From positions 1 to 36,966 of IMG/VR virus record IMGVR_UViG_3300028553_000079: a stretch of DNA of 36,966 bases, one strand, 5' to 3'. Positions within the stretch are counted from its first letter, which is position 1. The number at the start of each line of letters is the position of its first letter. The position numbers were made by a program, and so were the translations under genes. The notes below the pieces were generated by a model. It saw only the letters and a program-made list of their open reading frames with translations. It was not told the origin of the DNA and did not search any database. Below, in pieces: positions 1 through 36,966 of the stretch. The stretch comes from a virus.

Positions 1-290
1 TTCCAATGACCGTACTTAAGACGTAGTTCATCTTTTAAATTTCCTTTAAATTCGTGGTCATCTACGTCAACCGCAGCCCAACCCGCCCAAGCAGTTACGT
101 TTTTATTTGCGCGAGTAGTATTTGGTTCATAAACAGCCGGCGAAATAAGTTGAGCGTCTTGCTTAGATTTACGCTCAACCTTAGATAAACTATATAGCAA
201 AGCCTCAAACTGTTCCCAGCCTGAGAAGTCCATACGCTTCTCTGTCTTATTATCAAATATGCTTTTAAACAGCGTAAATGAGATAGCCAT
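1..290 (-). CDS. Possible AEP-type primase/replication protein, N-terminal part only (3' end off window)
   Basis: The reading frame opens at ATG 290-288 and runs off the left edge, so only about 96 N-terminal residues are visible. The start overlaps the stop of the upstream HNH gene by one base (TAATG), which fixes it. The sequence reads MAISFTLFKSIFDNKTEKR, and near its visible end AWAGWAAVDVDDHEF. The hydrophobic strand followed by D-x-D-D looks like motif I of archaeo-eukaryotic primase (AEP) domains, where two acidic residues bind metal. That would be a primase or primase-helicase replacing T4's DnaG-type gp61. The assignment rests on this one motif and on the replication-gene context, so it is tentative; another nucleotide-binding replication protein is possible. 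Confidence 0.45.
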   Translation of the reverse strand, partial: MAISFTLFKSIFDNKTEKRMDFSGWEQFEALLYSLSKVERKSKQDAQLISPAVYEPNTTRANKNVTAWAGWAAVDVDDHEFKGNLKDELRLKYGHW

Positions 291-973
291 TAAGAATGTT
301 TCCTCATAATATGTTGTTTCAAATTGCCAGCATCCATTATAATATTACAATGAGGACATTCAAATTTAGAACGGCTTAAAGCTTTTTTCTTCATCTTTTC
401 AATAGATTCTATTGAATGTTTTTTACCAGTATTTGCTATTCTAATTTTTTCGCGAGTTTCTTGAGAAACTTCGTTTTCCTTATACCAATGTGATACACCT
501 TTTGATATTTTATTTTTACTATCTTCAGATAAAATAGCACCACTTCTAGGTGTTTTACCCTTATTAGCTTTTGAAATATTTTCTCGATGTTGCTGAGTCT
601 TAACGTATTGCTCTAATTTATTTCTCTTTGCTAATTTTGTTTCTTCATTTAAATGTAATGATGGATTATTAGTCTTCATTTCGTTAATGTGCGAGATTCT
701 AGCTACTTCATATAATCTACTATTATAAGCGCCTTTATGCTTAAACATAAAGATTGGATCTCGATATCTTCTATCATTAGAATTTTCTTTCCACAATAAA
801 AAATGTATTAAAAAGTGTTCTCTAGGTGTCAATAATACAAGATTTTCTTGACTGTCATCACCACCCATAGATCTCATTATTATATGATGCAATTCATATA
901 TACCAGTTTTCTTAGATCTGTTTTGAGCTTTAGCATTATTTATGATTTCATTGTGTATACGTAAATAGTTTAT
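290..973 (-). CDS. HNH homing endonuclease with NUMOD3 repeats and C-terminal zinc finger, apparent non-AUG start
   Basis: This is a free-standing HNH homing endonuclease of the T4-like phage type, about 227 residues. The nuclease core reads ELHHIIMRSMGGDDSQENLV, followed by PREHFLIHFLLW. Two NUMOD3-like DNA-binding repeats follow (ISKANKGKTPRSGA and IRIANTGKKHSIES), then a CxxC...HxxxxH finger at the C-terminus. The usual N-terminal helix of the family (NYLRIHNEIINNAKAQNR) is encoded upstream of the only conventional start, TTG at 892. The frame stays open to a TAA at 994-996 and contains no ATG or GTG. The family's initiator Met aligns with an ATA codon at 973-971, preceded by AAGG ten bases away. 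A late promoter inside a hairpin lies just upstream. It either starts at ATA, starts late at TTG, or has recently lost its start. Confidence 0.75.
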   Translation of the reverse strand: MNYLRIHNEIINNAKAQNRSKKTGIYELHHIIMRSMGGDDSQENLVLLTPREHFLIHFLLWKENSNDRRYRDPIFMFKHKGAYNSRLYEVARISHINEMKTNNPSLHLNEETKLAKRNKLEQYVKTQQHRENISKANKGKTPRSGAILSEDSKNKISKGVSHWYKENEVSQETREKIRIANTGKKHSIESIEKMKKKALSRSKFECPHCNIIMDAGNLKQHIMRKHS

Positions 974-983
974 TTTAGTTAAA

Positions 984-1022
984 CCTTGTAGTTAGATTAA
1001 CTATTTATATCCAACTACTAGG
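984..1022 (-). promoter_or_regulatory. Stem-loop that would sequester the HNH ribosome binding site
   Basis: Arms 1013-1022 and 984-993 are inverted repeats matching at 9 of 10 positions. On the minus strand the 5' arm is CCTAGTAGTT and the 3' arm AACTACAAGG. The 3' arm contains the AAGG Shine-Dalgarno of the HNH gene and the loop contains the late promoter. Read-through RNA from upstream would hide the site, whereas RNA started at the late promoter would lack the 5' arm. The same arrangement is known for several T4 late genes. Confidence 0.6.
1002..1009 (-). promoter_or_regulatory. T4-type late promoter before the HNH gene
   Basis: Exact TATAAATA on the minus strand, the T4 late promoter consensus recognised by gp55-RNA polymerase with the gp45 clamp. 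From T4 spacing, transcription would begin near 996, leaving a short leader containing AAGG. It lies in the MazG-HNH intergenic region. Confidence 0.65.
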
Positions 1023-1049
1023 TTTTATTAGACATTTAATAAATTAATT

Positions 1050-1475
1050 TTAAAATTTTAATGGAAACTCTATTTTAGAAAGTAAACCAACATTATCTTT
1101 ATGTGTTGGAGCAATCCAATCATAACCGTGTGTTTCTATTGTCGGTTTAATTAAGTCTGGAAGTCCAAGTTTATTAGGTCTACTTGCTTTTACGCCAACT
1201 TCTTTATTCATGTTTGCAGCAAATACGCGATCCCATGCTGTGTAAGAATCTACACTATAAGCATCTAATGTTCCAATAGCAACTACAACTAAATCAATCA
1301 ATGCATCTACTACATCATCTGCATTCTTTGCTGTTTTCAATTCATCTAGTTCTTCTTGTAGAAAGTTAGCTCTGAATTCAAGAAACAGTGCAAGCTTTTC
1401 ATTATCAAAAGATTCAATCACTTGACGCACACCATACTTAGCATGCATATCATTTATATCTTGTACCCAATTCAT
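1050..1475 (-). CDS. MazG-like nucleotide pyrophosphohydrolase
   Basis: A 141-residue all-alpha NTP-pyrophosphatase-like protein. The acidic helix FLQEELDELKTAKNADD followed by VVDALIDLVVVAIGTLDAY gives the E-E-x-x-E then D-x-x-x-D metal-binding pattern of the MazG/phosphoribosyl-ATP pyrophosphohydrolase superfamily. In phages these enzymes probably trim nucleotide pools or act on (p)ppGpp-like alarmones, but the substrate cannot be read here. The start at 1475 follows AAGGA and lies 24 bases below the -10 of its own early-type promoter (1499-1527). It is the first gene of the leftmost transcription unit. Confidence 0.75.
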   Translation of the reverse strand: MNWVQDINDMHAKYGVRQVIESFDNEKLALFLEFRANFLQEELDELKTAKNADDVVDALIDLVVVAIGTLDAYSVDSYTAWDRVFAANMNKEVGVKASRPNKLGLPDLIKPTIETHGYDWIAPTHKDNVGLLSKIEFPLKF

Positions 1476-1498
1476 ATCATATTCCTTATCATATTAAT

Positions 1499-1527
1499 AT
1501 TATACCATAGTTTACTCAGAATGTACA
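1499..1527 (-). promoter_or_regulatory. Early-type phage promoter for the MazG-like gene
   Basis: -35 TGTACA at 1522-1527, 17-bp spacer, -10 TATAAT at 1499-1504 preceded by TATGG (extended -10). It is the same layout as the other promoters of this family in the window. It overlaps the 3' end of the 63-residue gene upstream. Confidence 0.75.
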
Positions 1528-1703
1528 ATCGTATCTTCAATATTAAACCATTCGTATATTTCATTCATAACACTATTTCTAATCTCATCAATAAACTGTT
1601 CGTCTGTTAATTGATGTTCTCTCTTAATAGCACGATTGATACCATATTTAACGCCGTCCTCAATTGCACGATCAAGAACTGCATATGTTTTAGGGCGCAT
1701 CAT
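1512..1703 (-). CDS. Small conserved-looking phage protein of unknown function (63 aa)
   Basis: A short, charged, probably helical protein beginning MMRPKTYAVLDRAIEDGVKY and ending NIEDTIVHSE. I do not recognise a family with a known function. Its start codon overlaps the stop of the 59-residue gene upstream (AAATGATG), so translation is probably coupled and the gene is real despite its size. Its last codons lie over the -35 element of the promoter that drives the downstream MazG-like gene. It lies just after DNA polymerase in the transcription unit. Confidence 0.6.
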   Translation of the reverse strand: MMRPKTYAVLDRAIEDGVKYGINRAIKREHQLTDEQFIDEIRNSVMNEIYEWFNIEDTIVHSE

Positions 1704-1879
1704 TTTGCTAAAGCTGCAACTAATTTACCATTCACTTCACAGAATGATTCGGCTACTACGATAGTAATATCATTGGCGAGTGAAACGATTGTTGTATTAT
1801 TATCGCCTTCACCAATGAGACATACTTGCGATGGGTTGATTGCAAGGGTTTTACCTTCAAGTTCTTTAAATATCAGCAT
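1700..1879 (-). CDS. Small protein of unknown function between gp43 and the 63-aa gene (59 aa)
   Basis: The open frame runs from ATG at 1879 to TGA at 1700-1702 and gives 59 residues, starting MLIFKELEGKTLAINPSQV and ending GKLVAALAK. A strong AGGAG Shine-Dalgarno lies eight bases upstream of the ATG. It starts 10 bases after the gp43 stop and overlaps the next start. It looks like a small beta-rich fold with alternating hydrophobic residues (TIVSLANDITIVVAES). No function is recognisable. The tight packing and strong ribosome binding site support a real gene. Confidence 0.65.
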   Translation of the reverse strand: MLIFKELEGKTLAINPSQVCLIGEGDNNTTIVSLANDITIVVAESFCEVNGKLVAALAK

Positions 1880-1888
1880 ATACTACTC

Positions 1889-4405
1889 CTATACGAAAAA
1901 GTCTTCCAATGATTGTTTTGGTTCGGACTGCCAGCCAACTGCATCAAGGATCGGAAGAATAGGATCCAAGAAGGTCTTTTCAAATTGCAGGTCATAGTCT
2001 ACATACTTATTGATCTGCAGTTCAGGCGGAAGGTAATCCGGGAATGCAATTACGTTTTCACGTAAAGTGTTTGGTGTCTTGAGATAACAAAACTTTATCT
2101 TTTCACCATTTTGAATCAGAGTGTACTTCTTTTCAAGTCCACGATCCTTAATAGCAATATTATATACTATTGCACCACGAACATGAATAGGTACACCTTT
2201 TTTATAACGAGTTGTCTTATCAGTCCACTTTTTAATATCGCTTATTCCCCGCGGGAACGACACTTGTTCGGGCGGTAACGTAGAGAAGTATTTTTTAAAA
2301 GCTTGAATAGCGCCCTGAGTTTTAACTTCCGAACCGGAGATAATGACCTTGAACAATTCTTTAAGAGCCTCCCGACACGCTGCTGGTGTAGACGACTTAA
2401 TGGCTTCAATACCCATGATTTTGAGTTTTGGTTCTGCATATTGTACACCTTCGTTATTATGGACATTAAGGATATATCGCTTTTTAGCAGTCCAGATACC
2501 GCGATCAGCAATTGCCTCACGCTTCATTTCCATACGATTAATCTTACAGTTGAACTTATTAAACATTTCACCATAAGCATCGTTCAGAGTTGTTGTAAAT
2601 GTATCCTCACAGATCTTGTCAAGGAAGACAACAGGATCGTTTGGCTTGAATTGATTAACCATATCACCAAATGAAACATAAAGTGAATCTGTATCGATTG
2701 CAATAACATAATCTTTATTCTTGGATTTAAGAATAGAGTTCATCTTTTGGTTCATTGCCTTCTCAGCCCAACGAATCGCCATCTGACCAGTGAGTGTAAT
2801 ACCCTCAGCGACACGTAGATCAAAGTAACGGAAGTATCTATTACCAAGCGCACCATACAATGAGTTCATCAGGATCTTAATAGACATCTGCTGGTTTTCA
2901 TATCGAGAAATTGTACGTTCGATTTGAATAATCTTTTGTTTGTCTTTCTTATCAGTGTTCTCGAGTTCCTGTTCAGCGTCAAGCATCTTACGTTTAATTG
3001 CTTTACGCTCATCATAATACTGTACAATGATTGCAGGGATCACGCCTTGCTTGGTAGTATTAAACCTAACACCATTCGCGGCCATACAGGCGTCAGGAGT
3101 GTTATCAGTATTGTTAGTACCATTCAAACAAGAATCAGGATCAACTCCTGATATTACGCCATCAATGATTGTTTCAGGACTCATGTTCCATTGCACAATG
3201 ATGTTAGGATAAAGTGATGCTAAGTCAAAAGAACATACCCACTCATGTAGACCAACCTGAGGATCTTTAACATAACCGCCGGGAAAGGTTGCCTTATACT
3301 TATCGGTGTTAGGTGGAATGATAACGTTCTTATTCATTAGATCACGATAGATGATTGTATCCCAGATCGTTGTTGTACCAAACGTATCAGAATAGTTCAC
3401 ACCACCACGATATGCCATTGTAAGGGCAAGAGTAATAAGACCCATCTTATCTTCGAATCGTTCAATAAGTTCTACATCTCGAATGTTATAATCAATAAAC
3501 GTTTGATGGTCATTCTTATATAGAGAGTGTAGAGAACCAAACTCTTCATAGGACAACTTATTCTCACCAAGAACGACATAGGCAATATGATCAAGTTTAT
3601 ATGATTCTTGAGCACCATACGAATAACCAAACTTTTGAAACAAGTCTAGATAATCGAGTTGTTGAATACCATACAATTCATATGCGTCAAGTGATTTACC
3701 TTTGACGTTGATTTGACGGTAGTTAACCATTCCCCACGGACTTAGCTTCTTTACAGCATCTTCACCAAGAACACGTTTGATACGATTAGCCAAGTATGGA
3801 ACATCAAACAGACGAGTATTCCAACCTGTAACTACATCAGGACAATGTGTTTCAGAGTGCCAATGATCAAGGAATGCTTTGAGCAGCATAACCTCGTTAT
3901 CAACTTTACGATACACAATTGCTGTATGTTGCATGAGTGCTTTTGATGTATCAAAGTCGCCAAGACCCCAGACGAAGTAGCGATTGTCTGTATTAGACTT
4001 TACACAAATAGAGATGACTTCATGTGCGGCTTCTTCAGGAAATGGGAAACCATCGTCTGATGCAACCTCAATATCCAACGATGTTACATTGATTTTATCA
4101 CGATCAAACGAGATTTCGTTTGGATACTTCTCGTATAAGAACTGAGAGATATAATTAGTGTTACCATATATCTTAAAGTTTTCTACATCCTTATACGTTT
4201 CAACATACTCTTTTGCTTCTTTCATTGAGCCAAAAGGACGAGGTGCTACATGAGTACCATCGATCGTTGTATAACCAGTTTCTTTGTTTGAGGCCGTATA
4301 AAGAGTGGGTTCGAATTGCACTTTACGAGCAAAACGAACTCCATCATCATAACCACGATATAGTAAACTATTACCATACCTATTCACGCAAGTATAAAAT
4401 GTCAA
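1889..4405 (-). CDS. 43: Family B DNA polymerase (T4 gp43-like)
   Basis: Replicative polymerase with proofreading, 838 residues (T4 gp43 is 898). The 3'-5' exonuclease motifs are visible: Exo I LDIEVASDD (D111, E113), Exo II VTGWNTRLFDVPYLANRI (about 192-209) and Exo III YNIRDVELIERF (D310). Polymerase motif A is SFDLASLYPNIIV (about 392-404), motif B KILMNSLYGALGNRYF (about 510-525), and motif C AIDTDSLYV with the catalytic D571-T-D573. No inteins or gaps are seen. The start is TTG at 4405, which gives MTFYTCVNRYGN and matches the usual phage N-terminus; GGAGGG lies about eight bases upstream. It is driven by the promoter at 4434-4462 and should work with the gp45 clamp and gp44/62 loader encoded nearby. 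Confidence 0.97.
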   Translation of the reverse strand: MTFYTCVNRYGNSLLYRGYDDGVRFARKVQFEPTLYTASNKETGYTTIDGTHVAPRPFGSMKEAKEYVETYKDVENFKIYGNTNYISQFLYEKYPNEISFDRDKINVTSLDIEVASDDGFPFPEEAAHEVISICVKSNTDNRYFVWGLGDFDTSKALMQHTAIVYRKVDNEVMLLKAFLDHWHSETHCPDVVTGWNTRLFDVPYLANRIKRVLGEDAVKKLSPWGMVNYRQINVKGKSLDAYELYGIQQLDYLDLFQKFGYSYGAQESYKLDHIAYVVLGENKLSYEEFGSLHSLYKNDHQTFIDYNIRDVELIERFEDKMGLITLALTMAYRGGVNYSDTFGTTTIWDTIIYRDLMNKNVIIPPNTDKYKATFPGGYVKDPQVGLHEWVCSFDLASLYPNIIVQWNMSPETIIDGVISGVDPDSCLNGTNNTDNTPDACMAANGVRFNTTKQGVIPAIIVQYYDERKAIKRKMLDAEQELENTDKKDKQKIIQIERTISRYENQQMSIKILMNSLYGALGNRYFRYFDLRVAEGITLTGQMAIRWAEKAMNQKMNSILKSKNKDYVIAIDTDSLYVSFGDMVNQFKPNDPVVFLDKICEDTFTTTLNDAYGEMFNKFNCKINRMEMKREAIADRGIWTAKKRYILNVHNNEGVQYAEPKLKIMGIEAIKSSTPAACREALKELFKVIISGSEVKTQGAIQAFKKYFSTLPPEQVSFPRGISDIKKWTDKTTRYKKGVPIHVRGAIVYNIAIKDRGLEKKYTLIQNGEKIKFCYLKTPNTLRENVIAFPDYLPPELQINKYVDYDLQFEKTFLDPILPILDAVGWQSEPKQSLEDFFV

Positions 4406-4433
4406 AATAACAACCCTCCATCACAATACTACT

Positions 4434-4462
4434 ATTATACCACAAAATTGGGTGTATGTACA
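4434..4462 (-). promoter_or_regulatory. Early-type phage promoter for gp43
   Basis: CCTGTACA with TGTACA at 4457-4462, 17-bp spacer, TGTGG then TATAAT at 4434-4439. It sits in the gap between the Sm-like gene and gp43, with the transcript start expected about 25 bases before the gp43 TTG. Confidence 0.8.
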
Positions 4463-4467
4463 GGTTT

Positions 4468-4776
4468 TTATACGATGATCTTTTGAGGGCCTGGAGTGAT
4501 GATTTTGCTAAACATATTCTCATATTGCTTCTGTAGACCATCAACTGGATCTGCAGTAAACATAATATGATCATGCTTAATAATTAACCCATCAGAAGAA
4601 GCATTTGAGTATGCCATGAATGGAGCAAGTCCAAGAGAGTTAGATTGTGTAGGAATAAGGATTGCAACATCTTCAACGCGAATAGCGTTTTGGCCGTCTG
4701 TAGTTCTTGTATCTGTGATTACGTTACAGATAAGTTCTTCACCTGATGTCAATCGAACAATTTTAATAGTTGCCAT
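4468..4776 (-). CDS. Small Sm/Lsm-like protein upstream of DNA polymerase
   Basis: A 102-residue protein starting MATIKIVRLTSGEELICNV, then AIRVEDVAILIPTQSNSLGL and a tail with DHIMFTADPVDGLQKQYENM. The opening [IV]-x-L-x-S-G-E-E-[LV] strand-turn-strand resembles the first half of an Sm fold, and the protein at 19608-19973 opens the same way (VKLSSGEEVVGYI). They look like paralogues; a role in RNA binding is inferred from the fold only. The start at 4776 has only a weak GGAA upstream and follows the GC-rich structured stretch. The gene ends 6 bases before the -35 of the gp43 promoter. Confidence 0.5.
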   Translation of the reverse strand: MATIKIVRLTSGEELICNVITDTRTTDGQNAIRVEDVAILIPTQSNSLGLAPFMAYSNASSDGLIIKHDHIMFTADPVDGLQKQYENMFSKIITPGPQKIIV

Positions 4777-4797
4777 AATATTTCCATGTTAAAATTA

Positions 4798-4905
4798 TAA
4801 AATGCTGGTTACTTTATCCAGCGTGCATTGACGGAGCACAGTCCAATTGTCCGGACGCCTTTTGCCGTAGCTACGAACGGTCCCAAGGTGGGATTACATG
4901 CATGG
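4798..4905 (-). ncRNA. GC-rich structured non-coding stretch upstream of the Sm-like gene
   Basis: This lies between the methyltransferase stop (4911) and the Sm-like gene start (4776) and contains no substantial ORF. By hand count 43 of the 75 bases in 4821-4895 are G or C, against AT-rich surroundings. On the minus strand several short stems can form: CCCA/TGGG, CCGT/ACGG around GTAGCTAC, GTCC/GGAC, GTGC/GCAC, and finally GCTGG/CCAGC (4804-4822) followed by a T-rich run. It may be a leader element, small RNA or attenuator. It does not fit a tRNA. The class is unknown. Confidence 0.4.
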
Positions 4906-4910
4906 GTATT

Positions 4911-5504
4911 TTATACACGCTTAAATGTAAATGAACCAATATCTTCACGACCAAGGTCAGATTCAATTGTTGATTCTTCAATACATTCAAAACCGTAATT
5001 TGCCATGAATTCTTTTAATCCATCCGATGTATAATACCAACAGTGCTCATCAGGACGGAAGTGTTTACTTCTAAGTATATGTGCTTTATCTTTATATATT
5101 GGACAAGACACGAATACGTATTTACGAACAAGCGAGAGTAGGTGTTCAGGATTATGTATATGTTCTAATGCATCCCAAAATGACATAGCATCTACTTCGC
5201 ATGGTTCAGTAAATTTATCAACTGATTTCATCCACTCAATTGCTGAAGGGTTAATATCAAATCCCTTAGCAAATGGAATAGCTTTAATGAATGCTCCTGA
5301 ACCAATACCAATATCAATCAATGAGTCAAATTGATATTTTAAAACCATGTCAACGCGAGCAGTATTAAGATCACGACCTATTTGTGTATCTTCATATGTA
5401 AGATACTTTTCCCAATACGCCTGATCATATGGCGCTTCTTCAACTGGATAGTAACCTATACCTAATCGAGGAAACCAGATAAGTTTATCACTTTCCTTTG
5501 TCAA
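4911..5504 (-). CDS. Class I SAM-dependent methyltransferase
   Basis: A 197-residue Rossmann methyltransferase of the Methyltransf_23 type. SAM-binding motif I reads LIDIGIGSGAFIKAI, the acidic end of strand 2 GFDINPSAIEWM, and a motif-IV-like stretch AMSFWDALEHIHNPEHLL. The acceptor is not predictable. The first 17 bases overlap the end of the GT9 gene upstream, so the two are probably translationally coupled, and together with 6350-7189 they form a three-gene cassette. Such trios are usual in sugar or surface-glycan pathways, and sugar O-methylation is one option. The gene ends just before the GC-rich structured stretch. Confidence 0.8.
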   Translation of the reverse strand: MTKESDKLIWFPRLGIGYYPVEEAPYDQAYWEKYLTYEDTQIGRDLNTARVDMVLKYQFDSLIDIGIGSGAFIKAIPFAKGFDINPSAIEWMKSVDKFTEPCEVDAMSFWDALEHIHNPEHLLSLVRKYVFVSCPIYKDKAHILRSKHFRPDEHCWYYTSDGLKEFMANYGFECIEESTIESDLGREDIGSFTFKRV

Positions 5505-6348
5505 GTAAATCCCCTAGTGTTCTTGTTAACGTTTTAACTGATAAGTTTTCAACGTTTAAATTTTTGTACATTGTTCCAATCTTTTCGGGCTTAACCCAAT
5601 TCGTTTGGAATGCTCTCTTTGGAAAGTAGTCTGACCAAAGCATAAGTGTTGGCGTATTTAAGTGTTGGCTTATAATAGTATTACCTCCACACCAACCAAC
5701 AAAGGCAGAAGCACCACGAATGAGTGATAAGAGTTCGTCTAAACTTGTATCACCACACCAATTTTCAATCCCAGCATCTTCTAGTTGTTTATTGAATGGT
5801 CCATCCCAAGTAGAACCGGTCAGTATTAAACGGTAACCTTTAATTGAACTTAAGAATTCTTTAATCTTTTCAGGTGTTAAATTAGCAACCCATTGAGTAA
5901 ACATACCGTGATCAGAAAAGTAAAATATAATATACGGTTCTTTTATCTTAGACTCTGTACCTTTTAAATCTATTTTGTAATCCCAGTTTGTTTCATACTT
6001 TGGTAGAATGTTTTTCATTTGGTCGCCTACTCGTAGTTGACCATTTACACATAAATATGAATCAAATCCTAAGAAGCCTTTTTCTTCTGATCCATTACGA
6101 CCAGTCATATAACTTCTTCGAAAAACTTTCTTTTGTCGAGAGTCTAAGTCTTCAATTTTAGTATTTAAGTATCCCCCAAACTTTACGAATGGGATACGCC
6201 GTACAAAATCTTCTGACCTTGGACGTCCATCGAAGTTCCAAACGTGTACTTCAGGAATTTCACCTGGACAGTTCTTCTCAATCCAAGATTCTAATTTTAG
6301 CATTACCCAGTGTATATCACCAATGCCGGGAATAGTTAATATTTTCAT
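5488..6348 (-). CDS. GT9-like (heptosyltransferase-type) glycosyltransferase, second copy
   Basis: A 286-residue protein starting MKILTIPGIGDIHWVMLKLE, with the G-x-G-D nucleotide-sugar strand-loop of GT-B family 9 enzymes. A second Rossmann half carries YRLILTGSTWDGPFNKQL and then DELLSLIRGASAFVGWCGG, which resembles the D-x-G-x-x-H region where GT9 enzymes bind the ADP-sugar. The classical His is absent (GWCGGNTIISQHL). Donor and acceptor are unknown. It begins one base after the stop of the GT9 gene at 6350-7189 and overlaps the methyltransferase by 17 bases. A glycan-modifying role is inferred from this context. Confidence 0.7.
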   Translation of the reverse strand: MKILTIPGIGDIHWVMLKLESWIEKNCPGEIPEVHVWNFDGRPRSEDFVRRIPFVKFGGYLNTKIEDLDSRQKKVFRRSYMTGRNGSEEKGFLGFDSYLCVNGQLRVGDQMKNILPKYETNWDYKIDLKGTESKIKEPYIIFYFSDHGMFTQWVANLTPEKIKEFLSSIKGYRLILTGSTWDGPFNKQLEDAGIENWCGDTSLDELLSLIRGASAFVGWCGGNTIISQHLNTPTLMLWSDYFPKRAFQTNWVKPEKIGTMYKNLNVENLSVKTLTRTLGDLLDKGK

Positions 6349-6349
6349 A

Positions 6350-7189
6350 TTATTGTTTTAACCAATTTACAAATTTGTTTTCATGATCGCTTATTACTTT
6401 ATCGCATTCGTGTAAAGGATTATCGCATATACAGTAGTTATCAGGTTTAGCATACCCTATCTTACTTGACTTGCCTATTTTGTCAGGATGATTTGTATCA
6501 CCGCATCCCCCTAATACTATCCATGCTTTCTTATCGTATGCAATTGCTGCAGGTACAATCCAACCTACGCCTGCAACAATCATTGATGACGCATTTACTA
6601 ACGCCATTAATTCTTTTATATTTAACTCACCTGCATGAAACTGAAGATCGCTTTCCGGCATAGGATCAAGCGCCCATTCTTCATTCGCGCATATATCAGC
6701 AATCGATATAATATAATATCCCTGAGACTTAAGAATTCTTGTTGCCTCGGCTACATATTCAGGCAATGGATTTCTTGCTGTGTTTTTCCATTCTCTTCGA
6801 ACAGTCACAGGACGTACCAACGCAAACTTAGGTAAATCTGTTATCCATTGATACTTACCTCTCCAGTCCGGCAATTCCATTGGGCCTGGTGTAATGCCAA
6901 AACATTTACTCATATCTGCAATTATCCCATTGTTGGCATAATTTATTCTAATAGGTGTCATATCCTTTGAGGGATACTCTACCCATTCAATATTACTATT
7001 ACGTTCTATGTTTTTATTTTGAGTACGAAGTGTTGTTACTGTACGAATGAAACTTATGTTATTTATATTATCGTACAATTCTGGCCAAGGTGTTTCAAGT
7101 AAGATATTATCACGAGATGCTAATTGAGTAATAAAGGATCTTTGGTATATGTTATCACCAAGACCCTTCATACCTTTTACATAGATCAT
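6350..7189 (-). CDS. GT9-like (heptosyltransferase-type) glycosyltransferase, first copy
   Basis: A 279-residue protein starting MIYVKGMKGLGDNIYQRSFI, the N-terminal G-x-G-D loop typical of GT9/ADP-heptose-type transferases. The C-terminal half has GYYIISIADIC, then LNIKELMALVNASSMIVAGV with GWIVPAAIAYDKKAWIVLGG, which matches the second nucleotide-binding Rossmann half. A Cys-rich tail (CICDNPLHECDKV) recalls GT9 relatives that end in a small Cys/His patch. It is the first gene of the glycosyltransferase-glycosyltransferase-methyltransferase cassette between regA and the polymerase region. The cassette may decorate virion or host glycans or modified DNA; the sequence alone does not decide this. 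Confidence 0.7.
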   Translation of the reverse strand: MIYVKGMKGLGDNIYQRSFITQLASRDNILLETPWPELYDNINNISFIRTVTTLRTQNKNIERNSNIEWVEYPSKDMTPIRINYANNGIIADMSKCFGITPGPMELPDWRGKYQWITDLPKFALVRPVTVRREWKNTARNPLPEYVAEATRILKSQGYYIISIADICANEEWALDPMPESDLQFHAGELNIKELMALVNASSMIVAGVGWIVPAAIAYDKKAWIVLGGCGDTNHPDKIGKSSKIGYAKPDNYCICDNPLHECDKVISDHENKFVNWLKQ

Positions 7190-7217
7190 TTATTAACGCC
7201 TATAATATATTTAAAAG

Positions 7218-7688
7218 TTAAGCATTCCTAACATGGACTGAACCAATGTTATATTTGGGACATAGTTCCCACTGATCTTTATCTTTAAATGCTATTACTT
7301 TAATCTGGCGTAATGGTGCGCGATCAAGTGTTTGGCTTGGATTCACCGCAGTGATAAGTCCCCAATCAGATAACAGTGTAACGATCGTATTGCGCCTCTG
7401 AATATCGTTCTCAAGCAAGTTAGATGGTTTACCATCGAGCAGAAAGAGTTCTTTAAAGTGTACAATGAAATATCTACCTTGCTTATGTAGTATATGGCAA
7501 GACTGATATAACTTATTATCTTTACGTGAGGCTACACCAATTCGCGTTAGTGTTTCACGTACCTTTAAAAAATCATCAGGTTCGTTGAGTAGTACTTCTA
7601 ACATCATTAGTGGAGTCCATTCTACTGGACTGCTACCAATGCTGCTATTATTATTATTATTATTATTATTATTGTTGTTTTCTTCCAC
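7218..7688 (-). CDS. regA: RegA-like translational repressor with a poly-Asn N-terminal extension
   Basis: Homologue of T4 RegA (122 aa), which represses early phage mRNAs, including clamp and loader messages, by binding near their start codons. The core MLEVLLNEPDDFLKVRETL, LYQSCHILHKQGRYFIVHFK, LLSDWGLI and WELCPKYNIGS align well with RegA. The frame opens at GTG 7688 with AGAGGG nine bases upstream, adding a 28-residue lead with 11 consecutive Asn encoded by a trinucleotide repeat. The T4-like start would be ATG 7604 or 7607, which has a poor ribosome binding site. I keep the GTG because of its Shine-Dalgarno, but the shorter protein is quite possible. It overlaps gp62 by 20 bases. Confidence 0.9.
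   Translation of the reverse strand: MEENNNNNNNNNNNSSIGSSPVEWTPLMMLEVLLNEPDDFLKVRETLTRIGVASRKDNKLYQSCHILHKQGRYFIVHFKELFLLDGKPSNLLENDIQRRNTIVTLLSDWGLITAVNPSQTLDRAPLRQIKVIAFKDKDQWELCPKYNIGSVHVRNA
7647..7673 (-). repeat. (ATT)9 microsatellite at the gp62/regA junction
   Basis: Nine perfect ATT triplets, followed on the plus strand by two GTT. On the minus strand the repeat is AAT in the RegA frame (poly-Asn) and TAA in the gp62 frame, so gp62 ends in a run of tandem stop codons. Triplet tracts of this length are uncommon in phage genomes and can change length by slippage without disturbing either frame. Confidence 0.95.
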
Positions 7689-8052
7689 CTTTGTAGACCC
7701 TCTTTTTTAATATCTCAATTTGTTCATTGCTAAGAAGAGTCAAAGTTTGGCGAGCTTTTGCGTTACTATAACCATAATATTCTTTGACGGCTTCAATAGC
7801 ATCTAGCTCGGTTGGCTTCAACCATTTGCTAAAACGCTTTCGCTTCCTAACAGTATTTATAAGAAAATGAAATTGCGCTTTTGTATCGAGGTGATGATAG
7901 CGATTCATTTCATTTGCCAATAATGCTGTATCATGAAAGTATGATAAGCCGCGATTAATCATAAAGGAATTGTACGCTTTCTGAGATGCTTCGTCAACCA
8001 TGATATCTTTCTTCGAATCATTGATTGCGTTAAGGTAGTCAAATGGTGTCAT
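7669..8052 (-). CDS. 62: Sliding-clamp loader small subunit (T4 gp62-like)
   Basis: A 127-residue helical protein starting MTPFDYLNAINDSKKDIM, then MINRGLSYFHDTALLANEMN, VRKRKRFSKWLKP and AVKEYYGYSNAKARQTLTLL. This is the short form of gp62 found in marine T4-like phages (T4's is 187 aa). It pairs with the gp44 ATPase (9004-9948) to load the gp45 clamp. Its start overlaps the stop of the membrane-protein gene (ATGA) and its stop is the first of a tandem TAA run overlapping regA. Order 44-62-regA matches T4, although a DexA-like gene and a membrane protein lie between 44 and 62 here. Confidence 0.85.
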   Translation of the reverse strand: MTPFDYLNAINDSKKDIMVDEASQKAYNSFMINRGLSYFHDTALLANEMNRYHHLDTKAQFHFLINTVRKRKRFSKWLKPTELDAIEAVKEYYGYSNAKARQTLTLLSNEQIEILKKRVYKGGRKQQ

Positions 8053-8339
8053 TGTACAAGCATCCGAATAAGACCTACCATATCAATCGTAGTAAGTAGA
8101 ATGTAGTTAGCGAGCATTCCAAAGGATTGTCTTGTGATTGCTGCCCATGCGTACATAGCACAACCAAGAATCCAGATAGGATACAGAACAAGTAAAGGTG
8201 GATTTGGCACAGTGAGTGCCATCGTAAGTGCGCAACCAATTGAGATAGCCCAAGCCAATAGCTCAACAATAAAACGAGCTTTGTTACTATACCAGTCTTC
8301 GCGTATCCAAGCAAATGCATTCATTAAAGCATCATTCAT
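8049..8339 (-). CDS. Small integral membrane protein
   Basis: A 96-residue protein with a charged N-terminus and three hydrophobic segments of roughly helix length: FIVELLAWAISIGCALTMAL, PLLVLYPIWILGCAMYAWAA and FGMLANYILLTTIDMVGLIR. The function is not recognised. The layout vaguely recalls half of a PnuC- or SWEET-type transporter, but that is only a shape resemblance. It is the first gene after the promoter at 8366-8394 and is coupled to gp62 by an ATGA overlap, so it is co-expressed with the clamp loader. Confidence 0.65.
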   Translation of the reverse strand: MNDALMNAFAWIREDWYSNKARFIVELLAWAISIGCALTMALTVPNPPLLVLYPIWILGCAMYAWAAITRQSFGMLANYILLTTIDMVGLIRMLVQ

Positions 8340-8365
8340 AATATAACTCCATAATATAAGATTCC

Positions 8366-8394
8366 ATTATACCACATATTTAATATAATGTACA
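8366..8394 (-). promoter_or_regulatory. Early-type phage promoter for the membrane protein-gp62-regA unit
   Basis: TGTACA at 8389-8394, 17-bp spacer ending TGTGG, TATAAT at 8366-8371. It lies in the gap after the DexA-like gene. Confidence 0.8.
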
Positions 8395-8405
8395 GGTTTA
8401 CTTCT

Positions 8406-9002
8406 TTAACTAATTGCACGTACCAAGAACTGAAGCCTCATAATATCAATAGCAATATCATGAACTGGGTTATGTTTAACAAAGACTTTATCTAAACCTT
8501 CTGGTATAAAGTCTTTACCTACATCAGAACCCCAAGCAAGGCCCTCAATCATTGAACGAGTATCACGAATAGTCCACCAAGGGAATACCTCTTCTCGTCC
8601 TAGCTTCTTCATAAGTGTATCAGTAATGACTGGATCGAATGTATTACCTCGTGTATAGACTTTCTTCACTTCACGAGGAAACTCAATAAGTTCACTAAAG
8701 AATCGTGGTAGTTCGCTCAGAGGAGCATCATTAGGTGATGGATCAATAATCTTACGAGCCTCTGCACCTTGCTCATTCCACCATTTAACTGTATCCATTT
8801 CAATCTTACGATTATAGTTAACTACTTGATCTTGAGCATCAAACTTAATCATTCGTGCTGAAAGAACGAGTTCATCCCATGTGTATGGATCCTCGGTAAA
8901 ACGCTTCTCATTAAAGGTGATTGCTGCTAGCGCAACTGCCACACAGTTATAGGGATCCTTACCAAGTGTTTCATAATCATAGATTACGCAATCGTTTTTC
9001 AT
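8406..9002 (-). CDS. dexA: DnaQ-fold 3'-5' exonuclease (T4 DexA-like)
   Basis: A 198-residue exonuclease of the DEDDh class. Acidic motif I is IYDYETLGKDPY (D and E), motif II lies around YTRGNTFDPVI, and motif III is VKHNPVHDIAIDIMRLQF with the His and Asp. T4 DexA (227 aa) is a single-strand DNA exonuclease of the same fold, and RNase-T-like RNA exonucleases are relatives. The chosen ATG at 9002 follows the gp44 stop by one base with GGAAATGAG upstream; an in-frame GTG at 9017 would add five residues inside gp44 and seems less likely. Probable roles are host DNA turnover or repair trimming. Confidence 0.8.
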   Translation of the reverse strand: MKNDCVIYDYETLGKDPYNCVAVALAAITFNEKRFTEDPYTWDELVLSARMIKFDAQDQVVNYNRKIEMDTVKWWNEQGAEARKIIDPSPNDAPLSELPRFFSELIEFPREVKKVYTRGNTFDPVITDTLMKKLGREEVFPWWTIRDTRSMIEGLAWGSDVGKDFIPEGLDKVFVKHNPVHDIAIDIMRLQFLVRAIS

Positions 9003-9003
9003 C

Positions 9004-9948
9004 TCATTTCCATTCACTGTTTACCATGATCTCAGTCATGCATGCAACTACGTTTAACTCATGATCTGCAACGAATGCAGCCTTATATTGATATTCTGCA
9101 AGAATAAGAACTACCTGAGGAATTGCAGTAGGCTTCATATAATCAACCATTGTATCATATACTTTACGGAAGATTGCTTGCGATTCAATATCGATATTAT
9201 CAACGACCCAACGGCGCATTGTTTTGAAGTCTTTGTCTTTTAAAGCTTGCATTAAACCTTTAATTGACTCATCCGACATTGATGTTAAGATACCTGCATC
9301 AATCTTACCTGATAACGCATAACGCTGGCACTCATTGATAACTCGACGCCAATCGGGAAAGTGACGTTCAACGAGAGCGGCAAGAGCCTTAGGTTCAACT
9401 TCAACCTTTTCAGCACCAAGAATATCAACGAGTCGTTTAAAGAATTGAGCTGCAACCTTTGGCTTCTCAGCATTAGGGATAGAGAATTCATATACAGAAC
9501 AACGACTATGGAGAGGTTCAATGATACGATTCTTAAAGTTACACGTAAGAATAAACCTGCAATTCTTCGAGAATTCTTCAATGAAACCGCGCAGTGCTGG
9601 TTGAGTTGATTGTGGATTAAGGTAATCTGCTTCGTCAAGAATAACAACCTTATAACCGCCTTGAAGAGATATTGTAGATGCAAACTGTTTAATCTTTCCA
9701 CGAAGGGTATCAATGTTACCTTCTTCAGATCCATTAATAACAATATGATCTAGACCAAGTTCATTACACAACGCACGAGCAACTGTAGTTTTACCAACTC
9801 CAGCTGTTCCTGAGAACATCATGTTTGGCAGTTCGCCAGTTTTAACTAACTGAGTAAAGGTATCTTTAATCGACTGCGGAAGAATACAATCCTCAATGCG
9901 CTGTGGTCTATACTTCTCGACCCAGATAAAATGCTGATTTTTGTTCAT
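9004..9948 (-). CDS. 44: Clamp loader large subunit, AAA+ ATPase (T4 gp44-like)
   Basis: A 314-residue AAA+ protein (T4 gp44 is 319). It opens with FIWVEKYRPQRIEDCILP, the RFC-type N-terminus. Walker A is GTAGVGKT (47-54), Walker B VVILDEADYL (DEAD 105-108), and LHSRCSVYEF carries the SRC arginine-finger motif (148-150). Four copies with one gp62 form the loader that places the gp45 clamp on DNA for replication and late transcription. It is transcribed with the small membrane protein and DsbA-like gene upstream, probably from the gp45 promoter at 11544-11572 by read-through past a hairpin. No separate promoter is evident. Confidence 0.96.
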   Translation of the reverse strand: MNKNQHFIWVEKYRPQRIEDCILPQSIKDTFTQLVKTGELPNMMFSGTAGVGKTTVARALCNELGLDHIVINGSEEGNIDTLRGKIKQFASTISLQGGYKVVILDEADYLNPQSTQPALRGFIEEFSKNCRFILTCNFKNRIIEPLHSRCSVYEFSIPNAEKPKVAAQFFKRLVDILGAEKVEVEPKALAALVERHFPDWRRVINECQRYALSGKIDAGILTSMSDESIKGLMQALKDKDFKTMRRWVVDNIDIESQAIFRKVYDTMVDYMKPTAIPQVVLILAEYQYKAAFVADHELNVVACMTEIMVNSEWK

Positions 9949-9984
9949 AATAAAGTTCCATGGTTTTCAATTACAACAAGGGTA

Positions 9985-10179
9985 TTACTTTTTAGCAGCA
10001 GAGATAGCTCCACCAAATACTACAGAAGTCAACCAGAAGGTAGCTAACCAAGTGTAGAATGTGTATGTGATATTTAAACCAAATAAAACGTTAAGAGATG
10101 CGATTGTTGCCAAAGGTGCAAAGAAAAGAATTGTGCACAACAATGCGATAAGTAAGATAAGTTTAATAGTTGCTGTCAT
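9985..10179 (-). CDS. Small two-helix membrane protein (64 aa)
   Basis: MTATIKLILLIALLCTILFF begins the first hydrophobic helix, then a loop, then TFYTWLATFWLTSVVFGGAI as a second, ending SAAKK. No family is recognised. The gene follows the DsbA-like gene and precedes gp44 by 36 bases, with AGGAAAA ahead of the ATG. A holin or spanin role would be guesswork; its position among early genes argues against lysis. Confidence 0.6.
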   Translation of the reverse strand: MTATIKLILLIALLCTILFFAPLATIASLNVLFGLNITYTFYTWLATFWLTSVVFGGAISAAKK

Positions 10180-10205
10180 TTTTATTTTCCTGTTAGTATG
10201 TTATA

Positions 10206-10469
10206 TCACACAACGATTGCGTTGTAAATATCTTCTACATCTGAATTTGTTTCTTGTACTTCATTAAGATTTTGTTTGTGATAGATTCGAACAACCTTAC
10301 GCATGTATTTTTTAGGTAGTTCAAATTCTTCTTCGAGAACACCGAGTGATTCATTAATGTAATCACGTTCGGCTTCGATACGAGTCATTGCACCAGAAAT
10401 TTCACGCAATGCTGATTGAATTTTTGCACGATCAGTAGGAGATGATGGGATGATAACGTTTGTAGTCAT
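10206..10469 (-). CDS. dsbA: DsbA-like small double-strand DNA-binding protein
   Basis: An 87-residue protein whose C-terminal half, LPKKYMRKVVRIYHKQNLNE followed by SDVEDIYNAIV, aligns with the end of T4 DsbA (89 aa; LYHKDNRDVFE...EVVELYDTVF). The N-terminal half is a predicted amphipathic coiled region (IQSALREISGAMTRIEAERD). T4 DsbA binds double-stranded DNA near late promoters and enhances late transcription in vitro. It lies downstream of a hairpin at 10511-10531 and upstream of gp44, which is not the T4 position. Confidence 0.6.
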   Translation of the reverse strand: MTTNVIIPSSPTDRAKIQSALREISGAMTRIEAERDYINESLGVLEEEFELPKKYMRKVVRIYHKQNLNEVQETNSDVEDIYNAIVV

Positions 10470-10510
10470 GATATATTAGTTCCAATGTAATTACTATAAA
10501 TGATATAAAG

Positions 10511-10531
10511 GATGGCAGGGTCCCTGCCATC
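10511..10531 (-). terminator. Hairpin terminator between the 82-aa gene and the DsbA-like gene
   Basis: A perfect inverted repeat, GATGGCAGG stem with a three-base loop, starting three bases after the stop of the 82-residue gene. The following sequence is AT-rich but not a pure T run, so termination may be partial, letting gp45 exceed gp44 in expression. Confidence 0.65.
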
Positions 10532-10534
10532 TTA

Positions 10535-10783
10535 TTAGGCTACTACTTCTGTCGGTACTGCTTCAGCCGTAGGCTGCTGAGCACCTTCTTCAGTTGGAGG
10601 TTGTTGCGATTTAACAAATCGAACCAAACGACCACGTAGGATACCTACTGATTCTAGTTCAGCACCTTCAAAGCCACCACGCTTTGAACATACATCAATG
10701 ATTTGAATCATTGCGCCTAGATCGTTAAGGGTAAGAGACGGTGCTTCTTGCTCTTGTTGGGGTTGTTGTACTTGCTCAGTCAT
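10535..10783 (-). CDS. Unknown phage protein downstream of gp45 (82 aa)
   Basis: An N-terminal Gln/Glu-rich tail (MTEQVQQPQQEQEAP) is followed by a compact core, LTLNDLGAMIQIIDVCSKRG, GFEGAELESVGILRGRLVRF, then a low-complexity Pro/Gln/Glu tail. Similar small proteins lie next to gp45 in marine T4-like phages, by recollection, without assigned function. It has a TAGGAG ribosome binding site and is followed by a terminator hairpin, so it is the last gene of the gp45 unit. Confidence 0.65.
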   Translation of the reverse strand: MTEQVQQPQQEQEAPSLTLNDLGAMIQIIDVCSKRGGFEGAELESVGILRGRLVRFVKSQQPPTEEGAQQPTAEAVPTEVVA

Positions 10784-10823
10784 GTTAACTCCTATATGAA
10801 TATGACAGTTTTAAAAAAGATAT

Positions 10824-11513
10824 TTATTCGCCAAACGTGCTAGATTTTTCTAACGCGATCCAATACTCAACTCCAAGCGTGGCATGCTTAAAGTGAGAAA
10901 TTAATTTAGAAGATACTGCTACATTATAGTCTCCTGCAATCAATTTAAAGTTAGCAATGTTAAAGATAAAACTAAAAGCATCAGGCGTACGTTCTACATT
11001 TGATAACTCAATTTGGAATGAGTTAGAAGTTTGATCTTTAACATCAGTTACGTTTGCTACTACTGTAGTAGATCCTGCTACTCCAGTTATAATCACGTCA
11101 CTTACACCAAGTGTAGATGCTGCTTTACGAAGAGCGTTGAGTTCATCAACAGACAACGTAAACTTTACTTCTGCTTCCGGCATTTTAATATCTTTGCTTG
11201 GAGCAGTCAAAATAGAGGGATCTGAGAAAAAATATTTAACAGAACGCTTGCCTTCAACAAGTGAAACTGAGTTCATATCTTCAGAGAATTTTAGCTCAGG
11301 TGTATCAAACATTGAGAGTACACCAAGGAATTCATTGAGATCATAGATACCGAACTCAGCATCGGGAAATACTTCAGTAACGGTTGCAGAAGCGAGAACG
11401 TTCTTTGCTTCAGCCATAGTCTTAAGAACTGAGCCTGATCGAAATACAATGTTGCTATTGATCGAAGCGAAGTTCTTTAGAATTGCGATAGTGTCATGTG
11501 ATAGATTCATCAT
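10824..11513 (-). CDS. 45: Sliding clamp (T4 gp45-like)
   Basis: A 229-residue processivity clamp (T4 gp45 is 228), starting MMNLSHDTIAILKNFASINS. The PCNA-like two-domain pattern is visible: EFGIYDLNEFLGVLSMFD, VKYFFSDPSIL, EVKFTLSVDELNALRKAAST and a C-terminal EYWIALEKSSTFGE. As a trimeric ring it tethers gp43, and in T4 it is also the mobile activator of gp55-dependent late transcription. Its promoter (11544-11572) lies within the last codons of the upstream MazZ-like gene. Confidence 0.95.
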   Translation of the reverse strand: MMNLSHDTIAILKNFASINSNIVFRSGSVLKTMAEAKNVLASATVTEVFPDAEFGIYDLNEFLGVLSMFDTPELKFSEDMNSVSLVEGKRSVKYFFSDPSILTAPSKDIKMPEAEVKFTLSVDELNALRKAASTLGVSDVIITGVAGSTTVVANVTDVKDQTSNSFQIELSNVERTPDAFSFIFNIANFKLIAGDYNVAVSSKLISHFKHATLGVEYWIALEKSSTFGE

Positions 11514-11525
11514 TGGTCCTTAATA

Positions 11526-11900
11526 TTATGATTTGATAGTATAATTATAACACATATCTTTAGTATTGTACAGGGTTTCTGTCAAATATTCTTTTGAAGT
11601 TGTGTTAATTGCCAGAGGTACTTTTGTTTCAAGGTCTTTTGCCAAGAGGAAAAGAACTGAACACGCCATATGCGCTAGATGATTAATGTTTGTTTCATTA
11701 TCACATTGTTCACCTTGCATATATGCTGAGAAGTGGCGCATTAGTGCTGCTTGATAACGAACTGAATCTACATGTTTCCAGTTGTCACGATCATATTTCT
11801 TTGCGCCATAGGTTAATACCTTTACTACTTCATCAAGTGCCGCAAATGGCACTAATGAGTAGTCAGGTTTGTCTCCGTCAAATTTAATTCCAATTGTCAT
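11526..11900 (-). CDS. MazZ/DUF5664-like dATP/dGTP diphosphohydrolase-type protein
   Basis: A 124-residue protein containing IKFDGDKPDYSLVPFAALDE, VLTYGAKKYDRDNWKHV and RHFSAYMQGEQCDNETNINH with LAHMACSVLFLLA. This is the pattern of the phage DUF5664/dATP-dGTP pyrophosphohydrolase family. Members such as MazZ remove dGTP or dATP in phages that use altered purines, but the same fold is common in phages without base substitution, and no Z-genome synthase (PurZ) is seen here. The last ~20 codons coincide with the gp45 promoter and may be constrained by it. The stop of the MoxR gene upstream overlaps its start region by one base (TAATG). Confidence 0.75.
   Translation of the reverse strand: MTIGIKFDGDKPDYSLVPFAALDEVVKVLTYGAKKYDRDNWKHVDSVRYQAALMRHFSAYMQGEQCDNETNINHLAHMACSVLFLLAKDLETKVPLAINTTSKEYLTETLYNTKDMCYNYTIKS
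11544..11572 (-). promoter_or_regulatory. Early-type phage promoter for gp45, embedded in coding sequence
   Basis: CCTGTACA (TGTACA 11567-11572), 17-bp spacer ending TGTGT, TATAAT 11544-11549. It lies wholly inside the 3' end of the MazZ-like gene and about 30 bases ahead of the gp45 ATG. Confidence 0.8.
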
Positions 11901-13093
11901 TATTTCACCTCTGTATTTAATGCGTTATCAATTACTTGAGTAAGTCTATCTTCAACATCACTTTGTTCACTTATGATTGATGGTTGAATTGAAGCATCAA
12001 CTTTAGTGTATAGATCAATGAAGGCTGCCTTTGTATCGGCGTCAAATCTGTTAACACACAACTCAATTGATTTGCTACGATCTTTAAAGATAGAATAAGT
12101 TTGTACAATATGGCAAAGTCTACGAGTAGAGATGATCTCATCTACACCGCCATCTTCGTATGTCTTACGTATAGTATCTGACCAATTGGTTAGCATATCT
12201 GCAAATGAATTATCAAGGCAATCGTACTTTTCCATATGCTTTAAAACAATACGTTTTTCAATTGCCATGTTTGGATAATCTTGGTTAACTGTAATTGTAA
12301 AACGCTCAAGGAATGCTTCGTCAATAATTGTTGCTGCTACGAAGCGACCATCTTCTGAACCCTTGCCTTTTGTATTTGCAGTTGCAATAATATTGAATCC
12401 TGTAGCAGGGTGTACGATCTGTCCTGTTTTCTTAATGAGAACTGGTTTACCTTCAAGCACACCTTGTAAACACATCATCTTATTTGAACCACGATCAATC
12501 TCGTCAAGCAAAAGCACTGCACCGGCTTCCATTGCTTTAAGTACAGGTCCTTTTGCAAAAACTGTTTCGCCATTAATCAAGCGGAAACCACCAATCAAAT
12601 CGTCTTCGTCTGTTTCAGGAGTAATTTGTACGCGAACGTATTCGCGTTTTGTTTTAGCACATGCTTGTTCAACCATTGTTGTTTTACCATTACCTGACAA
12701 ACCAGTAATAAACGTAGGATAAAACACTTGAGATTTAACGATTGACTCAATGTCTTTATAGTTACCCCAGTGAATGTAGTATTTGTCAACTGAAGGAACA
12801 AACACTTCGTCATTGGTAATTGATTGGACTGAAGATGCTGACAAAGTAGGTTTCTTTTCATTAGTGATAACGGGCTGTTCAACTTCAACACCACGTAATG
12901 GTAGAATTAATGCTGATAGATTATATATCCCTCTACCAGTTTTTGGTGTATTCTTAATTAGGCGATATACTTCAGCACGAGCAATGCCCATGCTATCGGA
13001 TAATGCTACGAGTTCTTTTGGAGTAAATTCAACTTTATCGCTAGCAGCGAGTTGATTAAGTATTGCGGATTGTGGTACTGTTAAATTCATCAT
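11900..13093 (-). CDS. cobS: MoxR/CobS-like AAA+ ATPase
   Basis: A 397-residue protein. Residues 1-60 form a helix-turn-helix-like N-terminus (TPKELVALSDSMGIARAEVY). The AAA+ core has Walker A FITGLSGNGKTTMVEQ (about 130), ETDEDDLIGGFRLI, Walker B AVLLLDEIDRGSNK and sensor 1 FNIIATANTKGKG. This matches the CobS-like MoxR ATPases common in marine T4-like phages, where the cobalamin link is inherited from the name and not demonstrated. MoxR ATPases act with VWA proteins, and the partner is the gene immediately upstream (13217-15388). It has its own promoter at 13128-13156. Confidence 0.85.
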   Translation of the reverse strand: MMNLTVPQSAILNQLAASDKVEFTPKELVALSDSMGIARAEVYRLIKNTPKTGRGIYNLSALILPLRGVEVEQPVITNEKKPTLSASSVQSITNDEVFVPSVDKYYIHWGNYKDIESIVKSQVFYPTFITGLSGNGKTTMVEQACAKTKREYVRVQITPETDEDDLIGGFRLINGETVFAKGPVLKAMEAGAVLLLDEIDRGSNKMMCLQGVLEGKPVLIKKTGQIVHPATGFNIIATANTKGKGSEDGRFVAATIIDEAFLERFTITVNQDYPNMAIEKRIVLKHMEKYDCLDNSFADMLTNWSDTIRKTYEDGGVDEIISTRRLCHIVQTYSIFKDRSKSIELCVNRFDADTKAAFIDLYTKVDASIQPSIISEQSDVEDRLTQVIDNALNTEVK

Positions 13094-13127
13094 AATATAA
13101 TCACTTTCTTCATCATTTAATAGTACT

Positions 13128-13156
13128 ATTATACCATAGTACGGGCAGTCTGTACA
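13128..13156 (-). promoter_or_regulatory. Early-type phage promoter for the MoxR/CobS-like gene
   Basis: CCTGTACA (TGTACA 13151-13156), 17-bp spacer ending TATGG, TATAAT 13128-13133. An upstream palindrome (13171-13192) starts 15 bases beyond the -35. Confidence 0.8.
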
Positions 13157-13170
13157 GGACTATTTTCAAA

Positions 13171-13192
13171 ACTGTATCATTTTAGACACAGT
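13171..13192. repeat. 22-bp palindromic element, inverted copy of 15458-15479
   Basis: Arms ACTGTATC and GACACAGT surround ATTTTA, so the element is a near-palindrome (one mismatch, G-U in RNA). The element at 15458-15479 is its exact reverse complement. It is centred about 28 bp beyond the -35 of the MoxR promoter and follows the terminator-like hairpin of the VWA gene. It could be an operator or a second weak terminator. Confidence 0.85.
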
Positions 13193-13196
13193 CTTG

Positions 13197-13217
13197 AACC
13201 CTTGTCCAGTAAGGGTT
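13197..13217 (-). terminator. Hairpin after the VWA gene stop
   Basis: Arms AACCCTT (13197-13203) and AAGGGTT (13211-13217) with a seven-base loop begin at the last base of the VWA gene's TAA. No strong T tract follows, so it may terminate only partially or together with the adjacent palindrome. Confidence 0.55.
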
Positions 13218-15388
13218 TATGAGATAATTTCAGCAAATTGAGCAGCTAGAACCCTATTTGTCTTCTTTGAAGAGGCAAACTTCTTAAAAGCTCGACGAAT
13301 ATCAGAAGCTTTAGCATTAGATGCTACTTCGAATTCTTCATTATCAGTATCAATATAACCCTTTTCAGCTTTCAAAATAAAGTATCTATCGTAACCAATA
13401 GTGTTATCATATGAGACAAACTTATTTGCGTTTGCCTGTTTACGAGCAAGATTTAATTTTTCACAATCGAATGTATTCGTTGCTCTCGTAACCGCATTTC
13501 GGAAAGCATTTGAATTACCTGAAAGATAGTATCCAAGAGTAATACATTGGTGATTTTTACGTAAATTATCAATTAAGTTATCTGTTACTTCACGTTGATT
13601 CTTGGCTTTAATCATTTTATTTTTCAAATCAACTACTATACCATTCGTATCATAATATAAGTTATGATCACGTTTTACATACATGTATTGAGCATCACCA
13701 TCAGTAAGAGTAGTCATAATCACTTTTTGTATATTGTGTTTAGCTCTAAACTGATCTACTAATGTTGACATAACTGTAAGTACTTCATTCAATGGAGTAC
13801 CGCCAAGTTGATCGTATTTACATGATGAAGGACCATGACCAAATAAATTGTGTGATGTTTCGCAGCATTGATTAAACATTTGACGATAAGCTAATGCATA
13901 ATCTTGCTTTGAAAATGAAGACGATAATTGATGCGTTAACATAATTGATCTATGATTAATATCACCTGCAATGAGATTAGTGTATGACTTCTCACGACCA
14001 TCATCGGAATCAATATTTGTAAAGCCATATACATCAAATGGAATGTTTACCTTTTTACAAAACATGGCAAGATTCAAAATCTGCTTTATAACGCTTGGCA
14101 TAACGTTATGCATTGAACCTGAATAGTCGACTAACATAATCATACCGTGAGATTTAGCGTCTGCCAAGCGAGTAACTTTACGGAAGATATCATCACTAAA
14201 CTTATAACTATAAAGCTTTGTAACATCAAGTGATCCTGATTTTGATGTTTGTGAGCGACTATATTGATAAGCTGCCTTACGCATTTCAAACTCTTTACAC
14301 ATAAGGTTAACTGCCTTAGTGTTCTCATCCATAAAGGTTTTATACTGAGCATCTACATTATATTTATCAATACGACTAATCTTTTCAATATGCTCATATC
14401 GCTCTTGACGAGATGATTTTAATAACTCAAATGGTATAAGAATATCTTTTAATTGAGATGAATTCAAACCACGAATTAAACATGGCATTCTATTCTTTTC
14501 GTCAGTATCGAGCAACTTTGATTCGTTATTACGGAATGATGAATCAGTTTCAATATCGTCAATAGAATTAGTTTGAGGTTCAGACTGCTCATTTGACATA
14601 CTTGAGTAAGGGTCTTTATTCTCGTCTAATTTGACTTCCTGTGATTTTTCAGTATTCGATTCGCCTTCCTTATCAGAAGAAAAATCTGAATCCTCAAGAG
14701 AATCGTCAGTAGCTTTCTTTTCAGTTTCACTCTCAATACTATTATCATTGGGTGATTCATTATCGTTGTTTCTTGTTTCTTGGTCATGATGACTGCTATC
14801 GCTTTCTTCAAAAGTAGTGTTCTGTTTGTCGTCTTGCAAACTAAGCATATACTCATAAAGTGCTTTTGAAACACGCACAGTGTCATCCCAAGTTTCTACG
14901 CTCATTGCCATTTCATAATACGGTACTTCACTTTCATAAAACGAAATATCAATGAGGTCTCTTAATTTACTTTTAAGATTTAACCTGTTCATAAAATTCA
15001 TTGCTTGGACATCTTTATCTTTAATTTCAAAGATGTCTTCACTATTCAACTGTGAGTACCCACGTTTAAATGATGCAATTAATCCTGGATACGTACGTTG
15101 AATTAACTTCTCAATACGAATATCTTCAACAACATTAAGAAATGCCTTTGGAATATTCTGCACTTCTGTTTTAGAATCGTGCCAGCCTTCAGCAGGAGTA
15201 TACAATGCATGACCTACTTCATGACCAATCAACAAATCTTGAATATCTTTACCTTTGTCTTTCCACAAAGGTAGACCTAATACTCTATTCTCTACATCAA
15301 AGAAAGCAGTACGATACAAGCCATGCTGTATCGTAATATTTTCACGAGCTAAAAGCTTAGCAAGTGTAGATTTTGAGTTTTGATTCAT
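13217..15388 (-). CDS. VWA-domain protein with HExxH motif (CobT/peptidase-like), partner of the MoxR ATPase
   Basis: A 723-residue protein. Near the N-terminus LLIGHEVGHALYTPAEGW carries an HExxH zinc-type motif at 56-60. The middle (about 200-280) is highly acidic and low-complexity, with runs of Asp, Glu, Ser and Asn, a likely disordered linker. The C-terminal third holds a von Willebrand A domain with MIDAS motif MLVDYSGSMHNVMPS (D421-x-S-x-S), T in QLGGTPLNEVL and MTTLTDGDAQYM. This is the layout of CobT-like partners of MoxR ATPases. The pair probably remodels a protein target; which one is unknown. Own promoter 15416-15444. Confidence 0.8.
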   Translation of the reverse strand: MNQNSKSTLAKLLARENITIQHGLYRTAFFDVENRVLGLPLWKDKGKDIQDLLIGHEVGHALYTPAEGWHDSKTEVQNIPKAFLNVVEDIRIEKLIQRTYPGLIASFKRGYSQLNSEDIFEIKDKDVQAMNFMNRLNLKSKLRDLIDISFYESEVPYYEMAMSVETWDDTVRVSKALYEYMLSLQDDKQNTTFEESDSSHHDQETRNNDNESPNDNSIESETEKKATDDSLEDSDFSSDKEGESNTEKSQEVKLDENKDPYSSMSNEQSEPQTNSIDDIETDSSFRNNESKLLDTDEKNRMPCLIRGLNSSQLKDILIPFELLKSSRQERYEHIEKISRIDKYNVDAQYKTFMDENTKAVNLMCKEFEMRKAAYQYSRSQTSKSGSLDVTKLYSYKFSDDIFRKVTRLADAKSHGMIMLVDYSGSMHNVMPSVIKQILNLAMFCKKVNIPFDVYGFTNIDSDDGREKSYTNLIAGDINHRSIMLTHQLSSSFSKQDYALAYRQMFNQCCETSHNLFGHGPSSCKYDQLGGTPLNEVLTVMSTLVDQFRAKHNIQKVIMTTLTDGDAQYMYVKRDHNLYYDTNGIVVDLKNKMIKAKNQREVTDNLIDNLRKNHQCITLGYYLSGNSNAFRNAVTRATNTFDCEKLNLARKQANANKFVSYDNTIGYDRYFILKAEKGYIDTDNEEFEVASNAKASDIRRAFKKFASSKKTNRVLAAQFAEIIS

Positions 15389-15415
15389 AATATTCCTTAT
15401 TTATTCAATAGAACT

Positions 15416-15444
15416 ATTATACCACTGATCCTGCAGCCTGTACA
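15416..15444 (-). promoter_or_regulatory. Early-type phage promoter for the VWA gene
   Basis: CCTGTACA (TGTACA 15439-15444), 17-bp spacer ending AGTGG, TATAAT 15416-15421. The flank AAAATAGT just before CCTGTACA is the same as at the MoxR promoter. Confidence 0.8.
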
Positions 15445-15457
15445 GGACTATTTTGCA

Positions 15458-15479
15458 ACTGTGTCTAAAATGATACAGT
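15458..15479. repeat. 22-bp palindromic element, inverted copy of 13171-13192
   Basis: Arms ACTGTGTC and GATACAGT around TAAAAT. It is the exact reverse complement of the element near the MoxR promoter and holds nearly the same position, 13 bases beyond the -35 of the VWA promoter. It follows the gp46 stop (15503) by 23 bases. Confidence 0.85.
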
Positions 15480-15502
15480 CTAAGTTATTGATCTATAAGG
15501 GA

Positions 15503-17230
15503 TTATCTTTCAGACTGCATTTGAGAGAAATTATTGTGCTTTTCAAATTTTATTGTTGATCTAAACTTATTATCAAGCAAATCTCCTTTATGCGATATCA
15601 CAAAAATGTTTGTATTATCGCTATCATGGCCGTTAATAATTTTCATTAAGTTATCGATACCGTCGTTATCTAAACTAGAATCAAATGTTTCATCAAGTAC
15701 TAGTAGATTTGTGCTTGTTGAGTTCTTCATACGAGCAATCTGACGCCATGTAAACAATAATGCTAAATCTATTTTCATCTTTTCACCTTCAGAGAATGAA
15801 GAATAATTAAAATTATCACGATGACGAGATTTAATAACTTCATTAAAGTTCTCATCAAGGTGAAACGACACAAAGAAGTCCAGCACATTAAGGTACTTAT
15901 TCACAAGAGTATTCATAACAGGTAGATACTCTTTTACAATCTTTGTTTTAATACCAGTATCTTTTAACATTTCTCCTGCAGCATCATTGTATATACGTTC
16001 TTCTTGTAATTGATTCTTTACATCCGATAGGTTATCTCTTTCAAGCAAGAACTGTTCATACTCCGAATTTGCAACTGAAAGATCTCCAGTCTTACCTTGG
16101 AGTGATGCTATTTCAGTATCGATATTTTGTATTTGTCCATGCAACCGAGAGATTGTGTGATTGTTAATAGACACATTATTGTTTTTCTCTCGTATTTGCT
16201 CCGCAAGAGTAGTGAGCCTTTCAAGAGTCGATTCCAAATCAGCCGACTGGGTATTTGCATCCGCCATTGCCTTTTGTAACTCTTTGACCTTTGACTTTGC
16301 ACAATCAAGTTTCGAGTGTCTAATGTCTGGACTAATATCTTGGGTACATGCCGGGCAACTATGGTTTTCTTCATAGAACTTTGCTTCTTTGACAACTGTG
16401 CCGATTTGTTGTTTGAACTGCGCTTCATATTGCAGTAACGTGGTTTTCTTTGCAGTGTTTCGTTTAATCTCATCATGTAAACCCTTTTGATGTTCAGTAA
16501 TCCAATCATTTAACGTAATGTTTTGCGCATCTAAATCTTTTATCTCAGTCTGTAAAGCAACAATAGAATCGTTCCTTTGTCGGATCTGTTCATCATTCAT
16601 CTCAGTAATATCTTTGATGTACTTCTTCTGAATAGTAACCTTTTCTTTTATAACATCAAGATTATATGTTGCATTCTGAATGAGTTCTTTTAACTTACCT
16701 GACTTTTCCTTTAGAATGTTATTCATCTTACTAAAGATCTGAATATCGAGTAGGTCCTCAATTACCTCACGACGAATGTACGGAGGAAGTTGCATAAAGG
16801 GAATGAACGAAGATGATCCCAATACAACAATCTGATGGAACGATTTATGGTTCAACTTAAGGATGTTCTGCTCAAGGAACTTCTGATAATCTCGTACATC
16901 CGAAGCTTGATTGATCATGTTACCATTCTGCCAAATCTCAAACTTAGTAGGTTTAACACCTCGAACGATCTTAAATTTATGTTGACCTATGTCAAAATCG
17001 ATCTCAACACACATACCTTTATTATTGATAGTGTTTACCAATTGCATCTTATTAATATCACGATGAGCTTTACCAAAAAGACCAAACGACAATGCATCGA
17101 GCATAGTACTTTTTCCACTACCATTTGTACCAACGATAAGCGTCGTAGGACTACGATCTAATTGTACTACAATAGGATTATCACCGGTTGATAAGAAATT
17201 CTGCCATGATATTTTTTTAAAGATAATGAT
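15503..17230 (-). CDS. 46: Recombination/repair exonuclease subunit, SMC-like ATPase (T4 gp46-like), non-AUG start
   Basis: Rad50/SbcC-type ATPase that pairs with gp47 to resect double-strand ends for recombination-dependent replication. Walker A is LIVGTNGSGKSTMLDALSFG near residue 40, the zinc hook SCPACTQDI in mid coiled coil, the signature FSEGEKMKIDLALLF, and Walker B LLVLDETFDSSLD. The first ATG (17104) would cut off Walker A. The frame is open back to a TAG at 17243-17245 and encodes the expected N-terminus IIFKKISWQNFLSTGDNP, yet contains no ATG, GTG or TTG. AGAGGGG precedes ATC 17230 by seven bases and ATT 17227 by ten. I place the start at 17230 (575 aa; T4 has 560). Confidence 0.9.
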   Translation of the reverse strand: MIIFKKISWQNFLSTGDNPIVVQLDRSPTTLIVGTNGSGKSTMLDALSFGLFGKAHRDINKMQLVNTINNKGMCVEIDFDIGQHKFKIVRGVKPTKFEIWQNGNMINQASDVRDYQKFLEQNILKLNHKSFHQIVVLGSSSFIPFMQLPPYIRREVIEDLLDIQIFSKMNNILKEKSGKLKELIQNATYNLDVIKEKVTIQKKYIKDITEMNDEQIRQRNDSIVALQTEIKDLDAQNITLNDWITEHQKGLHDEIKRNTAKKTTLLQYEAQFKQQIGTVVKEAKFYEENHSCPACTQDISPDIRHSKLDCAKSKVKELQKAMADANTQSADLESTLERLTTLAEQIREKNNNVSINNHTISRLHGQIQNIDTEIASLQGKTGDLSVANSEYEQFLLERDNLSDVKNQLQEERIYNDAAGEMLKDTGIKTKIVKEYLPVMNTLVNKYLNVLDFFVSFHLDENFNEVIKSRHRDNFNYSSFSEGEKMKIDLALLFTWRQIARMKNSTSTNLLVLDETFDSSLDNDGIDNLMKIINGHDSDNTNIFVISHKGDLLDNKFRSTIKFEKHNNFSQMQSER

Positions 17231-17247
17231 GATATAGCCCCTCTAAT

Positions 17248-17514
17248 TTAATTTTTACGATTTCGTTCTAAGTTTTTCTTCCATGGTAACATTCGTAAAT
17301 TCTCGATTTTTACCATTTCTTCAATTGGAATATTATTTTCATATCCATGTTTAATTGTAACTATATGATCTAATTGGTATCCATCTTCAACACCGCAAAT
17401 AGTCCTTTTATAATTATTTGGGTTTATGATATCTTTATTTTTTTCATAAACCTTTTGAGAAGCTCTATGTACCTGACCTGCGTAAGATTTATATGCAGGC
17501 GTATATCTTTTCAT
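17248..17514 (-). CDS. Small HNH-family endonuclease-like protein between gp47 and gp46
   Basis: An 88-residue protein. RTICGVEDGYQLDHIVTIKH, then GYENNIPIEEMVKIENLRML and PWKKNLERNRKN give the D-H...N...N pattern of a small HNH nuclease fold without extra DNA-binding repeats. Such minimal HNH proteins are found as free-standing genes in T4-like phages. It separates the two subunits of the gp46/gp47 nuclease (33 bases after gp47, 17 before the gp46 start), as several unrelated small ORFs do in T4. A single Cys means no zinc ribbon. Mobility is plausible but unproven. Confidence 0.7.
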   Translation of the reverse strand: MKRYTPAYKSYAGQVHRASQKVYEKNKDIINPNNYKRTICGVEDGYQLDHIVTIKHGYENNIPIEEMVKIENLRMLPWKKNLERNRKN

Positions 17515-17546
17515 TTTTCCATAATATTAAACGAAATACTATCACT

Positions 17547-18608
17547 CTAAACAATCTCCATGTTTGAAGCTTCTACGTATAATTCACGCATGAGGTGTTT
17601 CATTTTTTCTTTATTAAGTTCTGTTTCAACTGCATCGACATATGAATCAAGTAGTTGAGTTGTATCTTCAACTGAAATGGATTCACTATCAACGTTCTCA
17701 CCCATAAACTCATCAAATGTTTCAGCAATCTTGAGTTCATGTGTATTAGCATGTTGTATTCTCTCAATAAATCGATCAAATAAGAATGCATCAGTTTTGT
17801 TTACTACAACAACTTTTACGAATTTGTCTTCTAATGTTGATACATCATATCCATTATAATCCATTTCCTTGTCATTGTACAGGACTTTTTCAAACATAGT
17901 AATAGGATTACGCACAGGAGTTATCTCACGAGTCTTAGTATCAATCACATGGAAATACTTTGGATCGCCAGCATCGGCCCACGTAAATTCCATTTGTGAT
18001 CCAAGGTAACTAATATTACCTTGTTGAGATTTTGTATGAAAGTGTCCGGTCATTACCATCTCGAATCGATTAAACAATTCAGCTGACATACCGTGAGTAT
18101 TAATGACACCTTTCATCATATCAAATCCTGTTAACTCAAGATGAGCACCTAGCCAATCTGCATCACAGTTTTCAATAAAGCGCACCATTTCGCCATAGTT
18201 CTCATTATTAATCCATGGAACTAATGCAATACGAAGACCATCATAGTCCATGACTCGTGGTTCCATAATGATATTGACGTTAGTTTTAAAGTGACCGAGT
18301 AACTCTTTCAATGAGCAGAGTTCGTTTGTATTCTTGTAATAGACGTCGTGGTTACCTGGAATAATATCCATAGTAATACCCATCTCACGCATCGGTTCAA
18401 GAAACACTTTACGGTTTTGATTTTGAGCTTTAAAGTTTACATATTTACGATGGTCGTAGTAATCCCCAAGGTGTATGATCTGCGTAATTCCATGCTCTTT
18501 AAGATATGGAAAAAAGACATCTCTGTAAAACTTTTCTTGGTACTCAAGGAATATGTCCGAGCTATTTCTAACACCACAATGAGTGTCATTCAGGACTGCA
18601 ATTTTCAT
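17547..18608 (-). CDS. 47: Recombination/repair nuclease subunit, Mre11/SbcD-like phosphoesterase (T4 gp47-like)
   Basis: A 353-residue calcineurin-like phosphoesterase (T4 gp47 is 339). Metal-binding motifs occur in order: LNDTHCGVRN, IIHLGDYYDHRK, IIPGNHDVYYKN, WLGAHLELTG and VMTGHFHTKSQ. It forms the Mre11-Rad50-like complex with gp46. The gene starts five bases after the gp55 stop and is followed by the HNH gene. A close match to the early-type promoter lies inside it at 17853-17881, which could raise HNH and gp46 expression independently of gp47. Confidence 0.96.
   Translation of the reverse strand: MKIAVLNDTHCGVRNSSDIFLEYQEKFYRDVFFPYLKEHGITQIIHLGDYYDHRKYVNFKAQNQNRKVFLEPMREMGITMDIIPGNHDVYYKNTNELCSLKELLGHFKTNVNIIMEPRVMDYDGLRIALVPWINNENYGEMVRFIENCDADWLGAHLELTGFDMMKGVINTHGMSAELFNRFEMVMTGHFHTKSQQGNISYLGSQMEFTWADAGDPKYFHVIDTKTREITPVRNPITMFEKVLYNDKEMDYNGYDVSTLEDKFVKVVVVNKTDAFLFDRFIERIQHANTHELKIAETFDEFMGENVDSESISVEDTTQLLDSYVDAVETELNKEKMKHLMRELYVEASNMEIV
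17853..17881 (-). promoter_or_regulatory. Putative internal early-type promoter within gp47
   Basis: CCTGTACA (TGTACA 17876-17881), exactly 17 bp, then TATAAT at 17853-17858, with TGGAT just before the -10. It matches the intergenic promoters in spacing and even in the AGT before CCTGTACA. It would drive HNH and gp46. The shared octamer makes chance unlikely, though coding constraint can also produce such matches. Confidence 0.55.
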
Positions 18609-18613
18609 TTATA

Positions 18614-19264
18614 TTACCCCATAAACAATTCAATCCCGTTTAAGATCTCATTGCCATTTTCATCTAACTTCTTCTTTTTCTTACCTACACCTTTTACTTT
18701 GATGTTCTCAATCGTAGCAAAATCTTTGAGTGCTTTATCGTGTTCACGAACTCGACCAATGCGATCACGTAGTGAATCAACGAAGTTACGATTCTGACTA
18801 ATCTCAGCACCATTATCTTCATCGTATTGCATGAAGTCTTCAATACCTGATTGTTCAATATAACGGAACTTAATATCCTGTTGTCTCTTTTCTTTACTTA
18901 ATCGACGAAGGAATGCAAAATAACAAATCTGAGTAAAGTATGAGAATGCATTAGGTGTACCTGTACGAGTAGCATAATCAATATCATAGTTAAGAATAGC
19001 TTTTAAACAATTCTCAACCGCATCCATTACCATCTCTTCACGATAAGTGTATCGAATGAAGTTTGACTTATGGGATAACCCTTCAGAGATTTTAAGAAAG
19101 CATTCTGCAATATAGTTAGGTACAATTGGAATCTCAGCTTCATCTTTCTGAGCTTGTCTAACGAGTTTTACATAATCAACAACAGCCAAAGAAAACTGTT
19201 TATTATTAACATAATGTAAAGCTTTCTTCTTTGGAATTGTTATTACTACTTCTTCATTTGTCAT
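18614..19264 (-). CDS. 55: Late-transcription sigma factor (T4 gp55-like)
   Basis: A 216-residue minimal sigma factor (T4 gp55 is 185) that redirects host RNA polymerase to TATAAATA promoters. Recognisable stretches are ALHYVNNKQFSLAVVDYVKL, CFLKISEGLSHKSNFIRYTY, REEMVMDAVENCLKAILNYD and PNAFSYFTQICYFAFLRRLS, equivalent to the sigma region 2 core. The hydrophobic tail GNEILNGIELFMG resembles the clamp-binding C-terminus. I take ATG 19264, just after the upstream stop (TGAAATG) with GAGGA in front; an in-frame start at 19285 would overlap the upstream gene. The TATAAATA boxes in this window are its expected targets. Confidence 0.9.
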   Translation of the reverse strand: MTNEEVVITIPKKKALHYVNNKQFSLAVVDYVKLVRQAQKDEAEIPIVPNYIAECFLKISEGLSHKSNFIRYTYREEMVMDAVENCLKAILNYDIDYATRTGTPNAFSYFTQICYFAFLRRLSKEKRQQDIKFRYIEQSGIEDFMQYDEDNGAEISQNRNFVDSLRDRIGRVREHDKALKDFATIENIKVKGVGKKKKKLDENGNEILNGIELFMG

Positions 19265-19265
19265 T

Positions 19266-19469
19266 TCACCAGTCCTCAGTTCCAACTACTTGAGTAACAA
19301 TTGTTACCGTTTCGTTATCTTTATTTTTAATGTCGTGTTCAATGTCAAGGGTATATCCAATACCTGACGTATCATTCTTAATCAATTTAAAGCTATCAAT
19401 GTTTAAAGTTACGAGAGTATTGAGTAATTCAGTTATGTCTGCTCTGTTTAAAATCATCGTTGAGTCCAT
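19266..19469 (-). CDS. Unknown small phage protein upstream of gp55 (67 aa)
   Basis: MDSTMILNRADITELLNTLV starts a short helix, followed by beta-like TLNIDSFKLIKNDTSGIGYT and ETVTIVTQVVGTEDW. It is not recognised. It is the first gene behind the minus-strand promoter at 19490-19518 and its stop lies one base from the gp55 start, so it belongs to the 55-47-46 transcription unit. Confidence 0.65.
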   Translation of the reverse strand: MDSTMILNRADITELLNTLVTLNIDSFKLIKNDTSGIGYTLDIEHDIKNKDNETVTIVTQVVGTEDW

Positions 19470-19489
19470 GTAGTTTTATTCATACTACT

Positions 19490-19518
19490 ATTATACCACA
19501 GTATGTAGAAAAAAGACA
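19490..19518 (-). promoter_or_regulatory. Early-type promoter for the gp55-gp47 unit, with a weaker -35
   Basis: TATAAT at 19490-19495 preceded by TGTGG, 17-bp spacer, and -35 TGTCTT (19513-19518) within CCTGTCTT. The -10 and flanks match the other promoters; the -35 departs at two positions. Confidence 0.7.
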
Positions 19519-19549
19519 GGATTATTTTAAATTTATTTGCATTTAGCCC

Positions 19550-19578
19550 TGTACAAACCACTGAGATTGTGGTATAAT
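19550..19578 (+). promoter_or_regulatory. Plus-strand early-type promoter facing the late genes
   Basis: CCTGTACA (TGTACA 19550-19555), 17-bp spacer ending TGTGG, TATAAT 19573-19578, all on the plus strand. It is the only such promoter in this orientation. It is divergent from the gp55 promoter and would transcribe antisense to the Sm-like gene and uvsW. A GGAAGGGG ribosome-binding-like sequence follows but leads only to a four-codon frame. Confidence 0.7.
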
Positions 19579-19581
19579 AAA

Positions 19582-19611
19582 GACTAGTCTGTACGGAAGG
19601 GGATATACTAG
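19582..19611 (+). other. Possible leader hairpin downstream of the plus-strand promoter
   Basis: ACTAGT at 19582-19587 and again at 19606-19611 can pair as a six-base stem with GGAAGGGG in the loop. It lies at the expected 5' end of the plus-strand transcript and abuts the stop of the minus-strand Sm-like gene. Confidence 0.35.
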
Positions 19612-19973
19612 TGCAATGTAGTTGACTTAGCACCCGTTGGCTCAAGATCATATTCTTCAAACTCATCTTCGGCTAAATCTTCTTGCTCTCTAAGTTGAAG
19701 TACTAATCGAACATACTTCTCTTTAATATCATTGGCAATCTCAACAGTCGAGATAACATGCATAGGGTTGATTAAGCACTCTTCTCCTTTTGCTAATGGT
19801 TGCCATTGTACAAAGAAGAATGAGAATCCCTTCTCGTTTAATGTAGTAGTTACTTTCATTGGAGAGTGTACAAGTAACATCTTACCTGAGGTGTCAGCAG
19901 AGATATATCCGACTACTTCTTCACCTGAGGATAATTTAACATGTCTAATATTTTCAGCGTCTAACTCAATCAT
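19608..19973 (-). CDS. Second Sm/Lsm-like protein with acidic C-terminus
   Basis: A 121-residue protein. It starts MIELDAENIRHVKLSSGEEV, then GYISADTSGKMLLVHSPMKV and GFSFFFVQWQPLAKGEECLI, consistent with a small five-stranded barrel opening with the same L-x-S-G-E-E turn as the protein at 4468-4776. A helical, acidic tail follows (REQEDLAEDEFEEYDLEPTG). Proteins of this kind next to uvsW are familiar from marine T4-like phages without known function. RNA binding is an inference from the fold. A TATAAATA box lies 28 bases upstream of the ATG, with AATAGGA as the ribosome binding site. The plus-strand promoter at 19550 points into it. Confidence 0.55.
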   Translation of the reverse strand: MIELDAENIRHVKLSSGEEVVGYISADTSGKMLLVHSPMKVTTTLNEKGFSFFFVQWQPLAKGEECLINPMHVISTVEIANDIKEKYVRLVLQLREQEDLAEDEFEEYDLEPTGAKSTTLH

Positions 19974-20000
19974 TTAAATCCTATTGTTCATGTATACTAT

Positions 20001-20008
20001 TATTTATA
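20001..20008 (-). promoter_or_regulatory. Late promoter before the second Sm-like gene
   Basis: Exact minus-strand TATAAATA, overlapping the end of uvsW. It sits within an inverted repeat, ACTATTA (19996-20002) and TAATAGT (20007-20013). Confidence 0.55.
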
Positions 20009-21512
20009 ATAGTGGAACTTCATGTAGAGTGTAATTAAATCTTTCCTTAGTGTATATCTTTATACGCTCAGCAGCATGATTTAGTGTATAGTTCTTGTTA
20101 CTCTTCCAGTGCAAATCATCTGCCAAATCAAATAATACAGTATCACGCCCATCATCTGACTTACGAAGACCACGGCCGATCGACTGTAGTACTCTGATCT
20201 GCGACTTAGATGGCGATGCAAATATAATATTATGTATGTTCCTAATATTGATACCAGTTGAGAATGTGCCCATTGAGGCGACAATAATAGCATTCTTTTC
20301 TTTCTCCGTAATGTGTCTTACTTGCTCGCGTGTATCTACATCAGTAGCGCCTGATACAAAGAAGATCTTACGCCTTTCATGTGCCTTTTCTTTTATCAGG
20401 TTGTATAATGGTTTACCGTGTTTCTCGACATATTGAAACAATACGAGGGTATTACCATCTTGATCTAATGCAAGATTACTTATAAACTTATTCCTCTTCT
20501 CGTATTGAACGATAAAGTCAATCTCATCTTGGTACTTTGCTTTTGATACTACCTTACAGATATCTTCAGGATACTTTAATAGTAATACGTTGATCTTCAA
20601 CTGAGCCAAAGCACCAGAGTCCATCAAGTCTTTGGTCGTAGTTACGTAGTACGCTGGTCCAAACAAACCTTCAAGGATAAGCTTATGAGTTTGCGTACCA
20701 TCAAGTGTACCAGTAGTACCAAACCTATACTCACAATCATGCATCTTCTCTAAGATAGACATAAGCGATTTAGCTTTAAAGTTATGAGCCTCATCACCAA
20801 TAACACACCCAAATTGATTATACCATGTTCCCGGCATCTTGTATATAGATTGCCATGTAGAAATAATAACTCTTTCAGTCTCAGCAAACTTAGACTTACC
20901 AGCATATATCTTATGTACCATCTCTTTGTTAAAGCCATCGTCATACTCAGAGTAGTCTGCAAAGTCAGAGTACAATTGCTCAACAAGTGATGTTGTGGGT
21001 ACTATAATAAGAATACGCTTTTTATCATTATTCTCTAAGTACCATCTTAGCATTAAGTAGATGATAAGAGATTTACCTGATGCAGTTGGAGATATTAACA
21101 TCCCTCTCTTATGAGTTAATCCGTGTAACACCGCATCTAATTGATAATCTCTTGGCTCAATAATAGTACCCTTTGATGTTAAGTGTATGTCTTTCATCCA
21201 CTCTAAATCAATTTCTTGTGTAGTATCAGGGTAACCATAATAAGCATCATGAAGCAATTCAATCTCGTACTCACGACCTTCTGCTGCAGCAAACTCTTTT
21301 AGATAAGAATACAACCCTGCATACAACTGCCGAGTTCTAGAATCAAATAATCGTATACGACCATCCCACATCTTATTCTTATATGCCGGCATAAATTTAT
21401 ATCCGGGAACAAAAAACTGAAAATGATCAACCAATTCATTTAAGATCGACGGTTCGGCGTCAACAGTAATGAAAGTATGATTCTTTTTCTTTATCTTGAG
21501 TATTGAAGACAT
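20004..21512 (-). CDS. uvsW: DNA helicase/annealing ATPase (T4 UvsW-like)
   Basis: A 502-residue SF2 helicase. After an N-terminal substrate-binding domain, motif I is LISPTASGKSLIIYLM (P142-S148), Ia LIIVPTTSLVEQLY, motif II CVIGDEAHNFKAKS, motif III FGTTGTLDG, then IFFVSGATDV, ASMGTFSTGINI and motif VI VLQSIGRGLRKSDDG. T4 UvsW unwinds R-loops and recombination intermediates and helps the switch to recombination-dependent replication. The start overlaps the uvsY stop by one base (TAATG), as expected for this recombination pair. Confidence 0.95.
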   Translation of the reverse strand: MSSILKIKKKNHTFITVDAEPSILNELVDHFQFFVPGYKFMPAYKNKMWDGRIRLFDSRTRQLYAGLYSYLKEFAAAEGREYEIELLHDAYYGYPDTTQEIDLEWMKDIHLTSKGTIIEPRDYQLDAVLHGLTHKRGMLISPTASGKSLIIYLMLRWYLENNDKKRILIIVPTTSLVEQLYSDFADYSEYDDGFNKEMVHKIYAGKSKFAETERVIISTWQSIYKMPGTWYNQFGCVIGDEAHNFKAKSLMSILEKMHDCEYRFGTTGTLDGTQTHKLILEGLFGPAYYVTTTKDLMDSGALAQLKINVLLLKYPEDICKVVSKAKYQDEIDFIVQYEKRNKFISNLALDQDGNTLVLFQYVEKHGKPLYNLIKEKAHERRKIFFVSGATDVDTREQVRHITEKEKNAIIVASMGTFSTGINIRNIHNIIFASPSKSQIRVLQSIGRGLRKSDDGRDTVLFDLADDLHWKSNKNYTLNHAAERIKIYTKERFNYTLHEVPLL

Positions 21513-21958
21513 TATACGCCTGAGGTAAACCTACGCCAATCAATCATATTCTTAATGTTTTGATGTCTCCATTTGATATTTTCCATAATATCAGTAAGAG
21601 TTTCAACTGTAGTTTTAATATATTCAATCTGACCTTTAGCAGCTTGAATCTGTGGGTCACTATTATAGAAGTAATCCATATCGCCTTTTAAAACCTTTAA
21701 GCCTGACATTGGATCATAACCCCAACCCTTTTCGTCAATCTGGGCTTTAGTCATCTTACCATTATACCATAGCCATTTATCTTTAAGCAAAGTTTGAAAC
21801 TCCATCTCACGACGGCGTTGTAAAAGCTTTGTTATTGAGAGTAACTCTAGGTATTTTGAGTGGAGTTTTGCTGATTGGATACTCGCCGCATCGAGATTCA
21901 TTTCATCAATGGGCGAGTCTTTTTTCCACATTTCTAATATATCTTCTAGCTTTATCAT
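21512..21958 (-). CDS. uvsY: Recombination mediator (T4 UvsY-like)
   Basis: A 148-residue helical protein starting MIKLEDILEMWKKDSPIDEM, with LHSKYLELLSITKLLQRRRE, then VLKGDMDYFYNSDPQIQAAK and NIKNMIDWRRFTSGV at the C-terminus. Length and pattern match UvsY (T4 137 aa), which loads UvsX recombinase onto gp32-coated single strands. UvsX itself is not in the window. A late-type TATAAATA at 21991-21998 precedes it, and GGAG lies upstream of the ATG. Confidence 0.9.
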   Translation of the reverse strand: MIKLEDILEMWKKDSPIDEMNLDAASIQSAKLHSKYLELLSITKLLQRRREMEFQTLLKDKWLWYNGKMTKAQIDEKGWGYDPMSGLKVLKGDMDYFYNSDPQIQAAKGQIEYIKTTVETLTDIMENIKWRHQNIKNMIDWRRFTSGV

Positions 21959-21990
21959 TCATGTACTCCATCATTTTATAATTACAAAAT

Positions 21991-21998
21991 TATTTATA
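21991..21998 (-). promoter_or_regulatory. Late promoter before uvsY
   Basis: Exact TATAAATA on the minus strand, in the gap between the Dps-like gene and uvsY and about 35 bases before the uvsY ATG. In T4 uvsY also has a late promoter in addition to its middle one. Confidence 0.6.
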
Positions 21999-22001
21999 CT
22001 A

Positions 22002-22451
22002 CTATGCGCCGCGTTGTTTTCCTAAAAAAGAAGCTAACATCCAAGAACTCTTTTTGAGTTCAGCTAATCGACTAGCAGCAAAATCAGAAACATTCCATTC
22101 TTCTTCCTCTTCAGAAGATCGATATACGTCCTCAAGAGTATCAATCATTGACTCAACATCGTCATAGAGTTTAGTCATCATTACCATTGGATCAATTGAA
22201 TCGATGTCCATGTCATCGTCAATGTCAGATAGTTCCATATACTCTGCAAATGAGCCGGGTGCAAAGTGACCAATTGAACGAATATTTTCTGCAATTATAT
22301 CAGTTGCTGCTTCAGCCTGTTCATATAGTTTACCAAAGAATTTGTGGTATTGTTGGAAGTTTGGTCCAATAACATTCCAATGAAACTTCTGTGCTTTAAT
22401 TTTAAATGCTACTGTAGTTGCCAAAGCAACCTTTAAGTCTTCTATTAACAT
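22002..22451 (-). CDS. dps: Dps-like ferritin-fold protein
   Basis: A 149-residue four-helix protein. The first helix ends KAQKFHWNVIGPNFQQYHKF, the hallmark HWN-x-x-GP-x-F signature of Dps and related mini-ferritins, followed by YEQAEAATDIIAENIRSIGH with conserved acidic residues of the ferroxidase helix and a final MLASFLGKQ. Dps dodecamers bind iron and can coat DNA. An Asp/Glu-rich loop (SDIDDDMDIDSIDP) is distinctive. It lies between the tube-like gene and uvsY, one base after the tube-like stop, so it probably belongs to the late transcription unit started at 22982. A role protecting DNA from oxidants late in infection is inferred. Confidence 0.8.
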   Translation of the reverse strand: MLIEDLKVALATTVAFKIKAQKFHWNVIGPNFQQYHKFFGKLYEQAEAATDIIAENIRSIGHFAPGSFAEYMELSDIDDDMDIDSIDPMVMMTKLYDDVESMIDTLEDVYRSSEEEEEWNVSDFAASRLAELKKSSWMLASFLGKQRGA

Positions 22452-22452
22452 G

Positions 22453-22965
22453 TTAGATCATCTTATAATATGAATAATTGAATGTTACACTTGCTGTAAG
22501 GTAGTCTATTGATGTACCTGTAGCATCAAATTGTAACGCTGACAAGTTTGTTGGATAAGCATTAACAAACTTAAATTCTCGAGCTTTATTGTTGTGACTA
22601 TTTAAAACGATAAGAGACATGTCTCGCACTTTACGAACACCTTCGTCTCCTTCTGTCACCATACCTAATAACCAATCGTGAATTTCTAAATAGTTTAAAA
22701 ATTCTTCGTCAATCAAAAAGGTTAATTCGAGTAGACCATAGTTAACCTTATCACCCATCATACCAATGTTACGACGAGGAAGGTTTAATGGTGCGTGTTC
22801 AACTGAAATATCTGGTAAAGTAACTTGTTGTACGAGGAACTCAGTGTTAGGATATTTCTTTGAATCAATGAGTAATCTAAACGAATTAGGCGCAACAAAT
22901 GAAGGACCATCTGCTAATGCAGGACCAACACCTTCATCGTAACTAATATTTGTATCGTATGGCAT
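22453..22965 (-). CDS. Tail-tube-fold structural protein (gp19/gp54-like superfamily)
   Basis: A 170-residue beta-rich protein: APNSFRLLIDSKKYPNTEFL, VQQVTLPDISVEHAPLNLPR, then YGLLELTFLIDEEFLNYLEI and a final SVTFNYSYYKMI. N-terminal strand, then D-x-x-x-P-N, then P-x-I-S pairs, are typical of phage tube-fold proteins (gp19, gp54, gp48 relatives). Which it corresponds to cannot be decided; a second tube-like protein or a tail completion component is likely. The late promoter TATAAATA is 17 bases upstream of the ATG with GAGGAG between them. The capsid gene terminator lies just before it. Confidence 0.6.
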   Translation of the reverse strand: MPYDTNISYDEGVGPALADGPSFVAPNSFRLLIDSKKYPNTEFLVQQVTLPDISVEHAPLNLPRRNIGMMGDKVNYGLLELTFLIDEEFLNYLEIHDWLLGMVTEGDEGVRKVRDMSLIVLNSHNNKAREFKFVNAYPTNLSALQFDATGTSIDYLTASVTFNYSYYKMI

Positions 22966-22981
22966 ATAATCTCCTCAATAC

Positions 22982-22989
22982 TATTTATA
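22982..22989 (-). promoter_or_regulatory. Late promoter for the tube-like protein-Dps unit
   Basis: Exact TATAAATA, followed after 6 bases by GAGGAG and the ATG at 22965. The T4-like +1 would be at about 22976, giving a leader of only about 11 bases. Confidence 0.75.
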
Positions 22990-23003
22990 CTTATCGAAAA
23001 TTA

Positions 23004-23027
23004 AAAATGGGGCCGAAGCCCCATTTT
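23004..23027 (-). terminator. Strong intrinsic terminator after the major capsid gene
   Basis: A ten-base stem, AAAATGGGGC paired with GCCCCATTTT, around a four-base loop (TTCG on the minus strand), followed by T-rich sequence. It lies 34 bases beyond the gp23 stop and is the clearest terminator in the window; the A/T flanks make it potentially bidirectional. Confidence 0.92.
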
Positions 23028-23061
23028 GTTTTACAAAGTAACCTTTCGATTACTTGGTTGA

Positions 23062-24435
23062 TTAACCCTCGCCGAGGATATTGTCAACCCGAAATATTCT
23101 ATAGTATTGATTACTACGAATAGCACCAGTATCGTTACCAGCAGAAGAACCAACGAATGGGTTAGCAATCATACCATAACGTGTCTTGAAGCCGATTTTT
23201 GGTTGGAATGTATTCTCACCAACTGCACGAACCATTGTGAGTGGAACGTATGGGCAATAGAACATACCAGCATCGTAAGGATTAGCACCGCGATAGCCAA
23301 CAGTAATATAATTTACTGAAGCATATGGGTCGATGTAAACCTTGATACCACCAACTAATGTACCAGCAAATGTATTGCCAGTGTCATCAATCTGTAGGTT
23401 ACCATTAGCTGCCAAAGCTGGAGCATAGTCAAGCATACCAGAAGCTGAAAGAGCAGCTGCTACGTCTGATGAACAAAGGATGAAATTACCCTTGCCACGA
23501 CGTGTTTCTTTAGCGATTTGGTTAGCTTCACGTTGCAACTGAACTAACAAGCCTTTGTACTTCTCAACTGACCAACGACCATCTGCATCGGTGTCCAAGT
23601 CAAAAATACCATTAGCTGTCAAGTCAGATTGCAAAGCACCTAACTTAGCACGTGAGTTGATTGTACGAACTAATTCGCGGTTGATTTCAGCCAAGATTTC
23701 AGCTGAAAGGATGTTAGCTAATTCAGCTTCTGCATCCAAACCATGAACTGCGCGCAAATCTTGTGCCAATTCCATTGTGTACTCAGCCTTGAGTGCACGG
23801 GATTTAGCAGTTACAGTTGCTTTTTCGATTGTGAAGCTCATTTCGCCGAATTCGTTAGTAGAACCATCACCCAAGGCTTCTGCCTGAGCTGTAGTCATAC
23901 CACCACCGAAACCGAAGTTATCAGCTACGCTATCGCCACCAGAAGGAACTACATCAGTACCTGGCAGTGAAGAAGAATCACCAGCGTGAGTACCATTCTT
24001 TGGAGTACCGGTAGTACCATTGAATGAAGATGAGCTATAGTCAGTATCGGCTTCGTTGAACAATGCTTCAGTAGCTGAAACACGGCTAGCGTTGTCGTTG
24101 TACTTAGACTTCATTGCAAAGATCAAGCCTGTTGGGCCAGTCATTGGTTGTACGCCTGCGATATCGTAAGCGATTAGGTTAGGCATTGCACGGCGAACCA
24201 AAGAGATCAAAATTGGATCCCAGTTGTTGATCGCACCAGTACCACCAGAAGTGGAATTGGTAGGAGCTGACTCAACCATGAACTGCTGTTGATGACGCTC
24301 TTCAGACAAAGCACGCTCTGTGTTCTCGAGAACTTGAGCTGTTACTGATTTTTTAAACTTATCGTTGAGTGATGGGGCTTCAGTAGCATTTAGTATTGGG
24401 CTCCACTTTTCAATTAGATTTTCTGCATTAAACAT
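23062..24435 (-). CDS. 23: Major capsid protein precursor (T4 gp23-like)
   Basis: A 457-residue HK97-fold capsid protein (T4 gp23 is 521). The N-terminal delta region runs to about residue 55. FMVESAPTN fits the gp21 cleavage rule (hydrophobic-x-Glu), with the cut after E55. The mature body begins near NNWDPILISLVRRAMPNLIA, followed by YDIAGVQPMTGPTGLIFAMK, the most conserved stretch of gp23 homologues. Later parts include YTMELAQDLRAVHGLDAEAE and FILCSSDVAAALSASGMLDY. Its codons are richer in GC than the neighbours', as expected for a highly expressed gene. It is followed by a strong terminator. Confidence 0.96.
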   Translation of the reverse strand: MFNAENLIEKWSPILNATEAPSLNDKFKKSVTAQVLENTERALSEERHQQQFMVESAPTNSTSGGTGAINNWDPILISLVRRAMPNLIAYDIAGVQPMTGPTGLIFAMKSKYNDNASRVSATEALFNEADTDYSSSSFNGTTGTPKNGTHAGDSSSLPGTDVVPSGGDSVADNFGFGGGMTTAQAEALGDGSTNEFGEMSFTIEKATVTAKSRALKAEYTMELAQDLRAVHGLDAEAELANILSAEILAEINRELVRTINSRAKLGALQSDLTANGIFDLDTDADGRWSVEKYKGLLVQLQREANQIAKETRRGKGNFILCSSDVAAALSASGMLDYAPALAANGNLQIDDTGNTFAGTLVGGIKVYIDPYASVNYITVGYRGANPYDAGMFYCPYVPLTMVRAVGENTFQPKIGFKTRYGMIANPFVGSSAGNDTGAIRSNQYYRIFRVDNILGEG

Positions 24436-24454
24436 TTAGGTATTCTCCTATGGA

Positions 24455-25522
24455 TTATTTCTTAAGGGCGGCGAGGTAACGTTCCATCATTGGGGATACT
24501 GATACTTCATCAGCAGCGCCTTCATTCAGGGTTGATGCTTCGTCGACTGTATGGACAACTTCTTTCTTAAAGTATGATTCTTTGATGGTTGATACTTTCT
24601 TAATGAAAGAATTAACACCTTCGTAATCAACACCTTCAGCTAAAGACTTTAGCTTTTCTGCTTGGGACTCTGAGAGGCCTGTAGCGGATTCACGAATAAT
24701 TACTTCGCGAGATAATGCGTTAACTTGTTCAGTCAACTCAATACCACGTTGAACAGATGCATTCAACTGCTCTTCTAGATCGCTAGTATAAGTGGTCAAT
24801 TCATCAACCAAATCTACTTTGCTTTCAGGAACAGTGATGTAGTGTTCAGTGAATACACCATGTAAAGCGCTCATGAAGGATTCAGCGATTTCAGTACGCA
24901 GACCATTTTCGATCGCTACTTTATTCTCTTCCATCCAGTTTTCGATTACATAATTCAAGTAACCGTCAATCTTCTCTACGAGGTCTTTTTGGATTGTAGC
25001 AGTTTCTTCAGCAAGTTCTTCTGCATAAGATTCTTCGAGACGTTCTACGTGCTCGACTAACTTAGACTTCAGAGCTGCTTCAAAAATTACTTCGGCTTTC
25101 TCTTTGAAACTCTCGGAAAGAGTTGCTTCAGATTCTACCAATGCTTTGAGATCTTCGTCAAAGGTGCTTTCAGCAACTTCAACTTCTGATTCATCAGAGC
25201 TTTCACCCAAGATATCCGCAAGCTTAACTTGCAATTCTTCTTTTGTTAACTTTGACAATGCTTGATAACCAGCATTAATCATGCCGGCTTTTGTCTTTGG
25301 CAATTCAGAAGCTTGTGCATTGGACTTATCGCCCTTGCGCAATTTCTGACCTGGACCTACCTTCGTTGCGGCTAAGACACTAGCTACAGCTTGAGTATGT
25401 GCATTTGCCGGATCAAAAGCTTCGTCAACGCCTTCGTCCACAGTTCCATCTTCAGTTCCCTGATCGATTTCATTGTGGAGTTCGTCGTCAATTAACGTAT
25501 CTTTTTTACCGTTTTTGAACAT
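24455..25522 (-). CDS. 22: Prohead core scaffolding protein (T4 gp22-like)
   Basis: A 355-residue, strongly acidic, mostly helical protein (T4 gp22 is 269). The N-terminus MFKNGKKDTLIDDELHNEID is followed by Glu-rich coiled-coil stretches such as ESYAEELAEETATIQKDLVE and YTSDLEEQLNASVQRGIELT, and the end is SVSPMMERYLAALKK, the usual C-terminus of the family. Its place between gp21 and gp23 is diagnostic. Several hydrophobic-x-Glu sites could be cut by gp21 during maturation. ACAGGAG precedes the ATG; that leader directly follows the relic of the old gp21 tail. Confidence 0.92.
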   Translation of the reverse strand: MFKNGKKDTLIDDELHNEIDQGTEDGTVDEGVDEAFDPANAHTQAVASVLAATKVGPGQKLRKGDKSNAQASELPKTKAGMINAGYQALSKLTKEELQVKLADILGESSDESEVEVAESTFDEDLKALVESEATLSESFKEKAEVIFEAALKSKLVEHVERLEESYAEELAEETATIQKDLVEKIDGYLNYVIENWMEENKVAIENGLRTEIAESFMSALHGVFTEHYITVPESKVDLVDELTTYTSDLEEQLNASVQRGIELTEQVNALSREVIIRESATGLSESQAEKLKSLAEGVDYEGVNSFIKKVSTIKESYFKKEVVHTVDEASTLNEGAADEVSVSPMMERYLAALKK

Positions 25523-25540
25523 TCGTTATACTCCTGTGAG

Positions 25541-25678
25541 TTAAAGTTTTGAGAGGAAATCTTTAAACACTTTGATCTGAGCTTCTGCAAGTCCAGACTT
25601 TGATGCGCGTTTAATTTCAGTCTCATACCGTTCAATTTCAGACAAGATAATTACTATCTCGTTTGGATCCCATACAAT
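25541..25678 (-). pseudogene. Relic of the original gp21 C-terminus, stranded beyond the GIY-YIG gene
   Basis: An open frame without a start codon encodes 45 residues: ...DPNEIVIILSEIERYETEIK, then RASKSGLAEAQIKVFKDFLS and KL before TAA. It resembles the tail of the intact gp21 upstream (REIEVTRNIIKKM..., then QIAESQTKLFKDFL). Shared features are AE-x-Q, K-[VL]-FKDFL and the EIE region, and the same position relative to the gp22 start. It reads as the displaced 3' end of gp21. The upper part overlaps the end of the GIY-YIG gene in another frame. It is not expected to be translated on its own. Confidence 0.75.
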
Positions 25679-26058
25679 TTAATCAAGCGTTTTATTGGTG
25701 ATATAGATAAGTTATACATTTTAGCAATTTCGCTAATTGTATGATTCTTTCTCAACTCCAATAAAACGGTTTTTTCTATATTAAAAGAATTTTCTTTTAA
25801 CGTATTAGAAATTTTTATTTTAGTTTCATCATTTAATACTTTACCTTTGTTACATATAGAGAGCTTTAATTTTTGCTCTTCTGACATTGGAAATCTAATT
25901 CTATTAGCAAGTGCTATATAATTTAATTTCTTTTTATTGCATGTTTCATTATCTTTTAAATGCTGCCATGCTCTATTATTACACCCTTTACCGATGTAAA
26001 ATGGTAAACTATTAATTGGATCTATTAAAGCATAAACGTAATACTTATTTTGTAACAT
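25654..26058 (-). CDS. GIY-YIG endonuclease-like gene, internally shortened
   Basis: A 134-residue protein. The N-terminus NKYYVYALIDPINSLPFYIG, then KGCNNRAWQHL, is the GIY-YIG nuclease core (Y-V-Y...Y-I-G-K-G...R...H). The rest of a normal catalytic domain, including the metal-binding Glu, is missing: after KKKLNYIALANRIRF it passes directly to a NUMOD3-like EEQKLKLSICNKGKVLND and a C-terminal helix-turn-helix (KNHTISEIAKMYNLSISPIK). It is probably a decayed homing endonuclease keeping its DNA-binding part. The start overlaps the gp21 stop by one base (TAATG). Confidence 0.75.
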   Translation of the reverse strand: MLQNKYYVYALIDPINSLPFYIGKGCNNRAWQHLKDNETCNKKKLNYIALANRIRFPMSEEQKLKLSICNKGKVLNDETKIKISNTLKENSFNIEKTVLLELRKNHTISEIAKMYNLSISPIKRLIKLYGIQTR

Positions 26059-26711
26059 TATAGATTTTTTGAAACATTATTTAAAAAATCTTTAAATAGC
26101 TTTGTTTGAGATTCAGCAATCTGTTTAGTTGTCATTTTTTTAATAATATTTCGCGTAACTTCAATTTCTCTAGCAACTAAAATGTTATTCTCATAAACAA
26201 ACTCAACACCTTCCATAATCCCGTTTACAAATGCATCGGGAGCCGAAGGATCTTGAACGATGTCTACGGTGGCCAAGATAAAATCTGATTTTACAACTGA
26301 GATTCCATCTTTCTGCTCAAGACTACCCATTCCACGACTTGAGACGCCTAATTGTACTCCACCTTCCATAAGACCTTTTACGATCTTACCCATAGGTGTA
26401 TCCAATATAAGCGCCTTACCTATCACATTACTGCCATCCCAACGGAGTTCAGTGATGCGATGTGATACTTTATCCAGATTGATCGTTGGACCTTCTGGAT
26501 GATTTAATTCTCCAACAGCGCGGCCCTTTGCAACCTGCTCTGTTACATATTTACTCACTGCACCTTCCAAAATATGTTTTGGATAGATACGTTTATTGCG
26601 GTTCGGTTTATCGGCTTGCATATAAACTCCCTCAATAAAGGAGTTCTTTTTACCGCCAACTTCTTCCGTAACGTACTGTACGTCTTCTAAATGTTCTGTA
26701 ATGAGTAACAT
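26058..26711 (-). CDS. 21: Prohead maturation protease (T4 gp21-like)
   Basis: A 217-residue protease (T4 gp21 is 212). The family core is clear: AKGRAVGELNHPEGPTINLD with catalytic His about 71, then KVSHRITELRWDGSNVIGKA and GVQLGVSSRGMGS with Ser 124-125, and ATVDIVQDPSAPDAFVNGIM. It cuts scaffold and gp23 in the prohead. The C-terminal 40 codons appear to have come with the adjacent GIY-YIG gene, because an older version of the tail survives at 25541-25678. The stop overlaps the GIY-YIG start. The next gene upstream ends at the same base where gp21 starts. Confidence 0.93.
   Translation of the reverse strand: MLLITEHLEDVQYVTEEVGGKKNSFIEGVYMQADKPNRNKRIYPKHILEGAVSKYVTEQVAKGRAVGELNHPEGPTINLDKVSHRITELRWDGSNVIGKALILDTPMGKIVKGLMEGGVQLGVSSRGMGSLEQKDGISVVKSDFILATVDIVQDPSAPDAFVNGIMEGVEFVYENNILVAREIEVTRNIIKKMTTKQIAESQTKLFKDFLNNVSKNL
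26062..26091 (-). other. AT-rich hairpin at the gp21/GIY-YIG junction
   Basis: AGATTTTTT (minus strand, 26083-26091) pairs with AAAAAATCT (26062-26070), a nine-base stem in the last codons of gp21, immediately before the GIY-YIG start. It could dampen translation or transcription of the endonuclease. No late promoter is visible here. Confidence 0.5.
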
Positions 26712-26977
26712 TATCTTACCTGAGTAATTGGTGCAAATTTAACAGTATTTGCAGCTGCAAATAACTTCTGAGTCTTTTGTTTATCAATCGTAATAGTCTC
26801 ACCACCAACAAGACTCATACTACCAATAGTAGCACCATCAGCATCAGTTAAAGTAACTAATTGAACTGATGTTGCAGTGTTTGTTACTTTAACAGAGTTC
26901 GCTAAGCTTACGTCAGTAGCAGTACCACTCGATGTTGGTGCTGCAACTTCTACTCCAATTGGTCTATACGCTGCCAT
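26711..26977 (-). CDS. Small probable virion/prohead protein between gp68 and gp21 (88 aa)
   Basis: A Thr/Val/Ala-rich, beta-type protein: MAAYRPIGVEVAAPTSSGTA, then SLANSVKVTNTATSVQLVTL and GSMSLVGGETITIDKQKTQK. It looks like one small beta-sandwich, similar to unassigned structural proteins at this position in marine T4-like phages. T4 has no equivalent here. It starts immediately after the gp68-like stop and its stop overlaps the gp21 start by one base, so it is surely translated with the prohead genes. A head-decoration role is a guess. Confidence 0.6.
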   Translation of the reverse strand: MAAYRPIGVEVAAPTSSGTATDVSLANSVKVTNTATSVQLVTLTDADGATIGSMSLVGGETITIDKQKTQKLFAAANTVKFAPITQVR

Positions 26978-27205
26978 TTACTTTCCCATCAATTCTGAAA
27001 AATCTTTAATAGCCTGTTCGGCTTCCTTTGCTGAATTAAACTTGTCGAGCTCATCACCATCTATAATGGCAATATACTTTAACCCAACTTTCTTTACTTC
27101 AGCCTCATACTTCTTATTCTTTCCAACTTTAAAGGTTTTTACGCTTATCGCATTAGTGGCGACAGATTCACTAACGTTAGTCCGAAACTCCCGAAACTTC
27201 ATCAT
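26978..27205 (-). CDS. 68: Prohead core protein (T4 gp68-like)
   Basis: A 75-residue protein starting MMKFREFRTNVSESVATNAI, then VKTFKVGKNKKYEAEVKKVG and a short C-terminal helix, FNSAKEAEQAIKDFSELMG. The M-K-F-R-x-F start and the place between the gp67-like and gp21 genes identify it as the prohead internal protein gp68 of marine T4-like phages (T4's is longer, 141 aa). The start overlaps the gp67-like gene by 29 bases, consistent with coupling. Confidence 0.65.
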   Translation of the reverse strand: MMKFREFRTNVSESVATNAISVKTFKVGKNKKYEAEVKKVGLKYIAIIDGDELDKFNSAKEAEQAIKDFSELMGK

Positions 27206-27398
27206 CGTTAATATCCTCTAAGGTTTCTTCATTAGACTCTTCTTCCTGAGTAATACCCATCATAGTTTGTCCAATCTCAATCTTTTTATCATTCAACGCA
27301 TCGTTGATCTTATCTACCATTACTGTGCTAAAAGCATTACCAGCAGTAGACATATCACCTAAATCAAGGGCGTAAATTAAATCATTAATACTAGTCAT
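27177..27398 (-). CDS. 67: Prohead core protein (T4 gp67/PIP-like)
   Basis: A 73-residue protein. The N-terminal helix MTSINDLIYALDLGDMSTAG, then FSTVMVDKINDALNDKKIEI, is followed by an acidic tail (EEESNEETLEDINDDEVSG). The layout equals T4 gp67 (80 aa), the small acidic core protein between portal and gp68. The late promoter TATAAATA lies 18 bases upstream of the ATG, with GAGGA between. Confidence 0.75.
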   Translation of the reverse strand: MTSINDLIYALDLGDMSTAGNAFSTVMVDKINDALNDKKIEIGQTMMGITQEEESNEETLEDINDDEVSGVSD

Positions 27399-27416
27399 AT
27401 ATTCCTCTTTTACTTT

Positions 27417-27424
27417 TATTTATA
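27417..27424 (-). promoter_or_regulatory. Late promoter for the gp67-gp68-gp21 prohead unit
   Basis: Exact minus-strand TATAAATA just downstream of the portal gene stop (27430). The predicted +1 lies about 13 bases before the gp67-like ATG. Confidence 0.75.
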
Positions 27425-27429
27425 CGATT

Positions 27430-29022
27430 TTACTTCTTAACAGTAGACTTTGTTGCCCCATGCTCAATCTTCACTTTAACTTCTTGTGGAGGTGGAGGTG
27501 GAGGTGGTTCGTCTTCAACAACTTCGTCTTCAGCAAACTCAGTTGCTTCAGCTTCCATCTGTTTATCAATTTCTTTAATCTGTTCATCATCTTGTTGTAA
27601 GATGTTTTTACGAACCCATTCGCGAGAAAAGTATTTACCAACGTATTGATCTACGTCTTGAAGAACACCGAGTCGAGATGCCATTAACTCGGCTTCTTTT
27701 AACTCAGCAAAATGAGTATCTTGTAAGAAGTCAACATTAATGTCTTGCTTCATTTCAAGCCATTCTTCTTCGGTAACAATACCTTTCAGAATGAGTTGTG
27801 TTTTAAGCACATCAATAAACAACATTGAAAACTTTTTACGAAGACGATCAATAAACTTCTGGAACTTCAACTCATCTCGAGTAATCTCTGTAGATCGACC
27901 AAGACTAAACTGTTGTTGTTCTTCTAATCGAGATACTGGAACGTTAAGAGACTTATACAGTTTCTTTTGGAAATAAACAATATCATCAATCTGGCCTAAG
28001 TTCTCACCACCTGGCAAAGAAGTAATTTCTGTTCCACGACCACCTTCACGCCGTGGCAGCCAGAAGTCTTCCAACATAGACATATGTTTACGATCATCTT
28101 TCATCTCACCCGTATTAGCATCGTAGACCATCTTATTACGATACTTGGCCATGATGTTCTTCATGTACTCTTCAGCTTTACCCTTTGGTAGATTACCAAC
28201 GTCAATATAGAATATACGACGCTCAGGAGCACGAGCTAAACGATAGATGACTAATGAGTCTTCCATCATTCTTAATTGGTTAACAGGCTTAATTGCCTTA
28301 TGTAAGTAGGATAACCCTTTCTTACGAGATGCATCAGTGACACCTGACGTAACGTATGAAATAGAATCCTTTGCAATCTTTAGTCCTTGTTGAGACTTAG
28401 ACATCACGTCATTTTGAAAGACGTAATATTCGTTTACACCTTTAATTAATTTTACACCAGTCTTTGGATCACGCTCTTCTTTTACTTCGCGGATCTTACG
28501 AATACGAGTTGGATCAATATTACGTAACTCTAGAATACCTCTCTTAGGATTCTGTTGGTCAATAATCTTATGGTAATAGATTCTACCATCAACGTACCAT
28601 TTGCGGAAAATGTCATGGCCATTCCAATTAAAGTTTAACAGTTCAACAACTGTTTCAAACTCATCGGTAATCATTTTCTTAATCTTGTCAGGTTGATCAA
28701 GATCATCTAATATAATTGAAACTGGTGCAGAGTCTTCATTTGAGACGATAGACTCATTTACAATATCTTCGATTGCAGCATCGCATTCAGGTTGCTGAGC
28801 AATATCGCGATATTTTAGAATTAGATCTTTTTCTGTTTTAACGCCGGCGCCGTCCATATCAATATATGAACCAAAGTAGCCCCCAGCATTAACAACTGTT
28901 CCAACGCCTTCTTCGTCATCAGGCGCGACAAAAGATAACCTCTTTAGGTCTTCTTTTTCTTGATTTTTACGTTTGATTTCAAAACCAAACAGGGAAAATC
29001 CATTTTGTGTTTCATCTGCCAT
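27430..29022 (-). CDS. 20: Portal vertex protein (T4 gp20-like)
   Basis: A 530-residue portal (T4 gp20 is 524). Characteristic stretches are LILKYRDIAQQPECDAAIED, NGHDIFRKWYVDGRIYYHKI, LELRNIDPTRIRKIREV, MMEDSLVIYRLARAPERRIF, YIDVGNLPKGKAEEYMKNIM and EQQQFSLGRSTEITRDELKF. The end is low-complexity, with seven prolines in a row (EPPPPPPPQEVKVKIEHG), plus an acidic run before it. The ring occupies one capsid vertex and forms the DNA channel, docking the gp17 motor. It is preceded by a terminator hairpin behind gp19. Confidence 0.97.
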   Translation of the reverse strand: MADETQNGFSLFGFEIKRKNQEKEDLKRLSFVAPDDEEGVGTVVNAGGYFGSYIDMDGAGVKTEKDLILKYRDIAQQPECDAAIEDIVNESIVSNEDSAPVSIILDDLDQPDKIKKMITDEFETVVELLNFNWNGHDIFRKWYVDGRIYYHKIIDQQNPKRGILELRNIDPTRIRKIREVKEERDPKTGVKLIKGVNEYYVFQNDVMSKSQQGLKIAKDSISYVTSGVTDASRKKGLSYLHKAIKPVNQLRMMEDSLVIYRLARAPERRIFYIDVGNLPKGKAEEYMKNIMAKYRNKMVYDANTGEMKDDRKHMSMLEDFWLPRREGGRGTEITSLPGGENLGQIDDIVYFQKKLYKSLNVPVSRLEEQQQFSLGRSTEITRDELKFQKFIDRLRKKFSMLFIDVLKTQLILKGIVTEEEWLEMKQDINVDFLQDTHFAELKEAELMASRLGVLQDVDQYVGKYFSREWVRKNILQQDDEQIKEIDKQMEAEATEFAEDEVVEDEPPPPPPPQEVKVKIEHGATKSTVKK

Positions 29023-29047
29023 ATATTATATCACCTTTAAGTAAGAT

Positions 29048-29071
29048 AGGGAAGGACGTTAATCCTTCCCT
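29048..29071 (-). terminator. Intrinsic terminator between tail tube and portal genes
   Basis: A nine-base stem, AGGGAAGGA with TCCTTCCCT, and a six-base loop, in the gap after gp19 (stop 29086). The trailing T-rich stretch is short. A near-match to the late box (TAATAAATA at 29081-29089) precedes it, so portal expression may start there or by read-through. Confidence 0.75.
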
Positions 29072-29085
29072 GTCAATACTATTTA

Positions 29086-29616
29086 TTACGAAGTACTTGA
29101 GGTAGATTCCCAATATTGTACTTGCAACTCAACTGTAAATTCTTCAATTGCATTCTCATTATCATAAGAAACTTCAATCGGAGAAATGTTCGTTGGAAAA
29201 CAACCACGAATGTCATAACGCTTAACAACTAAACCAGACTTATCGAGTTGCTCGATAATCATATCGGATTGATATGAAGTTGGGTTAGTACGTCCAGTGT
29301 TCTGCTTATTGTTATTGATACCATTACTCCAACGCTCAAATGCATTGCGTACAGAGAAGTTAGTATCATTAATGATGGTGATTACCCAAGGTTCAAATGT
29401 ACGATCGCCAGCAATCTGCAATTGACGACCGCGGAATGGAACCACGATCGGTGCAATGATTGATGCTGGCAATTGAGCTGCCTTACACATGAAAGAGGTC
29501 AACTCAACGTCGCCTGCTGCATATGATGGGAAGTTAATTGTAGCCTTGAATAGGTTTGAGCGAGCTCCACCACCTACTAGTTTTGATTTAAAGTCATCGA
29601 CTCCAAGAATAGCCAT
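29086..29616 (-). CDS. 19: Tail tube protein (T4 gp19-like)
   Basis: A 176-residue tube subunit (T4 gp19 is 163). SNLFKATINFPSYAAGDVEL and CKAAQLPASIIAPIVVPFRG, with RQLQIAGDRTFEPWVITIIN and FSVRNAFERWSNGINN, follow the family closely; the C-terminus is ENAIEEFTVELQVQYWESTS. It polymerises inside the sheath to form the DNA conduit. The gene is 13 bases after the sheath gene stop and shares its late promoter. The related protein at 22453-22965 is a more distant tube-fold member. Confidence 0.95.
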   Translation of the reverse strand: MAILGVDDFKSKLVGGGARSNLFKATINFPSYAAGDVELTSFMCKAAQLPASIIAPIVVPFRGRQLQIAGDRTFEPWVITIINDTNFSVRNAFERWSNGINNNKQNTGRTNPTSYQSDMIIEQLDKSGLVVKRYDIRGCFPTNISPIEVSYDNENAIEEFTVELQVQYWESTSSTS

Positions 29617-29629
29617 TTTCTATATCTCC

Positions 29630-31342
29630 TTATTGGCCAGCTAATTCAGTAAACTCAACACCAGTGCGAGTAGCAATGAAGTTTAGTGTAATGAAATTAA
29701 TTGAACGTGCTGGTTTAATGTAGATGTCAGCTACAAATCGATTGGTATCAATAATATCACCAGTATTATTTGTTTCATCACAAATAACACGGAAGTCATT
29801 AATACCACGACGACCTTGAACATCACGCAAGAACGGCTCGACTAAGTTACGGAACTGAGCACGAGTAAATTCATCGTTGAATTCGAACAATGAGAACTTT
29901 GATGCAGTAGCTACTGCTTTCTCAAGTACAATAAACAAACGACGTACGTTGATTCGATCAAAAGCTGATGGTTTAGCTTGTGCAGTTTTATCACCGTACA
30001 ATACAATACCTTCGCCTGGGAAAGAAACGATTGGGTTGACGCGAGATTTATACAAATCATCACGCTCAGCTTGCTTAGGATTCAATGCTAACTTAGTTAC
30101 ACCACGTAATACACCACGTGTGAAACCAGCTGGAGAGAACCAAGGATCTGAAACGTTATCAGTATAAGCACATAAACCAGCAACTGCGCCAGCTGCAATA
30201 ATCCAACGATACTTGTCATTATACTTATCGTATACGTACAAAGCAGTTGAATCCATTACACCATACGAACTTGAAGTAACTGAGTCAGCCCAAGTTTTTA
30301 CATCGACAGCAGCAATTGAATTATTAACTGTTTTACTAATAGCAGGGGAAACAAAAGCGATAGCATCTTTACGACCAGAAGCAACAGCAATAACAGCATT
30401 TGCATGTGATACTGCATCTGTTCCAGCAACATCAGCACCAATGATGAGATTTACATCAATGGTTTCTGCATCGGAATAGAAGTCGAAAGCAGTTGCAAGT
30501 TCACCAGCAGAGGCAAGAGCAGAAGTGCCATCACTACCATCATCTAATTGATACTCTGAAACAGTATTAGATGTAGTAAAGGATGTAGTTACTTCTGAAA
30601 CTTTTTTACCAGCATCGGTTAATTCATCATCACTACGTGCAGCCCAAACGTATTTGGAAGCAGAATTGATGTAATCGAGGTAGTAATTAGTTGTACCATC
30701 ATCACGTTTAGCATCAGATGCTTGTGATAGACCTTCGTAGATCTCAAGGATAGTGTTCTCTGTACCAGTCCAAGCGCCAGTAGCATCAACTACAACAACA
30801 TGTATTTCATCAGCGGCAGTTGTTTTACCAAGAGCTGCTGCATATGTTGATGTGCCCGGTGCACTGTTAAACTTGTCGGCGTAATCGTTAAAGCCAACAC
30901 TATTAAACGCAGTAGTTGATGTAACAACTAATACTTTAATTGCGTTACCAAGAGCGCCAGGATACTTAGCTACGAATTCAAAGCCTTCACCATCAGAGTC
31001 TGCGGCAAAAGTTTTTGTTTCGAAATCGTCTTTGTTTTTAACTAAAATGCCAACTCCACCGGCAGCAGCGTTAAGCTGACCAGTATTATTCGTACGAACT
31101 ACTCGAAGAGCATTTGCGTACTGAAGAAATTGAGCGGCAGGCATGAAATACTTATAGGTGTTATCGTTGGGTTTGCCAAAGATTGTAGCTAACTCTTTCT
31201 CCGAACCTACAGTAACTACTTCTGATACAGGACCCCAGGCAAAAGCGCCCGCGGTTGCACCAATAGAAGTCGATACAGCAGGTACGACGTTGGTTAGATC
31301 AATCTCTTTAACCTCAACACCAGGCGAGACTAGAAATGCCAT
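29630..31342 (-). CDS. 18: Tail sheath protein (T4 gp18-like)
   Basis: A 570-residue contractile sheath (T4 gp18 is 659). It begins MAFLVSPGVEVKEIDLTNVV and the conserved SIGATAGAFAWGPVSEVVTV, and the C-terminal domain contains VNPIVSFPGEGIVLYGDKTA, INVRRLFIVLEKAVATASKF and DTNRFVADIYIKPARSINFI. The central part (about 230-330) is a variable, Ser/Thr/Ala-rich exposed domain, shorter than T4's. A late promoter lies 67 bases upstream, and AAGGGGAA precedes the ATG. Confidence 0.97.
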   Translation of the reverse strand: MAFLVSPGVEVKEIDLTNVVPAVSTSIGATAGAFAWGPVSEVVTVGSEKELATIFGKPNDNTYKYFMPAAQFLQYANALRVVRTNNTGQLNAAAGGVGILVKNKDDFETKTFAADSDGEGFEFVAKYPGALGNAIKVLVVTSTTAFNSVGFNDYADKFNSAPGTSTYAAALGKTTAADEIHVVVVDATGAWTGTENTILEIYEGLSQASDAKRDDGTTNYYLDYINSASKYVWAARSDDELTDAGKKVSEVTTSFTTSNTVSEYQLDDGSDGTSALASAGELATAFDFYSDAETIDVNLIIGADVAGTDAVSHANAVIAVASGRKDAIAFVSPAISKTVNNSIAAVDVKTWADSVTSSSYGVMDSTALYVYDKYNDKYRWIIAAGAVAGLCAYTDNVSDPWFSPAGFTRGVLRGVTKLALNPKQAERDDLYKSRVNPIVSFPGEGIVLYGDKTAQAKPSAFDRINVRRLFIVLEKAVATASKFSLFEFNDEFTRAQFRNLVEPFLRDVQGRRGINDFRVICDETNNTGDIIDTNRFVADIYIKPARSINFITLNFIATRTGVEFTELAGQ

Positions 31343-31409
31343 GTGTTATTCCCCTTCATTGTGGAAACAGTTAATAAGATTTGCATTATAAGGTGGTTTC
31401 TCATACTAT

Positions 31410-31417
31410 TATTTATA
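31410..31417 (-). promoter_or_regulatory. Late promoter before the sheath gene
   Basis: TATAAATA on the minus strand within the 14-bp perfect palindrome TTATTTATAAATAA, so a late box exists on both strands. It lies between the terminase C-part and gp18. Confidence 0.7.
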
Positions 31418-31435
31418 AATAAGGATATCCTATCA

Positions 31436-32542
31436 TTAGTATTTATCAGATACCCAAGCGGTAGACCAGACATCCCCTCCAGCAGTAAACGCACCTTCTT
31501 CTGCAACTTCATTTAATCCATCATCAGTAAATCCAAATGGAACTAAATCGTCCTCAATCATTCTTTGATGTTCAGCAAACATCAGTGTTTTAATATCAAT
31601 ATCAGTCTCATTGATAAAGAATGGTGTAGTAGCAAACCATCCAAACAATACTAAGTTCATCATTAAGTCATCGTGATTTCCAGGACTAGCTTCATATGAA
31701 GCGCCCATTGCAACAAACGTTGATAACTCAAGGATAGTGTCGGAATCAACAACTGTAAGCTTATTTTGTTCAATTAAGTCTTTAATGTTTGAGCAACCAA
31801 TACGTTTAATCTTCTTATTCATATTAACACCAATAGCATCGGCCTTTAGTGCTGATTCGATGAATACGTTCTCGTATTCTAAATCGTAGTATAACCCATT
31901 ACATACTACTTGTCCAGCATCATTTGATTCAATAATAACATAAGCTTCATTGTACGTTTTCGCATACTTATATATAATATCAGGAAAGAGTAATGGAGAT
32001 ATAAGATTATCGCGATAAACAGCGACTTGCTTAAATGGCTTGACGCTAACGTCGATTACGTTAAACGTAGAATAATCCTGACCTCGTCCCTTTGCTACAT
32101 CAACAAAGATCATATATTGATGTGCTTTTTCAGGTTTGTCATAAACCTTGACGTTATCTTGAGTGTAGATAGGCATGGCTGCCTTTAGGCCTAGCAATAT
32201 ATTACCCGAGATAAGCGTATTTCCTGTTCCAAGGAACGTATTATGAGATACTAATATATCATCATGTGAATATATTCTACCACCATCAACATTGACAGGA
32301 TCATAGAAGTATTCGCCTTGATCAATAACTTCTATTAATACTACTCGCTTTCCAATATTTTGACCTACAACAATATCTTTAGAAAACACCTCAGAGTTAT
32401 CAACAATAAACTTATGATCAAACGCAGTCTTTAAACTAGATCCATCTTCAAAATCAAAGCGCAAAGACTTATCATGCCAATATCTTTTGACACCGTCAAA
32501 ACTTTTAAAACCATTAGGTGTTAGTATTTGTATGTTTGTCAT
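31436..32542 (-). CDS. 17: Large terminase C-part: split-intein C-fragment fused to the nuclease domain (T4 gp17-like)
   Basis: The 368-residue product has two parts. Residues 1-101 are an intein C-fragment: MTNIQILTPNGFKSFDGVKR, a block-B-like DGSSLKTAFDHKF (His 43; the usual Thr is Ala), then ...NVDGGRIYSHDDILVSHN ending in the terminal His-Asn (block G). Residue 102 is Thr, the +1 nucleophile of the C-extein TFLGTGNTLISGN. The C-extein (267 aa) is the gp17 RuvC-like nuclease: YMIFVDVAKGRGQDYS (D148), YVIIESNDAGQ (E205) and PGNHDDLMMNLVLF (D291/D292). Trans-splicing with the N-part would rebuild ...QEFGN-TFLGTGNTL, matching intact T4-like terminases, about 544 residues in all. Confidence 0.92.
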   Translation of the reverse strand: MTNIQILTPNGFKSFDGVKRYWHDKSLRFDFEDGSSLKTAFDHKFIVDNSEVFSKDIVVGQNIGKRVVLIEVIDQGEYFYDPVNVDGGRIYSHDDILVSHNTFLGTGNTLISGNILLGLKAAMPIYTQDNVKVYDKPEKAHQYMIFVDVAKGRGQDYSTFNVIDVSVKPFKQVAVYRDNLISPLLFPDIIYKYAKTYNEAYVIIESNDAGQVVCNGLYYDLEYENVFIESALKADAIGVNMNKKIKRIGCSNIKDLIEQNKLTVVDSDTILELSTFVAMGASYEASPGNHDDLMMNLVLFGWFATTPFFINETDIDIKTLMFAEHQRMIEDDLVPFGFTDDGLNEVAEEGAFTAGGDVWSTAWVSDKY

Positions 32543-33248
32543 TATATAATGCTGGTAAAATTTTAGTTCGTGCTTTGTTTAGAACTATATTTCTAATAGT
32601 TGTTGACGATACACCATAATTTTTATGGTACTCTTTTGCGAATATACCATGTGGTGTTGATAACATTCTTCCTAATTTAACAGCTTCTTTATTATAATCT
32701 TCACATTTTTGTTCATATGACTTTATCAAAGATTTGTATAAAACACGTATTTCATCTACTAGTTCATCACTAAGCTTTGGCGGTTTTAACCTTTTACCTT
32801 GACGTATTTTTGACTGATGTTCTCTGTACTCTTTCCTTTGCCACGTTTTCTTAGATCTTTCTGACATTACTTCAAGATTCCCAACACACCTTTTCTTGGC
32901 AGATTCAGACATCTTTTTACGAGATTTGTCGGAAAAAATGTATCCTAAAGTATTGAACTTTGGTGAAGAATGACCCCAGCCTTTACCAGTTTCGGTATCA
33001 TTTAAACCATTGTTAAAAGTATCATACACAGCAATATAATGTGATTCTTTATTTTCTATATAAGATCGATCAAACGATTCTTCAAGTACTTGAATATCAA
33101 ATTCATGACCAATAAAACGCTTAGACCTTTTATGATCACCCATCCGCTGCTTCAGCCTCATGGCCAAGGTTATACCAACGTATTGCTTTAAGTCTGACTT
33201 CCTCGTCAATAGATAAACCACACTCTTCTCTTGTTCTAATTGCGTCAT
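32514..33248 (-). CDS. GIY-YIG homing endonuclease inside the split terminase intein
   Basis: A 244-residue protein. The N-terminal GIY-YIG core is SVVYLLTRKSDLKQYVGITL with R-L-K-Q-R-M-G-D-H and the catalytic Glu in DRSYIENKESHYIAVYDTFN. NUMOD-type repeats follow (FSDKSRKKMSESAKKRCVG, then KTWQRKEYREHQSKIRQGKR) and a C-terminal helix-turn-helix (YGVSSTTIRNIVLNKARTK). It overlaps the terminase N-part by 113 bases and the C-part by 29, each in another frame, so it sits exactly where the intein is interrupted. It has its own late promoter within the terminase coding region, and AATAGG before the ATG. Confidence 0.88.
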   Translation of the reverse strand: MTQLEQEKSVVYLLTRKSDLKQYVGITLAMRLKQRMGDHKRSKRFIGHEFDIQVLEESFDRSYIENKESHYIAVYDTFNNGLNDTETGKGWGHSSPKFNTLGYIFSDKSRKKMSESAKKRCVGNLEVMSERSKKTWQRKEYREHQSKIRQGKRLKPPKLSDELVDEIRVLYKSLIKSYEQKCEDYNKEAVKLGRMLSTPHGIFAKEYHKNYGVSSTTIRNIVLNKARTKILPALYNDKHTNTNT

Positions 33249-34152
33249 ACAAATCGCCTATTCTTATATCGTATACAATTTTATTTATACAAATTGTAAT
33301 TTGAGAAGAACTTTCAAGGCAATTGCCAAACTCTTGTGAAAACTGAAGTTCTGACGTGTTAGATATAGTCAACTTCTTCCATTCTTCATCACGTCCAGGA
33401 ACGTCCCACCAGTCAACTCGAAATGGTTGATACTGACTAGTGCCTTGTACAGCACCTTCCCATAACTTATGAAATGTATTACCAATACCATTTGCAGTTG
33501 AGGTAATAATAACCTTAGTGTTCTTACCTGCTACAACCACAGGATATGTAGATGTATAGAACTCTTGAGCGTTGTCTACGAATGCAAACTCATCAAGGAA
33601 GAGTAAGTTAACGGACATACCGCGAATAGAACTCTTTGAGGTTGAACCTGATACAATCTTAGAGTTATTTGAAAACTCAATAGATCTCTTATTCAACGAT
33701 TTACAACCCGGCTGTAAAAAGAATGGTAAGTTTTCAAGTGCTAATGTGATACGACCTAACATTTCTTGAGCTGTTGCACCTTTGTTTGCTAACACCGCGA
33801 CAGTGACTTCAGGATGGAATATAGCATACCAGAGGATGTAGATTACGCTGCTAATGGATTTACCTGACTGACGACATGCAAGAACGATCGAGAATCGATT
33901 TGAATCAAAGTGTTCAAACATTCTCTCTTGGTATGCATACAGATTAAATGGTACTAAACCTTCATCAAGAGAAATAACTTTAGCATAGGTATGAGCAAAG
34001 TATTGAGGCGACTTCATACACTTAGTGTATTCAGTTACTTCTTCTGCAGTCCATTGTTGTTGAACGCCATCACGCTTGACCTGTGGGTTACCATTGTATC
34101 CCGTATCATGGTTTAGCATTGTAACACTTGAGGAATTAGACGAGTGAATCAT
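33136..34152 (-). CDS. 17: Large terminase N-part: ATPase domain fused to split-intein N-fragment (T4 gp17-like)
   Basis: A 338-residue product. Residues 1-277 are the gp17 packaging ATPase: Walker A LACRQSGKSISSVI (K98), Walker B NLLFLDEFAF (D187, E188) and coupling motif IITSTANGIGNTFHKLWEG. At Cys278 (33319-33321), right after QFSQEFGN, the terminase sequence ends and an intein begins: CLESSSQITICINKIVYDIR and IGDLYDAIR, an intein block A. Only 61 intein residues are present before the stop, so block B lies on the other gene. The break falls between the ATPase and nuclease domains. It should excise by protein trans-splicing with 31436-32542. An alternative start is Met12. Confidence 0.93.
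   Translation of the reverse strand: MIHSSNSSSVTMLNHDTGYNGNPQVKRDGVQQQWTAEEVTEYTKCMKSPQYFAHTYAKVISLDEGLVPFNLYAYQERMFEHFDSNRFSIVLACRQSGKSISSVIYILWYAIFHPEVTVAVLANKGATAQEMLGRITLALENLPFFLQPGCKSLNKRSIEFSNNSKIVSGSTSKSSIRGMSVNLLFLDEFAFVDNAQEFYTSTYPVVVAGKNTKVIITSTANGIGNTFHKLWEGAVQGTSQYQPFRVDWWDVPGRDEEWKKLTISNTSELQFSQEFGNCLESSSQITICINKIVYDIRIGDLYDAIRTREECGLSIDEEVRLKAIRWYNLGHEAEAADG
33274..33298 (-). promoter_or_regulatory. Late promoter in the loop of a hairpin, driving the terminase-embedded GIY-YIG gene
   Basis: TATAAATA at 33282-33289 is flanked exactly by perfect eight-base inverted repeats, TACAATTT and AAATTGTA (33274-33281 and 33291-33298). It lies inside the intein N-fragment codons, 34 bases before the endonuclease ATG. 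This provides a late, terminase-independent transcript for the endonuclease. Confidence 0.7.
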
Positions 34153-34171
34153 AATTTAAAATAATTTATTA

Positions 34172-34546
34172 TTAATCGTCATCTACGTCTATGACTTCAT
34201 CGCTTGCAGCAATAGTAGCCTTCATCTTATCAATGAGGATACGCTGCAAGTCTGTCGATGAGCCAACGAATACGTTGTTTTGAGTCAAGGGAGGTTTCTC
34301 ACCTTTTACGATACTCGTCTGAGAAACATCTTTCTTTTTCTTTTGGAGTTCCATTAAACGATCTGCAATTTCTGCATTCTGTTTAATCATTGTCGATAAG
34401 ACTTCAAACGCTCGAGGATGCTCTGATTCGCGAGCAAGGTCAAGCATAAGACTAATTGCCTCGTCACCTTTTTCTACAAGTTCGTAGTATTTAGACCTAG
34501 CAAATTCATAATCATCTTGTACGTCTTTTTCGTTAGGTGTTGTCAT
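34172..34546 (-). CDS. 16: Small terminase subunit (T4 gp16-like)
   Basis: A 124-residue helical protein (T4 gp16 is 164): MTTPNEKDVQDDYEFARSKY, EKGDEAISLMLDLARESEHP, RAFEVLSTMIKQNAEIADRL, then a lysine stretch and NNVFVGSSTDLQRILIDKMK. This is the typical coiled-coil core and C-terminal gp17-contact region of small terminases in marine T4-like phages. I use ATG 34546, inside the last codons of gp15; an in-frame ATG at 34576 would add ten residues. The end is acidic (EVIDVDDD). It recognises DNA and stimulates the gp17 ATPase. Confidence 0.88.
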   Translation of the reverse strand: MTTPNEKDVQDDYEFARSKYYELVEKGDEAISLMLDLARESEHPRAFEVLSTMIKQNAEIADRLMELQKKKKDVSQTSIVKGEKPPLTQNNVFVGSSTDLQRILIDKMKATIAASDEVIDVDDD

Positions 34547-35564
34547 GGCTATAAGTTGGATATAATGGTGATTCAATAATATTAATGATTGGGTCTACTT
34601 CATTCACAAGCGAAGCAATCGTTGCTGATGCTGAAGAAGTATTTCCTGCAAGCGTTTCACCTTCTTCAAAGAAACCATCGGGATTTGATACTGTAATTAA
34701 GCTTCCGGCTATTGCTGTTATACGACCTACAGCGCCTGACGTAGTACCTATAACATTTTCTCCTACCTGAAATACGCCTGTCAATCCACTTATTGTTACA
34801 AGTGTACGATCTGGAATAGGATTTGTATATGTTGTTACAAGAGAATACACATCGTTTTCTCCTGCAGTTGAAGGAGATACTTCAATCTTAATCGTTTGAA
34901 TTGGTATTGCTGAAGAAGATCCAGCAAAGGAGGCTTCAGTCTTCTTAATGATTGGACCAAGCGCAGACTTAGGACCATAGTATTGTACTCTTGTCTCAAA
35001 CTCAAGTGTAGTAATAATAGCACGGCGTTGTACAAAGTCACCTTCATAGTCATCCGACATCGTTACAGATTCAAGCGTAAAAGGCATATCATACTTAAAG
35101 TTACCATCAATGTTCTTAACAGTTACATTATATTCAGGTTGAAAGTATGGTAATATCTGTTCTAAAATTTGTAGACCATCATCCTGAGTTTTTGACAAGA
35201 TGTTTAATTGAATATTAAGTTTATATGTTACGGGATACAAAATCGTTTGACGAGATGTTGGACTAGTAGAAGGTAGATTACGAACAGTACCCTTTTGTAG
35301 TTTAGTGTCAGAGTCATATGTAAACGCAATAATTTCAAATGACATGCGAGGTAAACGAATCGCTAACTTAGGATCATTTAAATGTGCTTCGTCTGCAATG
35401 CGCGCAAGAAACTTCTGACGAGGACCATATGATAATGGTACCTTAATCGTAGATAGAATATTACCCGCTGAGTCACGCTTTGTGACTTTTAAATTATTGA
35501 ACAATGTACCAAATACGGCAACAGCTCGTTTTGTATGTTCATGATAAAAATATTGGTTAAACAT
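34533..35564 (-). CDS. 15: Tail sheath terminator/stabilizer (T4 gp15-like) with C-terminal extension
   Basis: A 343-residue protein (T4 gp15 is 272). The start MFNQYFYHEHTKRAVAVFGT aligns with T4's MFGYFYNSSFRRYATLMG, so I use ATG 35564, two bases after the GIY-YIG stop, not the upstream in-frame codon at 35594. KVPLSYGPRQKFLARIADEA, LPRMSFEIIAFTYDSDTKLQ and TLESVTMSDDYEGDFVQRRA belong to the family core. Roughly the last 95 residues are an addition with two similar units (GVFQVGENVIGTTSGAVGRI and GFFEEGETLAGNTSSASATI), a beta motif common in marine phage tail proteins. The hexamer caps the tail tube and sheath for head joining. Confidence 0.92.
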   Translation of the reverse strand: MFNQYFYHEHTKRAVAVFGTLFNNLKVTKRDSAGNILSTIKVPLSYGPRQKFLARIADEAHLNDPKLAIRLPRMSFEIIAFTYDSDTKLQKGTVRNLPSTSPTSRQTILYPVTYKLNIQLNILSKTQDDGLQILEQILPYFQPEYNVTVKNIDGNFKYDMPFTLESVTMSDDYEGDFVQRRAIITTLEFETRVQYYGPKSALGPIIKKTEASFAGSSSAIPIQTIKIEVSPSTAGENDVYSLVTTYTNPIPDRTLVTISGLTGVFQVGENVIGTTSGAVGRITAIAGSLITVSNPDGFFEEGETLAGNTSSASATIASLVNEVDPIINIIESPLYPTYSHDNT

Positions 35565-35566
35565 TT

Positions 35567-36208
35567 TTAATTTGTCCGTTTTTGTATTTTGCAATTATTA
35601 AAATGATATCTAGTCATATTAGGCCCATTGCCAACTTTCTGACAATAAGGACAAGTTTTTTCTACAAGATTATGTTTTATACCTTTACCATAAGACCTAC
35701 CAGTAAGAACTTTGCTCATGTGTTTTTTAAAATCTTCTGTTCTTGGTCCGTATACTTTTCCAGTTAATGCTTTACTTATACCCATAGATCTAGCTTTTCG
35801 CGTTTCTGGATTTGCCCAAGTTATAGCATTAAGCGCAGTCATGCTTTCACTAGTCCATGCTGTTTTTGGTGGCCCGATTGTTTTAACTCTATTCAGAGCT
35901 TTAATACTCATTTTTTCTTTGGTTTCATCTGAATATTTGCCAGACACTCCAGCTTCTTCTTTTAAGTTAGCAAAAGCTTTATTACTTATTACATTAAACT
36001 TATTACTATAAAAAAGACCATACTGTTTAAGTTCGCTTTCAGTTTCATATACGCCTAATATATTAGTTGTAACATCGTAACCATATTTTTTAATATGACG
36101 CAACCAGTACACGCCAGAACCAGTGTATTTTTGCACATCTTTTCTTTTAGTATAACCAAGATATTTTAAACCAGTTACATTATGAGTTTTTAAATATAAT
36201 GTGTACAT
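35567..36208 (-). CDS. GIY-YIG-type homing endonuclease between gp14 and gp15
   Basis: A 213-residue protein. MYTLYLKTHNVTGLKYLGYT gives the Y-x-L-Y...Y-L-G-Y-T variant of the GIY-YIG motif; YTGSGVYWLRHIKKYGYDV and ETESELKQYGLFYSNKFNV (Glu) continue the nuclease fold. Two NUMOD3-like repeats follow (YSDETKEKMSIKALNRVKTI and ARSMGISKALTGKVYGPR), then a zinc-finger-like CPYCQKVGNGPNMTRYHFNN with a final Cys. The ATG at 36208 is one base after the gp14 stop (TAATATG). A longer in-frame start at 36247 would overlap gp14 by 38 bases. It lies cleanly between two structural genes. No late promoter of its own is visible. Confidence 0.82.
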   Translation of the reverse strand: MYTLYLKTHNVTGLKYLGYTKRKDVQKYTGSGVYWLRHIKKYGYDVTTNILGVYETESELKQYGLFYSNKFNVISNKAFANLKEEAGVSGKYSDETKEKMSIKALNRVKTIGPPKTAWTSESMTALNAITWANPETRKARSMGISKALTGKVYGPRTEDFKKHMSKVLTGRSYGKGIKHNLVEKTCPYCQKVGNGPNMTRYHFNNCKIQKRTN

Positions 36209-36209
36209 A

Positions 36210-36966
36210 TTATGGTTCACCAAATGGATTTGAAGTTGAAAAATCAATTATATCCTGACCGGCTTGTTCAAAAATTTCATTCTGAGCTAAGGGTTCTTGA
36301 GGTATGTATAAATCAGGATCGTCAATATTATATACTCGTGTAATAGTCCAACCAGTATTTGCAGTATTGTTTAAGTTGATTATACTTCCTGGCGTAAATG
36401 TTCTTATTGTTCCGTCAGTCGACATTGAAGAGGCAATATAAAGATTTGCAATACGATTGACACCGCCAACAACTCGTGCTTGAGTCTCAATGAAGTTAGC
36501 AACTTCGCCTGTTACGTTCTCTTCTTCAATATCTGGTTCAGGTGAAGATGGAATTGAAATCGTTGGCGCAACAGTATAACCTGTTCCCGGCACAGTAATA
36601 TTAATATCTACTACTGATCCTTGATTGTTCAATACTAATAATCCTTCAGCGCGTATACCACCGTTTGCAGGAGCAGAGAATGTTATACTTACAGGTTGTA
36701 CGTAGCCAAACCCTGCAACTGTAATTGTAGTATCAACAACTGAACCTCCTGAGATCGTTGCAGTCGCTGATGCTGAAGATTCTATCTTTGGAGAAATGAT
36801 TTGTTTTACGATATCACCTGCTGCGTATCCAATAGTACCACCTTGGATTTGTACAACAACTTGTGGTCCATAGATCTGTTCAAAGCGATCAACATCTTTA
36901 ACACCTGTTGTAAACTTCTCAGCAGAGTATTCAAAGAGCTCACACTGTAGTTCATATGTTGGTAAT
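36210..36966 (-). CDS. 14: Neck protein (T4 gp14-like), 5' end beyond the window
   Basis: The frame is open from the right edge to TAA at 36210, giving the C-terminal ~251 residues. It begins LPTYELQCELFEYSAEKFTT, then GVKDVDRFEQIYGPQVVVQI, which is how gp14 homologues continue after their first third. Two repeats of about 45 residues follow (SVVDTTITVAGFGYVQPVSI and SVVDINITVPGTGYTVAPTI), a G-x-G-Y beta repeat typical of marine T4-like phage structural proteins. The end is IDFSTSNPFGEP. gp14 with gp13 joins head to tail. The identification also rests on the 14-15-16-17 gene order. Confidence 0.85.
   Translation of the reverse strand, partial: LPTYELQCELFEYSAEKFTTGVKDVDRFEQIYGPQVVVQIQGGTIGYAAGDIVKQIISPKIESSASATATISGGSVVDTTITVAGFGYVQPVSITFSAPANGGIRAEGLLVLNNQGSVVDINITVPGTGYTVAPTISIPSSPEPDIEEENVTGEVANFIETQARVVGGVNRIANLYIASSMSTDGTIRTFTPGSIINLNNTANTGWTITRVYNIDDPDLYIPQEPLAQNEIFEQAGQDIIDFSTSNPFGEP

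Follow-up and report, generated by a model that had tools for sequence, protein, structure and literature searches.

Homology Points to an Atypically Split TerL Intein and an Overlapping GIY-YIG Endonuclease Gene Within a T4-Type Phage Terminase

The window, by which we mean the whole 36,966-base IMG/VR record analyzed here, carries a T4-type morphogenesis block. Pfam and PHROG matches identify genes for a gp15-like sheath stabiliser, a gp16-like small terminase, gp17, sheath, tube, portal, scaffold, and major head protein. All features described below lie on the minus strand. The gp16-like terminase small subunit gene (34172..34576; PHROG 445, 1.6e-36; Pfam DNA_Packaging, 8.8e-9) stands upstream of TerL-N, which confirms a T4-type packaging operon. 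The coding sequence of the T4-type large terminase gp17 is divided between two ORFs, each of which overlaps a GIY-YIG ORF lying between them. TerL-N (33136..34152, 338 aa) consists of the gp17 ATPase half (aa 1-277) and an intein N-fragment, with Cys278 as the start of a 61-residue extension. It matches Pfam Terminase_6N (1.5e-15) and gp17 in the PDB (E 1e-49), the latter match running up to QEFGN. TerL-C (31436..32542, 368 aa) opens with an intein C-fragment (aa 1-101) and continues as gp17 nuclease from aa 102. This RNase H-like nuclease half (31436..32239; Pfam Terminase_6C, 4.8e-17) starts at Thr+1 (TFLGTGNTL), and a PDB sequence search aligns it with the T4 gp17 nuclease domain at E about 1e-44 to 3e-45.

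In gp17 numbering (PDB 3cpe), the N-half stops at approximately residue 379 and the C-half takes over at 380, indicating that extein residues were neither lost nor duplicated. Once joined, the exteins align collinearly with T4 gp17 as well as with intein-free relatives found in our searches, for example C48C1 (QEFGNTFFGTGNTL). An earlier sequence-only reading of this DNA had called the QEFGN-TFLGTGNTL join a natural T4-like terminase sequence, and every element listed in that reading is present where it was placed. Because the element is inserted close to a domain boundary, the halves might conceivably assemble non-covalently. A search of the window's 37-kb fragment for a contiguous second terL found none, and a 146.6-kb relative carries a single terL, the broken one. 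The same 2717-nt region occurs with 1 difference in a separate IMG/VR assembly (L089), so the locus is not an assembly artefact. An NCBIfam search gave no useful match, and a promoter/terminator scan gave a result at chance level.

The ORF between the terminase halves (32514..33248) encodes a 244-aa GIY-YIG homing endonuclease with a helical C-terminal region, matching Pfam GIY-YIG (4.4e-5, above the cut-off) and the PHROG 314 homing endonuclease family (4.8e-11). Family alignments show that the catalytic and motif residues Y12, Y23-V-G, R31, E65, and N83 are kept, and the best fold match of its AF2 model is the I-TevI catalytic domain (E 8e-3, probability 1.00). Its reading frame overlaps that of TerL-N by 113 nt (33136..33248) and that of TerL-C by 29 nt (32514..32542). 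The gene had been described as nested; the overlap with both halves holds, but the endonuclease is a separate overlapping ORF and not a domain nested in the intein polypeptide. Its ATG sits in intein codons 25-26. Sequence reading places a Shine-Dalgarno-like AGGCG upstream of this ATG, inside the intein codons IGDL (33255..33259); the motif reads AGGAG in several relatives and may be the putative ribosome-binding motif of the endonuclease.

T4-type group I introns typically carry GIY-YIG endonucleases, and the halves could in principle be joined at the RNA level by a group I or other self-splicing intron encoding this enzyme. An Rfam search of the region returned no group I intron and no other RNA family, on which ground a structured RNA was ruled out, and the DNA flanking the endonuclease encodes intein in frame with each extein half. 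We regard an intron as barely credible.

The intein N-fragment (IntN) core spans Cys1 to approximately residue 28 (CLESSSQITICINKIVYDIRIGDLYDAI; 33238..33321), contains block A, and was delimited by aligning it to relatives, among them the related locus L129 with its contiguous intein. Its split type is S2, a position taken from the AceL and GOS TerL inteins (PMC13014065), with the break after the first helix, a core IntN of about 28 aa, and a C-fragment (IntC) of 101 aa; the L129 model has a helix (25-34) at the break point. The C-fragment (32240..32542) contains block B His43, block F Asp81, and the terminal His100-Asn101. Over residues 3-100 it matches PDB 6dsl_B 'CatC', the C-fragment of the engineered AceL/GOS-TerL consensus intein Cat (E 4.8e-13, 39% alignment identity), which upholds the suspected likeness to AceL-TerL. 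The N-fragment alone found no match among PDB sequences, even at E 10, and the assignment of the N-fragment rests on its position, Cys1, its relatives, and the L129 model. The HINT fold was evaluated on L129, the contiguous relative, whose intein model (pLDDT 86) shows HINT topology and has VidaL and Cat, both atypically split, as its best PDB matches. All class 1 residues are present in the window pair (Cys1, His43, Asn101, and Thr102, which is Thr+1), while the Thr of the usual TxxH in block B is replaced by Ala in the window and most relatives. Homology thus supports assignment to the atypically (S2) split class 1 TerL inteins of the AceL/GOS/Cat group. Peculiar to the window locus are the Cys1/Thr+1 pair and the overprinted 61-residue N-fragment extension.

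We identified 16 haplotypes with mutual divergence >3% at the window's terL position; the scans were pattern-based, and all such counts are lower bounds. Twelve of the 16, the window's included, have the same endonuclease family and three-ORF layout. L003 and L134 carry an in-frame fusion of IntN with a distinct GIY-YIG protein; L127 (four contigs) has a split terL without an endonuclease; and L129 is contiguous. Cys1 and block B His are present in 16/16 haplotypes and the terminal Asn in 14/16, while all 16 have a +1 nucleophile (Thr in 14, Ser in 1, Cys in 1). Where estimable, dN/dS is 0.06-0.31 across exteins, intein fragments, and endonuclease (0.06-0.19 for the C-fragment), and the closest pair shows zero nonsynonymous changes in IntN. 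Every part of the locus is under purifying selection. Homology, recurrence, this selection, and the L129 fold together support a fractured terL with an intein split between blocks A and B and a GIY-YIG gene between the halves.

Conservation also bears on whether the terminase simply works in pieces, like the phage ribonucleotide reductase described below, its ATPase and nuclease halves associating non-covalently and the intein fragments persisting as inert remnants. The break does fall at the junction of these two halves of gp17, and both the terminal Asn and the penultimate His are missing from L003 and L134, while L129, whose intein ends in SSN, is without the penultimate His, a hint of decay in some lineages. 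Inert remnants would decay, yet both intein halves retain their catalytic residues despite extensive synonymous divergence, and purifying selection acts on each fragment; moreover, L129 regained a contiguous intein instead of losing it. We give inert remnants little credence.

The C-terminal tail of TerL-N (RTREECGLSIDEEVRLKAIRWYNLGHEAEAADG; 33136..33237) corresponds to an alternate-frame read-out of the 5' end of the endonuclease gene (KSVVYLLTRKSDLKQYVGIT). Past the ATG, the N-frame is GIY-YIG coding DNA read one frame off, so that KSVVYLLTRKSDLKQYVGIT becomes CGLSIDEEVRLKAIRWYN. Among ten endonuclease-bearing haplotypes, difference rates at N-frame positions 1/2/3 are 0.187/0.161/0.295 in non-overlapping IntN and 0.287/0.154/0.150 in the overlap. 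N-frame position 1 in the overlap is the third position of the endonuclease frame, and this peak indicates that the endonuclease frame governs the tail. The tail had been suspected to be non-intein read-out; in endonuclease-bearing loci this is most likely correct, with the size revised to approximately 33 residues beyond the intein-like core of about 28. In Vibrio phages VP-1 and K469, IntN runs on in frame into a homologous GIY-YIG domain, at a distance close to that in the window; this argues that the tail DNA first encoded endonuclease and against the tail as ancestral intein sequence. A frameshift between IntN and an in-frame GIY-YIG domain, starting from the VP-1/K469 layout, would yield the window layout.

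Alternatively, the tail could belong to the intein proper and be maintained by selection. In L003 and L134 a similar N-frame tail persists although the other frame has no GIY-YIG (shuffle p 1.5e-4 and <5e-5), making a later role for the tail possible, and the L129 model contains a helix in the tail part. Against this stand the substitutions, commonest at endonuclease third positions in the ten haplotypes, and the end point of the extension, which ranges over 52-69 residues from Cys1 among haplotypes. In addition, GOS-TerL IntN still splices when shortened from 37 to 27 residues (PMC11766414). A selected intein part therefore seems unlikely to us.

Two relatives retain traces of the endonuclease gene. 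L127 has an internal deletion in this gene, and its terL is still split; in L129 a single 720-aa ORF reunites the intein halves and contains fragments of both endonuclease gene ends. Both keep approximately 33 codons from the 5' end, and the L129 remnant there shares about 90% DNA identity with L095/L100. At the other end, a stretch of the endonuclease C-terminus persists out of frame in L129: SRTEKLPNAY*, to be set beside RTERLPSIY, a match equalled by 0/5000 shuffles. The corresponding L127 remnant, ELPSICKS*, lies partly inside the start of the C-fragment and is weaker evidence for this end. In the extein tree, L129 groups on a long branch with the endonuclease-bearing L102 and L091 (97/86 and 97/93), and its remnant-coded part is modeled as a helix (42-49) and a low-confidence stretch (56-68). 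From the remnants of both ends and the extein placement, it is most likely that an internal deletion removed the endonuclease of L129 and that its terL is secondarily contiguous. L129 is known from a single contig, and a search for a second healed copy like it found none.

Endonuclease-free contiguous mini-inteins are known at another terL site (L081 and L087), and L129 and L127 might likewise represent an ancestral endonuclease-free state. The roughly 33 codons and the piece SRTEKLPNAY* carried by L129, as well as its nesting among endonuclease-bearing loci by exteins (97/86), render this highly improbable. To our knowledge, based on a limited literature search, the deletion series and the re-fused L129 have no earlier description.

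Other loci show footprints of transfer. L095 and L100 share 93-100% identity across IntN and the endonuclease, compared with 74-84% over the C-fragment and 72-92% in the exteins. Similarly, for L002 and L096, dS is 0.37-0.62 inside the element and saturated in the exteins. These comparisons indicate that IntN and the endonuclease gene moved recently between phages. Intein-bearing and intein-free terminases are interleaved in extein trees, with modest AU tests (p 0.037 and 0.046); a tree constrained to keep the intein-bearing terminases in one group is rejected only at the margin (AU p 0.046). The transfer footprint is consistent with homing by the putative nuclease.

Overall, our preferred interpretation, at a probability of about 0.88, is that a mobile, S2-split class 1 intein of the AceL/GOS-TerL group lies between the gp17 halves and trans-splices to produce seamless gp17. 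The overlapping ORFs would give three proteins: TerL-N with IntN, the GIY-YIG endonuclease, and IntC with TerL-C. IntN and IntC would associate, Cys1 would attack the N-junction, the acyl group would pass to Thr+1, and Asn101 would cyclize, leaving seamless gp17 (QEFGN-TFLGTG). In co-infecting phages, the endonuclease would cleave terL copies that lack the intein or the endonuclease gene, with repair copying the element. The tail would originate where the N-frame enters the endonuclease gene out of frame, and internal deletion of the endonuclease would leave a gene that either stays split (L127) or re-fuses to a cis intein (L129). Block B Ala, the lack of a PDB match for the N-fragment, the modest AU tests, and the closeness of the insertion to a domain boundary were counted against this interpretation.

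Endonuclease genes recur at the same internal intein position. GIY-YIG genes occupy it in VP-1, K469, 1.244.A, PX29, and 92A1; TnsA-like genes in Escherichia phage G2494 and Thanatos-2 (by Pfam TnsA-like) and in PspYZU05 (assigned by resemblance); and a T5orf172 gene in Campylobacter CP21. Examples come from the window's terL site and from a second one, and from cultured as well as environmental phages. Escherichia phage kaaroe, listed with E. coli K-12 MG1655 as host, also has a related intein in terL, at a site other than the window's. A single ORF joining N-fragment, endonuclease, and C-fragment was seen in 0/28 endonuclease-bearing loci, counted by inspection. According to Beyer et al. (PMC6801210), HEN domains inside inteins sit at a single conserved site; the authors argue that bulky insertions at its symmetry-related counterpart would clash with exteins. 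An obligatory chain break at S2, which is not identical with the N35 site of those authors, would suit this steric argument. Endonuclease genes of several families here use a site other than the conserved HEN site (PMC6801210), and the chain is always broken. Atypically split inteins are probably one stage of a reversible cycle, in which an endonuclease at S2 is accompanied by a broken chain that later stays split or is healed; the linker of the healed cis intein in L129 would then consist of out-of-frame endonuclease remnants. At one site in one essential gene, the relatives form a series of intein-free, endonuclease-bearing broken, endonuclease-free broken, and re-fused states, making the origin of split inteins and its possible reversal directly testable. 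Members of the family are natural candidate trans-splicing pairs with a short N-fragment, a format wanted for protein semisynthesis, and a Cys1/Thr+1 pair would broaden the choice of splicing pairs.

Several known systems resemble this locus. Phage ribonucleotide reductase is reportedly split by a MobE-type homing endonuclease, with halves that work unspliced (described by Friedrich et al. in 2007); there too an essential phage gene is split by a homing endonuclease gene, but no intein is involved. Fractured genes whose two ORFs carry intein halves on either side of an endonuclease ORF are said to have been described by Dassa et al. in 2009. AceL NrdHF likewise has intein halves on two ORFs with a GIY-YIG type gene between them but is class 3 with a canonical split site (98/48 aa) (PMC7891396). 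A Campylobacter phage terminase with an intein and endonuclease has also been reported (PMC3322345).

The sequence-only reading had proposed that this combination was new in an assembled phage context, a claim that does not survive comparison with cultured phages. For Aeromonas phage PX29 (GU396103), GenBank states that 17A 'contains putative N-intein' and 17B 'contains putative GIY-YIG endonuclease and C-intein'. In PX29 gp17A/gp17B, and in AsFcp phages, terL is broken at the window's position. PX29 shares an N-fragment after QEH|C, a GIY-YIG between the halves, and a C-fragment ending in THN; it differs in joining the endonuclease and C-half in one ORF, in its SegE-like GIY-YIG type, and in Cys+1, and the C-fragments are only 27% identical. 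Five further cultured phages, Serratia phage 92A1 and Vibrio phages VP-1, K469, 1.244.A, and EniLVp02, carry a split intein at this terL position, all with Cys+1 in contrast to Thr+1 in the window. The three-ORF order of 92A1 is identical to the window's, whereas in VP-1, K469, and 1.244.A the endonuclease is an in-frame continuation of IntN, and EniLVp02 has no endonuclease.

Among characterized inteins, AceL-TerL, GOS-TerL, and Cat (PDB 6dsl) share with the window the S2 split, a short IntN, an IntC of about 100 residues, and the terminase host (PMC13014065). Their IntN measures 25-37 aa, compared with the 61-residue extension in the window (PMC11766414), which taken whole exceeds the reported IntN range of 15-37. 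AceL and Cat are Cys1/Cys+1 and GOS is Ser1/Cys+1, whereas the window is Cys1/Thr+1 (PMC11766414). The suggested novelty of Thr+1 is accordingly reduced to this contrast with the Cys+1 of the characterized TerL inteins AceL, GOS, and Cat; among inteins at large the residue is not rare, its pairing with Cys1 making up 12% of one set (PMC11766414). These comparisons highlight that S2-split TerL inteins in fractured genes are a kind already known, to which the window adds one more member.

Sequence identity between L095 and L100, two endonuclease-bearing haplotypes at the window's terL position, changes sharply at the border between the endonuclease and the intein C-fragment. This step indicates that the intein N-fragment (IntN) and the endonuclease were recently transferred without the C-fragment. 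The endonuclease frames of two related loci (L106:4261-5016 and L125:1921-2676) lack the usual ATG at the position of intein codon 25.

At the same terL position, L003:3174-5845 and L134:1818-4473 join IntN in frame to another GIY-YIG protein. Their intein C-fragments end in Thr-Gln and have Ser at the Asp position of block F, and the splicing chemistry of these inteins may therefore differ. The contiguous haplotype encodes a 720 aa terminase with a cis intein (L129:3889-6048), in which the linker consists of remnants of the deleted endonuclease gene, from its 5' and 3' ends alike, and the C-terminal residues are SSN instead of SHN.

The window also contains a second endonuclease-like ORF (35567-36247, minus strand), immediately upstream of the gp15-like gene and overlapping its start. 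It gives a weak NUMOD3 match and shares 34% identity, over part of its length, with the L003-type GIY-YIG protein; this ORF is likely a further homing gene in this operon.

Split inteins of the window's kind, with an endonuclease between the halves, also occupy a second insertion site in terL, close to Walker B, in L014:1901-4981, where a 23-residue stretch around the N-junction is present as a repeat, and in L141-L145. The terminase of Campylobacter phage CP21 (L152, 103-4410) carries several inteins at once, a contiguous one near Walker A and split and contiguous ones further on, together with an endonuclease of the T5orf172 type; in this record, no annotation covers the intein portion of the C-half. 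Broken terL genes are accompanied by TnsA-like endonucleases in Escherichia phage G2494, Pseudomonas PspYZU05, and Shewanella Thanatos-2 (L154, L155, and L153, respectively), the first of which carries a misc_feature reading "similar to large terminase" in its record. These three phages are relatives accessible to laboratory work.
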